Part shown: positions 1 to 64,000 of the stretch, in pieces
Position numbering within the stretch: the first letter of the stretch is position 1
Layout: each line of letters begins with the position of its first letter
From: Pseudoalteromonas carrageenovora IAM 12662
Lineage (GTDB): Bacteria > Pseudomonadota > Gammaproteobacteria > Enterobacterales > Alteromonadaceae
Direction: 5' to 3'
Assembly (NCBI RefSeq): GCF_900239935.1
Contig: NZ_LT965929.1
Span: 1-64,000 of the forward strand
DNA length: 64,000 nt
Made by a program: the position numbers and the translations under genes
The notes under the pieces: generated by a model
What the model was told of the DNA's origin: nothing
The model's input: only the letters and a program-made list of their open reading frames with translations
Databases searched by the model: none

Positions 1-159
1 ATTTAACCACCTTTAAACTTCTTTATTTATACTAAGCAATATTAATGGTGTAAAAATATTTTTGAATGTCTTGTTATTAAAATGCATGTCGTCTTAAATA
101 GTTGTTTACAGCTAATTGAATGGACATTATACTTGCAGCCTAACTTTGAGGAAGAAAGT

Positions 160-1398
160 ATGTCTATCAATAATAACGCGCTAAGTACCTACCGGCTTTT
201 AAAAGCAACTGCCGAAGTTGCTGAAAAATCACTAGAAGGACGTATTCAACATTACCGCGCTCATCTTAAATCAGAAGAAAAAGAATTAAGAACCTACACT
301 CAAAAAGCAGCAGCTGATTTACTAGGTTGTAATAATCGTACCCTAAAAAGACGACATGATAACGGTGATTTTGACGATCTTAATATAAAACGCGGTGCTA
401 ATGGCCACTATGCTTACACTTTAGTAAACATTTTTGCTATGGCTGATATTATGGATATTAAGCCAGATCACCGTGCTGAGGACGACAAATTACAAGTTAT
501 AGTAATTAATTCGCTTAAAGGTGGCTGTGGTAAAACAACGAGCATGGTTAATATTGCAGCTGCTTTAGCAACTACAAATATCAAACGTTATCGTATTGGT
601 ATAATTGATTTAGATCCGCAAGGTTCATCATCAAGCTTCTTTCCTTCAAGTGAGCACGATCCAATTACTGTTGGCGATTTAATGCGTGACTGTATTGATT
701 TAGACGAAGGTGAAACTTGGCCAGAGTTTGTTTCTAATTCATTTTTACCAACCCATATTCCTAATATTCGTGTTTTACCATCAGGTATGGACGATTTTTA
801 TTTTGAGCACGAAACTGCTACTTTACTCAAAGACACCTCTAATTATGAGCAAACTCGCCATTATCATAAGTTACTTGAAAAAGTAATAGACCCCGTTAAA
901 GATGAGTTTGACATTATATTAATTGATACAGCCCCTACCCTTAACTTTATGTTTTATAACGCCTTAATGGCATCTACTGCTATGCTTATTCCTGTTCATC
1001 CAGAAGCTGTTGATTTTGATGCTAACAATAAATACTTAAAACGATTAGGTGAGATTTATCATACTGTTGCAGCCCTAGGCCATAATGGTTGGGACTTTAT
1101 GCAATTTTTGGTGACCAACTATGTAAAAGGTAATCACTCTCAACGAGATATAGTAAAAGATGTTCGCAGTGCTTTTGGTCGCCAAGTAATGAGTTATCCA
1201 ATTAACCATAGCTCTGCAATTACTGCTAGTTCATCGTCTTTTAATACTATTTTTGATCAAAAAGCGTCTGATAGTTTAGCAAGCCGAGAGTCACTAATGC
1301 GTGCTCAAGAAAATATCAAAGACGTAGTAGATGAACTTGAAATGTTAATTCGATCAAATTGGCAGTCTACTCAATCATCACTCAATACCCCTAAGTAA
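160..1398 (+). CDS. parA: ParA-family partition ATPase (type Ia)
   Basis: Partition ATPase of 412 residues that would act with ParB to segregate this replicon. An N-terminal extension of about 110 residues carries a helix-turn-helix-like segment (residues 46-66, with LLGCNNRTLKRR), as in P1 ParA and Vibrio ParA2, which also repress their own operon. The deviant Walker A motif KGGCGKTT is at 120-127, followed by a DLDPQG switch and an IDTAPTL Walker B-like motif. The start at 160 is chosen because GAGGAAGAAAG lies just upstream; an in-frame ATG at 82 would add 26 unconserved-looking residues. parB follows 15 bp downstream. The extension and the pairing with a 320-residue ParB point to a secondary chromosome or large plasmid, not a primary chromosome. 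Confidence 0.93.
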   Translation: MSINNNALSTYRLLKATAEVAEKSLEGRIQHYRAHLKSEEKELRTYTQKAAADLLGCNNRTLKRRHDNGDFDDLNIKRGANGHYAYTLVNIFAMADIMDIKPDHRAEDDKLQVIVINSLKGGCGKTTSMVNIAAALATTNIKRYRIGIIDLDPQGSSSSFFPSSEHDPITVGDLMRDCIDLDEGETWPEFVSNSFLPTHIPNIRVLPSGMDDFYFEHETATLLKDTSNYEQTRHYHKLLEKVIDPVKDEFDIILIDTAPTLNFMFYNALMASTAMLIPVHPEAVDFDANNKYLKRLGEIYHTVAALGHNGWDFMQFLVTNYVKGNHSQRDIVKDVRSAFGRQVMSYPINHSSAITASSSSFNTIFDQKASDSLASRESLMRAQENIKDVVDELEMLIRSNWQSTQSSLNTPK

Positions 1399-1413
1399 GG
1401 ATGTTAAATAAAA

Positions 1414-2376
1414 ATGGCTAGAAAACGTAAAAACGACACCCGCTTAGATCCATTTGCAACAGCTGTAGGTAACAGCAGTCTTGATGCACTTTTAGAGCAA
1501 GCCAGCGCTGGCGATGTAATTAGAATGCCTGCTCCAAGTGATCCTACGCGCGAAATTACCCTAGTTTGTAAAGTGATCCCACACAGCGATATTGAAGCAA
1601 GTACCCAGGTTTATGGTAAAAACCGCCGTGTTCAAGCGCTGCTTAACGAAAAGTCGGTATCGGATATATTACCTGCTATTAGCGAAGATGGTCGTAACCA
1701 ACACCCAGCACTTTTATGGGAGCAAAATGATACTAGCTTAGTACTAGCAGGCTCACGTAGACGAAAAGCTTGTATTTTAGGTAACGCCGATTACTTAGTG
1801 CTTAGCTCTACTGATTTTACAGATCAAGATGCTAAAATTTTAGCTGTATCGTCTGATCAATACATCGCGCCTAGCTTATGGGAACTCGGCCAAGCTTATC
1901 AGCAAACTAAAAATGAATTAATTGAGCAAGGTAAAAAAGGCTCGTACCGTGAAATAGCGACCATTGAAGGTGTTTCACATACTGCGATTGCTGATGCGGT
2001 AAAAGCATATGAGCAAATTCCTGCTGATGTTATTTCACTTTATCCTACAGCTAATCATGTTGGTCGTGAAGTAGCTAAAAAGCTGGTAATTGCAAAGGAG
2101 CGAGACGAAGCTGCGTTTAACCAGCTTGTTAATGCACTTGCTAACGATGAAGAGCTTAATGCTATTACAAGCGACGACAAGCGTGCTATGGCTATAACTA
2201 AGCGCCTAACTGCAGAGCCTGAAGTTGCTGCAAAACGTGAAGCAGTCCTTGAAAACAAATTTATATCAGTACAGCGTAATATTAAAAGCGGTGATGTTTC
2301 TATTAAAATAGATAATAAAGTTATGACTGATAAGCGTTTAGAACAGCTTACAAAGCTTTTAGGTGCTTTTAATTAG
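1414..2376 (+). CDS. parB: ParB-family centromere-binding protein
   Basis: Centromere-binding partner of ParA, 320 residues. The ParB N-terminal nuclease-like domain is recognisable with the box AGSRRRKACI at residues 112-121. A KorB/ParB-type helix-turn-helix follows (GSYREIATIEGVSHTAIADA, about 177-196). The C-terminal 60 residues are charged and would dimerise. It lies 15 bp after parA, so the two are one operon. The 427 bp after its stop hold seven full or partial copies of TTAGTAAAAT-NN-TGATCT and a 16-bp palindrome, which are the natural candidates for its binding site. Assignment to the ParB family is secure; the site it binds is inference. Confidence 0.92.
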   Translation: MARKRKNDTRLDPFATAVGNSSLDALLEQASAGDVIRMPAPSDPTREITLVCKVIPHSDIEASTQVYGKNRRVQALLNEKSVSDILPAISEDGRNQHPALLWEQNDTSLVLAGSRRRKACILGNADYLVLSSTDFTDQDAKILAVSSDQYIAPSLWELGQAYQQTKNELIEQGKKGSYREIATIEGVSHTAIADAVKAYEQIPADVISLYPTANHVGREVAKKLVIAKERDEAAFNQLVNALANDEELNAITSDDKRAMAITKRLTAEPEVAAKREAVLENKFISVQRNIKSGDVSIKIDNKVMTDKRLEQLTKLLGAFN

Positions 2377-2803
2377 CTAGTATAATAATGATCTGCCGGT
2401 GCTGTTTAGTTAGTTAAATAGTGATCTGGCAGATACTTAAGTTGGTAAAAATCTGATCTTGTTGCCAACCAACAGCCTCAAAAATCCTTACGTACCCACC
2501 GAAGATCAATTTTTTACTAACTTAATTGTTACTTTTATTGCTTCAAACACGTTTAACCCACTGCGTTAGTAAAATTATGATCTGTAATGCCCCTTGTTTT
2601 GTTGTTAACTTGTATACAAGTTGTGAGCTTGCTGTGTTTTAAATTTCAGTTAGTAAAAATTTTTGCTCATATTTAGCTATAAACCGATTTTTTACTAACC
2701 TATCAGCTCCAACCAGTTTGTATTGCGTTAATATTGCTTTAGCTCAACGCACATAAGGCATATACTGGCAGAATTATTTTTAAAATTTAATGCTTAGAGT
2801 GAC
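2377..2803. repeat. parB-downstream motif cluster, candidate centromere/origin-control region
   Basis: This 427-bp gene-free stretch holds copies of an 18-bp motif, consensus TTAGTAAAATNNTGATCT. They lie at 2377-2394, 2410-2427, 2442-2459, 2503-2520 (minus strand) and 2566-2583, plus two partial copies with the TTAGTAAAA arm but no GATC at 2650-2667 and 2679-2698 (minus). A perfect 16-bp palindrome lies at 2607-2622. Clustered directional motifs with GATC sites directly after parAB are typical of partition sites or replication-control iterons. There is no replication initiator gene here. The repeat structure is directly visible; its role is inference. Confidence 0.7.
2607..2622. promoter_or_regulatory. 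16-bp perfect palindrome, candidate parS or operator
   Basis: AACTTGTATACAAGTT reads the same on both strands and sits 230 bp after parB. ParB-type proteins normally bind palindromes of 13-16 bp. I found no second copy in the window. It could instead be an operator for the helicase gene at 2804. Confidence 0.4.
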
Positions 2804-5800
2804 ATGTCTGCTAACTTATCAAAAAATGATTTAATGGCTATTTTTGAAGAAATAAAAAATGAGCAGGCAACTCAGTTTCCCCTGTCTGAACGCTTTATAA
2901 AAAAGCTTTTTCGCGAAAGTGTTCTTGATAAAGGCAAAGAGTATTATAAAAATGGTCAAATTAGCTGGCTTGAGCACACACCAAACTTTTCTGTTGTGGA
3001 CTCTACGGTTCAAGGCGATAACGGTTCATCGTTTAATCAACGTATTGAGATCAGTAAAGTACCAACTGGTTATTCTGTTGACACTCATTGTACATGTAAC
3101 GCAAAAACCAAATGTCGCCATTTGGCTGCCATTTTATTTAAACTTAAAATAGAACACTCTGGTGAATACGGAGAAGACTACTTTATAAATGATTGGTTTA
3201 GCGAGTTAAGTGCACTTAAAAGCAACGATAAAAAAACGCCATCGCAAGTACTTTTATTTGTTTTAGATATTGAAAATAACAAAGTATTTTTAACACCAAA
3301 AATAGCTAACGTTGAAAACAAAAAAAATTACACCCTAGGAAGAAACCTTACCGAGCAACAGCTCAATAGCTTTGTTACTCCAAACGATTTACTCGAAAGC
3401 GATTTTAGATTATTTAGTTGGATCCGCTCGCAAAATGCAGTCGTAAACATTGAGCTTAAAGGCCAATGGGGCTTTAGTGCTTTGCAGCAGTTAATCGCAA
3501 CAGAACGTTTGTTTTTTCAACGTTCTCGTGTGCCTATAAAGGCTCAAACTGGTCAAGCATTGAGTTTTAATTGGGAACAAAATAAAGACCTTTCGCAATT
3601 AGTTATCAAGCTTGAGCAAAGCCAAAATTGGGCATTGTTAAAAACTACGCCTCCTACATATATAGACTTAGACCATTTAAAAGCTGGGCGCATTCGTACT
3701 CCATTAAGTGGTGACGAAATTGCTCATCTACAAACCATGCCTGCCCTGCACGATGCTAATTTTGATCGTATTTATAAACAACTAGCGGATAATTTTGGTG
3801 TGGGTGTTATTCCGCATCCAACTAATTTACAGCCTAGTTTGCCTAAGCCTTCTAGTAATGCGGTATTAAAAATAACAATGGGTGAGCGCGGTTTATCGCT
3901 TTCATTATTATTTAAGTATAAAAATAAAAACTATTTAGCAGGCTCTGCCCCTGCTAATACAATAAATAGTGCTTTTGAAAATACAGTAACCAATGAGCTT
4001 ACTAATCTCGGTTTCGAATTTTGTAAAGGGGGTTTACAAAGTGAATTTGTATTTATAAAACAATCTCCTATTCATTTGCACTGGCTTATATTTGAAGTGT
4101 TTCCTAGTTTTAAAGAGCGAGGCTGGCAAGTAAGTGTAAGCAAAGTTAGTAGTCCTAATCCTCAATCGGAAGTTAGCTTGCATGTTCATCGCGCTGCAGG
4201 GCATCAAATGCACTGTAAAGTTTTGCTTGGTGAAGCAAAAGCGACCCCTCTTTTTACTAATACTGATCCGCTATATCAGTCATTAAATCGACAAAGTGAA
4301 TTATTTTATTACTACCCAGTAGGCCGACAATTTGGGGTTATTAATAAATCAGCAATTAACTTAATTAACGAATTTAAAGAACGTTTTGAATTTGTAAAAA
4401 CGCGAGATGAATTTAATATACCGCTATCGTACTTACCTGAACTGGTAAAGCAAACAGCTATAAATGTAGAGCTACACGACGATTCTTTAGAGCGATATTT
4501 ATTAGAGCTAAATAGCACAGACTACGCTATGCCTGTTGTTGCTTTACATGGGTTAAACGACTCCGTTACTCTTAGGGAGTATCAACAACAAGGCGTTGAT
4601 TGGCTTAGCTTTTTAAAGCGCCATCAGTTAGGTGGGATTTTAGCCGACGATATGGGGCTTGGAAAAACACTTCAGGTAATCGCTTTTTTAGCGAGCACTT
4701 TTAACCGCCCTCAAGCTGGGCCTACACTTATAGTATGCCCTACGAGCTTAGTTAGTAATTGGCAAAACGAGATCACTAAATTTGCTAAAAGTTTAAAAGT
4801 AACGACTATTTTTGGTGCTCAGCGAAATGAGCCATTACAGCACCTAGCTCAGGCGCAGTGTATACTTACAACCTATCCGCTTTTAAAGCGCGACATAGCG
4901 TACTATTCACCGCTTTATTTTGAAAATATTATACTCGATGAAGCTCAATATATTAAAAATGATACAGCGCAGGTTTCGCGTTTAGTCAAACGCTTAAATG
5001 CCGAGTTTAAATTATGTTTAAGCGGTACCCCTATTGAAAATAACTTACTTGAACTTAAGTCATTACTCGACTTTGCTATGCCGTCACTACTTGGCTCGCA
5101 GGCTCATTTTAAACAACATTTTCAAACGCCTATCGAGCGCGAAGCTGATATGGATCGTGCAGAGCAGCTAAAAGCCTTAATTATGCCTTTTATAATGCGC
5201 CGTACTAAAGCGCAAGTTGCTCAAGAGCTACCAGAAAAAACAGAGTTAACAAAAGAGTTTGAGTTTGAGCCTAAGCAAAAAGAAATGTATCAAGGCATTA
5301 CACGCTCATTGGAAGAAAAGCTTATAGACTTATTTGCAGAGCAAGGCGTGCAAAAAAGTAAGTTGGCTTTTTTAGAAGCGCTATTAAAGTTAAGACAAAT
5401 TTGTTGCCACCCAAAATTAATAGACCCAGAAACCCAAGCAGGATCAGCAAAGCTTGAGTGGCTCGCAACACATTTACCGCTTATATTAAGCCTTGGTCGT
5501 AAAATAATTATTTTTAGCCAGTTTACATCGGCACTTGATTTAATAGCTAAACGCCTTGAAGAAATACACATTAATTTTAGTATGCTAACAGGGCAAACTC
5601 GTCATCGCGATAAAGTAATAGATGAGTTTACAAGTGGTAAAACATCGGTGTTTTTAATTAGTTTAAAAGCCGGTGGCACTGGCTTAAATTTAACGCAAGC
5701 CGATACTGTTATTCATTTTGATCCGTGGTGGAACCCAGCTGTAGAAAAGCAAGCCACCGACAGGGCATATCGTATAGGCCAAACTAATCCCGTATTTGTA

Positions 5801-5950
5801 TATAAACTAATAATGAGCAATTCAATCGAGCAAAAAGTATTTAAAATGCAGCAAGATAAGCAAGCGCTTGTAGATGCTTTATTTACCGAAAAATCTATGA
5901 GTTTTACACAGTTTGATGAGCAACAAATGTTATCACTCATTAAAAATTAA
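2804..5950 (+). CDS. SWIM-domain SNF2/DEAD-like helicase
   Basis: A 1048-residue SF2 (Snf2/RapA-related) ATPase that would translocate on DNA or remodel protein-nucleic acid complexes. The N-terminal SWIM zinc finger is visible as CTC...CRH (Cys96, Cys98, Cys104, His106). The middle 450 residues are poorly conserved. The helicase core occupies roughly 590-1040: Walker A DDMGLGKT near 614, DEAQ Walker B near 711, SGTPIEN motif III, and QATDRAYRIGQ motif VI near 982. Most bacterial SWIM-SNF2 proteins are stand-alone genes with uncharacterised roles. The gene is monocistronic, preceded by the motif cluster and followed directly by the small-RNA array. It contains one copy of the TGTAAA-N5-TTTACA element at 4022-4038. 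Confidence 0.88.
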   Translation: MSANLSKNDLMAIFEEIKNEQATQFPLSERFIKKLFRESVLDKGKEYYKNGQISWLEHTPNFSVVDSTVQGDNGSSFNQRIEISKVPTGYSVDTHCTCNAKTKCRHLAAILFKLKIEHSGEYGEDYFINDWFSELSALKSNDKKTPSQVLLFVLDIENNKVFLTPKIANVENKKNYTLGRNLTEQQLNSFVTPNDLLESDFRLFSWIRSQNAVVNIELKGQWGFSALQQLIATERLFFQRSRVPIKAQTGQALSFNWEQNKDLSQLVIKLEQSQNWALLKTTPPTYIDLDHLKAGRIRTPLSGDEIAHLQTMPALHDANFDRIYKQLADNFGVGVIPHPTNLQPSLPKPSSNAVLKITMGERGLSLSLLFKYKNKNYLAGSAPANTINSAFENTVTNELTNLGFEFCKGGLQSEFVFIKQSPIHLHWLIFEVFPSFKERGWQVSVSKVSSPNPQSEVSLHVHRAAGHQMHCKVLLGEAKATPLFTNTDPLYQSLNRQSELFYYYPVGRQFGVINKSAINLINEFKERFEFVKTRDEFNIPLSYLPELVKQTAINVELHDDSLERYLLELNSTDYAMPVVALHGLNDSVTLREYQQQGVDWLSFLKRHQLGGILADDMGLGKTLQVIAFLASTFNRPQAGPTLIVCPTSLVSNWQNEITKFAKSLKVTTIFGAQRNEPLQHLAQAQCILTTYPLLKRDIAYYSPLYFENIILDEAQYIKNDTAQVSRLVKRLNAEFKLCLSGTPIENNLLELKSLLDFAMPSLLGSQAHFKQHFQTPIEREADMDRAEQLKALIMPFIMRRTKAQVAQELPEKTELTKEFEFEPKQKEMYQGITRSLEEKLIDLFAEQGVQKSKLAFLEALLKLRQICCHPKLIDPETQAGSAKLEWLATHLPLILSLGRKIIIFSQFTSALDLIAKRLEEIHINFSMLTGQTRHRDKVIDEFTSGKTSVFLISLKAGGTGLNLTQADTVIHFDPWWNPAVEKQATDRAYRIGQTNPVFVYKLIMSNSIEQKVFKMQQDKQALVDALFTEKSMSFTQFDEQQMLSLIKN
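4022..4038. repeat. TGTAAA-GGGGG-TTTACA element, copy 1
   Basis: Perfect 6-bp inverted arms around GGGGG, inside the SNF2 helicase gene, where it is read as Cys-Lys-Gly-Gly-Leu-Gln. One of eight related copies in the window. Confidence 0.6.
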
Positions 5951-5992
5951 ATTTTAATGAACTAAATTTAAAAATAAGCGTCTATTAATATG

Positions 5993-6097
5993 CTTGTTGA
6001 TTAATTGCAGTTAATACAAGTTTTCATGTTGATTCCCCCCCTATTTAGTTACTAATTTTAGTAGCCACTGAGCCAGCACTTTTTAGCTGGCTTTTTT
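5993..6097 (+). ncRNA. Predicted small RNA, array copy 1
   Basis: About 105 nt. Stem 1 pairs CTTGT with ACAAG and ATTAA with TTAAT around the loop TTGCAG. A C-run of seven follows, then stem 2 (GTTACTA with TAGTAGC, one G-U pair), then the terminator hairpin AGCCAGC/GCTGGCT with T6. The upstream block is the most altered (TGAACTAAATTTAAAAATA, TATTAA). Ends are estimated from the stem and the T-run. Confidence 0.7.
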
Positions 6098-6183
6098 ATG
6101 CCTGTAATTTTCCTTAATTATTATATTTAAAATATTTATCAGTATTTTTGAACTTAATTTAAAGTTGGGCGTCTACTATTATG

Positions 6184-6286
6184 CTTGTTGATTAATTGCA
6201 GTTAATACAAGTTTTCATGTTGATTCCCCCTATTTAGTTACTAATTTTAGTAACCACTGAGCCAGCGCCTTTTAGCTGGCTTTTTT
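6184..6286 (+). ncRNA. Predicted small RNA, array copy 2
   Basis: About 103 nt and the best-formed unit. Stem 1 is at 6184-6211. The C-run TTCCCCC is at 6224-6230. Stem 2 is a perfect 7-bp GTTACTA/TAGTAAC at 6237-6254. The terminator is at 6260-6286. The conserved upstream block 6148-6182 contains a TACTAT/TATTAT -10-like sequence, but its TTGAAC lies 20 bp before TACTAT, so an activator may be needed. Confidence 0.75.
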
Positions 6287-6373
6287 ATGCCTGTAATTTT
6301 TCTTAATTATTATATTTAAAAATATTTATTTATAGTTTTGAACTTAATTTAAAGTTGGGCGTCTACTATTACG

Positions 6374-6476
6374 CTTGTTGATTAATTGCAGTTAACACAA
6401 GCTTCATGTTGATTTCCCCCGTTTAGTTACTAAGTTTAGAAATGATTGAGCCAGCCTAGTTTAGCTGGCTTTTTTT
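6374..6476 (+). ncRNA. Predicted small RNA, array copy 3
   Basis: About 103 nt. Stem 1 has ATTAA opposite TTAAC (one A-C mismatch), between the A-U of copies 1-2 and the G-C of copy 5. The C-run is TTTCCCCC. Stem 2 carries one mismatch (TTACTA against TAGAAA). The terminator AGCCAGC/GCTGGCT has seven T. Confidence 0.7.
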
Positions 6477-6562
6477 ATACCTAAAATTTGCCTTAATTTT
6501 TATATTTAAATTTTTTACCTGCTATTTTGAACTTAATTTAAAGTCGGGCGTCTACTATTATG

Positions 6563-6664
6563 CTTGTTGATTAATTGCAGTTAACACAAGCTTCATGTTG
6601 ATTTCCCCGTTTAGTTACTAAGTTTAGTAATGATTGAGCCAGCCTAGTTTAGCTGGCTTTTTTT
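6563..6664 (+). ncRNA. Predicted small RNA, array copy 4
   Basis: About 102 nt and nearly identical to copy 3, but stem 2 is intact (TTACTA/TAGTAA). The C-run is TTTCCCC. The terminator has seven T. Its upstream block starts TTGAACTTAATTTAAAG. Confidence 0.72.
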
Positions 6665-6750
6665 ATGTCTAAAATTTTCCTTAATTTTTATATTTAAATT
6701 TTTTATCTGCTATTTTGAACTTAATTTAAAGTTGGGCGTCTACTATTATG

Positions 6751-6853
6751 CTTGTTGGTTAATTGCAGTTAACTCAAGCATCATGTTGATTACCCTGATT
6801 GGTTACTAAATTTAGTAATGATTGAGCCAGCCCATTTTGAGCTGGCTTTTTTT
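6751..6853 (+). ncRNA. Predicted small RNA, array copy 5
   Basis: About 103 nt. Stem 1 has changed on both sides, to GTTAA opposite TTAAC, which is a compensatory change relative to ATTAA/TTAAT in copies 1-2. The C-rich stretch is shortened to TTACCC. Stem 2 is TTACTA/TAGTAA and the terminator has seven T. Confidence 0.72.
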
Positions 6854-6909
6854 ATGTCTAAAGTAAATGTTTTGAATAGTTTTTTTGTTTACACGGTCTA
6901 CTGTTATAC

Positions 6910-6996
6910 CTGCTGATAAACAGCAGTAGATTATTTTTCCCTTTGATTACTTAATTATGTAATGTTGAGCCAGCTTACCTCTAGCTGGCTTTTTTT
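6910..6996 (+). ncRNA. Predicted small RNA, diverged array copy 6
   Basis: About 87 nt. The sequence of stem 1 is different (CTGCTG/CAGCAG around ATAAA) but the fold is kept. It is followed by a T-rich stretch with CCC, then stem 2 ATTAC/GTAAT, then the terminator AGCCAGC/GCTGGCT with T7. The upstream block retains TTGAAT and CGGTCTACTGTTAT. Retention of architecture despite sequence divergence argues for selection on the RNA. Confidence 0.65.
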
Positions 6997-7085
6997 ATCT
7001 AAGTTAAAGCTTTAGTTACTTCCCCTACCCCGCATCAATGTTATTGGTTATGATGGCATGTCTCTAAATTTTATAAGTTTATTTT

Positions 7086-8552
7086 ATGTTTACCCAATTA
7101 CTCACTCATATTGACTGGTTAAGTCTGGGCGCTGGCGTTACCGCAGGCGCATTGCTTTATAGTCTTGTAGCTGCGCAGCTTCGTAAAAAATTAAATCAAC
7201 AGATTAGCGAGCAGCAACAGCAACTTTCATTACTACAAAATCAGTTTGATAATAAACAGCAGCAATACAATACCTTACTAGAAGATCACGAACTGCTAGA
7301 GCATACTCATCAGGAGCAACGCGACGAAGCACAGCACTTTAAAACCCGCTTTAGCGAGCAAGAAAAACAAAGCGTTCAATACAACCATTTTTGGCGTAAA
7401 GCCGAAGGCGAATTAACTGCTCTGCGTGAGCAATTTAATCAGCGCGATGTTGAATATAATAATATGCGCACTACGCTTGAACAAAAACAGCAAAACTTTA
7501 CCGAGCAGCTCGCGCAAATAGAGCAAAGTAAAAATGTGCTTAAAAAAGAGTTTGAAAATCTCGCTAATAAAATCTTAGAAGAAAAATCGCAAAGCTTTAA
7601 AACTCTAAATCAAGAAAGCATTGAGCAACTATTAAAACCAGTACAAGGGGAGCTAAAAGGCTTTAGAGATAAAATGGAATCTATTCACGTTGAAGATTTA
7701 AAGCAACGTGCTGCCCTTAAAACTGAGCTACTGCATTTACAAGCGAAAAGCCAAGCTATTACCGAGCAAGCCGATAAGCTCAGTAATGCACTGCAAGGGC
7801 AAAAAAAGACGCAAGGTAATTGGGGCGAACTAATGCTCGAAAACGTACTCGACAGCGCAGGCCTGCGTGCAGGTACTGACTACAAACGCGAAGTATCGTT
7901 TAACACTGAAGACGGTCGACTGCGCCCCGACGTAGTGGTGTATTTACCACAGGGCCGCCACTTAGTGATTGATGCTAAAACATCGCTAAATGCTTATACC
8001 CGTTACGTTAACGCCGAAAACGAATTAGTGGCTAGCCAAGCAATTAAAGAGCATGTAAATGCCGTTACATCGCGTATTAACGAGCTTGCCAGTAAATCGT
8101 ACGATCGACTCCCTGGTATAAACTCGCCTGAAGTGGTTATTATGTTTGTCCCTATTGAGTCTGCCTTTGTAGAGGCGCTTAAATACCAAAGCGATATTTA
8201 CCAACAAGCCATCGAAAAAAATATTTTAGTTGCTACGCCAACTACTCTGCTTACAAGCCTTAATATTGTTAAACAGCTGTGGCGCTTTGAAGAGCAAACC
8301 AAATACTCTAAAGAGCTGGCGAATCGTGCAGAGCGCTTTTACAACAAGCTCAATGGCTTTTTAACGAGTATGGAAGGTGTTGGCAAACAACTAGACCGCG
8401 CAAAAGAAAGTTACGATAAAGCCTTTTCACAGCTTTACCGTGGTAAAGGTAACTTAATTAAACAAGCTTCAGAATTTAAAGAGCTAGGTGTATCGGTTCA
8501 AAAAGAGCTACCAAACGAAAGCGTAGAAAAAGCCCAATTAGAGCTGGATTAA
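7086..8552 (+). CDS. rmuC: DNA recombination protein RmuC homologue
   Basis: RmuC family protein of 488 residues, implicated in limiting recombination between inverted repeats. Residues 10-32 form one membrane-spanning helix (LGAGVTAGALLYSLVAAQL). A long Gln/Glu-rich coiled coil runs from about 35 to 230. The conserved RmuC nuclease-like domain follows (GNWGELMLENVLDSAGL near 246, then RPDVVVYLP and VIDAKTSL near 280-300). Length and order match the family. It stands alone, 90 bp after the last small-RNA terminator, and the next gene begins 43 bp downstream. Fold and family are clear; the biochemical activity is known only from the family. Confidence 0.93.
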   Translation: MFTQLLTHIDWLSLGAGVTAGALLYSLVAAQLRKKLNQQISEQQQQLSLLQNQFDNKQQQYNTLLEDHELLEHTHQEQRDEAQHFKTRFSEQEKQSVQYNHFWRKAEGELTALREQFNQRDVEYNNMRTTLEQKQQNFTEQLAQIEQSKNVLKKEFENLANKILEEKSQSFKTLNQESIEQLLKPVQGELKGFRDKMESIHVEDLKQRAALKTELLHLQAKSQAITEQADKLSNALQGQKKTQGNWGELMLENVLDSAGLRAGTDYKREVSFNTEDGRLRPDVVVYLPQGRHLVIDAKTSLNAYTRYVNAENELVASQAIKEHVNAVTSRINELASKSYDRLPGINSPEVVIMFVPIESAFVEALKYQSDIYQQAIEKNILVATPTTLLTSLNIVKQLWRFEEQTKYSKELANRAERFYNKLNGFLTSMEGVGKQLDRAKESYDKAFSQLYRGKGNLIKQASEFKELGVSVQKELPNESVEKAQLELD

Positions 8553-8595
8553 GTTCGATTTATCTCTACTGTTTTATACATTAAAAGGAAGGTTA

Positions 8596-9150
8596 ATGGT
8601 TTTTCCCTTACTCAGTTCACAAAGGTTAGCGTTAACCCCTATAAATTATGAGGATAGAGACGCTATTTTTGCTCTTTTTTCAGACCAACAAGTTACTAAA
8701 TACTATGATCTGGCGCCCTTAACCCAAATCTCCCAAGCTGATAAGTTAATTGATTTATTCAATTATAGATATAAAAATGGTGAAGGGATCCGCTGGGCTA
8801 TCCGTTTAAAAAATACTGATGAGTTAATAGGTACTTGTGGTTTTAATAGTTGGTCAATACCAATGAAGCACGCATTTATTGGTTACGACCTTAGTAACCA
8901 GTATTGGGGTAAAGGCTATGCTTTTGAGGCCATTAGTATAATTATAAAAGCTGCCTTTGATGGATTGCTAAGTTGCGGGGCTTTAAATCGAATTCAAGCC
9001 GACACTGTACCAAGAAACAACGCATCAGAAGCACTTTTACTAAAGCTTGGCTTTTGTGAGGAAGGCACAAGGCGACAAAGTGGTTTTTGGAAAGGGCAAT
9101 TTCACGACCTAAAATGCTTTGGACTATTAAGCGCAGAGCACAATTTATGA
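8596..9150 (+). CDS. GNAT acetyltransferase, RimJ/RimL type
   Basis: A 184-residue N-acetyltransferase of the RimJ/RimL class, which acetylates protein N-termini or small amines using acetyl-CoA. Visible motifs are the N-terminal SSQRLALTPINYEDRDAIF, the central IGYDLSNQYWGKGYAFEA acetyl-CoA-binding segment (about 97-114), and NAS-EALLLKLGF near 145-155. AAGGAAGG precedes the ATG at 8596. Its stop overlaps the start of the next gene by 4 bp (ATGA), so the two are co-translated. Substrate unknown. Confidence 0.85.
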   Translation: MVFPLLSSQRLALTPINYEDRDAIFALFSDQQVTKYYDLAPLTQISQADKLIDLFNYRYKNGEGIRWAIRLKNTDELIGTCGFNSWSIPMKHAFIGYDLSNQYWGKGYAFEAISIIIKAAFDGLLSCGALNRIQADTVPRNNASEALLLKLGFCEEGTRRQSGFWKGQFHDLKCFGLLSAEHNL

Positions 9151-9509
9151 AAACTGATGACGTAGTTTATAACTTATTGAACGAAATCAGCGTTCAATTT
9201 CCTGACGTTAAAGCGTTAATGAGCATCTATGATGAAGATGAAACCACGTTTAAAATGGAGGCATTTGCTAAAGCCACAACACACGCTTTTGCTCTTGGCT
9301 ATATGGAGCAAGCCCAGCGTTATTTAAGTTTTATGGCTGAAAAGCTAATAAACGCTGAGGCAAAAGTAATTGAATACATAGACGTATATTACGTAGAGAC
9401 ACTATTTTGGTGCGCAAGTTCTCATACTATTGCGGTTGGTTGGCCTCTAGTGCCTGGCAACTTACAAAAGCTTTATATCAATTTTCATGGTAAAGCGCCG
9501 CAAAACTAA
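9147..9509 (+). CDS. Small conserved protein of unknown function
   Basis: A 120-residue soluble acidic protein. The ATG at 9147 overlaps the stop of the GNAT gene (ATGA), which fixes the start. No catalytic motif is apparent. The sequence is helical (AKATTHAFALGYMEQAQRYL, then YIDVYYVETLFWCA) and resembles small DUF proteins that measure disease or stress in no defined pathway; I do not assign a family with certainty. Translational coupling suggests a role linked to the acetyltransferase. Confidence 0.7.
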   Translation: MKTDDVVYNLLNEISVQFPDVKALMSIYDEDETTFKMEAFAKATTHAFALGYMEQAQRYLSFMAEKLINAEAKVIEYIDVYYVETLFWCASSHTIAVGWPLVPGNLQKLYINFHGKAPQN

Positions 9510-9543
9510 TACAACTAAAGCTCACATGTACTAGCTTACGCCT

Positions 9544-9948
9544 TTAATACTCCACCTCATTCAATAACTCATTTATTTTTTCATCGCCAATACACTCTCC
9601 ATTAGACCAGCTTGCATTAAGCAGTGTAATTAAATTACCAATACGCTCTGATTTACGCTGTAGCTGCTTTATTAGTGCATTAGCTTCATGTTGTTTTTCA
9701 CCAAGGCGCACAATAATGGCGTTGTGATCTAGCTCCTCATTAGGCTTACGCAGGGAGGGGATTTCTTCAAGCGAAAACCCTAAACTTTGTGCAAACTTAA
9801 TCATTTTAAGCTGCTCTACACTAGCCTTATCGTATTGCCTATACCCGTTATTATTTCGCGTACCGTGTGGCAGCAGCCCTATACTTTCGTAATACCGTAT
9901 GGTGCTTGCTGCAATACCCGAGTGCTTAGCTAGTTCACCTATTTTCAT
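9544..9948 (-). CDS. MerR-family transcriptional regulator
   Basis: A 134-residue MerR-type regulator. The winged helix-turn-helix is at the N-terminus (MKIGELAKHSGIAASTIRYY then ESIGLL), followed by the second helical element around NNNGYRQYD and a coiled-coil dimerisation helix to the end. There is no cysteine cluster typical of metal sensors; one Cys near residue 118 is visible. It is divergent from the flavin oxidoreductase at 10035. The intergenic region contains a perfect dyad within a promoter with a 19-bp spacer, the hallmark of MerR activation by DNA distortion. It most likely controls that oxidoreductase in response to an electrophile or redox cue, by inference. Confidence 0.9.
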   Translation of the reverse strand: MKIGELAKHSGIAASTIRYYESIGLLPHGTRNNNGYRQYDKASVEQLKMIKFAQSLGFSLEEIPSLRKPNEELDHNAIIVRLGEKQHEANALIKQLQRKSERIGNLITLLNASWSNGECIGDEKINELLNEVEY

Positions 9949-9973
9949 TGTTACCTCTACTATAAAAAGCGGG

Positions 9974-10004
9974 TTGACCTTAAAGCTGACTTTAAGGTTA
10001 TAGT
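9974..10004 (+). promoter_or_regulatory. MerR-type promoter with 19-bp spacer and dyad operator
   Basis: The -35 TTGACC (9974-9979) and -10 TATAGT (9999-10004) are separated by 19 bp. The dyad ACCTTAAAG-CTGA-CTTTAAGGT (9977-9998) occupies the spacer with perfect 9-bp arms. This long spacer is what MerR proteins correct by twisting DNA. It drives the oxidoreductase at 10035. Confidence 0.88.
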
Positions 10005-10034
10005 GCCTGTAATGTCAATTTATGGTTTATATGT

Positions 10035-11285
10035 ATGTTTGAGTTTGAACAATCTGCTGTATTTACGCCCTTTACCCTACCAAGCGGTTTAACGCTTAAA
10101 AACCGAGTAGTAAAAGCAGCTATGGAAGAGAACCTCGCAGAGGCTAACCAAACGCCATCGCAAGTGCTTAAAAATGTATACAGTGAATGGGCAAAAGGCG
10201 GCTGCGGGTTAATTATTACCGGTAATGTTATGGTCGATCACCTTGCTATGACAGGCCCAGGCGGCTTAGCACTTGAGCAACAAACAGATATAACAGCATT
10301 TGCAGAACTTGCACGCTTGGCGCAGCAGAACGATTGTAAAATTGTTATGCAAATTAATCACCCTGGTCGCCAAGTGTTTAAAAATATGGGCGGAAAAGCC
10401 TTTAGTGCCTCAGACATTGCGCTTGATGTGGGTAAACATTCACATTTATTTGCTCAGCCAAAGGCAATGACACAAAGTGATATTAACGATGTAGTTACGC
10501 GTTTTACACAAACAGCCTTACAGGCTGAAAAAGCAGGCTTTAATGGCGTACAAATACATGCTGCACATGGCTATTTATTAGCACAGTTTTTATCTCCTCT
10601 TACTAATAAACGAGATGATAAATGGGGTGGTAGCCTTGAAAACCGCGCCCGCTTATTACTTGAAATTACCAAAAGCGTTAAAGCACATTGTAGCGAGAGT
10701 TTTTCGGTATCCATAAAACTTAACTCAGCTGATTTTCAGCGCGGTGGCTTTGAACCAAGTGACGCGCAAGCGGTTGTTAATATGCTAAGCGCATTAAAGG
10801 TTGATTTTGTAGAGCTTTCGGGCGGAAGTTACGAAGCACCGGCTATGCAAGGACAAACAGGCGATGAGCGTACACTTGCTCGTGAGGCTTACTTTTTAGA
10901 GTTTGCCAAAGCAATTAGCGAGCAATCAACCATACCCATTATGACCACCGGTGGCATTAGCCTATTAGATGTAGCGAATAAAGTAATTAGCTCAGGCGTA
11001 GCGCTCGTTGGTATGGCCACGGCACTGGCTTATCAGCCTAATTTAGTTAATTGCTGGCAAACAGAGCCAACGCAAAACCTGCTTATGCCGCGTGTTATCT
11101 TTACAGACAAAACTATTGCTGGGCTTGCCACTATGGCGCTGGTAAAAAGGCAAATTCGCCGAGTTGGCCAAGGCAAACATGTTAAAGCAAATGCCTCCGC
11201 TATTTTTACTTTGATAAGCGATCAAATACGCACAGCTAAGCTTACAAAGCGCTACCGTAAGCGCTTTACTAAAGAGCTAAATTAA
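10035..11285 (+). CDS. Old-yellow-enzyme family NADH:flavin oxidoreductase
   Basis: FMN-dependent ene-reductase of 416 residues, reducing activated C=C bonds (enones, quinone-like electrophiles) with NAD(P)H. The TIM-barrel OYE family is shown by the N-terminal FTLPSGLTLKNRVV, QINHPGRQ near 112, the substrate-binding IHAAHGYLLAQFLSP near 175, and RDDKWGGSLENRARLL near 196. The C-terminal 50 residues are basic and extend beyond the barrel. Transcription probably starts at the MerR-type promoter upstream, so the enzyme is likely induced by the compound it reduces. The physiological substrate is unknown. Confidence 0.92.
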   Translation: MFEFEQSAVFTPFTLPSGLTLKNRVVKAAMEENLAEANQTPSQVLKNVYSEWAKGGCGLIITGNVMVDHLAMTGPGGLALEQQTDITAFAELARLAQQNDCKIVMQINHPGRQVFKNMGGKAFSASDIALDVGKHSHLFAQPKAMTQSDINDVVTRFTQTALQAEKAGFNGVQIHAAHGYLLAQFLSPLTNKRDDKWGGSLENRARLLLEITKSVKAHCSESFSVSIKLNSADFQRGGFEPSDAQAVVNMLSALKVDFVELSGGSYEAPAMQGQTGDERTLAREAYFLEFAKAISEQSTIPIMTTGGISLLDVANKVISSGVALVGMATALAYQPNLVNCWQTEPTQNLLMPRVIFTDKTIAGLATMALVKRQIRRVGQGKHVKANASAIFTLISDQIRTAKLTKRYRKRFTKELN

Positions 11286-11635
11286 GCTTTTAGTTTTGCT
11301 TGTTTATTTTTTACCGTTTGTTTAGCTATGTATACATTGTAATAAATGTAACCACTTACATATTGTGTTTGTTGGAATTAAAAGGTGCACCAAGGTGGAA
11401 GTATACTTTTTTATCAAGCCATTAAAGTGCACCATTTTGTACATGTTTAATTACTGTACTAACAAGCGAAACAATCATTCAGTAATGTTAAATAAAATGC
11501 TTGTTCAGTGCCTGTTAATTTAACCCATCCTGTTGATAATGTTGAGCTTTATTGTAACTGCTTATGTTGTTTTTGCTTGAGTTTTATACTAGCGTATAGA
11601 GTAGATATTTAACGTTACTCAAGGAGAAAGGTTAC
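11286..11635. other. 350-bp intergenic region with two GTGCACCA boxes
   Basis: No gene seen. Two boxes in the same orientation, GGTGCACCAAGGTGG (11382-11396) and AGTGCACCATTTTGTACA (11425-11442), resemble NtrC-type enhancer halves, but I could not find a convincing sigma-54 promoter. ATGTAACCACTTACAT (11347-11362) is a short dyad. The region ends with AAGGAGAAAG, the ribosome site of the aldo/keto reductase. Confidence 0.3.
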
Positions 11636-12796
11636 ATGGTATCTCGCAGAAGCTTTATAAAAGCAGGAGCCGCTTTAAGTTTGGGTTCTATTTTTAGTGC
11701 ATCAGCATTGGCTGAGCAGCTAAAAGTAAAAATGTCTCAAGGGCAGCTTATGCCAACTAAGGGCCCAATTGATAAAAGCGCAGCCCTTCCAACTAACGAT
11801 GTTACGAACGCTAAACATTATCGCCCTGAAGCACGAATGGGGCTAGGTGGTTTAGCGGCTGGTAACGGCTTTAATACTATATCTAGCGATACAGAAATCT
11901 TAACAATGCTAAATGCTGCGTGGGATGCAGGCATACGGCATTACGATACTTCTCCGTTTTATGGTTTAAGCCTAAGTGAAAGGCGCTTTGGGGACTTATT
12001 ACGTAATAAAAAACGCGAAGACTTTGTTTTATCCTCCAAGGTGGGGCGCTTGCTTACTCCCTCTGCTGAGCCTTTAGAAAATAGCTGGCACTGGGCCGAC
12101 CATTCACCGTTTCATTATAAGTATGATTATTCAGCCTCGGGTACGCGCCGTTCAATAGAAGATACGCTACAAAGAATTGGCGTGGCGTCGCTTGATATTG
12201 TTTATATTCACGATTTATCGCCTCAAAATAGTGATATGGGCGAAGATTGGCTTAAATACTTTGATCAAGCAGCAAAAGGCGCAATTCCTGAGCTTACAAA
12301 AATGCGCGACGAGGGTATAATTAAAGGTTGGGGTTTTGGGGTTAATACGCCCCACGCTGTTTATAAAGCGCTTGATATGTCAGATCCCGATATTTGTTTA
12401 TTAGCGCTGCAATATTCTATTTTAGATCACAAAGAAGCACTTAATAAAACATTCCCAATGCTTGATAAACGCGGGATCTCTGCGGTTATTGGTGCGCCGC
12501 TTAATGGCGGTTTTTTAACGGGGCGTAATCGCTTTAATTACTCACCAAAAATACCAGCGCCTATGCAGCAAAAGTATAATGCAATTAGTGAAGTTGCTAC
12601 TAAGCATGGCATCGACATTAAAACAGCTGCACTACAATTTGCAGAAGCACCGTCTACAGTGGCCTCAATTGTTCCTGGGGCACGAACGGCTGAGCAAATT
12701 AACGCAAATGTAGCATCAATGAAGGTAACTATACCGGATGCGTTTTGGAGTGAGTTAAAAGCTAAAAACTTGATTGAACAAAACGCGCCAGTGTAA
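11636..12796 (+). CDS. Aldo/keto reductase with Tat-like signal
   Basis: NAD(P)H-dependent aldo/keto reductase, 386 residues. The N-terminus carries a twin-arginine motif, SRRSFIKAG, followed by a hydrophobic stretch and an ASA-LA cleavage site, so it is probably exported folded with its cofactor. The AKR barrel is shown by GIRHYDTSPFYGLSLSERRFG (split here as residues about 100-120; catalytic Asp and Tyr present), the Lys in VLSSKVGR, and VYIHDLSPQ. Members of the L-fucose dehydrogenase/D-threo-aldose dehydrogenase branch are similar. AAGGAGAAAG gives a strong ribosome site. It is monocistronic, ending in a hairpin. Substrate unknown. Confidence 0.87.
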   Translation: MVSRRSFIKAGAALSLGSIFSASALAEQLKVKMSQGQLMPTKGPIDKSAALPTNDVTNAKHYRPEARMGLGGLAAGNGFNTISSDTEILTMLNAAWDAGIRHYDTSPFYGLSLSERRFGDLLRNKKREDFVLSSKVGRLLTPSAEPLENSWHWADHSPFHYKYDYSASGTRRSIEDTLQRIGVASLDIVYIHDLSPQNSDMGEDWLKYFDQAAKGAIPELTKMRDEGIIKGWGFGVNTPHAVYKALDMSDPDICLLALQYSILDHKEALNKTFPMLDKRGISAVIGAPLNGGFLTGRNRFNYSPKIPAPMQQKYNAISEVATKHGIDIKTAALQFAEAPSTVASIVPGARTAEQINANVASMKVTIPDAFWSELKAKNLIEQNAPV

Positions 12797-12807
12797 GTTA
12801 GCTATTT

Positions 12808-12844
12808 AGGTGTGCTACTTAAATGCGCCAGTGTAAGCACACCT
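12808..12844. terminator. Hairpin between convergent genes
   Basis: AGGTGTGCT at 12808-12816 pairs with AGCACACCT at 12836-12844, between the converging aldo/keto reductase and racemase genes. The T-run is weak (TATTTAT). Confidence 0.45.
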
Positions 12845-12863
12845 ATTTATAACTAATATTTAA

Positions 12864-13589
12864 TTAAGCCACACTTGAAAGCGTTGATTGATGGGCGTTT
12901 GCATATGCCCAGTTAACGCACTCTTGCGCTAAAATAGCGATGGTATCTAGGCAGGTGTCTGGCGAGTGTTTGGCTTGTTCATTTAACACAAGTGGTATTT
13001 CGGTGCAGCCAAGCAGCACGCAATCTGCACCTTGGGCAAGCATTGACTCGTAAGCCTTGCTTAATAAATTGCGCCCTTTATTTAAATCCCCTGCTTTTAC
13101 AGCGGTTATACCATCCATAATAGCCATTTGCTGTTGTGTGCCTGGCTCAATAAAATCAATATTGTGCTGCTCAAATGCGTTTTGATAAATACCCATATTT
13201 AGTGTGGCTGTAGTGGCTAAAATACCCACTCTCTGCTTATTGGTTGCTTTAACTTGTTTAATAACGCTTTTCACAATGCTAATGGTGTGTACATCGGCAT
13301 TTTGAGTTAATGCGTCGTACCAGTAATGCGCGGTATTACACGGAATAACAATACAGCTTACACCTAAGCTTGTTAGTTCTTTAAAGCCTTTTTTAAGCTC
13401 AAAAAATGGGTTTTCATCTTCAAGACCCATTAAAAATTTTGTTCGGTCAGGAATTTGTGGGATATTCCTTATAAACATAGGTATATGCTCTTGATCATTT
13501 TTAGCGGGCGATAGCGCAATTACCTGATTCATAAATGAGGCGGTAGCCAAAGGCCCCATTCCACCTAATACGCCAAGAGTTCTGAGCAT
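12864..13589 (-). CDS. Aspartate/glutamate racemase family protein
   Basis: Cofactor-independent amino-acid racemase, 241 residues. Both catalytic cysteines are visible: PCNTAHYWYD near residue 83 and LGCTEIPL near 195. The N-terminal GVLGGMGPLATASF is the family signature of aspartate racemases (YgeA/RacD group). It is divergent from the LysR at 13701 with a 111-bp shared promoter region, the usual arrangement for a LysR-controlled target. It may make D-aspartate or a related D-amino acid; the substrate is not determined by the sequence. Confidence 0.9.
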   Translation of the reverse strand: MLRTLGVLGGMGPLATASFMNQVIALSPAKNDQEHIPMFIRNIPQIPDRTKFLMGLEDENPFFELKKGFKELTSLGVSCIVIPCNTAHYWYDALTQNADVHTISIVKSVIKQVKATNKQRVGILATTATLNMGIYQNAFEQHNIDFIEPGTQQQMAIMDGITAVKAGDLNKGRNLLSKAYESMLAQGADCVLLGCTEIPLVLNEQAKHSPDTCLDTIAILAQECVNWAYANAHQSTLSSVA

Positions 13590-13700
13590 GATTGCATTCC
13601 GGTTATTGAGTTTATAGGCTTAATTTATAGTGTTTTATTTAGTTTGAATAATGCTATTATTTTACCACCCATGCATAAATTGCATAACTAAGTGGTCGCT

Positions 13701-14585
13701 ATGAATATTGAAAGTAAATGGTTAGAAGATTTTTTAACGCTCTCGCACACAAAAAGCTTTTCGCAAGCGGCAAAGCTTAGGCATATTACGCAACCTGCAT
13801 TTAGTCGGCGTATAAAAGCCCTTGAAGACGCCCTGGGCGCAGCCCTAATCGACCGAGAAAACTTGCCTATTACTCTTACCCCAAGCGGTAAAATATTTCA
13901 TATAACGGCGCGTAATTTAGTTAACCAAATGAATACCTCGGTTAGCATGCTTGAGGAGTTGTCGGTGCAGCAAAATTATTCTGTAAAGGTTGCGGCCGCA
14001 CATTCTTTAGCGAGTTTTTTAACCTTACAACTCGCTAACTTTCAAACACAAGATGAGCGCGACATTGTACTTAATTTAGAGGCTATAGACGTAGACAAAG
14101 CCACCGAAGCGCTAGAGCAAGGTGAATGCGACTTACTTATTGCCTTTGATAACGAACGCCTTAAACTGCCGCCGTTTAGTCATCAAAAAATAGGTAATGC
14201 TAAGTTATTACCTGTTAGCGCCTGTGACGAGCAAGGCAAAGCCTTATATAACCTAGAAAGCGCAGCGCCTATACCGCATTTAGCCTACAGCCTCGACTCC
14301 TACATGGGTCGGCAGTTAGAGCCTATCATATCGGGCGCTAAGCTTAAAAAGGTGTTTGTTTCATCCATGACTGAGCTTTTAAAAGTGCACGCTGTTGCAG
14401 GGAATGGTATTGCCTGGCTGCCCGACTACGTTATATCAAACGAGCTTAAAAATAATACCCTAGTAGTTGTAGGGAGTGAGCACCACTGCGTGCCAATAAC
14501 TTACTATGCGTATAGATATCATGCGGCTTTGCACCCCGGTGGCGAAAGTGTGTGGAATAAATTAACTGAGCTCAATATAAGCTAA
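13701..14585 (+). CDS. LysR-family transcriptional regulator
   Basis: LysR-type regulator of 294 residues. The helix-turn-helix is at residues 5-60 (FLTLSHTKSFSQAAKLRHIT then QPAFSRRIKALE), followed by the periplasmic-binding-protein-like effector domain. ATG at 13701 is preferred to an in-frame GTG nine bases earlier. The divergent racemase gene is the likely target. Its stop is directly followed by an inverted repeat (14587-14603) belonging to the dispersed TGTAAA element. Confidence 0.9.
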   Translation: MNIESKWLEDFLTLSHTKSFSQAAKLRHITQPAFSRRIKALEDALGAALIDRENLPITLTPSGKIFHITARNLVNQMNTSVSMLEELSVQQNYSVKVAAAHSLASFLTLQLANFQTQDERDIVLNLEAIDVDKATEALEQGECDLLIAFDNERLKLPPFSHQKIGNAKLLPVSACDEQGKALYNLESAAPIPHLAYSLDSYMGRQLEPIISGAKLKKVFVSSMTELLKVHAVAGNGIAWLPDYVISNELKNNTLVVVGSEHHCVPITYYAYRYHAALHPGGESVWNKLTELNIS

Positions 14586-14586
14586 C

Positions 14587-14603
14587 TGTAAACCCCCGTT
14601 ACA
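14587..14603. repeat. TGTAAA-CCCCC-GTTACA element, copy 2
   Basis: One mismatch in the right arm. It extends outward to AACTGTAA/TTACAGTT, so it can also form a hairpin after the LysR stop. The G-rich strand is the minus strand here. Confidence 0.5.
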
Positions 14604-14790
14604 GTTAAATAGGTGTTACTAATTTAAAGCGATAACAGCTATGTGCAATGGGATTTTAAGTATTTTCCTATATTATTATGGAATTTTATTCCCATAATAA
14701 TTGGGTGTTTTGTCTCTTTTTTAATAGTCTTGATAAAGCCAAAATAGCGTCATCAACACAGAGTATTAACTAGCTAACGAGGCAACTCCC

Positions 14791-15798
14791 ATGAAAGCAA
14801 TCGGATATCAAAAAAGTTTACCTATCGAAAACGAATTATCATTACAAGACATTGAACTTGAAACGCCAGCAGCACACGGCCACGATATTTTAGTAGAGGT
14901 TAAAGCGGTATCGGTTAATCCGGTTGATTTTAAAATTCGCCAAGCAATGCCAGCAGCAGATGGCGAATATAAAGTAATTGGTTGGGATGCAACTGGGGTA
15001 GTTAAATCAGTTGGCGAAAACGTTTCGTTATTTAAGCCAGGCGACAAAGTATGGTACGCGGGCGACATTACGCGCTCAGGCAGTAACGCGCAATTTCAAT
15101 TAGTTGACGAGCGTATTGTTGGCCATATGCCAAGTTCGCTTTCGTATGGCGAAGCCGCAGCATTGCCGCTTACCAGCATTACTGCGTGGGAATTATTGTT
15201 TGACCGTTTAAACGTAGCTAAAAATGATGGTTCTAAAAGCATTTTAGTTATTGGAGCCGCCGGTGGTGTGGGTTCAATTATGGTGCAGCTGTTAAAGCAG
15301 CGTACTAAATTAAATATTATTGCAAGCGCCTCTCGCCCCGAAACTATATCGTGGTTAGAAGATTTAGGTGCCGATACTATTGTTAATCACCGTAACCCGT
15401 TAAGTGAAGAGTTTGCAGCTAAAAACTTAAGCGAAGTAGATTACGTAGTAAGCTTAAACAATACAGAGCAGCACTTAGCTGAAATTGAAAAAGTAGTGAA
15501 GCCACAAGGTCAATTTGCACTAATTGATGACCCTGAAACGCTTAACATTGTGCCATTTAAAAATAAAAGCGTGTCGGTACATTGGGAGCTTATGTTTACT
15601 CGCTCGTTATTTAAAACCGACGACATGCAAGAGCAACACGTTATTTTAAACAACGTAGCCACTATGATTGACCAAGGGCAGATTAAAACCACGGTAGGTG
15701 AGCACTTAGGTAAAATTAACGCTGCCAATTTACGCAAAGCGCATCAGCACCTTGAAACCCAAACAGCTAAAGGCAAAGTGGTTTTAGAAGGTTTTTAA
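14791..15798 (+). CDS. Zinc-type alcohol dehydrogenase-like / quinone oxidoreductase
   Basis: Medium-chain dehydrogenase/reductase of 335 residues. The GroES-like N-terminal domain (VEVKAVSVNPVDFKIRQ, then GWDATGVV) is followed by an NADPH-binding Rossmann fold with VIGAAGGVGSIMVQLLKQ near residues 152-169. Zinc-ligand cysteines are absent, as in quinone oxidoreductases. It lies alone between LysR genes; GAGGCAAC precedes the ATG. It would reduce quinones or enones with NADPH. The exact substrate is unknown. Confidence 0.9.
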   Translation: MKAIGYQKSLPIENELSLQDIELETPAAHGHDILVEVKAVSVNPVDFKIRQAMPAADGEYKVIGWDATGVVKSVGENVSLFKPGDKVWYAGDITRSGSNAQFQLVDERIVGHMPSSLSYGEAAALPLTSITAWELLFDRLNVAKNDGSKSILVIGAAGGVGSIMVQLLKQRTKLNIIASASRPETISWLEDLGADTIVNHRNPLSEEFAAKNLSEVDYVVSLNNTEQHLAEIEKVVKPQGQFALIDDPETLNIVPFKNKSVSVHWELMFTRSLFKTDDMQEQHVILNNVATMIDQGQIKTTVGEHLGKINAANLRKAHQHLETQTAKGKVVLEGF

Positions 15799-15833
15799 GC
15801 TATCTCGTGTATAACGTTTTTTTGAGTATACCC

Positions 15834-15855
15834 AAGCCCCTTACGGGGCTTTTTT
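15834..15855 (+). terminator. Intrinsic terminator
   Basis: AAGCCCC-TTAC-GGGGCTT followed by T6, after the dehydrogenase gene. Confidence 0.85.
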
Positions 15856-15862
15856 GTACCTG

Positions 15863-16810
15863 TTATTTATAAAGCTGTTTGTAATTAGGAATATGTTTTA
15901 CCCAAAATGCAGGGCTGCCAATATACTCTTGTACAGTTTTTATAAATTCGCTCACCAGTGGCGTTTGTTTACGGTGAGGATACAGCGCATAAATACCGGT
16001 GCCCGATGCGCTGAGCTTATAATTAGTTAATAGCGGCACTAGCCCCATTTCGTCTATGGGTTTTTCTAGGTTAAATAAATCAAGCATCACATACCCTAAA
16101 CCCGCATTTGTGGCATCAAGCATGGCGCGTACGTCGCTTACTTTATAATTGCCCTTCATTTTGTGGGTTTTGTATTCATCACCATGAGGCTGAGTGCTTA
16201 ATTTAATTTGATCTAGGCTTACATCGCCATTGCCATAAACTATTGCAGGTAAAGCTAAAAGTTCCTCAGGTGTGTTTGGCATACCATGGCGTGCAATAAA
16301 GTCATTAGAGGTAACCAGTGCAAAGTGCATATCAGATATTTTTTTAGCCATTAAGTTTGAGTCGTCAAGTTTGCCAATTCTAAACGCTAAATCGTAATGG
16401 TCGCTAATAATATCGTTGCGCTTATCATCAAGCATTAGAGTAATTTTTACCTCTGGGTACTTTTGCATAAATATATTAATAACAGGCTGAATATACTGTT
16501 GCCCAAAAAACATGCCCGAGGTAATGCGTAAAATGCCTTTAGGTTTGGCTTGGTACGAGTCGGCAATACTATGAATATCGCTAAGGGTATCTATAAGAAT
16601 ATGCGCTTGTTGGAGTATTTCATCTCCTGCTGAGGTAAGCGAAAACGAGCGCGTAGACCGGTTAAGTAATTGCACACCTAAGCTGCTTTCAAGCTTTTTA
16701 ATTTGCTTAGAAAGTGATGAGTTATCCATATCGTTTAATGCGGCGGCTTTAGCAAATGAGCCTTGTTGCACTACATCTACAAATAACGCTAATTGATTGG
16801 TTATCGACAT
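15863..16810 (-). CDS. LysR-family transcriptional regulator
   Basis: LysR-type regulator of 315 residues with the N-terminal helix-turn-helix (LALFVDVVQQGSFAKAAALN then SLSKQIKKLE) and an effector-binding domain. It follows the next LysR gene with a 1-bp gap, so two LysR genes form one transcript. The pair is similar in layout and may have arisen by duplication, though the proteins differ considerably. The likely targets are the adjacent genes (dehydrogenase at 14791, dioxygenase at 17822). Confidence 0.88.
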   Translation of the reverse strand: MSITNQLALFVDVVQQGSFAKAAALNDMDNSSLSKQIKKLESSLGVQLLNRSTRSFSLTSAGDEILQQAHILIDTLSDIHSIADSYQAKPKGILRITSGMFFGQQYIQPVINIFMQKYPEVKITLMLDDKRNDIISDHYDLAFRIGKLDDSNLMAKKISDMHFALVTSNDFIARHGMPNTPEELLALPAIVYGNGDVSLDQIKLSTQPHGDEYKTHKMKGNYKVSDVRAMLDATNAGLGYVMLDLFNLEKPIDEMGLVPLLTNYKLSASGTGIYALYPHRKQTPLVSEFIKTVQEYIGSPAFWVKHIPNYKQLYK

Positions 16811-16811
16811 G

Positions 16812-17717
16812 TCATTCTCCTAAATCCCAATATGGCACATCGCCATAATAGCCACTCGTAAAATCAACAAATGCACGCACTTTACTAGGTAAAAACTGCC
16901 TGTTTGCGTACACCATGTAAAGTCCCATAGGTTCTGGCTCATGGTTTTGTAAAATACGCACAATTTTACCCTGTGCTAGTGCCTCACCAGCTATAAAGGT
17001 AGGTTGCATAGCAATGCCGCCGCCTGCAATGGCTGTATTTAGCAATAAATCGCCGTTGTTAGCTACTAAATTACTTTCAAGTTTAAACTCGCTTTTAAGC
17101 TCATTAACCCCTGTAAGCCTTTTAGTTGGCTCAGCGTTGGCGTAGCGTAAATAGTTATGCTGCTGAAGTTCTTGCAGTGTTGTGGGTGTACCGTGCTGCT
17201 TTAAATACGCAGGCGATGCAAATACAGCTAAGTGTATAGGCGCTATTTTTTTAGCAATAAGGGATGAGTTTTTTAACACCCCAATACGCAACGCTATATC
17301 AATGCCTTGTTCTACAATATCTACAAATTGGTCAGTGAGTTTTAAATCTAACTTTAAATTTGGATACTGCTTTTGAAACTCAACCAGCAGTGGTGCTAAA
17401 TGCTTAACCCCAAACGACATAGGCGCACTAATACTCAGCACACCCGATACGTTTTCGCTTAAGTTATTAAGCGAGTTTTCTATATCGTCTATATCGCCAA
17501 GTACTTGTAGGCAGCGAGTAAAATAGTGATCCCCCGCCTCGGTGGTGCTTACTTTTCGTGTGGTGCGGTGCAATAAACGGGTAGACAACCCCTCTTCAAG
17601 TGCTGATACGTATTTACTCACCAATTGCGGCGATATATCGAGTTTATCGGCGGCTTTAGAGAATGAACCCTCTTGCACTACGCTCACAAAAGTTTTCATG
17701 GTGGTTAGCTTGTCCAT
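16812..17717 (-). CDS. LysR-family transcriptional regulator
   Basis: LysR regulator of 301 residues, with the helix-turn-helix FVSVVQEGSFSKAADKLDIS then LVSKYVSALE. ATG at 17717 (MDKLTTMKTF) is chosen over a TTG three codons upstream. It is divergent from the DOPA-dioxygenase-like gene at 17822 (104-bp gap), its probable target, and is first in a two-LysR operon. A degenerate GATC motif copy (17515-17532) lies inside the gene. Confidence 0.88.
   Translation of the reverse strand: MDKLTTMKTFVSVVQEGSFSKAADKLDISPQLVSKYVSALEEGLSTRLLHRTTRKVSTTEAGDHYFTRCLQVLGDIDDIENSLNNLSENVSGVLSISAPMSFGVKHLAPLLVEFQKQYPNLKLDLKLTDQFVDIVEQGIDIALRIGVLKNSSLIAKKIAPIHLAVFASPAYLKQHGTPTTLQELQQHNYLRYANAEPTKRLTGVNELKSEFKLESNLVANNGDLLLNTAIAGGGIAMQPTFIAGEALAQGKIVRILQNHEPEPMGLYMVYANRQFLPSKVRAFVDFTSGYYGDVPYWDLGE
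17515..17532 (+). repeat. GATC-motif copy, degenerate
   Basis: CGAGTAAAATAGTGATCC differs at three positions from TTAGTAAAATNNTGATCT. Inside a LysR gene on the opposite strand; possibly chance. Confidence 0.3.
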
Positions 17718-17821
17718 AATTAACAATACGTTGTTTGTAATTTATAAATAAATAGCACACTTATCATCAAATTAAAAAGCAATAAAATGGCTATATCAAA
17801 ATAGACTAATTAGGAAATAGC

Positions 17822-18613
17822 ATGGCTCAGCCCGCTTTATTTATTTCACATGGCTCGCCAATAATGGCAATTAAGCAGTCGGCTACCTCTGATTTTTTAA
17901 CATCGCTTGGTAAAACGCTTAAAACACCGAGCGCTATTGTTATTTTTTCGGCTCATTTTGATGTTGCTAACGACAACTCAAGCCACAACATAGTAATTAC
18001 TGCAGGCAAAGCGCCCAAAACCATCCACGATTTTTATAATTTCCCTGCCCATATGTATAACATTAAATATCCCGCACCGGGCGAGCCTTCACTTGCTAAC
18101 GATATTGCAGCGCGCTTTAACGACAAAGGTATTGAGGCCGAGCTTAATGCAAGCCAAGGTTGGGATCATGGCGTATGGATACCTCTGAGCTTAATGTACC
18201 CACAGGCTAATATTCCTATAGTGCAGGTGTCTATAAATACTCGCTTAGGCGCAAAAGCTATGTACGAATTCGGGCAGTTACTCGCCCCACTTCGTGAGCA
18301 AAATATATTAATTATTGGCTCCGGCGGAATTAGCCACAACCTACCCGAAATATTTAAAAAGCCATCTACACCTAATCGCGTTCAAATGGTTAATGAGTTT
18401 ACTCAATGGGTTGAACAAACGCTTTTAGCGCAAGACACAGCAGCACTGTTAGATTATTTAAACCAAGCACCCCATGTGTTATTTAACCACCCTACCCAAG
18501 AGCACTTTTTACCATTATTTGCCGCAATGGGTGCAGGCGGCACGCAGGTTAAAAAGCTCTTTAGTGATACCGAAATGAATATTTTAGCGCTCGATGCGTA
18601 TAAGTTTTATTAA
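17822..18613 (+). CDS. ygiD: 4,5-DOPA-extradiol-dioxygenase-like protein (YgiD family)
   Basis: Class III extradiol ring-cleavage enzyme of 263 residues (LigB superfamily). Metal-ligand histidines are visible in FISHGSPIMAI (His near residue 9), SAHFDV (near 45), and ISHNL near 175; QGWDHGVWIPLS is the family signature. YgiD opens DOPA-like catechols, and related enzymes make betalamic-acid-type products. AAATAGC precedes the ATG; there is no strong Shine-Dalgarno. It is divergent from a LysR gene that probably controls it. Confidence 0.9.
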   Translation: MAQPALFISHGSPIMAIKQSATSDFLTSLGKTLKTPSAIVIFSAHFDVANDNSSHNIVITAGKAPKTIHDFYNFPAHMYNIKYPAPGEPSLANDIAARFNDKGIEAELNASQGWDHGVWIPLSLMYPQANIPIVQVSINTRLGAKAMYEFGQLLAPLREQNILIIGSGGISHNLPEIFKKPSTPNRVQMVNEFTQWVEQTLLAQDTAALLDYLNQAPHVLFNHPTQEHFLPLFAAMGAGGTQVKKLFSDTEMNILALDAYKFY

Positions 18614-18659
18614 TTTTAATTAGTACAGTGCAAGCACCTAGTCGTATATTTAATTAAAG

Positions 18660-18676
18660 TGTAATGGGGGTTTACA
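18660..18676. repeat. TGTAAT-GGGGG-TTTACA element, copy 3
   Basis: One mismatch in the left arm; intergenic, 47 bp after the dioxygenase stop. Confidence 0.55.
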
Positions 18677-18681
18677 AAGCG

Positions 18682-18714
18682 TATGTTGGGTTAAGAGCTG
18701 CAAAGCCCAACATA
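18682..18714. terminator. Hairpin between convergent genes
   Basis: TATGTTGGG pairs with CCCAACATA across a 15-nt loop, between the dioxygenase gene and the DJ-1-like gene. It has no long T-run. Confidence 0.45.
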
Positions 18715-18731
18715 AATTTATAAAATAGGCT

Positions 18732-19358
18732 TTAACGCAGTTTTTTAATGTAATTAGATGTGGCGTTATTTTTATGTGCGTCACCATAAATAATTGGTGA
18801 CGGATAGTATTCTGCGTCTAACTGTATGTTTGAGGCTACATCATCACCATAATAATCAGCAATAAAAGCAAGACACATATCCATACCTGCGGAAACACCA
18901 GCACAAGACCAAATATTACCATCTTTAACAAAGCGCTCTTCAATAACAGTTACAGTGTTATCTTTTTTAAGATGATCTAAAAAAGCCCAGTGGGTGGTTG
19001 CCTTTTTATGCTTAAATAGCCCTGCTTTTTGCATTAAATACATACCAGTACATACAGATAAAATACTGTGGCAGTTTTCAGCAGTTTTTTTAAGATAATT
19101 AACAACGTCAGGGTCGTCCATTGCTATACGCGCACCACTGCCGCCAGGTATAAATAATACATCGGGCTGCACTGGGTCAGTAAAGTGATAATCGGCACTA
19201 AAACGCATGCCGTGCTCACCTGAGGGAGTCATAGAATTTAGCGATATTAATTTGGGTTTTTCACATAACCCCTTTTCTGCCAGCAGGCCTATTAGTTCCC
19301 AAGAACCAACTAAATCAAGCTCTTCAACTTTGTCATAAATTAAAAAATATATTTTCAT
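18732..19358 (-). CDS. DJ-1/PfpI family protein
   Basis: DJ-1/PfpI superfamily protein of 208 residues. The nucleophile elbow is SVCTGMYL (Cys near residue 102), and THWAFLDHL supplies the following His. VLFIPGGSGAR is the preceding conserved strand. Length and motifs are closest to isonitrile hydratase/InhA-type members, but family members also include deglycases and transcription-linked domains, so the activity is undetermined. The ATG at 19358 follows CTAAGGAAC on the coding strand. Monocistronic by position; 106 bp separate it from the upstream gene. Confidence 0.87.
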   Translation of the reverse strand: MKIYFLIYDKVEELDLVGSWELIGLLAEKGLCEKPKLISLNSMTPSGEHGMRFSADYHFTDPVQPDVLFIPGGSGARIAMDDPDVVNYLKKTAENCHSILSVCTGMYLMQKAGLFKHKKATTHWAFLDHLKKDNTVTVIEERFVKDGNIWSCAGVSAGMDMCLAFIADYYGDDVASNIQLDAEYYPSPIIYGDAHKNNATSNYIKKLR

Positions 19359-19411
19359 ACTATGTTCCTTAGTCCTTTAATTTTTTTAGCTTTTAAATAA
19401 TTTGCCTAACA

Positions 19412-19441
19412 GGGCTTTCACATAACTGAGAAAGCCTTTTT
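19412..19441 (+). terminator. Plus-strand intrinsic-terminator-like hairpin without a plus-strand gene
   Basis: GGCTTTC pairs with GAAAGCC around ACATAACTGA, followed by TTTTT on the plus strand, but both flanking genes are on the minus strand. It may end an antisense or small RNA. Confidence 0.45.
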
Positions 19442-19464
19442 ATTTAAGCTATAGAGCCAGAATT

Positions 19465-19974
19465 TTATGCGTTTATTAAATCATTACTTGGGTCAATTTT
19501 ATTTTTTGGGCACATTTCTCTTCCTGTTGGGTCTGTGCCTAAAACACTCTCATAAAGGCCACTTAATTCTTTAATCGGCCGGCCTTCATCATCGGTTATA
19601 AATAACCCCCAATTTACATATTCGTTATCTTCAACAACTTCGGGGTCATCCATTAGGTAAGTCATACTAAATATCATTTCTGCACCAATACATCGGGCGA
19701 ACTCTGTAATCGCATTTTTGCTGACGCCTGCATCTATCATTTCTTTGATGGAGTGCATCATTCCGCTGTATGGGCCATTATCAGTTGGATCATAATTTTT
19801 TAAGATGTGCTGAATCCATTCATCGTTGTCTGGAACGACATTACTCCACGCACCCTTTAAAAATAAAAACCTAGCCAGCTGAGGGATACCCTCTTCTATT
19901 TCGCTCTCTGCCCACTGTTCAGGGTTAGAAGCTTTAAACTTTCGAAAGATTTCGGTTAACTCTTGTTTGTTCAT
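19465..19974 (-). CDS. Hypothetical acidic protein
   Basis: Unrecognised 169-residue acidic soluble protein. The N-terminus is helical (MNKQELTEIFRKFKASNPE), a Met-rich segment (MIFSMTYLM) lies near 112, and a C-terminal MCPKNK segment has one Cys. No signal peptide, no membrane segment and no catalytic motif is seen. It resembles small DUF proteins found scattered in accessory regions. It lies between two genes of the same strand with gaps over 100 bp, so it is probably a separate transcript. Function unknown. Confidence 0.65.
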   Translation of the reverse strand: MNKQELTEIFRKFKASNPEQWAESEIEEGIPQLARFLFLKGAWSNVVPDNDEWIQHILKNYDPTDNGPYSGMMHSIKEMIDAGVSKNAITEFARCIGAEMIFSMTYLMDDPEVVEDNEYVNWGLFITDDEGRPIKELSGLYESVLGTDPTGREMCPKNKIDPSNDLINA

Positions 19975-20169
19975 TACGGGTACTCTAATTAGTTGTTAGA
20001 TGTGGCTTTAAACAATCTACTTTCACTTAATTTGTGATTCCACATAGCTTTAAAAAGTCATGTCGTTGTAGGTACAAGTGATCAATTAATTTTTACCACT
20101 GTTTTAGGAACTTTGTATCTAGCCTCTGGTTTATTTGGCTATAAAATAGGGGAGCTAGATGAGTCGTAA

Positions 20170-20607
20170 TTACCTTCGATAGTCGTCACCTGAGTATTTG
20201 TAGAGTAATTTACTTTTATAACCAGTTCCTGTGAGAAGGTCTTTTAGAAAGTTATCCAAATATATATTGTCAGATTCTGTACATGATTCTGGGTTTGTCT
20301 TTGAAAAAAATAGAGTCCACGCGCAATCTTTTTGCTCAGCAAACCTATAAATACTTCTGAGATCTTTATTAGGCAATATATCAAAATACCACTTGGGAGA
20401 CTCTTTTATAAATTGCCCATACGTGTACTCGAGTTTCGGATCGCTCGATGGATCATCAATATTTTTGATCCCACCTTTATCCTTCCATTTGTATAATTTT
20501 CTGTAGCCCTTTTCAGCTAAATACGCATTAACGTTTTTAACTATATCTTTTTCATCACTACGGTCGCATATTAAACCATACTCAACAGCATCCATTTGAG
20601 ACTCCAT
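20170..20607 (-). CDS. Hypothetical protein
   Basis: Unrecognised protein of 145 residues. ATG at 20607 (MESQMDAVEYGLIC) is chosen; an upstream TTG would add 11 residues that look untranslated. The sequence is rich in Lys, Asp and Tyr (KGYRKLYKWKDKGG), with no signal peptide or membrane segment. AT-rich flanks without hairpins and lack of homology I can recognise suggest an accessory gene. Function unknown. Confidence 0.55.
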   Translation of the reverse strand: MESQMDAVEYGLICDRSDEKDIVKNVNAYLAEKGYRKLYKWKDKGGIKNIDDPSSDPKLEYTYGQFIKESPKWYFDILPNKDLRSIYRFAEQKDCAWTLFFSKTNPESCTESDNIYLDNFLKDLLTGTGYKSKLLYKYSGDDYRR

Positions 20608-21074
20608 GTGTTTTAAATATTGGCATTTGTATTTATACAAAAGCTAGTTGCTCGAACTTATTGAAGGTCAGCATTTTCGTAACTATCTTATAGTCATAAT
20701 TTTGGAGTACCAAGCGTTTGTTAAACTTTAAATCCCTAATTAATGCTTGTTGATTTTTACAATAACTCTAATAGTTTTATTATGACTTTATTCCACCGCT
20801 AAATTTACAACAATTGCGAACTTTAATTTAAAAGGTATTAGTTTTTAGCTCTTAGATTGAGTTAGACCTGCCTTAATTTGTGTCCTCTTACCCAAAATTA
20901 ATTATGGGTGGCTACTAAAATAATCATCCATATAGATAAAATCCTTTCAATTATTATTATTTTAATGCTCTAACTTTTAAAACAGACAAGCTTTGTTAAT
21001 TTGAGCAAGTGTTCAAAGTAAGTTAAGCTCAAAGCGACTAATCTACAAGTAATTTAAATTTATTGGGAGTAAAC
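20608..21074. other. 467-bp gene-free, AT-rich stretch
   Basis: No open reading frame with a credible ribosome site, hairpin terminator or known binding motif is visible. It presumably holds the promoters of the divergent genes on either side. Confidence 0.5.
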
Positions 21075-21752
21075 ATGGCAACCACACTTGCATTTGACGT
21101 ATACGGCACGCTTATAAACACTCACGGCGTACTGTCCTTACTTGAAGATATGATTGGCGATAACGCGCAAAACTTTTCAAATACATGGCGCGAAAAACAA
21201 TTGGAATATTCGTTTAGGCGCGGATTAATGCAAAACTATATTCCGTTTTCGTTATGTACTAAACATGCTCTCGATTACGCGTGTTTATCGCATAAAACGC
21301 AGCTTAGTGATGACCAAAAACAGCAATTGCTTGAGCAATATAAAATTTTACCGGCCTTTGATGATGTTAAAAAAGGACTTGAGCAACTTAAAGCACAAAA
21401 CTACCGATTGTTTGCGTTTTCTAATGGCGCTGCTGATGCGGTTAATAAATTGCTCGAAACCGCTGGCATTAGTGAGCTTTTTGAAGGTGTTGTAAGCGCC
21501 GACGATATGAAAACATTTAAGCCAAATCCAGGTGTTTACAGCCATTTCTTACGCGAGACCAATTCAACGGGCGCAAACACGTGGCTTATTTCGAGTAACC
21601 CGTTTGATATAACCGGCGCTATTTCGCATGGTATGCGCGGTGCGTGGATAAAACGCTCAGAAGATTCTATTTTTGATCCGTGGGAAATTCAGCCTAATAC
21701 GGTTGCCACTGATTTAGTAGATTTGAAAAATAAGCTCGAAGAGATCAATTAA
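21075..21752 (+). CDS. Haloacid dehalogenase type II-like hydrolase
   Basis: HAD-superfamily hydrolase of 225 residues. Motif I is FDVYGTL at residues 7-13 (nucleophile Asp8), motif II FSNG near 116, a Lys in FKPNPGVY near 150, and SSNPFDITGA near 171. L-2-haloacid dehalogenases have this layout (FDVYGT, SNG, SSN.FD). ATG at 21075 follows GGGAGTAAAC; an upstream TTG in frame is less likely. It hydrolyses 2-haloacids or a phosphate ester; the dehalogenase reading is supported by the type II motifs but not proven. Confidence 0.88.
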   Translation: MATTLAFDVYGTLINTHGVLSLLEDMIGDNAQNFSNTWREKQLEYSFRRGLMQNYIPFSLCTKHALDYACLSHKTQLSDDQKQQLLEQYKILPAFDDVKKGLEQLKAQNYRLFAFSNGAADAVNKLLETAGISELFEGVVSADDMKTFKPNPGVYSHFLRETNSTGANTWLISSNPFDITGAISHGMRGAWIKRSEDSIFDPWEIQPNTVATDLVDLKNKLEEIN

Positions 21753-21782
21753 GCTGCATTTTTACTGTTATACCCCTCTTTA

Positions 21783-21810
21783 CCGCTTAAGTTGTAAAGA
21801 GGGTTTAGCC
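21783..21810 (+). terminator. Hairpin after HAD gene
   Basis: Stem CTCTTTAC/GTAAAGAG just after the HAD gene; the sequence 21793-21809 resembles the dispersed TGTAAA element but is explained by the hairpin. T-run poor. Confidence 0.4.
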
Positions 21811-22079
21811 CTTATTTTGTTAGTCCGCCTAAAATACCCAAGCTTTAAATTAACCTTTCCCCAATTTTCAAACTAACAAATCTTTACTAATTAGAGTGCA
21901 CTTTAAATATTTGCATAGCTCATTTTATATACTCTGTTAGTTTTAAATGTAATTCCTTATAACTAATTACTTTCCCTTGAGTACGATAATAACCTTATAT
22001 TTAGTCCTTAATCATTATTGATAATGCAAATTGTTACCATTAAGATCCTTGAACCCAAATAAGTACCAAGGACCGAAAT
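21811..22079. promoter_or_regulatory. Siderophore operon promoter region with Fur-box-like site
   Basis: The 270 bp before the siderophore operon contain a Fur-like palindrome at 22010-22027 (AATCATTATTGATAATGC), with CATTAT and ATAATG arms. No gene is seen. AAGGACC precedes the ATG at 22080. Confidence 0.55.
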
Positions 22080-23618
22080 ATGTCACAATTACAAACCGCA
22101 CAGCTCAGCTCTGTTCAAAACCAAACTTTATTTGAGCAAAATGGCCTACCGCCGCAATTTAATCTCGACCAGTTTATTAACTATCAAATAGCGTCGCTGC
22201 AGGGGCTTTCGGCTGTACAACAAGCTATGGCTAAAGCGCAAAAGCCGTTTTCTGGCGTGGCGGTTAATACGCTTGCCGCCACTGTAAATGATGTAGATTT
22301 AGCTAAACCTCTCGCTGATTTCCCGGCGGTATTAAACGAGCTTAAAAGCGTGTATTTAGATCACGCTGTGTATTTTCATCACCCGCGTTATATGGCGCAT
22401 TTAAATTGCCCCGTCACGTACCCTGCAGTTGTAGCAGAGCACATCATTGGCGCAATCAATACCTCGGTAGATACTTGGGATCAAAGCGCTGGCGCGACCC
22501 TTATTGAACAAAAATTAATAGATTGGAGCTGTGAAAAAGCAAAGCTGCCAAGCACTGCCGATGGCGTTTTTACAAGTGGTGGTACGCAATCGAACTTAAT
22601 GGCGATGCTTGTTGCACGCGAAGTAGCTGTAAGCCGTTATGCAGCAAATCATGAAGTAAAGCTGCAAGGCTTGCCTGATGTAGCCTCGCGTTTTCGTATT
22701 TATTGCTCTGAGGTGGCGCATTTTAGTATTCAAAAGGCAGCAGCATTATTGGGCTTAGGTTATAACGCGGTAGTACCTGTGGCTACAAACAATAAAATGC
22801 AAATGGATATGGATGCGCTTAACCACGCAATTGCGGATTCTAAAGTCAAGGGCGATTTACCTATCGCCGTGGTTGTTACCGCCGGTACAACCGATTTTGG
22901 CTCAATTGACCCAATTGAAGACATAGCAAAACTTGCTAAAAAAGAGCAGCTTTGGTGCCATGTTGATGGCGCATACGGCGGCGGATTACTGGTAAGCGAG
23001 CATCACCGTAGTGCCCTAAACGGTATAGAACAAGTAGATTCAATTACCATAGATTACCATAAATCGTTTATGCAACCGGTTAGCTGCAGTGCGTTTTTAT
23101 TAAGTGACAAACGCCACTTTAGCCATATTACCCTTTACGCCGACTACCTTAACCCATTAGCTGAGGCCGGCAATGGCACGCCAAATTTAGTTGATAAAAG
23201 CTTACAAACCACACGCCGTTTTGATGCCCTAAAGCTTTGGTTAACACTGCGCACCATGGGCGAAGCACCACTTGGGCGAGCGTTTGATAAAGTAATTGGC
23301 CTTGCTCGTCAAACCCACATTGTGCTTAACGACCACCCTGATTTTGACGTTATAAATTACCCAGAGCTTAGCGCACTGGTATTTCGCTTTGCGCCAGAGG
23401 AGCTAAGACATAACCCCGATTTACTCGACACTCTAAACCTACATGTTCGCCAAACATTCTTAAATACTGGTGAAGCCATGATTGCGCGCACCAAAATTAA
23501 CGGCCGTCATTACCTTAAATTTACGTTACTTAATGCCCAGTGCCAATTGAGCGATGTGCGCGCCGTGCTTGAACAAATTAGCACTATTGCGTGGCAAACG
23601 TATAAGGAGCAAAAATAA
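22080..23618 (+). CDS. PLP-dependent lysine/ornithine decarboxylase-like enzyme, siderophore (DesA/BibA-like)
   Basis: Pyridoxal-phosphate decarboxylase of 512 residues, group II fold. Residue region HVDGAYGGGLLVSEHHR (about 298-314) and the PLP-lysine motif IDYHKSFMQP (about 323-332) are clear. In desferrioxamine/bisucaberin operons this enzyme decarboxylates lysine to cadaverine (or ornithine to putrescine). The absence of a diaminobutyrate aminotransferase nearby argues against the rhizobactin-type diaminopropane route. The stop overlaps the start of the next gene (TAATG). First gene of the operon; Fur control is likely. Confidence 0.88.
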   Translation: MSQLQTAQLSSVQNQTLFEQNGLPPQFNLDQFINYQIASLQGLSAVQQAMAKAQKPFSGVAVNTLAATVNDVDLAKPLADFPAVLNELKSVYLDHAVYFHHPRYMAHLNCPVTYPAVVAEHIIGAINTSVDTWDQSAGATLIEQKLIDWSCEKAKLPSTADGVFTSGGTQSNLMAMLVAREVAVSRYAANHEVKLQGLPDVASRFRIYCSEVAHFSIQKAAALLGLGYNAVVPVATNNKMQMDMDALNHAIADSKVKGDLPIAVVVTAGTTDFGSIDPIEDIAKLAKKEQLWCHVDGAYGGGLLVSEHHRSALNGIEQVDSITIDYHKSFMQPVSCSAFLLSDKRHFSHITLYADYLNPLAEAGNGTPNLVDKSLQTTRRFDALKLWLTLRTMGEAPLGRAFDKVIGLARQTHIVLNDHPDFDVINYPELSALVFRFAPEELRHNPDLLDTLNLHVRQTFLNTGEAMIARTKINGRHYLKFTLLNAQCQLSDVRAVLEQISTIAWQTYKEQK

Positions 23619-24937
23619 TGAGTAACCAACCTTATGACTTTATAGCCATTGGCCTTGGCCCGTTTAATTTATCGTTAGCGTGTTTAAGTGAGCCACTGGA
23701 GGGCGTGAAAAGCTTATTTTTAGAGCAGCGTAGCCAATTTGATTGGCACCCCGGAATGATGCTAGAAGGTGTTACTTTGCAAACGCCGTTTATGTCTGAC
23801 TTAGTGACCCTTGCAGACCCTACCAGCAAGTACAGCTTTTTAAATTATGCCAAGCTTAATAACCGCTTATACCCATTTTATATTCGCGAGAGCTTTTTTT
23901 TACTGCGTAAAGAATACAACCTCTATTGCCAGTGGGTGTGCTCGCAGCTTAGCAACGTAAGTTTTGAGCAAAGTGTAACTAAGGTTGAGTTTTGCCCGCA
24001 AACTCAGTGCTATACCGTTACCTGTAAAACCCCAAATGGGGAGCAGCACTATGTTACGCGCCACTTAGTGCTTGGCACTGGCCCTGCCCCATACATTCCT
24101 GATTGCGCAGTGCAAAGTAATTCTAATAACGTAATGCACAGTAGCGATTTTTGCCATCGCCTTGATGAGCTAAAAGCAGCTAAACGCGTTACGGTTGTAG
24201 GAGCTGGGCAAAGTGCGGCTGAAATTTATCACACCTTATTACAACAAGCCGTGCCACAAGGTTTACAACTAGATTGGATTGCGCGATCGCCGCGTTATTT
24301 TCCGCTGGAATATACTAAGCTCACCCTTGAGATGACTTCACCTGAGTATGTTGATTACTTTTATAATTTAAAAACTGAGCAACGCGATTGGCTTAATCAA
24401 AATCAAAAAAACTTATTTAAAGGCATTAATGGCGATTTAATTAATGACATTTTTGACACTCTTTACGCGCAAAGCCTAGATGGGCCCATTTCTACCACAT
24501 TTAAAACTAACAGCAAGCTTACTAATACACGTAAAAGTGCTGGTCGCTTAGTCACTGAGTTTTACCATCAAGAGCTAAATGAAGCCTTTGAAATAAAAAC
24601 CGATTACTTAATTTGTGCCACAGGCTTTAAATACAAGCGCCCTGCTTTTTTAAACCCCATTGCACAGCAACTACCAGAAGATGAACAAGGCCGCTATTTA
24701 GTTAGCCGCGAGTATGCGGTAGACACCGACCAAAAACGTATATTTGTACAAAATGCAGAGCAGCACACCCATGGCTTTGTAACCCCCGACTTAGGCATGG
24801 CGTGTTATCGCAACAGTATAATTTTGCGCGAAATACTCGGTTATGCGCCGTATCAGGTTGAGCAAAAAATTGCTTTTCAGTGTTTTGATTTAAGCGATGT
24901 AGAAACCCATTCACAGCAAAAGAGTAACGCCGCATGA
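23618..24937 (+). CDS. Lysine/ornithine N-monooxygenase (siderophore, DesB/BibB-like)
   Basis: FAD- and NADPH-dependent N-hydroxylating monooxygenase of 439 residues, IucD/PvdA/DesB family. The FAD motif is FIAIGLGPFNLSLACL near the N-terminus, the NADPH motif VVGAGQSAAEIYH near 192, and the C-terminal LICATGF near 330. It would hydroxylate the terminal amine of cadaverine or putrescine, creating the hydroxamate precursor. It overlaps the preceding gene by 1 bp and the next by 4 bp (ATGA), so the order decarboxylase-monooxygenase-transporter is translationally coupled. Confidence 0.92.
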   Translation: MSNQPYDFIAIGLGPFNLSLACLSEPLEGVKSLFLEQRSQFDWHPGMMLEGVTLQTPFMSDLVTLADPTSKYSFLNYAKLNNRLYPFYIRESFFLLRKEYNLYCQWVCSQLSNVSFEQSVTKVEFCPQTQCYTVTCKTPNGEQHYVTRHLVLGTGPAPYIPDCAVQSNSNNVMHSSDFCHRLDELKAAKRVTVVGAGQSAAEIYHTLLQQAVPQGLQLDWIARSPRYFPLEYTKLTLEMTSPEYVDYFYNLKTEQRDWLNQNQKNLFKGINGDLINDIFDTLYAQSLDGPISTTFKTNSKLTNTRKSAGRLVTEFYHQELNEAFEIKTDYLICATGFKYKRPAFLNPIAQQLPEDEQGRYLVSREYAVDTDQKRIFVQNAEQHTHGFVTPDLGMACYRNSIILREILGYAPYQVEQKIAFQCFDLSDVETHSQQKSNAA

Positions 24938-26112
24938 GTTTACGTTTAGCGCTTATTTTGCTTACGGTTATTTCGGTAGTGTGCGACACCTTATTACTGC
25001 CGTTTTATCCGCAATTTTTTGCCAGCGAATTTTCTGTAAGTAATCCCACACTTATAGGGGTGTTTGTAGCTAACTGTTGTATTACCGTTATGCTCGCATT
25101 GCCCCTGTGGGCAAAGGTTGCCAAAAAATACCACGAGTTGGCTCTTTGGCTTGTAACGCAAGTGATTGCCGCCTGCTTTGGTTTGCTTTGTTATTTTGCA
25201 ACTAACGTGTGGGAGTTCTGGTTTTATTATCAGCTTATGTTGGTGCTTAAAGCCAGTTACCTGCTTATTTACCCGTTTGCACTGCGTTTAGAGCAGCAAA
25301 GTAAGCACCTTTCTATTATTGGCTTGTTTTCGGTACTTATGCACTTTGGTGCTATTGGCGGCGCGTTAGTGGGCGGGTACTTTTTTAGTATAAATGCACC
25401 ACGTTATGCATTGTTATTAAGTGCTGCGGGCGATGTAATACAAGTGCTGCTGTGTGCCTATTTAATGGTGAGCTTAAAGTTAGGTATTTATCAGCACGCG
25501 ATTGAAAGCGAAAAACCACGTACTCGTACACCGTATTTTATTTGGCAATTTTGTTTTATAAGCGTGGTTGTTTACTTTAGTGCGTTTTTAATTAGGCCGT
25601 TTTTTACTACCCATTGGCAAGGAATGAGCGCGCAAAGTAGTGCATTCCAAAGTGCGCTTGTGTACGCCATTCCTGCTTTTTCAGCGCTACTTATGCTGCT
25701 GTTTAACCACTTTAGGCAGCACTTACCTCTCCCTACGCTTAGTCGCACCAGTACATTTTCGTGTGCACTTATTTTTGGCGCTATTGGGCTTTATTTACAG
25801 GCGCAAGAGTCGGTGTGGTTAGTTGTCAGCTCTCGCGTTTTATACGGTATAGCGCTGTTTCAAGTCATGGTTTTATTAGAAGTGATGTTATTTGCTAAAA
25901 GCGAGCCTGCTCACTACGGCAGTGATTTTGCCAAAGTGCATGTTGCGCAAAATATTGGCGTTATTTTAGCGTCGTTATTAGTGGGTATGAGCGTGGAATA
26001 TTTTAATACCACCGTGCCTTTTTACTTTGCTGCCATTGGCTTTGCAAGCCTTGGCGCTATTTTGCTATGGCGCGTTAAATTTGTTGGCCAAGCTGCACAC
26101 ACAGCCACTTAA
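24934..26112 (+). CDS. MFS transporter, probable siderophore exporter
   Basis: Major facilitator superfamily protein of 392 residues with about eleven to twelve hydrophobic segments (first: LALILLTVISVVCDTLLLPF). Its position inside the siderophore biosynthesis operon, coupled to the monooxygenase by ATGA, suggests it exports the finished siderophore. It could instead import ferrisiderophore across the inner membrane, as some cluster-linked MFS proteins do. The ATG is at 24934; the following gene starts 25 bp downstream with its own AGGAG. Confidence 0.8.
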   Translation: MSLRLALILLTVISVVCDTLLLPFYPQFFASEFSVSNPTLIGVFVANCCITVMLALPLWAKVAKKYHELALWLVTQVIAACFGLLCYFATNVWEFWFYYQLMLVLKASYLLIYPFALRLEQQSKHLSIIGLFSVLMHFGAIGGALVGGYFFSINAPRYALLLSAAGDVIQVLLCAYLMVSLKLGIYQHAIESEKPRTRTPYFIWQFCFISVVVYFSAFLIRPFFTTHWQGMSAQSSAFQSALVYAIPAFSALLMLLFNHFRQHLPLPTLSRTSTFSCALIFGAIGLYLQAQESVWLVVSSRVLYGIALFQVMVLLEVMLFAKSEPAHYGSDFAKVHVAQNIGVILASLLVGMSVEYFNTTVPFYFAAIGFASLGAILLWRVKFVGQAAHTAT

Positions 26113-26137
26113 TAATTAAAAAGATTTAGGAGTTTTT

Positions 26138-28486
26138 ATGTATTTTTCATCTTTTGTAACCACGTTACAGAACACCGGTAATGTGACTATGCGGTTACTA
26201 CAACAAAGCGATATGCCCATAATTTGCCAGTGGCTTACACTACCTTACGCCCATTTTTGGGGGATGAGTAAACACACCCCCGAGCAAATGTGCAGCGCCT
26301 ACCAAGATATAATTAACAATCCGCACCATCATGCCTATGTTATTGAGCAAAATAATGAGCTACTTGCCTTAGTTGAGCTTTACAACCCTGAGCACGACAA
26401 ACTACTCGCAGCCGCCTATGAGGTAATGCCAAACGATACCGGCATGCATATTTTACTTGCCCCAAATACACAGCCTAAACGCCATTTTAGTTTTGAAATA
26501 ATGCAGTGCGTATTGCACAGTATTTTTACTCATAATGCCGACGCACGCGTAGTAGTAGAGCCCGATATTGCCAATAGTAAAATTCATACCTTAAATAAGC
26601 GTTTAGGCTTTGTGCATCCCCAGCAAATTATCCTTGGTGATAAAAACGCATACCTTGGGTTTTGTAATAAAGCCGCATTTGAAACGCATATAGATTTACA
26701 TCACAAATCGCAAACGCCAATAAACACCGACTATATAAAGTTTGACCACTGGCAATGGGCAAACAGGCACTTACAAAGTAAAGCCATTAGCGAGCTGGTA
26801 CACGAGCGCTTATTAGTTGCAGAGCATACCCCACAAGGTTTTAAAGTTAATATTGAAGGGGGTTACTTTATATTTAATGGCCGCGCTATGGCGCTTAATC
26901 ATATAGATATAGACGAGCCAAGTTTATGCTTTTTTAACCTTAATAATGAGCAAGTAGAGCTTGATGTACTGCACTTTTTTAGTGTGCAAGGCCCTGCGCT
27001 TGGTTTAACTGGCGAGCGTTTAGCCACCTACCTTGAAGAGCTTAATGCCACACTAGCGAGTGCCTGTTATAAACGCGAAAACAACACGCTTAGCGCAGCC
27101 GAACTTGCGAAATTAGGGCTACAACAAATAGAAGCGGCAATGAGCGAAGGCCACCCTGCGTTTGTGGCTAATAATGGCCGTATTGGTTTTAGCAAAACCG
27201 ACTTTTTACGCTATGCGCCAGAAGTAGGAAAACCGTTTAAAGTGCTGTGGTTAGCGGCGCACAAATCAGTATGTGATTTTGCTTATAGTGAATACTTTAG
27301 TGATTACCCAAGCCATATTAGTGGTGAGCTTGATTTAACTACCCGTGATGCGTTTACCAAAGCGCTAAAAGCACAAAACCTAAACCCTGATGATTACCTT
27401 TTAATACCAGCGCACCCGTGGCAATACCAACATAAATTAAGTGTGGTGTTTGCCAACGAGTTTGCCAATAACCGTTTAGTGTATTTAGGTGAAGGCGACG
27501 ATTTATATCAAGCGCAGCAATCTATTCGTACGTTATATAACTGCTCACACCCGCATAAGCCGTATTTAAAAGTGGCGCTGTCAATTTTAAATATGGGTTT
27601 TATGCGCGGGCTTTCGCGTGCTTATATGGCGGTAACCCCGGCTATAAATGATTGGGTGTTTAATAAAGTAAACCACGACCCAACACTTAGCGCGTGTAAC
27701 TTTACTGCACTAAGAGAGTACGCCACCTTAGGGTATGCGCATCATACCTTTGAGCAAAGCGCATTGGGCGATACACCGTATCGTAAAATGTTTGCCTGTT
27801 TATGGCGCGAAAACCCAAACCATAACTTACAAAATAATGAGCAGCTCACCACCATGGCCGCACTACTGCACCTAGATAACAACGGTAAAAGTATGGCAGG
27901 TGCATTAATAGATCAAAGTGGTTTAAGTACACATGCTTGGCTGCAACACTATTTTAACGCCTATCTTATCCCGTTAGTGCATTGTTTTTATGCCCATAAA
28001 TTAGTGTTTATGCCGCACGGCGAAAACCTCATTTTAAAGCTTAAAAATTCAGTCCCTGTGGGCGCTTACATGAAAGACATTGGCGAAGAAGTAGCGCTGC
28101 TTAACAGCACCGAGTCCCTACCAGAGAAAGTATCGCGTATTCACATTACTATGCCTAAAGAGCTTGAATTACTAAGTATATTTACCGATGTATTTGACTG
28201 CTTTTTCAGATACCTTGTAGCTATTTTAGTAAGAGAAACGCGCATTACCGAGTTGGATTTTTGGAACGGCGTTGCGCAAAGTGTAAAAGCGTATCAACAA
28301 GCCAACCCTGCCTTAAACGAGCGTTTTAAAGAGTATGACTTTTTTAGTGATGAATTTGCACACTCTTGCTTAAACCGTTTACAGCTTGGCAATAATAAGC
28401 AAATGGTTGATTTAACCGACCCCGCAGGCAGCTTACAGTTTGCCGGAAGTTTAGATAACCCGGTATCGGCAAAGCTGTATGGCTAA
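26138..28486 (+). CDS. Fused acyltransferase-NIS synthetase (DesC-DesD/BibC-like)
   Basis: A 782-residue bifunctional enzyme. The N-terminal 190 residues are a GNAT acyltransferase (MRLLQQSDMPIICQWLT, then IHTLNKRLGFVHP), which would succinylate or acetylate N-hydroxy-diamine. The rest is an IucA/IucC-type NRPS-independent siderophore synthetase: GHPAFVANNGRIGFS near 337, PAHPWQYQ near 425, QSIRTLYN near 464 and FMPHGENLILK near 623 form the ATP/substrate pocket. Separate proteins do these steps in Streptomyces (DesC, DesD), while the Aliivibrio bisucaberin enzyme BibC is similarly fused. The expected product is a cyclic hydroxamate such as bisucaberin or putrebactin; size and monomer cannot be read from sequence. 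Confidence 0.9.
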   Translation: MYFSSFVTTLQNTGNVTMRLLQQSDMPIICQWLTLPYAHFWGMSKHTPEQMCSAYQDIINNPHHHAYVIEQNNELLALVELYNPEHDKLLAAAYEVMPNDTGMHILLAPNTQPKRHFSFEIMQCVLHSIFTHNADARVVVEPDIANSKIHTLNKRLGFVHPQQIILGDKNAYLGFCNKAAFETHIDLHHKSQTPINTDYIKFDHWQWANRHLQSKAISELVHERLLVAEHTPQGFKVNIEGGYFIFNGRAMALNHIDIDEPSLCFFNLNNEQVELDVLHFFSVQGPALGLTGERLATYLEELNATLASACYKRENNTLSAAELAKLGLQQIEAAMSEGHPAFVANNGRIGFSKTDFLRYAPEVGKPFKVLWLAAHKSVCDFAYSEYFSDYPSHISGELDLTTRDAFTKALKAQNLNPDDYLLIPAHPWQYQHKLSVVFANEFANNRLVYLGEGDDLYQAQQSIRTLYNCSHPHKPYLKVALSILNMGFMRGLSRAYMAVTPAINDWVFNKVNHDPTLSACNFTALREYATLGYAHHTFEQSALGDTPYRKMFACLWRENPNHNLQNNEQLTTMAALLHLDNNGKSMAGALIDQSGLSTHAWLQHYFNAYLIPLVHCFYAHKLVFMPHGENLILKLKNSVPVGAYMKDIGEEVALLNSTESLPEKVSRIHITMPKELELLSIFTDVFDCFFRYLVAILVRETRITELDFWNGVAQSVKAYQQANPALNERFKEYDFFSDEFAHSCLNRLQLGNNKQMVDLTDPAGSLQFAGSLDNPVSAKLYG

Positions 28487-29117
28487 GCCCATAACCCTTG
28501 CGCACTTTTTATTTTGCCCAAATGAGCCGGCTGCTGCGGCTCATCCAAGCTTAGATTTAGTGCGCAAATTAGCGATTCATTGCAAGGCGCATTACCCACA
28601 TGCGCCTACGCAATTTATTAGCCGACATTTATATTTGCAGCTTTGTTGGCAAACTATGTATGCCTATTGTTATTGGTATACGTGTAAACACAACGCGCAT
28701 AGCCCCATGCAGTTACAGCTCAAAATTAATGGCGCTTATAGCCGAGGGTTTAACCTCACAGGCGCGCCTATATTAAGCAAAACTGAGCAAAATAATGTAC
28801 TTATTGAGTTTATTAACTGTGTAGGTAAGTGGATAAATAGCGATTATGCACTTAGTAAAAAAGAGCAAGGGCGCTTATTACTCGACACCCTAAATAGCGC
28901 ATTTGAGCGCGCCCATAGCTTAAATTTAGCAAGTGCTGAGCACATTACACATTGCCATCAACAGCTACACAATTTAATCAGCAACCACTTTAATTTAAAC
29001 ACTCCATTTAAATTAACGGCCGAGCGCTTAACGTGCTGTCGTTATTATTTAGCAGGTTATAACAAATGCCAAACCTGCCCTAAAAAGGATATTAAAACCA
29101 ATGAACACACGACTTAA
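28479..29117 (+). CDS. FhuF-like siderophore-iron reductase
   Basis: Protein of 212 residues ending in CCRYYLAGYNKCQTCP, the C-terminal Cys-Cys-x10-Cys-x2-Cys cluster that binds the 2Fe-2S centre of FhuF-type ferric siderophore reductases. The N-terminal part is weakly conserved. It overlaps the preceding synthetase gene by 8 bp and the next gene by 17 bp. It would release iron from imported ferrihydroxamate in the cytoplasm. Confidence 0.82.
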   Translation: MAKPITLAHFLFCPNEPAAAAHPSLDLVRKLAIHCKAHYPHAPTQFISRHLYLQLCWQTMYAYCYWYTCKHNAHSPMQLQLKINGAYSRGFNLTGAPILSKTEQNNVLIEFINCVGKWINSDYALSKKEQGRLLLDTLNSAFERAHSLNLASAEHITHCHQQLHNLISNHFNLNTPFKLTAERLTCCRYYLAGYNKCQTCPKKDIKTNEHTT

Positions 29118-30180
29118 AACGATAGACCTTGCCCGAGGTGCGAGCGTTTTTATTATGATTTTGGTACACACTTTATGGATGTACTCGAGCACAACACTTC
29201 AAAGTGAAAGCCTATTTGGTGCTGTTATTCATATACTTGGCAAAGGCACCGCCTCGTTTTTAGTGGCAATGGGGCTGTCTTTGGCGCTTTCGCGCAGGCA
29301 AACCCCAATGTTATTAATTAAGCGTGGTATACAGCTTTTACTCCTTGCGTATTTAATGAATGCGGCAAAATTTTGGCTACCCATTGAGGTGTTTAATACC
29401 ATGCCCGAGGCGTTTATAAATGCCTATGGCTGGCAAAGCCCATTGAGTGCTGGGCAGTTACAATTTATGGTGTTAACTGGTGATATTTTACAACTTGCAG
29501 GGGTGAGTTTAGTGCTGTTTGGTGCGCTTAATATTGCCCGCTGGAAAACCACATGGATTGCATGTTTAGCTGTGGCTATTGCACTTGTAAGCCAGTTTGT
29601 TAGGGGGCAGCAGTTTGCGCTTTCGCCTTATATTAGCGATTTGTTTTTTGCTAATAACTACCAAGTTTATTTTCCGGTATTTCCGTGGATAAGCGCTATA
29701 TTAACCGGCTACGTGCTTGGGCGTTTATACATAAATAGTCAGCATAATGCTGCGTACTTATTTAGCGTGTGCGCAAAGTTAGGGGCTGCATTATTAGTGA
29801 TTGGTTCAGCATGGTTATTTATTGATTTTAACGGCCAGTTTGGTAACTTTTTTCACTTAAATGGCGGCGGTATTATTTATTTAATTGGCTTAAATTTATG
29901 TGCATTAGCCTTAATAGAATATGCCATTGCAAATAAATTTAATGGCCCTATTACCCGCGCTCTTTTATATGCGAGCAAACATGTAACGGCCCTTTACATT
30001 ATTCAATGGGTGCTAATTTGCTGGTTTATGGGCGTATTTGGTTATCATACTCAGTCGCTTTGGCCAACGTTGTGCTTAATGGTACTTATGAGTTTATTAA
30101 CTTTTGCAGTGCACAAAGTGTATTTGCAAGCTAAGCAAACCATACTCGCTATTAAGCAAAAGCCTAAGCGCATAGCATAA
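29101..30180 (+). CDS. Multi-pass membrane protein, DUF1624/HGSNAT-like
   Basis: Integral membrane protein of 359 residues with about ten hydrophobic helices. The N-terminal RLKTIDLARGASVFIMILVH has the R-x-x-S/T-x-D-x-x-R-G signature with a following His, as in DUF1624 proteins related to heparan-alpha-glucosaminide N-acetyltransferase. Such proteins can move acyl groups across a membrane. It overlaps the FhuF-like gene by 17 bp and ends the siderophore operon. A role in tailoring or moving the siderophore is inference; I know no characterised member in this position. Confidence 0.7.
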   Translation: MNTRLKTIDLARGASVFIMILVHTLWMYSSTTLQSESLFGAVIHILGKGTASFLVAMGLSLALSRRQTPMLLIKRGIQLLLLAYLMNAAKFWLPIEVFNTMPEAFINAYGWQSPLSAGQLQFMVLTGDILQLAGVSLVLFGALNIARWKTTWIACLAVAIALVSQFVRGQQFALSPYISDLFFANNYQVYFPVFPWISAILTGYVLGRLYINSQHNAAYLFSVCAKLGAALLVIGSAWLFIDFNGQFGNFFHLNGGGIIYLIGLNLCALALIEYAIANKFNGPITRALLYASKHVTALYIIQWVLICWFMGVFGYHTQSLWPTLCLMVLMSLLTFAVHKVYLQAKQTILAIKQKPKRIA

Positions 30181-30182
30181 AT

Positions 30183-30199
30183 TGTAAAGGGGCTTTACG
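30183..30199. repeat. TGTAAA-GGGGC-TTTACG element, copy 4
   Basis: One mismatch at the last base; lies 2 bp after the stop of the last siderophore gene. Confidence 0.55.
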
Positions 30200-30217
30200 G
30201 GCGCAGTTACACGCGCC

Positions 30218-31084
30218 CTAACCTGCTTTTATTGCTTCAATTACTGTATTCATGCGCTTTGCCATTGGCCTGTTACGATGATGACACACATAAATATTTT
30301 CGCTGATTGGATTAGCTAAATGGTGCGTTTTTATAAGCGCTGGTTTATTAAATGCGCCCACCGCATAGGCAGGTAAAACAGTAAAACCTAGCCCTAAACA
30401 TACTGGTTCGAGTATTAAACTTATTTGGTTAGAAAATCCCGTACGCTTAATTTGATCAACATGTTCAAACTCGCTGTAGTTTTCGCTAAATAATAGCTGC
30501 GCGTGGTGTTTTGCATCGGGATGACCAATAAAGCCAAGTTCACATAAAACCTCCCATGTTGGGTTTTTAATATGTGCGGGGGTTACTAATAATAAAGCTT
30601 CTTGGCCAATTTTATGGCTGGTAACTTCGCTAAGCGTGGGGGCTTGGGTTAAAAAGCCTATGTCGGCGCTGTGGTTTGCCACCGCTTGCTCTACACTGGT
30701 ATTAGGTGCAAAGCGATAATCAATATTAAGCTCGGTATGCTCAGCCTGTAATGCTAATAATTGGCTATAAAATTGTAGCCCACAACTACCAGGCGATTGT
30801 ATTTTTACTAGGCCGCTGTAAGGCGAGTCATCTTTTAATTGTTGTTCTAAAAATTGCCATTCTTTTAATAACAAGCTGCCTTGCTGATACAAGTTTTGCC
30901 CATGGACGGTAAGGGTAAATTGTTTGCCGTGGCGCTCTAATAGCGCACATTTTACTTGCTGCTCTAGCTTTTTAATATGCTGACTTACCCCTGATTGGGT
31001 CATAAATAAGCGCTCGGCGGTTTGGGTAAAATGATTTACCTCAACCAACGTACAAAGCGTGTTTAACCATGTAGGGTTTATCAT
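30218..31084 (-). CDS. LysR-family transcriptional regulator
   Basis: LysR regulator of 288 residues with the helix-turn-helix LCTLVEVNHFTQTAERLFMT then SGVSQHIKKLE. It faces away from the glyoxalase-like gene at 31193, the likely target; the 108 bp between them contains an AT-rich Fur-like run (31101-31120). The minus-strand gene converges on the siderophore operon. GGGCGC/GCGCCC at 30199-30218 forms a hairpin at its end. Regulated genes unknown. Confidence 0.88.
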   Translation of the reverse strand: MINPTWLNTLCTLVEVNHFTQTAERLFMTQSGVSQHIKKLEQQVKCALLERHGKQFTLTVHGQNLYQQGSLLLKEWQFLEQQLKDDSPYSGLVKIQSPGSCGLQFYSQLLALQAEHTELNIDYRFAPNTSVEQAVANHSADIGFLTQAPTLSEVTSHKIGQEALLLVTPAHIKNPTWEVLCELGFIGHPDAKHHAQLLFSENYSEFEHVDQIKRTGFSNQISLILEPVCLGLGFTVLPAYAVGAFNKPALIKTHHLANPISENIYVCHHRNRPMAKRMNTVIEAIKAG

Positions 31085-31100
31085 TACAAAACGTACTCAA

Positions 31101-31120
31101 AATGATGATTAATGATAATT
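31101..31120. promoter_or_regulatory. Fur-like or AT-rich repeat in divergent promoter
   Basis: AATGATGATTAATGATAATT contains three overlapping GAT/AAT triplets resembling Fur hexamers (GATAAT). Weaker than other Fur boxes in the window. Confidence 0.35.
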
Positions 31121-31192
31121 TTACTTAATAAGTACAGGTTCGTAAACTAACTCCATCAACTTAGATAAGTCACACGTTAAAGAGGAAGCATT

Positions 31193-31693
31193 ATGAGTCA
31201 TACATATCCACGTAGTTTTTCGCACATTGGTATTTCAGTACCAGATGTTGAAAAAGCCGTAGAGTTTTACACTAAGGTGATGGGTTGGTACACCATAATG
31301 GAGCCTACCGTGATCACTGAAGATAACAGCCCCATTGGCGAAATGTGTACCGATGTATTTGGTCCAAATTGGGAAAAATTTAAAATAGCGCACCTTTCAA
31401 CAGGCGACCGTATTGGTGTAGAAATTTTTGAATTTAAAGACCAAGAAAACCCTAAAGACAACTTTGAATACTGGAAAACCGGTATCTTTCATTTCTGTGT
31501 ACAAGACCCAGATGTAGAAGGCTTAGCGGATCGTATTGTTGCTGCAGGTGGTAAAAAACGTATGCCAGAGCCACGTTACTACTACCCTGGCGAAAAGCCA
31601 TACCGCATGATCTACATGGAAGACCCGTTTGGTAACATCCTTGAGATTTACAGTCACAGCTACGAGCTTATTTACAGCGCAGGCGCTTACTAA
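31193..31693 (+). CDS. VOC-family (glyoxalase/bleomycin-resistance/dioxygenase) protein
   Basis: Vicinal oxygen chelate protein of 166 residues. The fold is shown by SHIGISVPDVEKAVEFYTKVMG (residues about 10-31), the central FHFCVQDPDVEGLADRI, and IYMEDPFGNILEIYSHSYE at the C-terminus. Metal ligands are His at 11 and 102 and Glu near 152. GAGGAAGC precedes the ATG. It is the single gene of its unit, divergent from a LysR, and ends in a strong terminator. Substrate not deducible (glyoxalase, ring-cleavage or isomerase). Confidence 0.88.
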   Translation: MSHTYPRSFSHIGISVPDVEKAVEFYTKVMGWYTIMEPTVITEDNSPIGEMCTDVFGPNWEKFKIAHLSTGDRIGVEIFEFKDQENPKDNFEYWKTGIFHFCVQDPDVEGLADRIVAAGGKKRMPEPRYYYPGEKPYRMIYMEDPFGNILEIYSHSYELIYSAGAY

Positions 31694-31728
31694 GTCGCAC
31701 TTAGCTTAAAGTACATAGTTTAAAACAA

Positions 31729-31759
31729 AGGCCGCAGTATTTATTACTGCGGCCTTTTT
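31729..31759 (+). terminator. Intrinsic terminator
   Basis: GGCCGCAGTA pairs with TACTGCGGCC, followed by five T; ends the VOC gene. Confidence 0.9.
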
Positions 31760-31902
31760 GTGTTAAATAGATTTGTAGATTATTAATTTGGCTAATTTAG
31801 GGTGTATAAAAATCAATATCTTCATTTGATTGATTATAGGTACATACACTGATAGCTTACCCATTCCACAAAGTTGTACAAAAGAAAAATATTAAACTCT
31901 CA

Positions 31903-32334
31903 TTGGAAGACATCACCGCCGATAACTACGAAGCCGTATGCGATTTAGGCCTTGCTAAAACACAAGAAGAATACCTAGCGTGTAATATGTCCTCGTTAGT
32001 TGAGGCGCACTACAATAGCGGGTATACCTGTAAAGTTATTAACCTAAACAGTACTCCTGTAGACTTTTTTATGTGGGTACAAGAAACCCCTACAAAGGTT
32101 TCTATTTGGCGCTTTATGGTTGATCAAACTTATCAAAATAAAGGCATTGGGCGCAAAGCACTAGGCATGGCAATTGAGCAAATAAAAACCACTCCAGGCC
32201 TTTGCGAAATTGAAATATGCTATAACCCGAGTAACTCAATAGCCAAAGATTTTTATACAAGCTTTGGGTTCAAGGAAGTGGGCCTCGATGAAGATGACGA
32301 TGATATGTTAGCGATTATTAAAATTAGCAGCTAA
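31903..32334 (+). CDS. GNAT acetyltransferase (spermine/spermidine-type)
   Basis: N-acetyltransferase of about 143 residues. The acetyl-CoA motif is FMVDQTYQNKGIGRKALGMA (about 71-90), then NSIAKDFYTSFGFKE. The family start normally reads ...L.L.DITADNYE. The TTG at 31903 gives MEDITADNYE; the preceding in-frame codons AATATTAAACTCTCA would encode NIKLS, which fits the family better but has only ATT to start. The true start is therefore uncertain: TTG at 31903, or a rare or mutated ATT at 31891. Function and substrate unknown. Confidence 0.72.
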   Translation: MEDITADNYEAVCDLGLAKTQEEYLACNMSSLVEAHYNSGYTCKVINLNSTPVDFFMWVQETPTKVSIWRFMVDQTYQNKGIGRKALGMAIEQIKTTPGLCEIEICYNPSNSIAKDFYTSFGFKEVGLDEDDDDMLAIIKISS

Positions 32335-32470
32335 CTCATTCATAAGTAGGTCGCTAATTTTAGTGAGCAAACCTCAATACACTAACCGAAACACATGCTT
32401 TAAACCGCCTTGCAAGCCGCTTATATTATCAAGCTAAAGCTTATTATGTTGTTGCAAAATAGTCTTACTT

Positions 32471-32776
32471 TTATTTTATGTAGCGAGGCTGTTTTACATG
32501 AAATACTACGCGGCCTAAAATATTTCCTTGCTTGATTAAACCAAGCTGTTTTGTACTTGTGCTACTGGCATGGTCACCGCTTAATAGGTAGGTATTATGC
32601 AGCCCTATATGGCAAATACGTTTGATTATGCGCCCATACCTTGGATGCTCTACCAGTACTACATCACCTAGTTTGTAGTTTATATTTGGCCAGCACATGC
32701 TCAGTACATAATCTAAATCAAAAAAAGTAGGAGTCATACTCTGCCCCCTTACTTTGCTTATGTTGCACTTTAACAC
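32471..32776 (-). CDS. sodX: Nickel-SOD maturation protease (SodX-like, S26 family)
   Basis: Short signal-peptidase-like serine protease of 101 residues, just after the nickel superoxide dismutase gene (10-bp gap). The catalytic Ser is in GQSMTPTF (Ser13) and the catalytic Lys in RIIKRI (Lys52), followed by SGDHASSTST. Stand-alone S26 domains of this size next to sodN are thought to remove the SodN propeptide and free His1 for nickel binding. Soluble, with no membrane anchor. Confidence 0.85.
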   Translation of the reverse strand: MLKCNISKVRGQSMTPTFFDLDYVLSMCWPNINYKLGDVVLVEHPRYGRIIKRICHIGLHNTYLLSGDHASSTSTKQLGLIKQGNILGRVVFHVKQPRYIK

Positions 32777-32786
32777 AGCGTGAGAG

Positions 32787-33287
32787 CTAGGCGCTTTTTA
32801 GGTCTGGGTAGACCACGTGCTCGCTTGGCGGGTAAGGGCTTTTTGCTTGATAGGTTGCAATGCCTTTGGTTTGCCAAAACGAGTCTGCAAATTGATTTAC
32901 TAGCGCGAGTAATTGTTCAGCGTGTTCGCGCTCTATATGTTGTTTACACTTTGATGCAGTGAGCATAATTGAATGCACTAATGCATGCGTATCTGGAAAC
33001 TGATCAAACTGAGGCTGTTTAAAGTAGTCGCCCCAAATTACGCGTACTTCTTCTTTTACTTTAGCTGCATGAATTTCTTTTTCGCGCACTAACCGCGCAA
33101 GTTGTGCAGTATTTGCCACTGATAGCGGTTGTTCTAATTCGTTAATAATATCTATAAATCTTATTACGCTTAATGCTGCTATTTGTGCCGTGCTTGGGTC
33201 GTATATTTTGCAAGGAATATCGCAATGTGCTGCTGCACTTTTAAATTTTAATAGTTTATCTAGGCTGTTAATAAATGAGTAAAGCAT
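32787..33287 (-). CDS. sodN: Nickel superoxide dismutase
   Basis: Nickel-containing SOD of 166 residues, converting superoxide to hydrogen peroxide and oxygen in the cytoplasm. The nickel hook is HCDIPCKIYDP at residues 21-31 (family consensus HCDLPCGVYDP): His21, Cys22 and Cys26 are the ligands after removal of a 20-residue propeptide ending SAAA. The helical remainder matches the family (DTHALVHSIMLTASKCKQHIE). The gene is followed by sodX and preceded by a His-rich small membrane protein. A Fur-like site before the operon suggests induction when iron is low, replacing iron SOD. Confidence 0.94.
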   Translation of the reverse strand: MLYSFINSLDKLLKFKSAAAHCDIPCKIYDPSTAQIAALSVIRFIDIINELEQPLSVANTAQLARLVREKEIHAAKVKEEVRVIWGDYFKQPQFDQFPDTHALVHSIMLTASKCKQHIEREHAEQLLALVNQFADSFWQTKGIATYQAKSPYPPSEHVVYPDLKSA

Positions 33288-33298
33288 GCTGCATTTCC

Positions 33299-33481
33299 TT
33301 ATGATTTATTGCGCTTGGCGCGTTTGTAAAATGAAAACGAAAAAGCGGCTACTACGGCTATAATGGCCCCATAAAACAGTAGGTGTAAGTACGCAGCAGA
33401 CCAATGCGCGTGGTCATGACCTTCGTGGGCAAAAAGCGGTAAGCTCACCATGGCTATAAAAATAACGAGTAAGTTTTTCAA
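33299..33481 (-). CDS. His-rich single-pass membrane protein in nickel-SOD operon
   Basis: Protein of 60 residues: signal sequence (MKNLLVIFIAMVSLPLFA), a metal-binding HEGHDHAHW cluster at the mature N-terminus (residues 19-27), then one transmembrane helix (LHLLFYGAIIAVVAAFSFSF) and a basic end. It starts 11 bp before sodN. The His/Glu/Asp cluster is what nickel- or zinc-handling membrane proteins carry outside the membrane. A role in nickel supply to SodN is inference. AAGGAG is upstream of the ATG. Confidence 0.78.
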   Translation of the reverse strand: MKNLLVIFIAMVSLPLFAHEGHDHAHWSAAYLHLLFYGAIIAVVAAFSFSFYKRAKRNKS

Positions 33482-33494
33482 TTGTTTATCTCCT

Positions 33495-33902
33495 TTAATT
33501 TAGGCTTTGTGTTGCAAGCGCTACGGGTGAAAATGAATAGGTTTTAATAAAAATCATGATCTCACGGTGGTTTTTGCTTAACCCCCATAATAAAGCGCTC
33601 TGATCGCTGTAATCATTGGCATTATTAAGTTGTTGCTCTAAACGCTGTTGAGCTTGTTTTAATAAACTGTAGGCTGAGCCGCATTGCGTTTGCTGCGCTA
33701 GTAACGTCGCTAAATTATGATGGGCGACCAACATGGCACATACAACGGCTTTATCTGTAGGGTGAGCGCTTAGCAAGTTGTTAGATAACGACAAAGCAAC
33801 ATGGTAGTGGCTTTTAGCACTTTTAATATTGCCGTTGTTAAAGCATTCGTTACCTGCTTTTGTATAGCCTTGCCATTGTAGATATTCGCTTGAACTGCTC
33901 AT
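33495..33902 (-). CDS. Helical repeat protein (TPR-like), nickel-SOD operon
   Basis: Protein of 135 residues made of helix pairs (YTKAGNECFNNGNIKSAKSH, then LSLSNNLLSA), resembling two TPR-like repeats. No catalytic motif or signal peptide. It lies between the first gene of the operon (3-bp gap) and the His-rich membrane protein (13-bp gap). Unknown function; probably a scaffold or regulator for the SOD maturation machinery. Confidence 0.72.
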   Translation of the reverse strand: MSSSSEYLQWQGYTKAGNECFNNGNIKSAKSHYHVALSLSNNLLSAHPTDKAVVCAMLVAHHNLATLLAQQTQCGSAYSLLKQAQQRLEQQLNNANDYSDQSALLWGLSKNHREIMIFIKTYSFSPVALATQSLN

Positions 33903-33905
33903 GCG

Positions 33906-34325
33906 CTAGTGCTCGGTGAGGTGCTGAGGATGTTGCAGCGCCAGCTGTTTTAGCTGAGCGATACATGTAAAAACAAGCTCACTGAGTTTGTCGTCACAAT
34001 AAAACAGATCGTATAGCAGGCTAATTGATTGTGCTAAGGCGTTATGGGCTGCGTGTTTTTCGCCTAAAAAATACAGCGTGGCATACAGGCGCTCTGTAAG
34101 TGAAGTTATTTGTACAAGCTGCGTTTTATCGGCGTAAATATGCATTTGCGTTAGCAGCGTAACGCTTTCTAGCGCACTACCTAAATGCGGTAACGCCTGT
34201 GCAAACTGATACCGTTTAAATAAAGCCTCGCCACTTAATTGTGCGGTTTCAATATCTATAAGTGCTTGTTTAGGTTGGCACAAAATATGTTGTTTATGCC
34301 TAGCGCACAGAAATGGCAAAGCCAT
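33906..34325 (-). CDS. Hypothetical helical protein, first gene of nickel-SOD operon
   Basis: Protein of 139 residues, with helices (IETAQLSGEALFKRYQFAQA, then LPHLGSALESVTLL) reminiscent of TPR repeats. Cysteines at 7 and 16 and several His (CARHKQH) near the N-terminus could bind metal. It starts a five-gene transcript ending with sodX, and overlaps no other gene (3-bp gap to the next). No known family recognised. Confidence 0.68.
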   Translation of the reverse strand: MALPFLCARHKQHILCQPKQALIDIETAQLSGEALFKRYQFAQALPHLGSALESVTLLTQMHIYADKTQLVQITSLTERLYATLYFLGEKHAAHNALAQSISLLYDLFYCDDKLSELVFTCIAQLKQLALQHPQHLTEH

Positions 34326-34382
34326 AATATGTTCCTCATTTATTTACTTGCTAAAACTGTAAAGCAGAAACACAAATAGATC

Positions 34383-34403
34383 AAATGATAATTGTTTTTA
34401 TTT
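34383..34403. promoter_or_regulatory. Fur-like site for nickel-SOD operon
   Basis: AAATGATAATTGTTTTTATTT upstream of the minus-strand operon, containing GATAAT and a degenerate inverted arm. Confidence 0.5.
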
Positions 34404-34457
34404 GCATTGGTGTGTTTTGTGTTTTATTGGGGTGGCTTAAAGTGCATTATAAATATA

Positions 34458-34472
34458 TGATATTAATAATCA
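34458..34472. promoter_or_regulatory. Fur-box-like palindrome before chaN
   Basis: TGATATTAATAATCA is a 7-1-7 inverted repeat close to TGATAATNATTATCA, 29 bp before chaN. Confidence 0.65.
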
Positions 34473-34501
34473 TTTGTATTAACGGGTTTTGAAGGGGGTG
34501 T

Positions 34502-35434
34502 ATGAAAAAGTCTATGTTCGCTCTGGCGTTAGTAACTGGTTTAAGTGGTTGTAGCACAACAACTGTGCTGCCCGATAAAAGCTCATCATTATATTACTCA
34601 GCACTTTATAATGCCCAAGCAAAGCCTGTTAGCTCTGTATTATTAGAGCCTATGCTATTAAATGCCGATGTGGTTTTAGTGGGTGAATGGCATACACACC
34701 CGGGCGTGCATTTATTTCAGGCTGAGTTATTTGAGCAATTAAGTAAAAGTAATAAACGCACTGCCCTTTCGCTAGAGCAATTTAGCCGTGCCGACCAGCC
34801 TATTTTAAACCAGTACGTTAAGGGTGAAATTGGTGAGCAATACTTAATTGATAACACCCAAGCGTGGCCTAATTACAAAAGCGATTATCGTGCGCTTATA
34901 GAGCTGGCAAAAGCGAACAATAGCGATGTAATAGCTGCAAATGCGCCTAAAAATATAGTCACCTGTATTGGCAGGCAAGGGGTAAGTTATTTAAATAAAC
35001 TTGATGAAACACGGCAGAGCTATATTGCAGCCGCTATTGATACATCCCCCAGTGATTATAAACAACGTTTTATGGCATCAATGCACCATGGTTCGCCCAG
35101 TCAAAACGAAAACTATTATGCTGCGCAAGTTACCTGGGATGAAACTATGGCTGAGTCTATTGTTAACTATTTAAATAATCATAAATATGCGCAGGTAGTG
35201 CATATAGCGGGCGATTTTCATGTGAAAAATGGCGAAGGTATAGCGCGTGTTATCAAGCGTTTAGCGCCAGAGTTAAATGTTGTCTGGATATCGCCGGTAA
35301 CAAGTGTGCAAGCTAATCAAAGTGGATATCAGTTGCAGGTTAACCCTTTGCCACCCCGTTATGTACAAAAAGAACATCAGCAAGCCGCTTTTAAAGCTTT
35401 AGCTAAACGAGGCGAGCAAACATCTTGCTTATAA
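34502..35434 (+). CDS. chaN: ChaN-family heme-binding lipoprotein
   Basis: Haem-binding uptake (Tiki/ChaN superfamily) lipoprotein of 310 residues. A lipobox ends the signal sequence (LVTGLSGC, lipidated Cys17). The conserved VLVGEWHTHPGVHLFQAE (about 59-76) and LSLEQFSRADQPIL (near 92) mark ChaN; VVHIAGDFHVKNGEGIARVI (near 236) is the C-terminal part. ChaN sits in the outer membrane and helps heme capture. A Fur-like site precedes it. It converges on hugZ and lies opposite the nickel-SOD operon. Confidence 0.87.
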   Translation: MKKSMFALALVTGLSGCSTTTVLPDKSSSLYYSALYNAQAKPVSSVLLEPMLLNADVVLVGEWHTHPGVHLFQAELFEQLSKSNKRTALSLEQFSRADQPILNQYVKGEIGEQYLIDNTQAWPNYKSDYRALIELAKANNSDVIAANAPKNIVTCIGRQGVSYLNKLDETRQSYIAAAIDTSPSDYKQRFMASMHHGSPSQNENYYAAQVTWDETMAESIVNYLNNHKYAQVVHIAGDFHVKNGEGIARVIKRLAPELNVVWISPVTSVQANQSGYQLQVNPLPPRYVQKEHQQAAFKALAKRGEQTSCL

Positions 35435-35440
35435 AATAGC

Positions 35441-35486
35441 GACATAGTTAGTAAATCTCTTAACCAGAGCTCAGGTTAACTATGTC
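35441..35486. terminator. Hairpin between convergent chaN and hugZ
   Basis: GACATAGTTA pairs with TAACTATGTC, with a smaller TTAACC/GGTTAA hairpin inside. Confidence 0.5.
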
Positions 35487-35500
35487 GTCATTTATTTAGT

Positions 35501-36220
35501 TTAGTTACTTCGAGCTTGATTGGTTAGCTCAACCAGCGCTTTACGAACCTCTAGCGGGCTGTTGCACTGGGTTTTAAAATTGATAAAGTAATTACGCTTT
35601 TTACTTTGTATATAAAAGCCTGTGGGTAATAAGCCGCTCATTATTGGTGTTTTATCAGCAACGTTATAGTGCTGCATTAATATGAGCGACATAGCATCTT
35701 GATGATCTTCATTCATATGACTTATCATGCTTTGCTGTTGGCCTTCGTCCCAGTTTTTTGCCTCGTTTTGCCATTCGTTTTGCTCAAGCCAAAATATTTT
35801 GCCAAAGCCACCAATGTAACGCACACGAATTACGTCTAATTGCCATAATTGAAAGTCGTGCGCGTTGCGATAGCTAGCAGCTTCGGGATATAGGGCAATA
35901 TAGTTATTAAGTAAGGTGTGTGCTTGCTCGCTTGGCACAACAGAGCCGTCGCCTACAAGCGTTACTCGCCCGTGCTCGTTCTGATCGCCGTAGTCGGCGG
36001 CGTCAAATACGGTAAGGCTCATACGAGAGTCGTGCTTTAGGTTTTTAGTGTGCTGGGCTATATCGCTAATAAAAAAGTAAACACGGCCTTGTTCGTCGCA
36101 CATATAAGGGGTTACTGAGCCAAACGGGTAGCCGCGTAAATTATTAGAAATAGTCGACATAACACCGGCATTGGTTTTGTAAACCAAGGTGCGTGCATCG
36201 TTTAATGCTTGCTCTCTCAT
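35501..36220 (-). CDS. hugZ: HugZ/HutZ-like heme-utilisation protein
   Basis: Heme-utilisation protein of 239 residues with a split FMN-like barrel (residues about 10-160: ARTLVYKTNAGVMSTIS, NLRGYPFGSVTPY) and a C-terminal domain HMNEDHQDAMSLIL, whose His/Glu residues contact heme. Members open heme to release iron. It overlaps hmuV by 4 bp and ends the hmuTUV-hugZ operon. Its presence in the operon couples heme import to degradation. Confidence 0.9.
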   Translation of the reverse strand: MREQALNDARTLVYKTNAGVMSTISNNLRGYPFGSVTPYMCDEQGRVYFFISDIAQHTKNLKHDSRMSLTVFDAADYGDQNEHGRVTLVGDGSVVPSEQAHTLLNNYIALYPEAASYRNAHDFQLWQLDVIRVRYIGGFGKIFWLEQNEWQNEAKNWDEGQQQSMISHMNEDHQDAMSLILMQHYNVADKTPIMSGLLPTGFYIQSKKRNYFINFKTQCNSPLEVRKALVELTNQARSN

Positions 36221-37005
36221 AAAAACTCCTGACGTTGAGAAAAAACCATGGGTGCATCGTGATAAGGGTGAGGATTTACGTGCAGTTTCATGGCGTACAT
36301 TTGTTGTAAGTTTTGCTCAGTTAATACGGTGTTTATAGGCCCACTTTGCAACACTTTTTTGTTGTGCAGCAAAATAGCGTCGGTTGCATAAAGGCTGGCC
36401 AAATTTAGATCGTGTATTGCAATAATGGCGCTGTTACCCTGTCCTACAAACGCTTTAACGCAGCTGAGCAAAGCATGTTGATGGCGCATATCAAGTGCTG
36501 ATGTAGGCTCGTCGAGCAGCATTAGTTTTGGCTCGGCCGATTGTGTAAAGGCATTTAGCTGCGCTAAAGTTCGAGCCATATGCACGCGTTGTTGCTCCCC
36601 GCCCGAAAGCGCACTTACGCGACGATTTAAATAATTACTTAAATCCATAATTGCGGCGTATTTATGTACTTTTTCGCTTTGCATTTTTAATGACTCTACA
36701 TACGGGTAGCGGCCCATTGCAATAAGCTCAAATACTGTAAAATCAAACCCTACGTGGTTTGCTTGCATCATAACTGCGCGCTGTGTGGCTAGGTTTTCTT
36801 TAGCGTGAGCGGCCAGCGGCTTGTTATTAAAAAGTACACTACCGGTAAAGGGGTGCATACCCGCTAAGGTATGCAGCAAAGTAGACTTACCTGCGCCATT
36901 TTCACCAAGTAGTGCAACAAGCTGCCCTTGTTTAGCGCTGCCATTAATAGCGTTTAAAACGGTATGGTTGCCAAAGCCAACGCTTAAATCATCAAACGTG
37001 ATCAT
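36217..37005 (-). CDS. hmuV: Heme ABC transporter ATP-binding protein
   Basis: ABC transporter ATPase of 262 residues for heme import. Walker A GENGAGKSTLL (near 36), signature LSGGEQQRVHMAR (near 136) and Walker B LMLLDEPTSALD (near 162) are all present. ATG at 37005 overlaps the hmuU stop (ATGA), which supports this start over an upstream TTG. It ends 4 bp into hugZ. The order T-U-V-Z is as in heme uptake loci. It energises transport through HmuU of heme delivered by HmuT. Confidence 0.93.
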   Translation of the reverse strand: MITFDDLSVGFGNHTVLNAINGSAKQGQLVALLGENGAGKSTLLHTLAGMHPFTGSVLFNNKPLAAHAKENLATQRAVMMQANHVGFDFTVFELIAMGRYPYVESLKMQSEKVHKYAAIMDLSNYLNRRVSALSGGEQQRVHMARTLAQLNAFTQSAEPKLMLLDEPTSALDMRHQHALLSCVKAFVGQGNSAIIAIHDLNLASLYATDAILLHNKKVLQSGPINTVLTEQNLQQMYAMKLHVNPHPYHDAPMVFSQRQEFL

Positions 37006-38054
37006 GACCAACCTCGCTTATTTTTAACGATTAAATAAATAAACAATGGTGCACCCAATAGCGCGGTAATAATGCCAATGGGTAGCTCGGCGGGCATTAT
37101 TATAATGCGTGCTAACCAGTCAGAAAGTAGCAATACCACTACGCCAATTAGCATACAAAGCGGCAGCATATTACGTAAATGCGGCCCCACCATTAAGCGG
37201 GCAATATGCGGGACTACCAAGCCAACAAACCCTATCAAACCAGTAAGCGCTACAACCGCACCTACCCCTAATGCAACAAGTATAATTACATATAATTTAA
37301 GCTTATTAGTGTCTACTCCTAGGTACTGAGCTTGGGATTCGCCAATAAGGAGTAAGTTCATGGGCTCTTTTAACCGCCACAGGCCAACAAGGCTAATAAA
37401 AAGTAAAGGTGCTGCTTGAATTATCGTACTCCAGCTTGCCCCGCCTAATGAGCCCATGGTCCAGTAATTTATTAATCGCAATGCACTGTCGTCAGCAAAA
37501 AAGCTCAGTAGCCCAATAACCGCAAATGCTAACGCGTTAATAGCAACCCCGACTAATATAAGTGTGGTGATATTAATTTGCCCTTGCTGCTTGGCAATTA
37601 AATATACCAGCGAGGTAACACCAAGCGCCCCTAAAAACGACGCATAAGGTAAATACAACTGCGCGTTAAAATTAAACTGCGCGCTAAGTGCTATAAACGC
37701 CACAGCAACCATAGCCGCACCCGCACTAATGCCAATAATAGATGGGTCGGCCAGCGGGTTACGGCACAGCGCTTGGGTTGCCGCCCCTGTTTGGGCAAGC
37801 ACCAACCCTACAAGCACTGCAAGCACAAAGCGTGGCAAACGTATTTGCATCACCACATTAATTTGCAGTGCATCAAACTGATTAAAGCGCTCGGGTGCAA
37901 GCCAAGCAATGGCTAAACGCCAATCCCACCCGGCTGGACCGTACCCTATGCTTAGTAGTGCCAAAGCAAAAATACAAACAGAGGCTAATAGCATCCATTT
38001 ATGAGTTTGGCTAAGTGTTATGGGCACAAAGCGGCTCAATGTTAGGGTGTTCAT
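37002..38054 (-). CDS. hmuU: Heme ABC transporter permease
   Basis: FecCD-type permease of 350 residues with about nine to ten transmembrane segments (LLASVCIFALALLSIGYGPA near the start). RLPRFVLAVLVGLVLAQTGA (residues about 72-91) and ALCRNPLADPSIIGISAG are the family motifs; the cytoplasmic coupling loop GFVGLVVPHIARLMVG (near 265) is intact. It overlaps hmuT and hmuV by 4 bp each. Confidence 0.93.
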   Translation of the reverse strand: MNTLTLSRFVPITLSQTHKWMLLASVCIFALALLSIGYGPAGWDWRLAIAWLAPERFNQFDALQINVVMQIRLPRFVLAVLVGLVLAQTGAATQALCRNPLADPSIIGISAGAAMVAVAFIALSAQFNFNAQLYLPYASFLGALGVTSLVYLIAKQQGQINITTLILVGVAINALAFAVIGLLSFFADDSALRLINYWTMGSLGGASWSTIIQAAPLLFISLVGLWRLKEPMNLLLIGESQAQYLGVDTNKLKLYVIILVALGVGAVVALTGLIGFVGLVVPHIARLMVGPHLRNMLPLCMLIGVVVLLLSDWLARIIIMPAELPIGIITALLGAPLFIYLIVKNKRGWS

Positions 38055-38860
38055 AAGCGGGTTTTATACTCGTTAAGCTCATTAATTGCTGTGGCAATAC
38101 GTGGCGACATACCAAGCGAAAGCAGGCTATCCATAACAAGTAAGTTACAGCTTTGCGCAGCTTTTAATAAGCGTAGGTTCGGTTGCTTACAAAAAGCCTG
38201 CTTGCCGCCAATGCTTTGTACAACATGCTTTGGCGCAACTAAAAAGTCAGGCTGATTTACAGCAAGTACTTCGGTATTAATTGCTTTAAAGCCTGAATGT
38301 GTAGCGGCTATATTAGTAATGCCCGCATAGCTAAATAATAAATTAGGCACGGTTTCTTGCCCTGCGGCAACAAGCCCGCGCTCATTAGCTGAGAGTAAAA
38401 ATAGTGCGCTGTGTGTTTGCGCTTTGGCTTTTTCAGGTAATGAGTCTGTAATGTGCTTAATAAGTGATTGCGCTTTTTGTTTGGCGTTTAAGTCGGTACC
38501 AAGGCGTTTAATTAGCTCAAGTAGCTCATTAACTGAGGTGGGCTTTTTATAATGAATTAGTTTAACCCCTGTTGCCTCAATTTGTTTAAGTGCTTGGCTT
38601 CGCCCTGCGCCTTCAAGCGCTAATAAGATGGTTGGGCGCATAGAAAGTACGCCTTCTGCCGCTAAATCACGGTAATAACCCACTTGTGGTAATTGCGTAG
38701 CTTGCTGCGGGTACATACTAGATTGATCAACAGCTACAAGCGTACTTTGTTTGCCCAGCGCATAAATTATTTCTGTAAGGGTGCCGCCAGCACTAATAAC
38801 GCGCTCCTGTGCAAGTGCAGGTTGAGCGACTAAAGCAAACAATATAAATAGGTATTTCAT
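38051..38860 (-). CDS. hmuT: Heme ABC transporter substrate-binding protein
   Basis: Periplasmic binding protein of 269 residues with a cleavable signal peptide (MKYLFILFALVAQPALAQ). The fold is the iron/heme-type: TLTEIIYALGKQSTLVAVDQ (near 27), VGYYRDLAAEGVLSMRPTIL (near 58) and DSLLSLGMSPRIATAI near the end. It gives heme to HmuU. The first gene of the hmuTUV-hugZ operon, divergent from the receptor gene, with a Fur box 50 bp upstream. Confidence 0.9.
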   Translation of the reverse strand: MKYLFILFALVAQPALAQERVISAGGTLTEIIYALGKQSTLVAVDQSSMYPQQATQLPQVGYYRDLAAEGVLSMRPTILLALEGAGRSQALKQIEATGVKLIHYKKPTSVNELLELIKRLGTDLNAKQKAQSLIKHITDSLPEKAKAQTHSALFLLSANERGLVAAGQETVPNLLFSYAGITNIAATHSGFKAINTEVLAVNQPDFLVAPKHVVQSIGGKQAFCKQPNLRLLKAAQSCNLLVMDSLLSLGMSPRIATAINELNEYKTRL

Positions 38861-38909
38861 TCCATACTCCGGTTTTATTTTTTGGCTATTATAACTAGTT
38901 AAATCTAAA

Positions 38910-38924
38910 TGAAAATGATTATCA
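38910..38924. promoter_or_regulatory. Fur box, hmuT/heme receptor divergent promoter
   Basis: TGAAAATGATTATCA differs from TGATAATNATTATCA at one position. Confidence 0.8.
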
Positions 38925-38972
38925 TAATTAATTGATCTTATTTTGGCTTAGTTGTAACATCTCGGCAATAAA

Positions 38973-38987
38973 TAATAACTATTATCA
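38973..38987. promoter_or_regulatory. Second Fur-like site, heme receptor side
   Basis: TAATAACTATTATCA lies 13 bp before the receptor ATG with a good right arm (ATTATCA). Confidence 0.55.
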
Positions 38988-38999
38988 TTTGGAGTTAAA

Positions 39000-41081
39000 A
39001 TGAATCCCTCTGCATTTAAATTTACTGCTATAGCAACCTTATTACTCGGATCGGGCACTGCATTTGCCGAAAACATAATTGACGATCATATTGTTGTGAG
39101 TGGCTCGCGCTTTGAACAAAAGCTTAAAGATGTAACAGGCTCAGTTAATGTTATTACCGAGCAAGATATAGAACGCCAGCTAGCTGTAGATTTACAAACT
39201 ATGTTTAAATACGATTCAAGCATTGCAACCACTGGCAGTGGTGCAGGCGCGCAAACACTCACCGTACGTGGTGTTGGTGGTAACCGTGTTGTATTTATAA
39301 AAGATGGCCGACGCACTAACGATGGCTACGCAGGCGGAGGGGGTTATTTAGTTGGACGTAATTATTTTGATGTAGCAAGTGTAAAACAGGTAGAAGTAGC
39401 CAAAGGTGCTGCATCATCTTTATATGGCTCTGATGCACTCGGTGGCATTGTGGTTATAACCACTAAAGACCCTAGTGATTATTTAAAAAATAACGACAGC
39501 TTTGTAAAAATGGCGCTTGGGTACCAAGGTCAAAGCAACCAAATTGCCGCTGATATTACCGCTGCAAAAGACTTAGGCGACTTTGCAGTAAGCGCCGTGT
39601 ATAGCCACCGCGACAGCGAAGAAGTACAAAACTATGACGAAAAATTACCCGGTTATGATGCTAAGTCGGATGCTTTATTAGTTAAATTTGAGCAGCAGCT
39701 TGATGAAAAGCGCACACTTAAATACACCCTCGATTACTTTAACCAAACAACTGAGCAAGTTATTACTTCTGCCGTTCAAGAAACCGAAGAAGACGACACT
39801 AATTGGTCGCTAGCGCTAGATTACCATTCAGAGGTAGCAACAGCGGCGTTTGATAAATGGCACGGGCAAGTGTCTTACAGCAGTTACGAGCAACAAAGCG
39901 ATCAAATTAGTGGCGCAAGCACCTACACCGATTATAACGACTATCGCTTTGAGCAAAATATTTTAGGTTTAAAAGCAGTATTTAATAAAGGGCTTAAAGG
40001 AGAAACCACCGATCACGAAGTGGTATATGGGGTAGATGTAGACTTATACGACATCACCCGCCCTCGTTTTAAAACACGTGTTTTAGCCGATGGCACCGTT
40101 GATTTTACAGACCAAAAACAAAAAGCGTTTCCGGGGGCTGATACATCTTTAATTGGCGCTTATGTGCAAGACAGTATGTCGTTTAAAAACAGCGCGTGGT
40201 CGGTTATTGCAGGTGTGAGATATGATTACTACACCTTAGAGGCTAAAAATGATGAGCTATACGCCGACTCGCAGCTTGATGATATTACCGAATCAGCTTT
40301 TTCGCCTAAGCTAGGTGTTATATACCAAGTAGATGATAACCTATCGTGGTATGGGCAATACGTGCGAGGCTTTAAAATACCACCACACGACCAAGCCTAT
40401 CAAAGCCACGGCGTTGAGCCGTTTTATCAAATATTACCAAACGCTGATTTAGACCCAGAGAGCAGCGATTCATTTGAGCTTGGGCTTAGATACGCAAGCA
40501 GTGATTTTAGCGTGAACTTAAGCGCGTTTTATGCAGCATACGATGACTTTATTGAAACGGCCGTTGTGGGTGTTGAGCCAACATATATTCCTGGCGTAAA
40601 CAAAACGCTGTATCAGTATCAAAATATTAGCGAAACACAAATAAGCGGTGTTGAAGCAGGAATTGCCATGTATGTCGCTGAAAATATACTACTAGAGGCA
40701 AACGTGGCCTACGTTGATGGTGAAAATAAAGAAACCGAACAGCCACTTACCAGTATTAGCCCGTTAAACGGCTCAGTATTGTTGACCACAGAGCTTGGTG
40801 ACATTAACTGGACTGCTGCATGGCGTTTAGCTAAATCGCAATCGGACGTAGTGCTTGATACAAATGGTGATAAAACCACTCAAGGGCATGGCTACGGCGT
40901 TGTTGATTTATACGCAAACTACGAATGGCAAGCGTGGCAATTAAATGTAGGAGTACTTAACTTGCTTGATAAAGAATATGTACCCTTTGAGCTAATTGCA
41001 GGGCAATCTGCAAGTGCTGATGTTAGCCAATACAGTCAACCAGGGCGTAACTTTTCAGTAAGAGTTAGCTACCAGTTTTAA
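39000..41081 (+). CDS. TonB-dependent heme/hemoglobin receptor
   Basis: Outer-membrane receptor of 693 residues. A signal peptide ends at TAFA; the TonB box region IDDHIVVSGSRFEQ follows. The plug domain (DVTGSVNVITEQDIERQLAV; SVKQVEVAKGAASSLYGSDA) and 22-strand barrel end with VRVSYQF. Its divergence from hmuTUV-hugZ, with Fur boxes between, marks it as the heme entry gate, though the ligand (heme, hemoglobin) is inferred from context. The strong hairpin AAACGCTGCAT/ATGCAGCGTTT follows. Confidence 0.92.
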   Translation: MNPSAFKFTAIATLLLGSGTAFAENIIDDHIVVSGSRFEQKLKDVTGSVNVITEQDIERQLAVDLQTMFKYDSSIATTGSGAGAQTLTVRGVGGNRVVFIKDGRRTNDGYAGGGGYLVGRNYFDVASVKQVEVAKGAASSLYGSDALGGIVVITTKDPSDYLKNNDSFVKMALGYQGQSNQIAADITAAKDLGDFAVSAVYSHRDSEEVQNYDEKLPGYDAKSDALLVKFEQQLDEKRTLKYTLDYFNQTTEQVITSAVQETEEDDTNWSLALDYHSEVATAAFDKWHGQVSYSSYEQQSDQISGASTYTDYNDYRFEQNILGLKAVFNKGLKGETTDHEVVYGVDVDLYDITRPRFKTRVLADGTVDFTDQKQKAFPGADTSLIGAYVQDSMSFKNSAWSVIAGVRYDYYTLEAKNDELYADSQLDDITESAFSPKLGVIYQVDDNLSWYGQYVRGFKIPPHDQAYQSHGVEPFYQILPNADLDPESSDSFELGLRYASSDFSVNLSAFYAAYDDFIETAVVGVEPTYIPGVNKTLYQYQNISETQISGVEAGIAMYVAENILLEANVAYVDGENKETEQPLTSISPLNGSVLLTTELGDINWTAAWRLAKSQSDVVLDTNGDKTTQGHGYGVVDLYANYEWQAWQLNVGVLNLLDKEYVPFELIAGQSASADVSQYSQPGRNFSVRVSYQF

Positions 41082-41102
41082 TTAACGCTTAATAAATACA
41101 GC

Positions 41103-41128
41103 AAACGCTGCATGGGAATGCAGCGTTT
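41103..41128. terminator. Hairpin after heme receptor gene
   Basis: AAACGCTGCAT-GGGA-ATGCAGCGTTT, 11-bp perfect stem; T-run absent beyond TTT. Confidence 0.6.
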
Positions 41129-41263
41129 ACTTGTCACATATTTACTCAAGTTAAATTTAAATTACTTAATGGCAAGTATGTTTAAGCAAATTTGTACACA
41201 CTTAATGCGAAGTAACACTTTATAAAACCAGTGCTTTTTAAGCTAAAGCGCTGCTAGAATTTT

Positions 41264-41944
41264 TTAATTTGCTGCAAAATCGCGAGTTTCTAAATAGCTT
41301 GGGGCGCTTTTAAAACAGGCCTTTAGCTTACTTGCAAGCGCTGTGGTTGCTGGTGCATCACATTTTAATTTGCCATTATATTTTCCGTTAGTTAGTGCTA
41401 CTAAACTGAGTGAGTCATAACTTGGTTTACTTTGTATTTTATGAATCACCAACCCTTGCCCTGCAGATAGCTTTATTAAATCAAACTCTTCTTTTTGAGG
41501 TTGTGTTATAGCGAGCTTTTTTACATATAACGGACTTTTAAAGGTCAGCTTTGTCGAAAACAAAGCCGTACCTCCGCGCTCAAAATGGCCATTAAACACA
41601 GTGGTATTTAATGTGGGTGTCAGCTTATTTATTAATAAATTTAAATCAAATTTGGTTGGTAAAATGGTGATCCGAGTTTGTTTTTTTAGTGACTCGTTTA
41701 GTGCATTTTTGATTATTTTAAGATGGATGTCATTGGTAGTTACTTCATACACTATTTGGTAGTTGTGTGGGGGGGCATATAAAGGCATGTGGCTGGCTAG
41801 TACTTTATCGCCAGCTAATATAAGTGCCATGCCATGAAACCCCACATAGCTGTGGGCTTTATGTGTGTTGTGTGCCTTGTGCTGAGGGTCGCTTGCTAGT
41901 GCTGCGCTTGAAAATAAAATAAAAATTAGCAGTATGTGTTTCAT
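41264..41944 (-). CDS. Hypothetical periplasmic protein
   Basis: Protein of 226 residues with a signal peptide (MKHILLIFILFSSAALA), so periplasmic. ATG at 41944 is chosen; a longer frame upstream begins with an improbable hydrophobic leader. The mature N-terminus is His-rich (DPQHKAHNTHKAHSYVGFHG), then a beta-rich domain. Two Cys near the end. It lies between the heme receptor and a LysR, but in opposite direction to both, so it is not part of their transcripts. The function is unknown; metal binding by the His-rich segment is inference. Confidence 0.68.
   Translation of the reverse strand: MKHILLIFILFSSAALASDPQHKAHNTHKAHSYVGFHGMALILAGDKVLASHMPLYAPPHNYQIVYEVTTNDIHLKIIKNALNESLKKQTRITILPTKFDLNLLINKLTPTLNTTVFNGHFERGGTALFSTKLTFKSPLYVKKLAITQPQKEEFDLIKLSAGQGLVIHKIQSKPSYDSLSLVALTNGKYNGKLKCDAPATTALASKLKACFKSAPSYLETRDFAAN
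41656..41673 (+). repeat. GATC-motif copy in periplasmic-protein gene
   Basis: TTGGTAAAATGGTGATCC, two mismatches to TTAGTAAAATNNTGATCT. Confidence 0.4.
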
Positions 41945-42051
41945 GTTAATGCTCAAAAATAAATATAGCGTCACTATAAGCTGATTTATATGTATAAATA
42001 ATAGATAATAAGTTGTTAGTTGTTTCCTTTTAATCAATACGGTTTGGCGCT

Positions 42052-42927
42052 ATGCATTTAGATGACATTGAAAAAGTAATTCATATGGCGGGTTCGCAAA
42101 ACCTGCACACAACCGCTAAGCATTTTAATATTACCCCAGGGGCGCTGTCTAAAACGCTAAAAAAAGTTGAGGCAAACTTAGCCACGGAGCTGTTTAATCG
42201 TGTGGGCAAAACCTTAGTACTTAATGATAAAGGCAAAGAGTTTGTTAAGCACAGTAGTGATTTAGTTCATAATTACCAGCAGCTTACTAGCCGCTTTAAA
42301 AGCGATAAGCATAAATTTAATGCAGTTATTGCAGGCCCTGCAATTTTACTTAAAAGTGGCTTAAAAAAGTTACTTACCCCTCTTAGCAACCTGCCCTGTT
42401 CGGTACGTATTAATAATGTGTTTGAAGGTGAAGCCATAAGCCAAGTTGCATCAGGCGCGGCGCATATTGCGCTAGTAACTCGCGAGGCACTAAATAATAG
42501 CTCACACGCTAATTTAGTGGCGGTTGATGTATTTAATACTGGGTTTAGTGTGGCTGCGGCCGCTGCGCATCAGCTAGTACAAACTGGCTCTTTAACGCTT
42601 AATAAAAATCAATTACTAGAGCTTGCTTTTGCATGCCCTTTGTTTTCACCCCTGTGCGGCCTTGAGCAAGGTATAGGCTCCGACGGCTGGCAAGATAATA
42701 TTGCACCGCGCAATATTGTATTTAGATGTAGCGATTACAGTGCATTAATAGAGGTAGTTCAAAGTGGCTTGGCGTTGGCGTATTTACCTAACTTTGTGAT
42801 TGATGATTTAGGGCTTACAAAATTAACTGTAAAGGGGGTTAACAGTCACTACAGTGAAAGCATTGTAATGATATACAAACCTTCAAAGGCCGATGGTTGG
42901 CTTAATAAACTTATGCATTCTTTATAA
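42052..42927 (+). CDS. LysR-family transcriptional regulator
   Basis: LysR-type regulator of 291 residues with the helix-turn-helix VIHMAGSQNLHTTAKHFNIT then ALSKTLKKVE, and an effector domain. It is divergent from the periplasmic unknown (107 bp apart) and convergent with the siderophore receptor. It carries a TGTAAA element copy at 42828-42844. Confidence 0.85.
   Translation: MHLDDIEKVIHMAGSQNLHTTAKHFNITPGALSKTLKKVEANLATELFNRVGKTLVLNDKGKEFVKHSSDLVHNYQQLTSRFKSDKHKFNAVIAGPAILLKSGLKKLLTPLSNLPCSVRINNVFEGEAISQVASGAAHIALVTREALNNSSHANLVAVDVFNTGFSVAAAAAHQLVQTGSLTLNKNQLLELAFACPLFSPLCGLEQGIGSDGWQDNIAPRNIVFRCSDYSALIEVVQSGLALAYLPNFVIDDLGLTKLTVKGVNSHYSESIVMIYKPSKADGWLNKLMHSL
42828..42844. repeat. TGTAAA-GGGGG-TTAACA element, copy 5
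   Basis: One mismatch in the right arm; inside a LysR gene, read as Val-Lys-Gly-Val-Asn, a different frame from copy 1. Confidence 0.5.
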
Positions 42928-42954
42928 AAAAGCGCTTAAAAATATAAAGCGCCT
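42925..42954 (-). terminator. Intrinsic terminator of siderophore receptor gene
   Basis: On the minus strand, AGGCGCTTTATA-type stem with AAGCGC and a run of six T (TTTTTT). Confidence 0.7.
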
Positions 42955-43004
42955 TAACCACTACATTAAGACGCTTTAGGATGAAAACTTTAATTTGCTA
43001 GCTA

Positions 43005-45086
43005 TTAAAAATTATACGCTAACGACATTTTAAATTGAGTTGGCGCACCTGGGTAAACCCATAAAGCGTTGTAGCTGCTTTCGGCGTAATCTTCATCAAA
43101 AATGTTATTAACACTTATATTAAGCTCGGTTTGCTCGGTTAAGTTTACGTTGCCAAACACGCCTACTAATTGGTAGCTTGGTAGCCTAAAACTTAAATCG
43201 GCGGCATCACCTAAACGGCTGCTGGTGTATTGGTAGCTTGCACCAAACTCAAGCTCTTTACCCATTAACGCTGTTTGTTGGCTAAGCGTAAGGTTTAAGT
43301 TATTTTTTGGTACATTAACCAGCGGGCTGCCTTTTTCAATTGGCACGCCCCAATCTGCATTTATAATGTCGTTTGCTGTGGTGGCATCTATATAGGCGTA
43401 CGATAAGTTAAACGCCGTTGCATCAGTAATATAGGTATTTAAATCAAGCTCAACCCCTTTACTATCGGCTTTACCAATAGGCGCTGAAAAACCAACGTTT
43501 ACAGGGTCTGCCACTAACATATTACTTTTAGACGCATCAAAAAATGCCACAGTACCGTTTATGCCGAAGTATTCAAACTTAGCGCCAACTTCAAACGAGT
43601 CACTGTATTCAAAGCCAAACGGGTCGCCGCTTGCATCAGTGCCGCTCAGTGGTAAAAAGCCTTCTGAGTAACTGCTGTAAAAGGTGAGTGCGTCATTTAG
43701 CTCGTACACTACGCCAACACGAGGGCTTACTTGGCTTTCAGAGCTGGTCGAAAACACGCCGCTGTTGGTTTCTAAAATATCTTGGTCAACGCTGTCAAAC
43801 CTTAGGCCCACTAATAGCTTAAATTTGTCGGTAATATCCATTTGATCTTGAACATAAATACCGTAAGCGTTTTGCTCTTCGTCGTTTTCGTAAAGCAGGC
43901 TTACTGCTGGGCGTTCAACATCGTAATTTGGCTCAAAAATATCAACGGTATAAGTGCCGTTACCGCCTCGATAGCGAGAAAGCGCAGTGCGTAAATCGTA
44001 CTTGTATGCATCGGCACCTATTAATAAATGATGCGTAATGCCTGCTGTATCTAAACTTCCGCTAACTTCAAACTTTACACTTAAATCTTCTACTTCGTAG
44101 TCGCGATAGCGCTGCTGGCGGGTAAGTGTGCGGCCATCGTCAAATAACGATTGGCGCGATGGCGAAAGCTCAGCATCCGACGAAAACCCTGTTAATGTAG
44201 AGCTGCGGTAGTTTGCACCTACAACAAGTGACCATTCATCGTTAATATCATGATTTAACGTAATTTGATGACCACGAGAGTAAACCTGCGTGTCGCCATC
44301 GTTTGGGTTACCTAAATAACGTGAGCTTGGTACTGTGTCAAAATCGTTATCGAGTACGACAACTCCGCGGTCAAATAACTGGGCTAAATCTACGTATTCA
44401 AACTCATACGTTACACTGGTTGATGCGTTTAATTGATGATAAATAGACGGCGTAATTACCTTTTTATTGGTGTATACCTCATCGCGATAGCTGTCGCTAT
44501 CTTGCCACGCGCCATTTATTCTAAACGCGGTGGTGTCGTTAATGCCGCTAGTGTAATCGCCTTCAACACGGTTAAAGCTGTCGCTGCCTAAGCTTAGTTT
44601 TAACTCACCTTGCGGCTCAAACTGTGGCTTTTTAGTCACAATATTTACTGTACCGCCGGGCTCCGAGCGCCCATAAAGTGCTGAACCTGGGCCTTTTAAT
44701 ACTTCGATGTATTCAATGTTTGAAACATCGCGCGGGCCGCTAAAACCACGCCCACCGCTAAAGCCGTTAATTAAATAGCCCGATGGCATGTTTTCGTTAC
44801 CCGAAAGGCCACGAATAGAAAAGCTATCCCATAATGCGCCACTGTTATTTTTGCGCGAAATACTCGCCGAAAAATCAAGCGCGTCTTGTAATTCGGTAAT
44901 GCCTTTTTGATCAAGTGTAGCGCTGCTAACACTTACAATAGACTGCGGCATTTGCTTTTGAGGAATGTCGCCACGGTAAGCTTGTTTATAAGTAACCGAT
45001 ATTTTTTCAATTTCGTCGGTTTGCTCTTGCGCAAATGTTTGCGCACTAATGCCTAAACAGGCTAAATAAATTAAAGAGTACTTCAT
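43005..45086 (-). CDS. TonB-dependent ferric-siderophore receptor
   Basis: TonB-dependent receptor of 693 residues. ATG at 45086 gives a signal peptide MKYSLIYLACLGISAQTFAQ; the seven-residue extension upstream is excluded. TonB-box-like sequence EKISVTYKQ, plug (MPQSIVSVSSATLDQKGITE, VLKGPGSALYGRSEPGGTVN) and barrel ending KMSLAYNF are visible. The plug wording (PQSI, SALYGRSEPGG) is that of the siderophore receptor branch (FhuE/FoxA/FpvA type). It may import the hydroxamate made by the 22-30 kb operon, but this is inference because it is 13 kb away and no Fur box is clear before it. Confidence 0.9.
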   Translation of the reverse strand: MKYSLIYLACLGISAQTFAQEQTDEIEKISVTYKQAYRGDIPQKQMPQSIVSVSSATLDQKGITELQDALDFSASISRKNNSGALWDSFSIRGLSGNENMPSGYLINGFSGGRGFSGPRDVSNIEYIEVLKGPGSALYGRSEPGGTVNIVTKKPQFEPQGELKLSLGSDSFNRVEGDYTSGINDTTAFRINGAWQDSDSYRDEVYTNKKVITPSIYHQLNASTSVTYEFEYVDLAQLFDRGVVVLDNDFDTVPSSRYLGNPNDGDTQVYSRGHQITLNHDINDEWSLVVGANYRSSTLTGFSSDAELSPSRQSLFDDGRTLTRQQRYRDYEVEDLSVKFEVSGSLDTAGITHHLLIGADAYKYDLRTALSRYRGGNGTYTVDIFEPNYDVERPAVSLLYENDEEQNAYGIYVQDQMDITDKFKLLVGLRFDSVDQDILETNSGVFSTSSESQVSPRVGVVYELNDALTFYSSYSEGFLPLSGTDASGDPFGFEYSDSFEVGAKFEYFGINGTVAFFDASKSNMLVADPVNVGFSAPIGKADSKGVELDLNTYITDATAFNLSYAYIDATTANDIINADWGVPIEKGSPLVNVPKNNLNLTLSQQTALMGKELEFGASYQYTSSRLGDAADLSFRLPSYQLVGVFGNVNLTEQTELNISVNNIFDEDYAESSYNALWVYPGAPTQFKMSLAYNF

Positions 45087-45243
45087 GATGATTAGGGAAA
45101 TAAACAAATGTTATATTATAACGGAAAGTCTACCATGTGTTACTTTGTAACAAAACTACTTTTTAAAAATTAAACTCAGGCTAGCAGCTTTGTATACATC
45201 ACGTTAGTATGGTGATCTCTTTAGGTTACATAACGATAATTAC

Positions 45244-45867
45244 ATGAGTATAAAAACAAACGCGTTAATTTACTTTTTAGCCTTTTGCAGTGGCTTTTGC
45301 ATTATGGGAATTGAGCTTTTAGGAGGGCGAATTTTAGCACCTTTTTTTGGTAGTAGCGTACATATTTGGGGCAGTATAATTACTGTATTTATGCTTAGCC
45401 TTTCTTTTGGTTATTTACTCGGTGGCAAGCTCAGTACTAAAAATGCATCGCTTACTAAATATGGACTAATATTTTTAGTTGCGAGTATTATGGTGGTGCC
45501 TATTGCGCTGTTTTCTCAGCCAATAATGGAATTTATTTTTACCCACATTGAAGATAGCCGTTATGGCTCTTTGCTTGCCTCTACGGCTTTGTTTTTTATT
45601 CCTACCGTTATTTTAGGCATGATCTCGCCTTACTCGGTGCGTTTATTAGTCACCGACAGCCATAAAAGTGGCCAAGTTGCGGGTATTTTATATTTTGTAA
45701 GCACGTTGGGCAGCGCCTTAGGGACTATTATTACCTCGTTTTACTTTGTATTGGCGTTTGATGTAAACACCATTATAAGTGCCTTTGCGTTAACCTTGGG
45801 CCTGTTAGGTGTGCTGGCAATTACTGTTAATAGCCTTGCTGGTAATAAGGAGCTTGCCCATGCGTAA
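45244..45867 (+). CDS. Multi-pass membrane protein, membrane half of MFS/spermidine-synthase fusion family
   Basis: Integral membrane protein of 207 residues with about six helices (ALIYFLAFCSGFCIMGIELL). GIELLGGRILAPFFGSS is the signature of the membrane domain in fused 'MFS/spermidine synthase' proteins. The C-terminal eight bases overlap the next gene's start, so the two halves are translated together. The split distinguishes it from the usual single polypeptide. Confidence 0.75.
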   Translation: MSIKTNALIYFLAFCSGFCIMGIELLGGRILAPFFGSSVHIWGSIITVFMLSLSFGYLLGGKLSTKNASLTKYGLIFLVASIMVVPIALFSQPIMEFIFTHIEDSRYGSLLASTALFFIPTVILGMISPYSVRLLVTDSHKSGQVAGILYFVSTLGSALGTIITSFYFVLAFDVNTIISAFALTLGLLGVLAITVNSLAGNKELAHA

Positions 45868-46744
45868 CTGTTTATTATTTTTAGCGGTACTGTTTTCGGT
45901 TGCGGCGCACAGTAATGTAGTGCACGAGGAGCGTTCTTTATATCGCAATATTATTGTTGATGAAACTCGTGACCTACGTTGCCTAAAATTTAATACTAAA
46001 AGTAGTCAAACAAGCCAAAGTTGTATGTATAAAAACGACCCCGACAAACTCGTTTTTAATTATACCAAGCTTACGTTTGCCAGCCTTTTAGTGACCGATG
46101 ACCCAAAAAATGTGCTGGTTATAGGCTTGGGTGGCGGAACGCTTTCTAATGTAATTCATGAGCTTTACCCTGCTGCTAAAATTCATAATGTTGAAATAGA
46201 CCCAGCAGTGTTAAAAGTAGCCCGCGATTACTTTAACTTTATAGAAACCGATAACGTTACATCAAGCGTGCAAGATGGGCGTATATTTATAAAACGCGCC
46301 GCTATTAAAAAGCAAAAGTACGACTGGATTATTCTTGATGCATTTAATGGCGATTACATTCCTGAGCATTTACTTACTAAAGAGTTTTTTGAAGAAGTAC
46401 AAAGCGTATTGGCTGATGGCGGTGTTATTGCTGCTAATACGTTTTCGAGCAGTAAATTATACGAGCATGAGTCGGCAACGTACCACGCCGTGTTTGGCGA
46501 TTTTATTAACGTAAGCCGTGCTAATCGAAGTAATCGTATTATTTTAGCGGGCATTAAAACTATACCAACGCAGGCGCAACTTAACGAGCGTATTAACGCC
46601 CTTGCACCACGTTTAAAAAAATACGATGTAGATATAAAAGCAATTAGTACCTACATGCAAAGCACCAAAAACAACCGAGACTGGCCTGCAGATACAAAAG
46701 TACTTACCGACCAATACTCCCCCGCTAACCTTCTTAACTTTTAA
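45860..46744 (+). CDS. Spermidine-synthase-like protein with N-terminal hydrophobic leader
   Basis: Protein of 294 residues. The SAM/dcSAM-binding Rossmann fold is clear: VLVIGLGGGTLSNVIHELYP then NVEIDP, and ILDAFNGDYIPEHLLTKEFF. The aminopropyl-transfer residues of SpeE are changed, so polyamine synthesis is not assured. The N-terminus MRNCLLFLAVLFSVAAHS reads as a signal peptide or a last membrane helix. ATG at 45860 overlaps the stop of the membrane half (ATGCGTAA). Position of the domain (cytoplasm or periplasm) is unresolved. A 12-bp stem hairpin (46762-46791) ends the unit. Confidence 0.75.
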   Translation: MRNCLLFLAVLFSVAAHSNVVHEERSLYRNIIVDETRDLRCLKFNTKSSQTSQSCMYKNDPDKLVFNYTKLTFASLLVTDDPKNVLVIGLGGGTLSNVIHELYPAAKIHNVEIDPAVLKVARDYFNFIETDNVTSSVQDGRIFIKRAAIKKQKYDWIILDAFNGDYIPEHLLTKEFFEEVQSVLADGGVIAANTFSSSKLYEHESATYHAVFGDFINVSRANRSNRIILAGIKTIPTQAQLNERINALAPRLKKYDVDIKAISTYMQSTKNNRDWPADTKVLTDQYSPANLLNF

Positions 46745-46761
46745 AACTAGTAGTGTGAACT

Positions 46762-46791
46762 ATTTAAAACGCGCTTTACCGCGTTTTAAAT
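46762..46791. terminator. Perfect hairpin ATTTAAAACGCG/CGCGTTTTAAAT
   Basis: A 12-bp stem around CTTTAC after the spermidine-synthase-like gene. A-T-rich base, no long T-run. Confidence 0.6.
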
Positions 46792-46930
46792 ATAACTTAT
46801 TACTTGCTTAAATTTACTTTCGGTTATTAGTACAATCATTGGTAACTTTATAATATTATTGTAAAAATTAAACTTAGTTGTTCGTAATGAACTTTATAAG
46901 TGACTTACAGCAAAATGCTGTTTATAAATT

Positions 46931-48154
46931 ATGGGTATTAACATGTTGGAAGTTATAGGCATCATTGCCTCTGTATTAGGAATACTCGCTTTTTTTGCTG
47001 TTGCACCAAAAGATTTACTCACTAACTTTAAAAGCTGGTTTGTAGAACCTGTTAGCTCTATTAGTAAGCACAAACATAAATTAGATATAAAAGAATTATT
47101 TGATTTACTTAACGTAGAAGATATACGTCCTGAAAACCTTTTCGTTAAAACGCCCTTAAAAAGTAGTAGCTTTGATTCGGAGTTACTTGATTACAATACA
47201 AAGCTTCCTGATGAATTAGAAATACTAAAACAAAAAGAAATAGCCGATAAAAAAGCACATTCAGAATTAAACGGCCTAACGTTGGATAATAATGGATCTT
47301 TTGGTCTTAGGCGTATTGATGTAAGTAGACCTGAGGGTACAAATGGTAAACGTAATAATATTTACAAACTTATACTAGAACCAACAGATTACTTTAGTTT
47401 TGTGTTTCCAAATTTATGCCTAGAAAAACCCTATTACAGCGATGCGACTCAAGAAAACCACACTTTAAGAGATATGCTTTCGTTAGATAAAAAAGTATTG
47501 TCTATATCAACAATGAGGAACTTTCCGCAGGTACAGTTTAAAGTTGGTACTGGTACGTTAGTCGTCACTAAAGATGGTTATGTGATTTGCTCTGTTAGAT
47601 CCATGAACCAGTTTATTGCAGGTAAGCAAAGTAATGATGAAATATCAGTGCATTTGTCTGCTGCTGAAGGTATGTACCGTTCCGTAAACAATCCGCTATG
47701 TAGCGATATTGACGACCAAAATAAACCTTCACCTTTTGCTACGAGCGCACGTTCGCTTAAAGACGAACTTAATTTATCTGATGAACACTTCGACACTAAA
47801 AATATAAGTTGTATAGGATATTTTACCGACTTAAACAGAGCGCAGCCATTTTTTCTGTTTTACTTACAGCTTAATCTAACAATTGATGAGTTTTTCTCTA
47901 TTTATTCTAATACAAGCGCTGATATACATGAAAACGAAGCTATTTTTGCTTTACCAAAAAATTTCAAAAATCTAAATAAGTTATTCTCGGGTGTATCTTT
48001 TAGCGAGCTAGATACTAAATATCCTGCGATATACACTGATTTTTTTACAACTAACAGTGGTACAAAAGTGAGAATTGCTTCAAACCATGCAAAAGCAGGT
48101 TTTGCTTCTTATGCCTTCAAAGATCTTGGACCCATCACTCAAAACATGATTTAA
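46931..48154 (+). CDS. Membrane-anchored protein with Nudix-like domain
   Basis: Protein of 407 residues without a recognised family. Residues 5-26 form a single membrane anchor (MLEVIGIIASVLGILAFFAV). Around 205-300 the pattern GTGTLVVTKDGYVICSVRS, then AAEGMYRS, then ATSARSLKDELNLS resembles a Nudix domain: a G-x5-E-like segment and a helix similar to the RExxEELG box, but degenerate (ARSLKDELN), so catalysis is doubtful. The start could be ATG at 46931 or 46943; neither has a strong ribosome site. No operon partners; the lower-GC intergenic flanks suggest an accessory gene. Confidence 0.65.
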   Translation: MGINMLEVIGIIASVLGILAFFAVAPKDLLTNFKSWFVEPVSSISKHKHKLDIKELFDLLNVEDIRPENLFVKTPLKSSSFDSELLDYNTKLPDELEILKQKEIADKKAHSELNGLTLDNNGSFGLRRIDVSRPEGTNGKRNNIYKLILEPTDYFSFVFPNLCLEKPYYSDATQENHTLRDMLSLDKKVLSISTMRNFPQVQFKVGTGTLVVTKDGYVICSVRSMNQFIAGKQSNDEISVHLSAAEGMYRSVNNPLCSDIDDQNKPSPFATSARSLKDELNLSDEHFDTKNISCIGYFTDLNRAQPFFLFYLQLNLTIDEFFSIYSNTSADIHENEAIFALPKNFKNLNKLFSGVSFSELDTKYPAIYTDFFTTNSGTKVRIASNHAKAGFASYAFKDLGPITQNMI

Positions 48155-48315
48155 CATTTATTACTTCTCTAAAAAAATACAGTGGCTTTTAAATAACCTT
48201 AAAGATTAATACTATTTAAAAACCACTATTTCATTCCCGATTTTAAATTTTAAAATATCTACATTTTGATACATCACCATACATTTACTTAGCACGCGAA
48301 CGAATGTTAAAATAC

Positions 48316-48327
48316 TTAGCATGCTAA
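48316..48327. promoter_or_regulatory. MarR-operator-like palindrome
   Basis: TTAGCATGCTAA is a perfect palindrome 17 bp before the MarR start; a similar half (TTAGCACGCGAA) lies about 27 bp upstream. Confidence 0.6.
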
Positions 48328-48343
48328 CTAATTTGGGGTGGTT

Positions 48344-48811
48344 ATGACTACTCAAAAACCTTTTCACGAAACGCTCGATTTAACCATTATCGGTAATATG
48401 GGCCGCGTCCATAGGTTATGCCGCGAAGCCGTTACGATAGCTGTTGAGCCTTTAGGGCTTACGCAATCACGTTGGACAGCCCTAATGCACATAGATATGC
48501 GCGGCGAAGGGTTAACTCAACTTGAGCTTGCTAACAGCTTAGGTATAGAAATGCCTTCACTCACTCGCACTTTAAAACAATTAGAGGATCAGCTTTTAAT
48601 CACCCGCAAAATAGATGAGTACGATAAGCGCAGTAAAAAGATTTATTTTACTGAGCAAGGCGGCACTATTTTGCATTCTTTATTGGAGACAGTCAGCGAC
48701 ATAAAAAATCAGTTATACAGCGATTTATCTACTGAGGAGCTAGATGCCATGGCATTGTGTTTACTCAAAATGGAACAAAACGCACTTAAATGTATTGAAG
48801 TTAATAAGTAA
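48344..48811 (+). CDS. MarR-family transcriptional regulator
   Basis: MarR-family winged-helix repressor of 155 residues. DMRGEGLTQLELANSLGIEM (about 46-65) and PSLTRTLKQLEDQLLITRKI are the wHTH; DKRSKKIYFTEQG is the wing. ATG at 48344 follows GGGGTGG; a GTG two codons earlier is less likely. It heads a three-gene operon with the HlyD-like and DUF2955 genes and probably represses it; a palindrome lies just upstream. The ligand is unknown, likely an aromatic or lipophilic compound. Confidence 0.9.
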   Translation: MTTQKPFHETLDLTIIGNMGRVHRLCREAVTIAVEPLGLTQSRWTALMHIDMRGEGLTQLELANSLGIEMPSLTRTLKQLEDQLLITRKIDEYDKRSKKIYFTEQGGTILHSLLETVSDIKNQLYSDLSTEELDAMALCLLKMEQNALKCIEVNK

Positions 48812-48819
48812 GGTTAAAA

Positions 48820-49884
48820 ATGACACCCGATCAAAAATTTGCACGCTATGTAAGGTTTTCTCTCATAGGGTTTATTTTAGTATTTGTTTATTATTTAGTG
48901 GCAGATATGGTTTTACCTGTTACGCCGCAAGCGCGTGTTTATCATCCTGTTGTGCAAATATCTCCACAAATTAGTGGTCGAGTTACTAATGTAAAAGTAA
49001 GTAATAACCAAGCTGTTAAAGCTGGCGATGTTTTATTTAGTATCGACCAAGACCCATATATTTTAGCCAAAGAGCAAGCGCAATTAGCACTGGACGACGC
49101 AAAGCTGCAAAACAAGCGTTTAGATACAAATGTAAAAGCGCTTGAAGCACAAATAAGCGCAGCCAAGGCAAAGCAACACGAACAAAAGTTACTTAAAAAC
49201 CGAGGCGAAAAGCTCTATAAGCAAAAGTCTATATCGGAACAAGCGCTTGAAAGCATTCGTGCCAATTTTCAAGCTAGCAAGTCAAGCGTTGCAGCCCTTG
49301 AAGCGCAATTAGCCGAGGCTATTTTGGCGCGTGGTGAAAGTGGCTCGCAAAATTTAGCAATGCGCCATGGCGCTAACCAATTAGCGCAGGCTGAACTTAA
49401 TTTATCGTACACACAGGTGCGCGCTTTAAGCGATGGCATCGTTGCTAATTTGCAGCTGCTCGATGGTGCTTACGCTGTTGCTGGGCAACCTTTATTGGCT
49501 ATTGTGACTAAAAAAGCTGATCTGGTTGCCGACTTTAGAGAAAAGTCACTTTCTAATATGAAACCGGGCTCTCAAGCTCGAGTTGTGTTTGATAGCCGCC
49601 CTGGTGAAGTTTACGAGGCCGTACTTGATACTTTTGAAGCGGGTGTAAGTAGCGGACAGCTAAGTGCTAATGGTTTATTAAGTACCACCGAAACCAGTAA
49701 CCGCTGGGTTCGCGATGCACAGCGTCAACGTATTCATTTAAAGCTTACAAACCATCAAGATTTAATAGCCAATATGCCAAGTGGTTCTCGTGCAACGGTG
49801 CAATTATTGCCGCAGTCGAGTATTGGACAATGGTTTGGCTCAATACAAATTAGATTTATTAGCTGGTTACATTACATTTATTAA
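48820..49884 (+). CDS. HlyD/EmrA-like membrane-fusion efflux protein
   Basis: Periplasmic adaptor of 354 residues with one N-terminal membrane anchor (SLIGFILVFVYYLVADMVLP). Barrel-sandwich halves are visible (QISPQISGRVTNVKVSNNQA; LSYTQVRALSDGIVANLQLL) flanking a coiled-coil hairpin (about 90-170). It bridges an inner-membrane pump to the outer membrane. It starts 8 bp after marR; the downstream gene has its ribosome site (AAAGGAGG) overlapping this stop. Confidence 0.88.
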   Translation: MTPDQKFARYVRFSLIGFILVFVYYLVADMVLPVTPQARVYHPVVQISPQISGRVTNVKVSNNQAVKAGDVLFSIDQDPYILAKEQAQLALDDAKLQNKRLDTNVKALEAQISAAKAKQHEQKLLKNRGEKLYKQKSISEQALESIRANFQASKSSVAALEAQLAEAILARGESGSQNLAMRHGANQLAQAELNLSYTQVRALSDGIVANLQLLDGAYAVAGQPLLAIVTKKADLVADFREKSLSNMKPGSQARVVFDSRPGEVYEAVLDTFEAGVSSGQLSANGLLSTTETSNRWVRDAQRQRIHLKLTNHQDLIANMPSGSRATVQLLPQSSIGQWFGSIQIRFISWLHYIY

Positions 49885-49894
49885 AGGAGGCCTT

Positions 49895-50944
49895 ATGAGC
49901 AAAGTTGTTAGCCAAGGCCCACAATTAGATTCCAATGGCCTGCGCCAAGCACTGCGTATTGCAGGCGGGTGCACAATTGGTTTTACAATTAGTAAATTAA
50001 TGAACTGGCCAAACGGTATATTTTTTACCGTTTACCCTATGTTGTTATTAGGTATGGTGCCTACATTTAGTCGCGCTGTTATAACGCAATTTATTGCCTC
50101 GGCTGCGTTTAGCGCCTTTGTAGTGCTGATTATGCAAGGGCTATTTTCTCATTTGCCTGTAGTAATGACCTTGTTAGTTTTTGCTGTTTTTTGCATTTTG
50201 TTTTATCAAATAAGCTCAGGCGCCGCCTTTTTATTTGGTGCTTTAGGTGTGGTGAGTTTATCTATTCAGTTGCACTTTTCAAGTTATGTAGATCAAGGAA
50301 GTAGTATTTATCCGCTTATTTTAAGTAATGGTTTAGCTATTTTTTTAACCGCGATTATTGCTGCAATAATGCATGGCATATTCCCTGATGTAACTGCCCG
50401 GCCAGGGCGAGCAATGCCTACTAAAGCAAAAGAAAGTATTCGTCATGAAGTACTGCTTTGTGCAAGTGTGGCTACACTTTCTTTTGTGGTTTTTCAGGTA
50501 TTTGATTTAAACGACTCTATTTCGGCGCAAGCAGCATCGGTACTTATTTTATTTTCATTATGCTGGAAAGCCGCAGGAATGGCTGCATGGCAACGTGCTA
50601 TAGGCACACTTATTGGCTGTAATGCTGCACTTTTATCGCAATTGCTTTTATATAGCCACTCAGACTTTTTACTTTTCCCAATTATTACTTTATGGATACT
50701 GTCGTTTATATTTGCGCGTTTTCATATTTTAGGTGGCGGTATACCGGGCATTGGCTTTGGCGTACTAACAACCTTTGGTATTTTGTTTGGTAACTATTTA
50801 GGCCCTGGGCAAGACCTAGTTTACAGCGCGCTATATAGATTTAGCTCGGTATCTGTGGCTATTATTTTAAGTTTGTGTGCGGTGTATGTAATGCACCATA
50901 TACTTAATCGCTTTAGTGTTACTCGTCATCATACTTTTGATTAG
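49895..50944 (+). CDS. DUF2955-type inner-membrane efflux component (FUSC-like)
   Basis: Membrane protein of 349 residues, about ten helices in two groups separated by a cytoplasmic segment, like AaeB/FUSC pumps. N-terminal GLRQALRIAGGCTIGFTISK begins the first bundle; a second bundle follows RHEVLLCASVATLSFVVFQV. ATG at 49895 is set by AAAGGAGG 4 bp upstream. With the adaptor and MarR gene it forms an efflux module. Substrate unknown. Confidence 0.83.
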   Translation: MSKVVSQGPQLDSNGLRQALRIAGGCTIGFTISKLMNWPNGIFFTVYPMLLLGMVPTFSRAVITQFIASAAFSAFVVLIMQGLFSHLPVVMTLLVFAVFCILFYQISSGAAFLFGALGVVSLSIQLHFSSYVDQGSSIYPLILSNGLAIFLTAIIAAIMHGIFPDVTARPGRAMPTKAKESIRHEVLLCASVATLSFVVFQVFDLNDSISAQAASVLILFSLCWKAAGMAAWQRAIGTLIGCNAALLSQLLLYSHSDFLLFPIITLWILSFIFARFHILGGGIPGIGFGVLTTFGILFGNYLGPGQDLVYSALYRFSSVSVAIILSLCAVYVMHHILNRFSVTRHHTFD

Positions 50945-50964
50945 CACATTAATTTATAAACATT

Positions 50965-50990
50965 AAAAAAGGCTGCAGTTGCAGCCTTTT
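50965..50990. terminator. Bidirectional terminator
   Basis: AAAAAAGGCTGCAGTTGCAG followed by CCTTTT, between convergent genes, with A- and T-runs on both sides. Confidence 0.85.
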
Positions 50991-50993
50991 AAT

Positions 50994-51860
50994 TTAAGAT
51001 GTGGGCTTACTTTTAAACTTTAACCCTACAATTAATAACAGTGGGCCTATAAACATGGCAAGGCCATATACGCCGCCTGTTACTGCATATTCGGGCTTAT
51101 TTAAAAAGCTTATAGCAATTAAAATAGCCAGCGATGCGTTTTGAATGCCTACCTCAATCCCAAGTGTTAACGAATCAGTTAAAGATAGTTTTGAAAGCTT
51201 TGCTATGAGCAACCCAATGATCATTGAACCAATATTAAGCGCTATACACGCCCAAAATACATCGTTAAACGAGCTTATGAGTAAGGCGCGTTCTTTTATT
51301 ACTAGCGCGGCTATCATGGCGAGCATAAAAAATAACGAAAAACGCCTAAAAAACGGCTCGCTTTTAATCGCAAATTCGCTTTTAAAATGACGCAGGCTTA
51401 TACCTATTGCTACCGGTACTAAGGTGATTACAAATAGCCCAAGTGATGTAGTTAATATAGAAAAGCTGGCATCGTCCTGTGGTGCAAATTGGTGCATGGC
51501 AAAGCCAATAATAAAGGGGGTGGTAATAATGCTAATAGCAGTTGAGGCGGCGGTTAAGCTTACCGAAAGCGCTAAATTAGCCTTTGCGAGCTGGCTCACT
51601 ACGTTTGACATAGTACCGCCTGGGCACGCGGCTAAAATCATTAACCCTATTGCAATTGGTGTAGGTAAGTTAAGTAAATAGCATAAACCTAAAGCCAGTA
51701 GCGGCATAGCAATAATTTGCCCTACCAAACCCAAAGCAATTGCTACGGGCTTTTTAAAAAGTCGCGAAAAGTCGCCAAGTGTAAGCCCAAGCCCCATTCC
51801 AAACATTATAAGTGCAAGGGCAAGTGGGAGTATGATTTCTGTTAAAAATGATGCGTTCAA
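50994..51860 (-). CDS. Bile-acid:sodium symporter (BASS) family transporter
   Basis: Sodium-coupled transporter of 288 residues with nine to ten transmembrane segments. The family signature is seen in LMILAACPGGTMSNVVSQLA (about 74-93) and the second half LGIEVGIQNASLAILIAISF. Marine bacteria use BASS proteins for organic anions (bile-acid-like, pyruvate, taurine). Monocistronic; terminator downstream shared with the convergent pump gene. The substrate is not deducible. Confidence 0.9.
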   Translation of the reverse strand: MNASFLTEIILPLALALIMFGMGLGLTLGDFSRLFKKPVAIALGLVGQIIAMPLLALGLCYLLNLPTPIAIGLMILAACPGGTMSNVVSQLAKANLALSVSLTAASTAISIITTPFIIGFAMHQFAPQDDASFSILTTSLGLFVITLVPVAIGISLRHFKSEFAIKSEPFFRRFSLFFMLAMIAALVIKERALLISSFNDVFWACIALNIGSMIIGLLIAKLSKLSLTDSLTLGIEVGIQNASLAILIAISFLNKPEYAVTGGVYGLAMFIGPLLLIVGLKFKSKPTS

Positions 51861-52104
51861 ATTAGCCGGCCTTTGTTGTTTTTGATGCCAATAATACTTA
51901 GTCGTTAAATGAGTATAGGATTAGCTGCGTAGTTGTTGCTACGCGTTTAACTTATCTTCATTTACTAAATTATGGCTTTTATGCTTAACTTTTATCAGTA
52001 AACACATATGTTTGCACGGCTTTGTTGTTTTAGCTTACGTTATTAGTTTTGTTAAAAGTTGTGCACCACATAACAGTGGTAAGATTTATGTAATTGGCAA
52101 TGGC

Positions 52105-52121
52105 TGTAAAGCCCCTTTACG
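52105..52121. repeat. TGTAAA-GCCCC-TTTACG element, copy 6
   Basis: One mismatch at the last base; intergenic, 15 bp from the 3' end of the glycosylase gene. G-rich strand is minus. Confidence 0.55.
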
Positions 52122-52135
52122 TTTTAACAACGTTG

Positions 52136-52717
52136 CTATTTATTTAAGATGTTAGCCACACGCTCACTTAATTCTGGTAATACTGTTTGCTCAAACCATG
52201 GGTTCTTTTTAAGCCAAATATTATTGCGTGGGCTTGGGTGCGGTAATACTAAATATTGTGGCCAATACTCACGCCACGATTTTACTAACTCGGTTAAAGG
52301 CCTATTTTTTGTGTGAGGTAAATGATACGCCTGTGCGTATTTACCAAGCACTATTGTTAGTTCTAAATTTGGCAGAGCACCCAGTAATTGCTCTCTCCAT
52401 GCGGGCGCGCATTCTTTTCGAGGTGGTAAATCGCCCGACTTACCTTTACCAGGGTAGCAAAAGCCCATAGGTAAAATAGCTATTTTTTGCGGATCATAAA
52501 ACTCATTAACACTTAGCCCAAGCCATTCGCGTAGGCGGTTTCCGCTGGCATCGTTAAAGGGTTTACCGCTTTGGTGCACTTTAATACCGGGCGCTTGGCC
52601 TGCAATTAAAATACGGGCGTTAGGGTTAAATTGTATTACTGGGCGAGCGCCCAAAGGTAAATGTGGTTCGCAGATCACGCATTTACTAACTTGCTCTATT
52701 AATTGGCTGGTATTCAT
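52136..52717 (-). CDS. Uracil-DNA glycosylase family protein
   Basis: Uracil-DNA glycosylase-superfamily protein of 193 residues, family 4/5-like. Motif A is LIAGQAPGIKVHQSGKPFND (about 33-52) and motif B LPHPSPRNN (near 165). A CVIC pair near the N-terminus (Cys13 and Cys16) with RKECAPAW and the lone Cys in FCYPG could bind an iron-sulfur cluster, as in family 4, but the spacing is unlike the canonical one. Function as a uracil remover is inferred from motifs. Two GATC-motif-like copies lie in this gene (52275-52288 partial, 52671-52689). Confidence 0.87.
   Translation of the reverse strand: MNTSQLIEQVSKCVICEPHLPLGARPVIQFNPNARILIAGQAPGIKVHQSGKPFNDASGNRLREWLGLSVNEFYDPQKIAILPMGFCYPGKGKSGDLPPRKECAPAWREQLLGALPNLELTIVLGKYAQAYHLPHTKNRPLTELVKSWREYWPQYLVLPHPSPRNNIWLKKNPWFEQTVLPELSERVANILNK
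52275..52288 (-). repeat. Partial GATC-motif copy (TTAGTAAAATCGTG)
   Basis: Fourteen bases match the consensus left part exactly on the minus strand, then diverge before GATC; inside the glycosylase gene. Confidence 0.4.
52671..52689 (-). repeat. GATC-motif copy in glycosylase gene
   Basis: TTAGTAAATGCGTGATCTG on the minus strand, two mismatches; at the N-terminal coding end of the gene. Confidence 0.5.
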
Positions 52718-52775
52718 GTTTATTTGGCCTTAAATGCTTAATATTTATCCTAAATGGCCATTTCTACCCAGTGAG

Positions 52776-52834
52776 TTGGTAAAAAATCGGTTTATTTTAA
52801 TTAAAACGGCCTTTAGTTGGTAAAATCGTGATCT
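52776..52834 (+). repeat. Intergenic motif pair (variant plus GATC motif)
   Basis: TTGGTAAAAAATCGGTTTAT at 52776-52795 is the same 20-mer, but for one base, as the minus-strand sequence 2679-2698 beside parB. TTGGTAAAATCGTGATCT follows at 52817-52834. Confidence 0.6.
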
Positions 52835-52867
52835 CTGTTTAAAAAAGCGCTGTAGCCCTTGTAATAC

Positions 52868-53224
52868 TTAGTGTTTTTCAGACCAAACTGCAAATTCGTT
52901 ACCACTGGGCTCTGTAAAATGAAAGCGGCAACCACCCGGAAATTCAAAAATAGGTTTTACTATTTCACCGCCAAACTGCGTTACTTTTTTATAAGTTGCA
53001 TGAATATCGTTACTGTAAAAAATCAGTAGAGCAGCCCCATTTTGAGTAAGTGATTTAAGCGGCGCATTAAAAAAACCGCCATCAATCCCTTGGCCGCTAA
53101 ACGCCGTGTACTCTGGGCCGTAGTCGGTAAATTGCCAATTAAACACGTTAGTAAAAAAGCTTTTTGTGGCTGTTAAATCGCACGCTGGAAACTCGACATA
53201 ATTTAGCTTTTCGTGGTTGCTCAT
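52868..53224 (-). CDS. VOC-family (glyoxalase-like) protein
   Basis: Glyoxalase/bleomycin-resistance-like protein of 118 residues: LNYVEFPACDLTATKSFFTN (residues 6-25), FSGQGIDGGFFN (near 44) and GCRFHFTEPSGNEFAVWSE at the C-terminus (metal-binding Glu near 116, His near 104). Single gene, divergent from the DUF3649 operon. Substrate unknown. Confidence 0.87.
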   Translation of the reverse strand: MSNHEKLNYVEFPACDLTATKSFFTNVFNWQFTDYGPEYTAFSGQGIDGGFFNAPLKSLTQNGAALLIFYSNDIHATYKKVTQFGGEIVKPIFEFPGGCRFHFTEPSGNEFAVWSEKH

Positions 53225-53305
53225 TATAATTTTGCTCTTTATGTTGGCCTGTAATTACCACTTTAAACCTAAGCTATTGGCTTATCAACAATGTTAAAAC
53301 TGCCC

Positions 53306-53323
53306 AGATCAGTATTTTACTAA
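53306..53323 (-). repeat. Exact GATC-motif copy, intergenic
   Basis: TTAGTAAAATACTGATCT on the minus strand, an exact match to the consensus; 125 bp before the DUF3649 gene. Confidence 0.65.
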
Positions 53324-53362
53324 GCTTTAAAAATTTAATTTAGATTAACTTAATTGTACAAA

Positions 53363-53377
53363 TGAGAATAGCTATCT
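53363..53377. promoter_or_regulatory. Fur-like site before DUF3649-PepSY-DUF3325 operon
   Basis: TGAGAATAGCTATCT partially matches the Fur 7-1-7 consensus (TGA.AAT, .TATC.). Confidence 0.45.
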
Positions 53378-53447
53378 TTTGTATTTGAACCCTATATAAT
53401 AGCGCCTTCATTTTATCCTCCATGTTTAAATATAGGATTTGTTAACT

Positions 53448-53786
53448 ATGCAGGCACCGTTGCATCGTGCATCTTTTACTAAGTTTAACCTTGCTGCATT
53501 ATTAAAAATTGCCAGTAGTTACAGGCTATTAGTATTTTTACGTTTTTTTATTGCCATTGTGGGCGGTTACGCTTTTACCTCAGCGAGTATTGCATTATTA
53601 AGTGCTGTGTTGCCAATTGCTAAACAAGATGCGGTTTTGTTTTGCGTGTCTATTAGTATTTTAATTTATGCGATTGTGTTTATTTATGCATTTGCGATTA
53701 AGTCGCTCAAAACTGTTTGGATCAGTATTTTACTAAGTACAGGACTGTTTGTTGGAATACTAGCAGTATTAAAGGATTGGCTATGA
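53448..53786 (+). CDS. DUF3649 iron-uptake-associated membrane protein
   Basis: Small protein of 112 residues with three predicted helices (LLVFLRFFIAIVGGYAFTSA; then LLSAVLPIAKQDAVLFCVSI; then ISILLSTGLFVGILAVLKDW). DUF3649 genes sit beside PepSY and DUF3325 genes in iron-uptake loci of Pseudomonas and others. It overlaps the next gene by 4 bp (ATGA). A Fur-like site lies upstream. A GATC motif copy falls in its third helix (53719-53736). Role in ferrisiderophore handling is inference from context. Confidence 0.8.
   Translation: MQAPLHRASFTKFNLAALLKIASSYRLLVFLRFFIAIVGGYAFTSASIALLSAVLPIAKQDAVLFCVSISILIYAIVFIYAFAIKSLKTVWISILLSTGLFVGILAVLKDWL
53719..53736 (-). repeat. GATC-motif copy inside DUF3649 gene
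   Basis: TTAGTAAAATACTGATCC on the minus strand, one mismatch. On the plus strand it encodes Trp-Ile-Ser-Ile-Leu-Leu-Ser. Confidence 0.6.
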
Positions 53787-55378
53787 AAGACAGTTTTTTT
53801 AGGTCGATGACCTGGCTACACACCTGGGTAGGTTTACTTACTTGCTGGATTATTTACGTCATTTTTTTTGCAGGCACGGTTAGCTTTTTTAGAGACGAAA
53901 TAAACCTGTGGAACCAGCCCGCAATTCATAATGTGCAAGCTCAAACCGACAGAGTGGCCGCGCAGCGTATGCAAATTGTTAAAGGCTTTGATTATTTAAG
54001 CCATCATGGCGCTGGCTCTAATAGTTGGCGAGTAACGCTACCAGAGCAGCGCATTCCCTATTTGGTGTATGGCTATGCGAAACCAAAAGAGCCAGGGCAG
54101 CGTCGCAGTCAATTTGTAAATACCCAACTAAATCCTATCACAATGCAAGAACTACCACCTTTCGTAGATACCAAAGGCGGTAACTTTTTTTATCGGCTGC
54201 ATTACCAGCTTTATTATTTAGATGCCATAACTGGGCGTTGGGTGGTGTGTTTTGCCAGCTTTTTTATGTTGCTTGCGATTATATCGGGCGTGGTAATTCA
54301 TAAACGTATTTTTAAAGATATGTTTAGTTTTAGGCGTAATAAAGGGGGGCGTAGCTGGTTAGATGCGCACAACTTAAGCTCGGTGCTTGCTTTGCCATTT
54401 CATTTAATGATTACCTACACAGGTATTATTACGCTTATATTTATGTTGTTCCCCTACCCTGCGCTAACTACCTACGACAATGGCATGCGTGGCTTTTTTA
54501 ACGATGTAACACCTAGCAATAACGTGACTAATAAAGCGCAAGGCAGCGCGGCAATGTTGCCTATTAATACCATTTTGGATCAGGTTTATACTAAGTGGCC
54601 AGATGCAGATATTCGCAGTGTTAGAGTAAGCGAGCCTAATATGGCGGCCTCAACGGTTACTGTTTTGGTAGACCCTGGTAAGGCGCTGCGCGATCAAACA
54701 CCAAGGCTTTTATTTAGTGGTGCCACAGGCGAGCTTGTTGACCAATCGGCAGATGAACTCACTAACAGCAAGGCGCTTTACGAGTCACTTAACTCTATGC
54801 ATACAGGGCGCTTTGCCACACCACTATTACGCTGGTTGTATGTATTAGGCGGTATTGCAGGCTGTGTGATGATAGCTACTGGCTGCATAATGTGGGCTAA
54901 ACGCATACGCGAGCGCAGTAAAGGTAAGGCATCGCTTGGCTTACAGTTAGTAGAAGGTTTAAACCTTGCCACTATTATGGGCTTACCGCTTGCAACCTGC
55001 GCGTTTTTTATTGCTAATAGGTTACTTAGCCCTACCCTTTCAGGGCGCGACGATAAAGAAGTAACAGCGTTCTTTTTAGCTTGGTTAGTGGCGGGTGTTA
55101 TTGCTCTAATTAAACGCGATAAGCTGCAATGGCGGGTAATGGCCGCTATTAATGCGCTTGCATGTTTAAGCGTACCTGTAGTTAATGCGCTCACAACTAA
55201 TGGTAATATTGTTAGTTATTTAATGCATAAACAGTGGGCATTATTTATATTTGATGCGCTATTTTTGCTCTTTAGTATATTGTTTTTAGTACAAACCGAA
55301 AAATTACGTACTGCTACAAAAGCTAAATGCTCACCCTCAAGTAGCCGTTCAAACACTAGTAAAGGGCAAAAAGCATGA
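53783..55378 (+). CDS. PepSY-associated membrane protein (PiuB-like, iron uptake)
   Basis: Membrane protein of 531 residues. An N-terminal helix bears the conserved pattern SMTWLHTWVGLLTCWIIYVI; PepSY-like segments and further helices with paired histidines follow (RLHYQLYYLDAITGRWVVCF, WLDAHNLSSVLALPFHLMIT). Such proteins are thought to move electrons across the inner membrane to reduce ferrisiderophore in the periplasm. ATG overlaps the upstream stop (ATGA) and its stop overlaps the next start (ATGA), so the trio is co-translated. Confidence 0.85.
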   Translation: MKDSFFRSMTWLHTWVGLLTCWIIYVIFFAGTVSFFRDEINLWNQPAIHNVQAQTDRVAAQRMQIVKGFDYLSHHGAGSNSWRVTLPEQRIPYLVYGYAKPKEPGQRRSQFVNTQLNPITMQELPPFVDTKGGNFFYRLHYQLYYLDAITGRWVVCFASFFMLLAIISGVVIHKRIFKDMFSFRRNKGGRSWLDAHNLSSVLALPFHLMITYTGIITLIFMLFPYPALTTYDNGMRGFFNDVTPSNNVTNKAQGSAAMLPINTILDQVYTKWPDADIRSVRVSEPNMAASTVTVLVDPGKALRDQTPRLLFSGATGELVDQSADELTNSKALYESLNSMHTGRFATPLLRWLYVLGGIAGCVMIATGCIMWAKRIRERSKGKASLGLQLVEGLNLATIMGLPLATCAFFIANRLLSPTLSGRDDKEVTAFFLAWLVAGVIALIKRDKLQWRVMAAINALACLSVPVVNALTTNGNIVSYLMHKQWALFIFDALFLLFSILFLVQTEKLRTATKAKCSPSSSRSNTSKGQKA

Positions 55379-55716
55379 TTGATTTACTTAGTTTTAGCCT
55401 GTGTTTGTTTGCGTTTAATGGTTTTGCGCTGGCTAAATTTAACCATTTTAAAGATGTTTTTAAAAAACGCCCAACCGAATTACAACGCAAACAGTTTTTA
55501 GCTATTGCTTGGATCAGTATTTTACTAAGTTTAGTGCTTTGTGTAGAAACACAAAGTGGCTATGGTGCACTGCTGTTTTGCGGATTTATGAGTTTAAGTG
55601 TTTTAATTATAACGATTTTTTATAATTTACTCACCGGATTCGTAAAAGTGTTTAGTGTTTTAAATGTGGTATTAATTGCAGTGAGCGGGCTATTTTTAGC
55701 GTTAAATTATCACTAG
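55375..55716 (+). CDS. DUF3325 membrane protein
   Basis: Membrane protein of 113 residues with four helices (LSFSLCLFAFNGFALAKF; AWISILLSLVLCVE; ALLFCGFMSLSVLIITIF; VFSVLNVVLIAVSGLFLALN). DUF3325 is nearly always found with DUF3649 and PepSY genes. It contains a second DNA motif copy (55511-55528) in the same reading frame as in the DUF3649 gene, giving the same WISILLS peptide. The stop is followed immediately by another copy (55717-55734). Confidence 0.8.
   Translation: MIDLLSFSLCLFAFNGFALAKFNHFKDVFKKRPTELQRKQFLAIAWISILLSLVLCVETQSGYGALLFCGFMSLSVLIITIFYNLLTGFVKVFSVLNVVLIAVSGLFLALNYH
55511..55528 (-). repeat. GATC-motif copy inside DUF3325 gene
   Basis: TTAGTAAAATACTGATCC on the minus strand; encodes the same seven residues as the copy in DUF3649. 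Confidence 0.6.
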
Positions 55717-55734
55717 TTAGTAAAATCGTGATCT
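55717..55734 (+). repeat. Exact GATC-motif copy after DUF3325
   Basis: TTAGTAAAATCGTGATCT, exact match to the consensus, starting right after the stop codon. Confidence 0.65.
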
Positions 55735-55897
55735 GAAGATACAAATTTTAGGCGAAAAAAATGGCAAGCTATAAAGCTTGCCAACAATAAGGGGATATTC
55801 AGTATGTCCAACACTTGCATGTCTCGTTGCAAGTGCAGCTAATATAGCCCGAACATATTTAACTTACCTTACAATGAGATGATCGTTTTATTACAGC

Positions 55898-55914
55898 TGT
55901 AAAGGGGCTTTACA
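55898..55914. repeat. TGTAAA-GGGGC-TTTACA element, copy 7
   Basis: Perfect inverted arms; intergenic, just 5 bp from the 3' end of the lipocalin gene. Confidence 0.6.
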
Positions 55915-55918
55915 TTGC

Positions 55919-56440
55919 TTACTGCTCAACCCAAATTATTTGATCTGTAGCAAAACCAAGTTTTTTAGCTTTAGTTGTAAAATGTTGTTTAAGTTCATCG
56001 CTCACTGTTGGCGTGCGCGATAAAAACCATAAAAAGTCTCGGTTGTAGCTAGTTATAAATGCATACTGGTAGTCAGGCTGGTCAAGCTCAAAAATTACGT
56101 AAGCACCATAAAATGGGCCAAAAAACGACACTTTAAAATGGCCTATGTCACTGCCTTCTACAAACTTTGCTAAGCCTTCTGCTTCATCCCATTTTTGCTC
56201 TTTAGTGATATACCCTTTGTTAAGCACCTTTACTGTGCCGTCGTCGTTTACTGTGTAAGTAGCTGTTACTTGCTCCATGCCTTCTTCAAATGAGTGATTT
56301 AGGCGGGCAATTTCGTACCACTTACCTTTGTATTGCTCAAGGTCAAAGTTTTTAACGGGGGTAATACCTTCAGGTGCACTTGTGCAAGCAGTGAGTAAAA
56401 ATAACCCTGTAATAAGTAAAATAGTCGTAATGGCCTTCAT
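55919..56440 (-). CDS. Lipocalin-family lipoprotein (Blc-like)
   Basis: Outer-membrane lipocalin of 173 residues. Lipobox LLTAC (lipidated Cys19), the GxW-type signature EQYKGKWYEIARLNHSFE (about 34-51) and the C-terminal RDFLWFLSRTPTVS are characteristic of bacterial Blc. Blc binds fatty acids or lysophospholipids and is induced by envelope stress. Single gene, opposite strand to neighbours. Confident by motif; ligand not proven. Confidence 0.92.
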   Translation of the reverse strand: MKAITTILLITGLFLLTACTSAPEGITPVKNFDLEQYKGKWYEIARLNHSFEEGMEQVTATYTVNDDGTVKVLNKGYITKEQKWDEAEGLAKFVEGSDIGHFKVSFFGPFYGAYVIFELDQPDYQYAFITSYNRDFLWFLSRTPTVSDELKQHFTTKAKKLGFATDQIIWVEQ

Positions 56441-56560
56441 GAAAGCTCCTTTTTAAATGTGATGCTGTTTGTACGGCTCTAAGCAAATAAAGTTTGCTAG
56501 CCGATTAAAATAAATTGCTATAGGATCAGTTAAATACTAGAGCAATTAAAAGATTAAAGC

Positions 56561-57016
56561 ATGAAAATATGGGTAGATGCCGACGCGTGCCCCGTGGTAA
56601 TAAAAGAAATTCTTTTTAGAGCAGCAGAGCGCACGCAAACACCAACCATTTTAGTGGCTAATCATGCAATGCGCATTCCGCCTTCAAAGTTTATTAGCCG
56701 CGTACAGGTTTCGAGCGGGTTTGATGTGGCCGATGACGAAATAGTAAAGCGCGTAGAAAAAGGTGATTTAGTTATCACGGGCGATATACCCCTTGCCAGC
56801 GAAGTTATAGACAACGGCGGCCAAGCACTTAACCCGCGTGGAGAGCTTTACACGCCAGAAAACATTCGCTCGTTATTAAACGTGCGCGACTTTATGGATA
56901 CTATGCGCTCAAGCGGCGTTGAAATGAGTGGCGGGCCTCCACCACTTAGCCAAACCGACCGCCAAAACTTTGCTAATAACCTTGACCGAATTTTAGCGCA
57001 AAACAAGGCCAAGTAA
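56561..57016 (+). CDS. yaiI: YaiI/YqxD family protein (DUF188)
   Basis: Conserved protein of 151 residues with [20 protein letters not shown] at the N-terminus, then [14 protein letters not shown] near 69 and [20 protein letters not shown] near 90. This PIN-like fold has conserved Asp residues (D5, D7) suggesting a nuclease, but no activity is established. The stop is followed directly by a GTG start of the next gene. Confidence 0.9.
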
Positions 57017-57559
57017 GTGACAGAGCAAGCTATTGGCCTAGGTGTACAAAATTTTAATGTAGCCGTGTATGTCGCAAAAGCGCCGTCGATGCCCTACTTT
57101 GAAACCCTAGAAAGTGTTGAGCCTGTAATAAACGAGCAAATAAATACCATAAATCAGCATTGTGGAAATGGTTGGCGCAAGGTGTTTAACGTATACGCTA
57201 AAGTGTTATTTGCACTACCCAGCGAGCATTACAGCTTTGCTAAACAAGCCGATAGTTGGCAAGCGTATCGCGATAAATTTTTACTGCAAAATAACAGTAA
57301 AACAGCCCTTTTATTTAGTGCGCCAATTATTAACGGCACTAATAAAAACCAGTTACATATAATTGCTGGGCGTACACATGCAAAAAACTTACTTCAACAA
57401 GGTAAGCTAAATGCGCAATTTAATTGGCTAGACGATGAGTTTGCAATTGATACAACGAATAACATTATTGTGTGCCCGTATTTCGATTACAGGCAGCTAA
57501 GTAATATAAAAATTGCGAGATTAAGCGAGCTAGTTGCCAAGCTTAAAACATCTAATTGA
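57017..57559 (+). CDS. DUF6942-type hypothetical protein
   Basis: Protein of 180 residues, starting with GTG immediately after the yaiI stop (0-bp gap), so cotranslated. Conserved-looking features are NGWRKVFNVYAKVLFA (near 51) and IIAGRTHAKNL (near 115). It has no signal peptide or membrane helix. I recall similar Alteromonadales proteins with an unassigned domain; the family number is not certain. Role unknown. Confidence 0.7.
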   Translation: MTEQAIGLGVQNFNVAVYVAKAPSMPYFETLESVEPVINEQINTINQHCGNGWRKVFNVYAKVLFALPSEHYSFAKQADSWQAYRDKFLLQNNSKTALLFSAPIINGTNKNQLHIIAGRTHAKNLLQQGKLNAQFNWLDDEFAIDTTNNIIVCPYFDYRQLSNIKIARLSELVAKLKTSN

Positions 57560-57576
57560 AAATGTAAGGAGTCAAC

Positions 57577-57969
57577 ATGGCAGGAATTTTAGAATTAAAC
57601 ACCTTGCTTAAAACAATGAACCCCGAGCTTAAGCAAGATGAATACATATTTTGTTGTTTAGCAGGCAGCCTTGCCGACTATGTTCATTTAAACCCACTTG
57701 CCAGTTATGTTGAAGATGAAGGCCTAACCCTTATTTTAAACGCAGACACAGCCGAGAAAGCCGGTATTACTTGCGAGAGTAAATATAATTTAATTACCCT
57801 TAATGTGCATTCAAGCCTTGAGGCTGTAGGGTTAACCGCTGCGGTATCGGCTAAATTAACCGAGCATAATATTAGCGCTAACGTAGTAGCTGCGTTCTAT
57901 CACGACCATATTTTTATACAAACCGATAAAGCGCAGGCCGCGATGAAAGCACTTGGAGAGATTGGTTAG
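57577..57969 (+). CDS. ACT-domain regulatory protein
   Basis: Protein of 130 residues with two ACT-like halves: MAGILELNTLLKTMNPELKQ, then DEGLTLILNADTAEKAGITC; the second half SLEAVGLTAAVSAKLTEHNI ends with FYHDHIFIQTDKAQAAMKAL. ACT domains of this type bind amino acids. AAGGAGTC precedes the ATG. It follows the unknown 57017 gene by 17 bp and may be in the same operon. Confidence 0.85.
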   Translation: MAGILELNTLLKTMNPELKQDEYIFCCLAGSLADYVHLNPLASYVEDEGLTLILNADTAEKAGITCESKYNLITLNVHSSLEAVGLTAAVSAKLTEHNISANVVAAFYHDHIFIQTDKAQAAMKALGEIG

Positions 57970-58041
57970 AGACTTAGTTGATATAAATCTGATCTGAGTA
58001 ACATGTAATCAGTGGTTTGCGATCTTTTTTATGTAAAACAC

Positions 58042-58067
58042 AAAGCCGATATTGCAGTATCGGCTTT
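58042..58067. terminator. Strong hairpin with TTGCAG loop
   Basis: AAAGCCGATA pairs with TATCGGCTTT, 10-bp stem; between convergent genes. Confidence 0.75.
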
Positions 58068-58077
58068 GGTTGTTGTT

Positions 58078-58509
58078 TTATTTATCGCTGCAAAAGTGAC
58101 GCGCTACAGACTCTAGTTTTACTTTATCGCCTGCAGTTACGGCTACACATTGCGTATTTTTATCAAGTTTTTGCTTTTGAATTACAGTAAATTCACCCTC
58201 GTTGGCAGCGTATAAATTATATTGATAGGCATCATTACCGCCTTCAAATAATGCGGTAAATAACCCTCCCACTAACCCACCAATTATTGCTCCGCCGAGC
58301 ATTTCTTCGCTGTTGCCATCTAAGTTATCGACAAAGCCGAATCCGGCGCCAGCTGCTATTCCTGTGCCTACTTCAGATGAAAGTGTTACGGGTTGCATTG
58401 ATTCTACTGATGCGTAGTAACGCTTAACTATTTGGTTTTGATTGTTTCGATCTACCCCTTGTGATGCACAGCCTGAGAGTAGTAATACCGCGATAAGATA
58501 CTTTTCCAT
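58078..58509 (-). CDS. Glycine-zipper lipoprotein
   Basis: Lipoprotein of 143 residues. Lipobox LLLSGC (lipidated Cys near 15) and a glycine-rich helix pair (GTGIAAGAGFGFV; then LGGAIIGGLVGGLFTALF) typical of SlyB/Pcp-like glycine zipper proteins. ATG at 58509 (MEKYLIAV) is chosen; the upstream frame has no lipobox. Envelope location; role unknown, possibly membrane stability. Confidence 0.82.
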   Translation of the reverse strand: MEKYLIAVLLLSGCASQGVDRNNQNQIVKRYYASVESMQPVTLSSEVGTGIAAGAGFGFVDNLDGNSEEMLGGAIIGGLVGGLFTALFEGGNDAYQYNLYAANEGEFTVIQKQKLDKNTQCVAVTAGDKVKLESVARHFCSDK

Positions 58510-58620
58510 GTTGAATCCCTTAAAATATTTAATAGGGAGATTGTAAGTATGAAAGCATAAAAAATATGTGAGGAGTTTGTTTGTAGCTGTCAGGAAATGT
58601 AAGGATGTGTATAAAATAAA

Positions 58621-58644
58621 ACACCGAGTATGCATACTCGGTGT
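58621..58644. terminator. Perfect 24-bp palindrome, terminator
   Basis: ACACCGAGTATG pairs with CATACTCGGTGT; on the minus strand it is followed by TTTTATTTTA, ending the methyltransferase gene. Confidence 0.8.
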
Positions 58645-58675
58645 TATGGGGTTACATTACGTAAACTTTATGTTT

Positions 58676-59332
58676 TTAAACAACGTACCCGCTAAAACCA
58701 AGCACTTTAAAATAAAGCTTAGGAATGCCGTATTTACACTCGTTAAGTAACTCGCTAAAGCGCATTCTATCAAGTGGGTAAAATTCACTTTCTAAGTTTT
58801 GAGCTGTGTAGGCTTGCCCTGCATCACTTAAGCCTAAATCGGCACACACTGTAATTTGTGCTTCGCGCTCAAAGTCGGTTTCGGGTTTCATTAAATCGCT
58901 GATAAATAAGTTTGCGCCTTTATTTAAATTAGCTTTAATGTTTTTAAGTAGCTGCTTTTTACTGCCGTCGTCTTCTAAAAAGTGCATTACGAGTAGGCAT
59001 AGTGCGGCATCGGCCTTTGTTGAAAGTTTATCAAGCTCGCCTTCAATAACGTTAACGCGCTCTGATATGCCTTGCTCTTCAAACTCTTGTTTAGCAATGG
59101 CGAGCATATCACTAGAGATATCTTGCGCAGTAAATTGCCAGGTAGGATTTAATGCTGCTAGGGCGAGTACTTCTTTTCCTGTACCAGCGCCTACGACTAA
59201 AATATGCGCATTATCCTTAAGAGTTGCTTTAAGTTGTGCATTGGTAACTTGGTGTAATAGCTCATAACCAGGCACTAAGCGTGTTATACGGCTATTGTAT
59301 TGAGTTGCTTGCTCGTCTTTAAATGTTGGCAT
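58676..59332 (-). CDS. Class I SAM-dependent methyltransferase
   Basis: Methyltransferase of 218 residues. Motif I VVGAGTGKEVLALAALNP (about 47-64), then FTAQDISSDMLAIAKQEF and the loop AALCLLVMHFLED (near 111). The stop is followed by a strong terminator on this strand. Substrate not determined. ATG at 59332 follows a GGAG-like sequence (TAAAGGAG) on the coding strand, and lies 21 bp downstream of sbcC, so it may be in that operon. Confidence 0.88.
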   Translation of the reverse strand: MPTFKDEQATQYNSRITRLVPGYELLHQVTNAQLKATLKDNAHILVVGAGTGKEVLALAALNPTWQFTAQDISSDMLAIAKQEFEEQGISERVNVIEGELDKLSTKADAALCLLVMHFLEDDGSKKQLLKNIKANLNKGANLFISDLMKPETDFEREAQITVCADLGLSDAGQAYTAQNLESEFYPLDRMRFSELLNECKYGIPKLYFKVLGFSGYVV

Positions 59333-59352
59333 TTTTAACTCCTTTAATCAGC

Positions 59353-62300
59353 TTATAAAACTTCAACAGTGGAGTATCCACCACTTTGTTTACTTACATG
59401 TACTTGCGTGGCTACACGTTCGCTCATTTCACTCACGTGCGATATAACCCCTACTTTGCGGCCTTGTGCTTGTAATGAATCGAGCGCGTCCATAGCAACG
59501 CTGAGTGTTTCGCTATCTAACGTACCAAACCCTTCGTCAATAAACAAAGAGTTGATTTGAACTTTATTTGACGAAAGCGATGCAAGCCCTAATGCCAGCG
59601 CCAGTGATACTAAAAATGACTCACCACCAGAGAGCGTATTAACCGAGCGTTGTTCGTCGGCCATGTCGCGGTCAATAATGGCAATATCGAGCGATTGCGC
59701 AATGGCTGTGAGCTCGTAGCGTTTGTTAAGGGTTTTTAAATGGCTGTTAGCATAATGCAGTAATATTTTTAACGTTTGTGTTTGCGCTAAGTTACGCATG
59801 GTTTTACCTGTTGCATCGCCCAATACCTTATTAAGTAGGTGCCACTGCTCTACTTGCTTTTTAAGGGTAGCGAGCTCAGTTTGTTTACCTTCAAGTGCTT
59901 TAGCATTTTGATTGTGCTGCTCTATGGCGGTATTAGTGGCAAGTAAACTATTTTGCTGCTCAGTTTGCTTTGTATTTAATGCCGCTAATTGTTCGCTAAG
60001 TTCTGTGTGGCTTTGTGATGGCTTGTTAGTATTTTGATGATCTGTATGCGCACTTTGTTGCTGTTTAAGCGCAGCATTTGCATCTAAAAGTGCAGCTGAA
60101 AGCTGCTCAAACTGGGTTAAATGGGCTTTAATTTGCTCGCTGCTTAACGTTAGTAAAATTGTGATCTGCTCATGCGTTGCCTCATTATACTGGGCTTTAA
60201 AGTCACTAAACCACTGCTTATAACGCGCATCAAGGGTTGTAAGCTCTGTGCTTTGCTCGGCTAATCGAAGCTCTGCGTTTTTAAGCTCAATTGCATGCTC
60301 GTCTCGTTTTTTTACAGCACTATCATAAGCTTGCTGGCTCGTGTTTAACTGTGTTTGGCACAGCTCAAGCTGTGCATTAATTTTTGCTTGATAGTCGTTT
60401 GCGCTTATTTGTTCGTTATTAAATAACGCAAGGCGCTCACTTTGTATTGTATTTTGTAGCTGCTGAGCGCTGACTAAATCATCTTTTAGTGTTTTAAGTG
60501 CACTCTCGCTTTTAGTAATTAGCGGCGTAAGTTGCTGCAATTGCTGATTAGCAGTGTCTATTTGTTTTTGGCTTTGCTCAAGTTGCGCATGTGTTTGCTG
60601 ATACTGCTCAACCTGCTGGCTTAAATCGCTTAAGTTAAGTGAGCCTGTTTGTAGTTGCTGCCAAAAGTTGCTGTGTTCAAATTGTGCATTAAGCGTTGTA
60701 GTGAGCTCACTAATTTGCGACGTTAGCTCAGCGTGTTTTGTATTTATTTGGCTTAGTTTATTGGTTAAATCACTATTTAAATTATGCAATTGTTGCTGTG
60801 TTTGTTGCTTTGCTTTTAGTGAGTTTTGTTGTTGGTTTACTTTTTCTTGCAGGGAATTTTGTTGTTTTTGCGATTCAAAATACTGCGCTTTTTGCTCATT
60901 AAGCTGTTTATAGGTTTCATCTAGCTGCTCTGCTGTAAGTGCATTTAGATGAGTACGCGCAGCCTCCATGGTGGTTTTCATTTCGCTTCGTTTAGCATTG
61001 AGCGTTTGAATGGTTTGTCCGTGCTGAGCGTGTTCGTTAACGAGTACGGCATGCTGTGTTTGATGCGTGTGTAACTGCGTTTGGGCACTATCGTGCTGCT
61101 TTTTTACATTAGTATAGCTGGCTTCAAAATCGGCTATTAAGTTGTTTAATTGCGAGTTTTGGTTAGTAGCATAGGGGTGCTCAGTTGCACCGCACACTAT
61201 GCAGGGCTCGTTAGGGTTAAGCTGTGTGCGCAAATGCTCTACGTTTTCGCTGGCACGCAGGCGAGCTTGGTTTAGCGCGTATTCGTTATGTTTTAGTGCT
61301 TGCTCGCACGTTGCTAGGTTTTGTAAAAGCGAGTGCTGCTGTTGTTCACTTTGGCTAAGTTTAGCTGCAATGTTATTTTGCGCTTGTGTGCTTTGCTTAA
61401 GCTCTTGGGTAAATTGTGCGTAGCGTATTCGCTGCTCTTTTAAATAATCAATATTTTTAAGTTCGCTGTCGCATTGCTCAATATTAAATTGGCGCTGTTG
61501 CTCGTTCAGCTCGTTTAGGTTTTTTTGATCATGGCTTAGTTGCTGCTCTTGCTGCTCTACTTTTTTATTTTGCGTTGTTAAAAGCTCTGCCTGTTTGCTT
61601 TGCTCAGTAAGTAACGCCTGGTTTTGAGCAGCTGTTGCTTTAAGCTGCTCATTAGCGCTTAGATACTGATTAAAGCTATGTAGGTAGTAATTCCAATCAT
61701 TTGCTAATGGCTTAAGCTGCGTGTGATCAGCAAGCCATTGCTGATGCTGCGTGTTTAGCTTAGTTGCTTCGTCAAGCGCGGTTTGGCTTTGCTTATGTTG
61801 CGCGTGTAAATCACTTAATTGCTGTTGCTCTTTGTCGTGTTGCTGAGTAAGGCTAGTAATGCTTTGTGCGTGTATAGCAAGCTGGCTGTCTAGCTCGCGG
61901 GCTTTTGCAATAATTGGCTCAGCAGATTGCTTTTGCTCTTGCGCTGTTTTTAACTCGCTTTGCTTTGTTTTAAGTGTTGCGGCCTGCTCTTCTATAAGCG
62001 CGGCATGGTCAATATTTTTTAAGTCAGTTATTTGTGTATTAAGGGCGTTATTTTGCGCCGTTAAATACTCATGTCGCTTACGGTTATCTTTTATTTCTAG
62101 CGCACTTTGTGCTTGTTTTGCTTGCTCGCTTTGCTGTGCAATTGCTTCAAGCTCGCTATTAGCATGCTGCTGATTTTTTGTGGCTTCTTCAAGTGCTTGC
62201 TCAAGTGCACTGGCTTGCTTATACCAGTTTAGACTTTGCTCTGTGCTTATTAGCGCTTTTTTAGTATCTTCTATTTGCTGTTTTAGCTCATTAAGCGTGG

Positions 62301-63003
62301 TGTGTTTTACTGCTAATTCGTCTTCACTTAATAAGGTATAGCTTGCGAGGCTTGCTTGAAGTAAATCAAATTTATCTTTTAATTCTTTGTTGCGCTCAAA
62401 TATACGTTTACCAATAAGACTAAATTTGTCGGTGCCCGTTAAGCATTCTAATAATTGCGCGCGCTCATCGCCGGTGGCTTTTAAAAAGGCAGCAAATTCG
62501 TGCTGCGCTAATAATACCGCGCGGGAGAATTGCTCAAAGCTTAAACCTATTTTGGTTTCTATTTCTTTTATGGTTTGGCTTTTGTCGGCTATGAGGGTTT
62601 CATCTGGCAAGGTAACTAACGTGTGCTCAGCTACTTTTAATTTACCCGTTACTTTTTTATGGGTGCGCTGGATTGAATATCGCGCGCGGTAAAGTTGTTT
62701 GTCTTGCCCAACAAAGTCAACTTCTGCGAAGCCTTCCCACTTTCCTCGGCGCAATAAGTTACGTGCATCGTTTAATTTTATGCTGTCGCCATTAAAATCA
62801 ATCAGGTTACCTTTATCGCCTTTTAGCCGTGCTGTTTTTGTGTAAAGTGCTAAACAAATGGCATCTAAAAAGGTACTTTTACCCGCGCCTGTGTCACCGG
62901 TTATAGCAAATAAGCCCGCATCTTTTAGTGGAGCTTGAGTAAAGTCGATTTCGGCGTCAACAATAGATGCTAAGTTATGTATGCGTACTGCGGTTATTTT
63001 CAT
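59353..63003 (-). CDS. sbcC: Exonuclease SbcC
   Basis: ATPase subunit of SbcCD, which cuts hairpins and protein-blocked DNA ends. 1216 residues, longer than E. coli SbcC (1048). Walker A GDTGAGKSTFLDAICLALYT is at about 34-53; two long coiled coils (rich in Gln, with QQQ/EQQ repeats) flank a zinc-hook region with PCIVCGATEHPY near 602. Signature LSGGESFLVSLALALGLASL (near 1117) and Walker B FIDEGFGTLD (near 1150) end it. ATG overlaps the sbcD stop (ATGA). It carries an exact GATC motif copy at 60150-60167. Confidence 0.95.
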   Translation of the reverse strand: MKITAVRIHNLASIVDAEIDFTQAPLKDAGLFAITGDTGAGKSTFLDAICLALYTKTARLKGDKGNLIDFNGDSIKLNDARNLLRRGKWEGFAEVDFVGQDKQLYRARYSIQRTHKKVTGKLKVAEHTLVTLPDETLIADKSQTIKEIETKIGLSFEQFSRAVLLAQHEFAAFLKATGDERAQLLECLTGTDKFSLIGKRIFERNKELKDKFDLLQASLASYTLLSEDELAVKHTTLNELKQQIEDTKKALISTEQSLNWYKQASALEQALEEATKNQQHANSELEAIAQQSEQAKQAQSALEIKDNRKRHEYLTAQNNALNTQITDLKNIDHAALIEEQAATLKTKQSELKTAQEQKQSAEPIIAKARELDSQLAIHAQSITSLTQQHDKEQQQLSDLHAQHKQSQTALDEATKLNTQHQQWLADHTQLKPLANDWNYYLHSFNQYLSANEQLKATAAQNQALLTEQSKQAELLTTQNKKVEQQEQQLSHDQKNLNELNEQQRQFNIEQCDSELKNIDYLKEQRIRYAQFTQELKQSTQAQNNIAAKLSQSEQQQHSLLQNLATCEQALKHNEYALNQARLRASENVEHLRTQLNPNEPCIVCGATEHPYATNQNSQLNNLIADFEASYTNVKKQHDSAQTQLHTHQTQHAVLVNEHAQHGQTIQTLNAKRSEMKTTMEAARTHLNALTAEQLDETYKQLNEQKAQYFESQKQQNSLQEKVNQQQNSLKAKQQTQQQLHNLNSDLTNKLSQINTKHAELTSQISELTTTLNAQFEHSNFWQQLQTGSLNLSDLSQQVEQYQQTHAQLEQSQKQIDTANQQLQQLTPLITKSESALKTLKDDLVSAQQLQNTIQSERLALFNNEQISANDYQAKINAQLELCQTQLNTSQQAYDSAVKKRDEHAIELKNAELRLAEQSTELTTLDARYKQWFSDFKAQYNEATHEQITILLTLSSEQIKAHLTQFEQLSAALLDANAALKQQQSAHTDHQNTNKPSQSHTELSEQLAALNTKQTEQQNSLLATNTAIEQHNQNAKALEGKQTELATLKKQVEQWHLLNKVLGDATGKTMRNLAQTQTLKILLHYANSHLKTLNKRYELTAIAQSLDIAIIDRDMADEQRSVNTLSGGESFLVSLALALGLASLSSNKVQINSLFIDEGFGTLDSETLSVAMDALDSLQAQGRKVGVISHVSEMSERVATQVHVSKQSGGYSTVEVL
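60150..60167 (+). repeat. Exact GATC-motif copy in sbcC
   Basis: TTAGTAAAATTGTGATCT; exact consensus match inside a coiled-coil coding region, on the strand opposite to sbcC. Confidence 0.6.
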
Positions 63004-64000
63004 AGTTGCTCTTGCTCCGTCAGCTCATTTATAACATCGCTTAAAAGTGCTTTTAGTTCATCGGGTACACTTTGCCCGGCCATATCTTTATCATTTGCGA
63101 ATGCTTGCTCTAATAAATTTTGTGGATTTAGCATTTCAACTTCACTTAAATCTTCAAACACAGACTCGTTGTCGTCTGTTGCTGATTTTTCACGTACTCG
63201 TTCGATACCGCAAAATCTTACATTTTTGCCCTCAAGTGCTTGTTCTATTTGTTCTCTGAAAGTGGTGTCGGTATCACTTGATTTAAGCTTTACGCGTAAA
63301 TATGGCGCTAATGTACTTTGCGCTGTATCGAGGGTTTTAATTTGTTCGCACAGTTCATCTAATGGCACAGACTCCCCTTTTGGTAAAATAATAACATCGG
63401 CTGAGCGCGGAATGTAAAGGGGGTTTACAGTTGTGCTAATACTCTGTTTTTCATCGCTTTTAAATTCGATAATATTAACTTGGTGAGTGTAATTACGCTC
63501 TGAAAACGACATAGGAATAGGCGTGCCGCTGTAGCGAATAGCGTCATTTTTAGCAACTTGTTGCGCTTTGTGTAAATGGCCTAGAGCGACATAGTTGGCT
63601 TTACTGCCAAATACATTGGCTGAAATTGATTCTTCCCCGCCTATCACTAAGTTACGCTCTGAATCGCTTGATATGTCGCCGCCTTTAGCATGTAAATGGC
63701 CCATAACTATTAACGGTGAATTTTGCTCATTAATTTTATAAGCATGCTCAAGGGCAAGCTCATAAGCTTTTGCAACGCCTTGTGCGTAGCTAGGGCCGTT
63801 TTTTGTTTGGCTTAGTGAACTTATATCGCTTGAGCGTAAAAAAGGCATAGCGGCGATTACAGCGCGTTTATTATTAGTGTTTATTTCTATAATAATATCG
63901 CTAGGCGCTGATACATCAAAACGCCCTACTACGTGTGTATCAAATTGAGCAAGCAAAGGCTGAGCCGCCAAAATACGATTTGCAGAGTCATGGTTGCCCG
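63000..64000 (-). CDS. sbcD: Exonuclease SbcD, partial (5' end beyond window)
   Basis: Nuclease subunit of SbcCD. The window holds about 333 C-terminal residues; the start lies beyond 64000. Metallophosphoesterase motifs are visible: GNHDSANRI at the cut edge, then VMGHLHAKGG (near the middle) and VALGHLHKAQ. The C-terminal capping domain follows. The stop overlaps sbcC (ATGA), giving the usual sbcD-sbcC order. It contains the TGTAAA element copy 8 (63413-63429). Confidence 0.94.
   Translation of the reverse strand, partial: GNHDSANRILAAQPLLAQFDTHVVGRFDVSAPSDIIIEINTNNKRAVIAAMPFLRSSDISSLSQTKNGPSYAQGVAKAYELALEHAYKINEQNSPLIVMGHLHAKGGDISSDSERNLVIGGEESISANVFGSKANYVALGHLHKAQQVAKNDAIRYSGTPIPMSFSERNYTHQVNIIEFKSDEKQSISTTVNPLYIPRSADVIILPKGESVPLDELCEQIKTLDTAQSTLAPYLRVKLKSSDTDTTFREQIEQALEGKNVRFCGIERVREKSATDDNESVFEDLSEVEMLNPQNLLEQAFANDKDMAGQSVPDELKALLSDVINELTEQEQL
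63413..63429. repeat. TGTAAA-GGGGG-TTTACA element, copy 8
   Basis: Perfect arms, inside sbcD; the gene reads it on the minus strand as Val-Asn-Pro-Leu-Tyr. Confidence 0.6.

Follow-up and report, generated by a model that had tools for sequence, protein, structure and literature searches.

Organization and fold of the array

The window, meaning the whole stretch of 64,000 nucleotides analysed, holds a series of direct repeats in the interval 5951-7085, flanked by an SNF2-family helicase gene (Table 1) and by rmuC (7086-8552). The six-unit tandem array described in an earlier, sequence-only reading is real, and is made up by five units spaced 188-191 bp (start-to-start distances of 191, 190, 189 and 188 bp) and a sixth, divergent and shorter, recognized as a copy by alignment (about 6862-6998). 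TRF reports a period of 189, with 4.8 copies in 5958-6862 (score 1251). All six copies reside at one place, a genome-wide search finding none elsewhere in the window's own genome. The upstream gene had been called a SWIM-SNF2 helicase; the SNF2 and helicase parts of the name are borne out by Pfam, the SWIM domain is not, none being detected at E<=1e-3. The stop codon of this gene and the -35 box of unit 1 are 9 bp apart (5951-5963), and the terminator of unit 1 may therefore also serve the helicase mRNA, from whose 3'-UTR a further form of the unit 1 RNA might then arise.

The array starts about 6 kb from the start of an 820-kb second replicon, and two ORFs upstream of it (82-1398 and 1414-2376) look, on visual inspection, like ParA and ParB. 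In nine other genomes (G001, G005, G015, G034, G036, G073, G100, G101 and G105) the distance between a copy and a contig start is likewise about 6 kb.

Table 1. Coordinates of the helicase gene, of the promoters and predicted RNAs of the array, of a candidate target and of a second sRNA-like element.
Feature	Position	Strand	Remarks
SNF2-family helicase gene, conserved upstream neighbour	2804..5950	+	Pfam SNF2-rel_dom, Helicase_C
Unit 1, sigma-E-like promoter	5959..5985	+	GAACT ... GTCTAT; sequence and conservation in 130/144 copies
Unit 1, predicted sRNA	5990..6098 (predicted limits)	+	core 6025-6039; terminator 6070-6093
Unit 2, sigma-E-like promoter	6150..6176	+	GAACTT-N15-GTCTAC; pattern site 6150-6175
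Unit 2, predicted sRNA	6181..6287 (predicted limits)	+	core 6216-6230; terminator 6259-6282
Unit 3, sigma-E-like promoter	6340..6366	+	GAACTT-N15-GTCTAC; pattern site 6340-6365
Unit 3, predicted sRNA	6371..6478 (predicted limits)	+	core 6405-6419; second stem mutated; terminator 6448-6471
Unit 4, sigma-E-like promoter	6529..6555	+	GAACTT-N15-GTCTAC; pattern site 6529-6554
Unit 4, predicted sRNA	6560..6666 (predicted limits)	+	core 6594-6608; terminator 6636-6659
Unit 5, sigma-E-like promoter	6717..6743	+	GAACTT-N15-GTCTAC; pattern site 6717-6742
Unit 5, predicted sRNA	6748..6855 (predicted limits)	+	core 6782-6796 (ACCC, not TTCCC); terminator with 9-nt loop
Unit 6, degenerate promoter	6874..6901	+	GAATAG ... 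GTCTAC; sequence; exception in the promoter count
Unit 6, shorter	6905..6998	+	without CATGTTG of the core; terminator 6967-6991 kept
Candidate target, small lipoprotein-like ORF	58078..58509	-	143 aa from this ATG; start region AGGGATTCAACATG
Second sRNA-like element	G000:C1:2544681-2544776 (L062 1500-1595)	+	GAACTTTTTTGAAGGTAGCCGGTCTA promoter; 5' part TTGCTACTTGTTGATTTTGG; terminator

In units 1-5 a promoter-like block comes first, then a hairpin at the 5' end, a C-rich stretch free of pairing, another hairpin and finally a terminator, the latter a GAGCCAGC/GCTGGCTT hairpin with a run of Ts. The RNAs predicted from the units measure roughly 95-110 nt, and their folds are more stable than those of shuffled sequences (z from -2.2 to -4.6). 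The C-rich stretch, thought at first to be single-stranded throughout, is so in five of the six minimum-energy folds, the exception being unit 3, which folds differently and has a mutated second stem. The run of Cs is reduced to ACCC in unit 5 and to TTCCC in unit 6. Eight terminator-like sites were detected between 5700 and 7300, against a mean of 0.8 in shuffled sequences, and five of these are the terminators of units 1-4 and 6; the terminator of unit 5 is absent from the scan since its loop exceeds the limit of 8 nt. As already noticed, no coding potential is shared by the units, and no ORF of at least 60 aa was found between the flanking genes (5951-7085).

The six units had been taken as equivalent. 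The sixth is indeed a copy, but its core is missing CATGTTG, and its -35 box reads GAATAG instead of GAACTT. Both here and in the closely related G090, GTCTAC and the terminator are kept along with these changes; last copies in several other genomes retain ATGTTGATTTTCCC. Unit 6 is probably either decayed or specialised in the window's strain.

Distribution and conservation in Pseudoalteromonas

Copies were monitored by two covariance models, R1, built from the six units with the promoter not included, and R2, broader and built from 33 sequences. R1 matches were found in 84 of 108 Pseudoalteromonas genomes, R2 matches in 98, so that the search of the genus suggested in the sequence-only reading shows the units to be widespread; the remaining 10 of the 108 had no R2 match. 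According to R2, copies are one in 62 genomes and two to six in 36, with six in three genomes; of the two matches in each of G058 and G087, both among the 36, one was located, and R1 gave a single match there. Over 345 genomes of the order R2 yielded three matches, all in Pseudoalteromonas, a weak test of absence outside the genus as only 10 candidates per genome were scored.

An exact promoter-plus-core pattern, run over 84,980 species genomes, retrieved 59 stretches, 57 from Pseudoalteromonas and two from Sphingobacterium; such a pattern selects for the promoter, and thus is no test of its conservation. The two Sphingobacterium stretches, with neither a model match nor the helicase alongside, were taken as chance matches. 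The C-terminus of the helicase adjoins the RNA in 54 of the 57 Pseudoalteromonas stretches, the other three not containing it, and in 48 of the 49 loci L008-L056, and rmuC is the next gene in some loci, not in all. Single-copy forms, complete with promoter and terminator, sit at the equivalent place in distant species. Four matches lie at the locus in P. fuliginea KMM 216 (L233), a species for which gene editing has been reported (PMC12628799).

Two arrays are not contiguous: in L048 (G036) the first copy is 1.2 kb apart from the other three, and in L047 (G089) one copy lies about 5 kb past rmuC. A copy in L023 (2037-2147, G001) has the promoter and the 5' end, the middle being deleted (TGCTTGTTGATTCCCC joined directly), probably because the two TGTTGATT stretches within a unit recombined.

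Among 33 diverse copies, 13 of 28 base pairs changed on both sides and 91.5% of the cells were paired, the latter figure leaning towards the structure, which was drawn from unit 4. Shuffles gave 6.2 such pairs, and slid partners 2-7 pairs with 31-42% of the cells paired. Pair 11-43 of helix 1 fails in 17 of 32 cases. The core TGTTGATTTCCC carries a mean information of 1.79 bits, against 1.35 over the whole unit. Most copies are not recent duplicates, since the best match lies within the own genome for only 49 of the 133 copies found in multi-copy genomes. Promoter, fold and terminator are all kept across the genus, and the view of the repeats as a tandem multi-copy array of predicted small RNAs is upheld. 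As judged from sequence comparison, the units have what is expected of a bacterial sRNA gene, namely an own promoter, a conserved fold and an intrinsic terminator, with no conserved ORF.

Promoters, pairing core and candidate targets

A promoter-like block in each unit had been noticed before; it is there, but is of the ECF/sigma-E-like and not of the sigma-70-like type. Promoters were counted in 148 of 155 model matches, corresponding to 144 distinct copies detected by R1 (left out were two matches of about 28 bits, one cut by the contig end, and four duplicates of one genome). GTCTAY is found directly upstream of 135 of these copies, and GAACT-N16/17-GTCTAY upstream of 130 (N16 in 124, N17 in six), the exceptions being mostly divergent last copies. 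In the 124 copies with spacing 16, the mid-spacer is nearly random (0.05-0.36 bits at positions -10 to -13), and the 2.00 bits of GAACT and GTCTA result from the selection of those copies. Sigma-70 promoters were searched as well, and discarded: none was found on the plus strand, and three weak sites on the minus strand compare with 6.1 expected.

The gene rpoE is preceded by GAACT-N16-GTC (26 genomes) or by the N17 variant (four) in 30 of 30 genomes of the genus. In the window's genome, GAACTT-N15-GTCAGA is found at rpoE and GAACTT-N15-GTCTAC at units 2-5, -35 box and spacing being identical. By their -35 box, the GTC of the -10 box and a spacing as in the promoter of rpoE itself, the putative promoters of the units resemble those of a sigma-E regulon. 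They depart from the sigma-E consensus published for Salmonella (GGAACTTTT / GTCAAA; PMC1804206) in two respects: in most copies T stands where GGAACTT has its first G, and the -10 box reads GTCTAY, not GTCAAA. The pattern GAACTTN{15,17}GTCTA is not over-represented genome-wide (six sites, against 13 for the reversed pattern); four of the six sites belong to the array, and a fifth precedes a second, likewise conserved sRNA-like element (see below). The -10 box of the units is unlike that of rpoE, mostly GTCAGA, and eight further ECF-like matches occur in the window's genome; recognition by another ECF factor is thus possible.

The most conserved unpaired segment is the core UGUUGAUUUCCC, or CAUGUUGAUUUCCCC as worded in the explanation favoured here; its complement, GGGGAAATCAACATG, reads as a Shine-Dalgarno sequence and then a start codon. 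The window's genome encodes TonB-dependent receptors with 58 plug domains, and the core pairs better with the start regions of the 58 receptors than with those of 380 other genes (p=2.8e-5). The reversed core gave p=0.45, and none of 20 shuffles was as good as the core. Of 19 segments examined along unit 4, p<0.05 was reached only by the two on the core, and the 5' hairpin region showed no pairing enrichment with TonB receptors (p=1); the left half of the core alone was matched by two of 20 shuffles in G000. The result recurs, more weakly, in G007, the genome of a second species with a single, diverged sRNA copy (p=0.0052 for the core, 46 receptors vs. 291 genes, 0 of 20 shuffles as good). There the full unpaired region gave p=0.042, with three of 46 receptors below the 5th percentile of controls, and the halves of the core alone were weak (p=0.11 and 0.096). 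Below the same percentile, the core placed nine of 58 receptors in the window's genome and seven of 46 in G007. Between the two genomes, the pairing energies of receptors that are reciprocal best matches correlate (23 pairs, rho 0.50, p=0.016). The best-pairing receptors include GGGGAAATTTAGAATG (L106), GAGGGAAAAACAACATG (L098) and AAGGGAATCAACATCATG (L094); the plug-domain receptors of the window itself, L083 and L102, are not strong cases (-9.4 and -10.5 kcal/mol).

Individual sites were sought by pattern. Fifteen sites match GGGGAAATCAACATG with up to two mismatches (10 in the control), and five of these are the array; one of the other 10 is a gene start, that of a TonB receptor. The pattern CATGTTGAN{0,4}CCC has 13 sites (three in the control), five again in the array, and one of the other eight was taken as a gene start. 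This is the candidate target of Table 1, the only gene start found in the genome with a complement to the pattern; the ORF has LLLSGC near its N-terminus, and no Pfam match.

The mRNAs of TonB-dependent receptors are likely targets. They are not established as such, because only nine of 58 receptors stand out, several non-receptor genes also pair strongly with the core, and a simple rule had served to assign the gene starts; the support for pairing at receptor start sites is of a statistical kind, the enrichment being significant in both genomes but modest. Part of the signal might stem from strong, G-rich Shine-Dalgarno sequences in the receptor genes. The units may form a real sRNA array that responds to a different ECF sigma factor or has other main targets (e.g. 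metabolic or motility mRNAs), receptor pairing reflecting G-rich ribosome-binding sites in general. This explanation, rather unlikely in our judgement, would accommodate the eight additional ECF-like matches, the non-receptor genes pairing as strongly and the weakness of the G007 replicate, but fits poorly with a -35 box and spacing identical to those of the promoter of rpoE, seen in 30 of 30 genomes, and with the weaker receptor enrichment given by composition shuffles and by the reversed core.

The second sRNA-like element shares CTTGTTGATT with the array units, and is located between an ORF with the QSregVF_b domain (PF12843) and a convergent histidine kinase gene. Matches of 55 bases or more occur in 47 of 108 genomes of the genus (a tally of 65 includes shorter, terminator-like matches). 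The element is present in G003 and G008, in which array matches are absent. No pairing enrichment with TonB receptors was observed (p=0.34).

Proposed function and comparison with known systems

The array itself, its conservation, the promoter motif shared with rpoE, the fold, the terminator and the exposed core are supported at the sequence level. We regard as fairly probable that the units are sigma-E-driven, tandemly amplified sRNAs blocking the translation of outer-membrane proteins. Each unit would be an independent small-RNA gene with its own sigma-E-type promoter. Upon envelope stress, misfolded outer-membrane proteins would activate sigma-E (RpoE), on which transcription would depend in vivo, and several identical promoters would fire together. 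The core would bind mRNAs encoding outer-membrane proteins, many of which are TonB-dependent receptors, in the stretch from the Shine-Dalgarno sequence to the start codon, possibly with the use of Hfq; pairing would repress these mRNAs by blocking ribosome binding, and the envelope load would fall. Tandem copies would raise the dose. Sigma-E-like promoters and a core complementary to receptor start sites together suggest that the array probably acts as a brake, adjustable in dose, on the synthesis of outer-membrane proteins.

Alternatively, the units may serve the helicase gene, mainly as a repeated terminator or 3'-UTR element, and any sRNA would be a by-product. No more than about 10 bp separate the helicase stop codon from the start of the first promoter, and a strong terminator closes each unit, in line with this idea; yet a terminator needs neither a promoter conserved in each copy nor an unpaired core that is better conserved than the remainder of the unit, and we hold the idea to be improbable. 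It is highly improbable that the copies act as sponges or give rise to read-through double transcripts, with a function unlike that of one unit, in the way of PrrF1/PrrF2 and PrrH: the tandem arrangement, the PrrH precedent (PMC4211561) and a unit 6 devoid of the core are compatible with it, but a strong terminator follows every unit, and the core is unchanged in single-copy species. Least probable is that the repeat works at the DNA level (as a mobile or palindromic element, or a protein-binding array) and has no function as RNA; tandem repetition and a copy number differing between species are offset by the absence of copies elsewhere in the window's genome, by covariation fitting RNA helices and by single-copy forms with promoter and terminator at the equivalent place in distant species.

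Within the favoured reading of sigma-E-driven sRNAs, a more specific version is tentative, and in our view somewhat doubtful. It would have an envelope-stress brake specific to the genus, in which the units of a tandem-amplified sRNA, each driven separately by sigma-E, are antisense to a consensus receptor start site (GGGGAAAUCAACAUG), copy number setting the strength at which many TonB-dependent receptors are shut off jointly. Sigma-E sRNAs are familiar chiefly as products of single genes, in enteric bacteria and vibrios, Pseudoalteromonas is a widely studied marine genus, and TonB-dependent receptors are gates for nutrient uptake. If the proposal is true, a marine genus applies the logic of sigma-E sRNAs via a different RNA, in up to six separately promoted copies, and aims it at TonB-dependent receptors. 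Since the copies at this one place range naturally from one to six, it can be tested directly why sibling sRNAs are kept.

No description of the array was found in the literature, in agreement with the sequence-only reading, though the units may be among the hundreds of predicted sRNAs reported for P. fuliginea (PMC11882849). The Csr-type sRNAs Pf1-3 of this species have 25, 21 and 9 GGA motifs (same source); unit transcripts, read by eye, have none. In the window, no Rfam family scores as high as its gathering cut-off. Relaxing the E-value brought up 33 weak matches, the best being VqmR (27.2 bits vs. 76). Qrr (RF00378) scored 21.3 bits vs. 50 at unit 5; the comparison with Qrr RNAs previously drawn holds for multiplicity, and for nothing else. 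LhrC, MicA, RybB and OmrA/B gave no match at gathering score in the window or at E<=10 in the array, their presence in the library being unconfirmed.

VrrA (RF01456) is the best sub-threshold Rfam match of three single-copy loci (34.3, 33.2 and 31.8 bits vs. 50), the alignment covering mostly the terminator and an A/U-rich stretch; a fourth single-copy locus, L041, had no VrrA match at E<=1. In Vibrio, VrrA is a sigma-E-dependent sRNA that pairs with the start region of its message and thereby represses an outer-membrane protein (PMC2628432). The units would be alike in having a sigma-E-type promoter and start-region pairing, both predicted here; tandem copies of VrrA are not mentioned in the part of that source available. 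RybB and MicA of Salmonella and E. coli, with promoters of the type GGAACTTTT / GTCAAA, remove omp mRNAs in envelope stress (PMC1804206). They are two unrelated single genes, whereas Pseudoalteromonas has a tandem family, TonB-dependent receptors being the best-supported candidate targets. OmrA and OmrB of E. coli are tandem siblings repressing the iron receptors CirA, FecA and FepA (PMC4211561), and resemble the array in arrangement and in the candidate receptor targets; they differ from it in being two copies under EnvZ/OmpR control, and not one to six with sigma-E-like promoters. The Listeria LhrC1-5 RNAs are multi-copy, pair by a C-rich UCCC motif, are induced by envelope stress and block translation (PMC4132741). 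The likeness to LhrC pointed out earlier is apt as to multiplicity, C-rich pairing motif and envelope-stress induction, the last being predicted for the array; LhrC RNAs are controlled by the LisRK two-component system and have three CU-rich sites each, against a sigma-factor-type promoter and one site in the array. The sigma-E-type promoter, missed in the sequence-only reading, makes MicA, RybB and VrrA closer models of function. Rather than a demonstrated member of the MicA, RybB, VrrA or LhrC families, the array appears to be a sigma-E-type sRNA family amplified in tandem.
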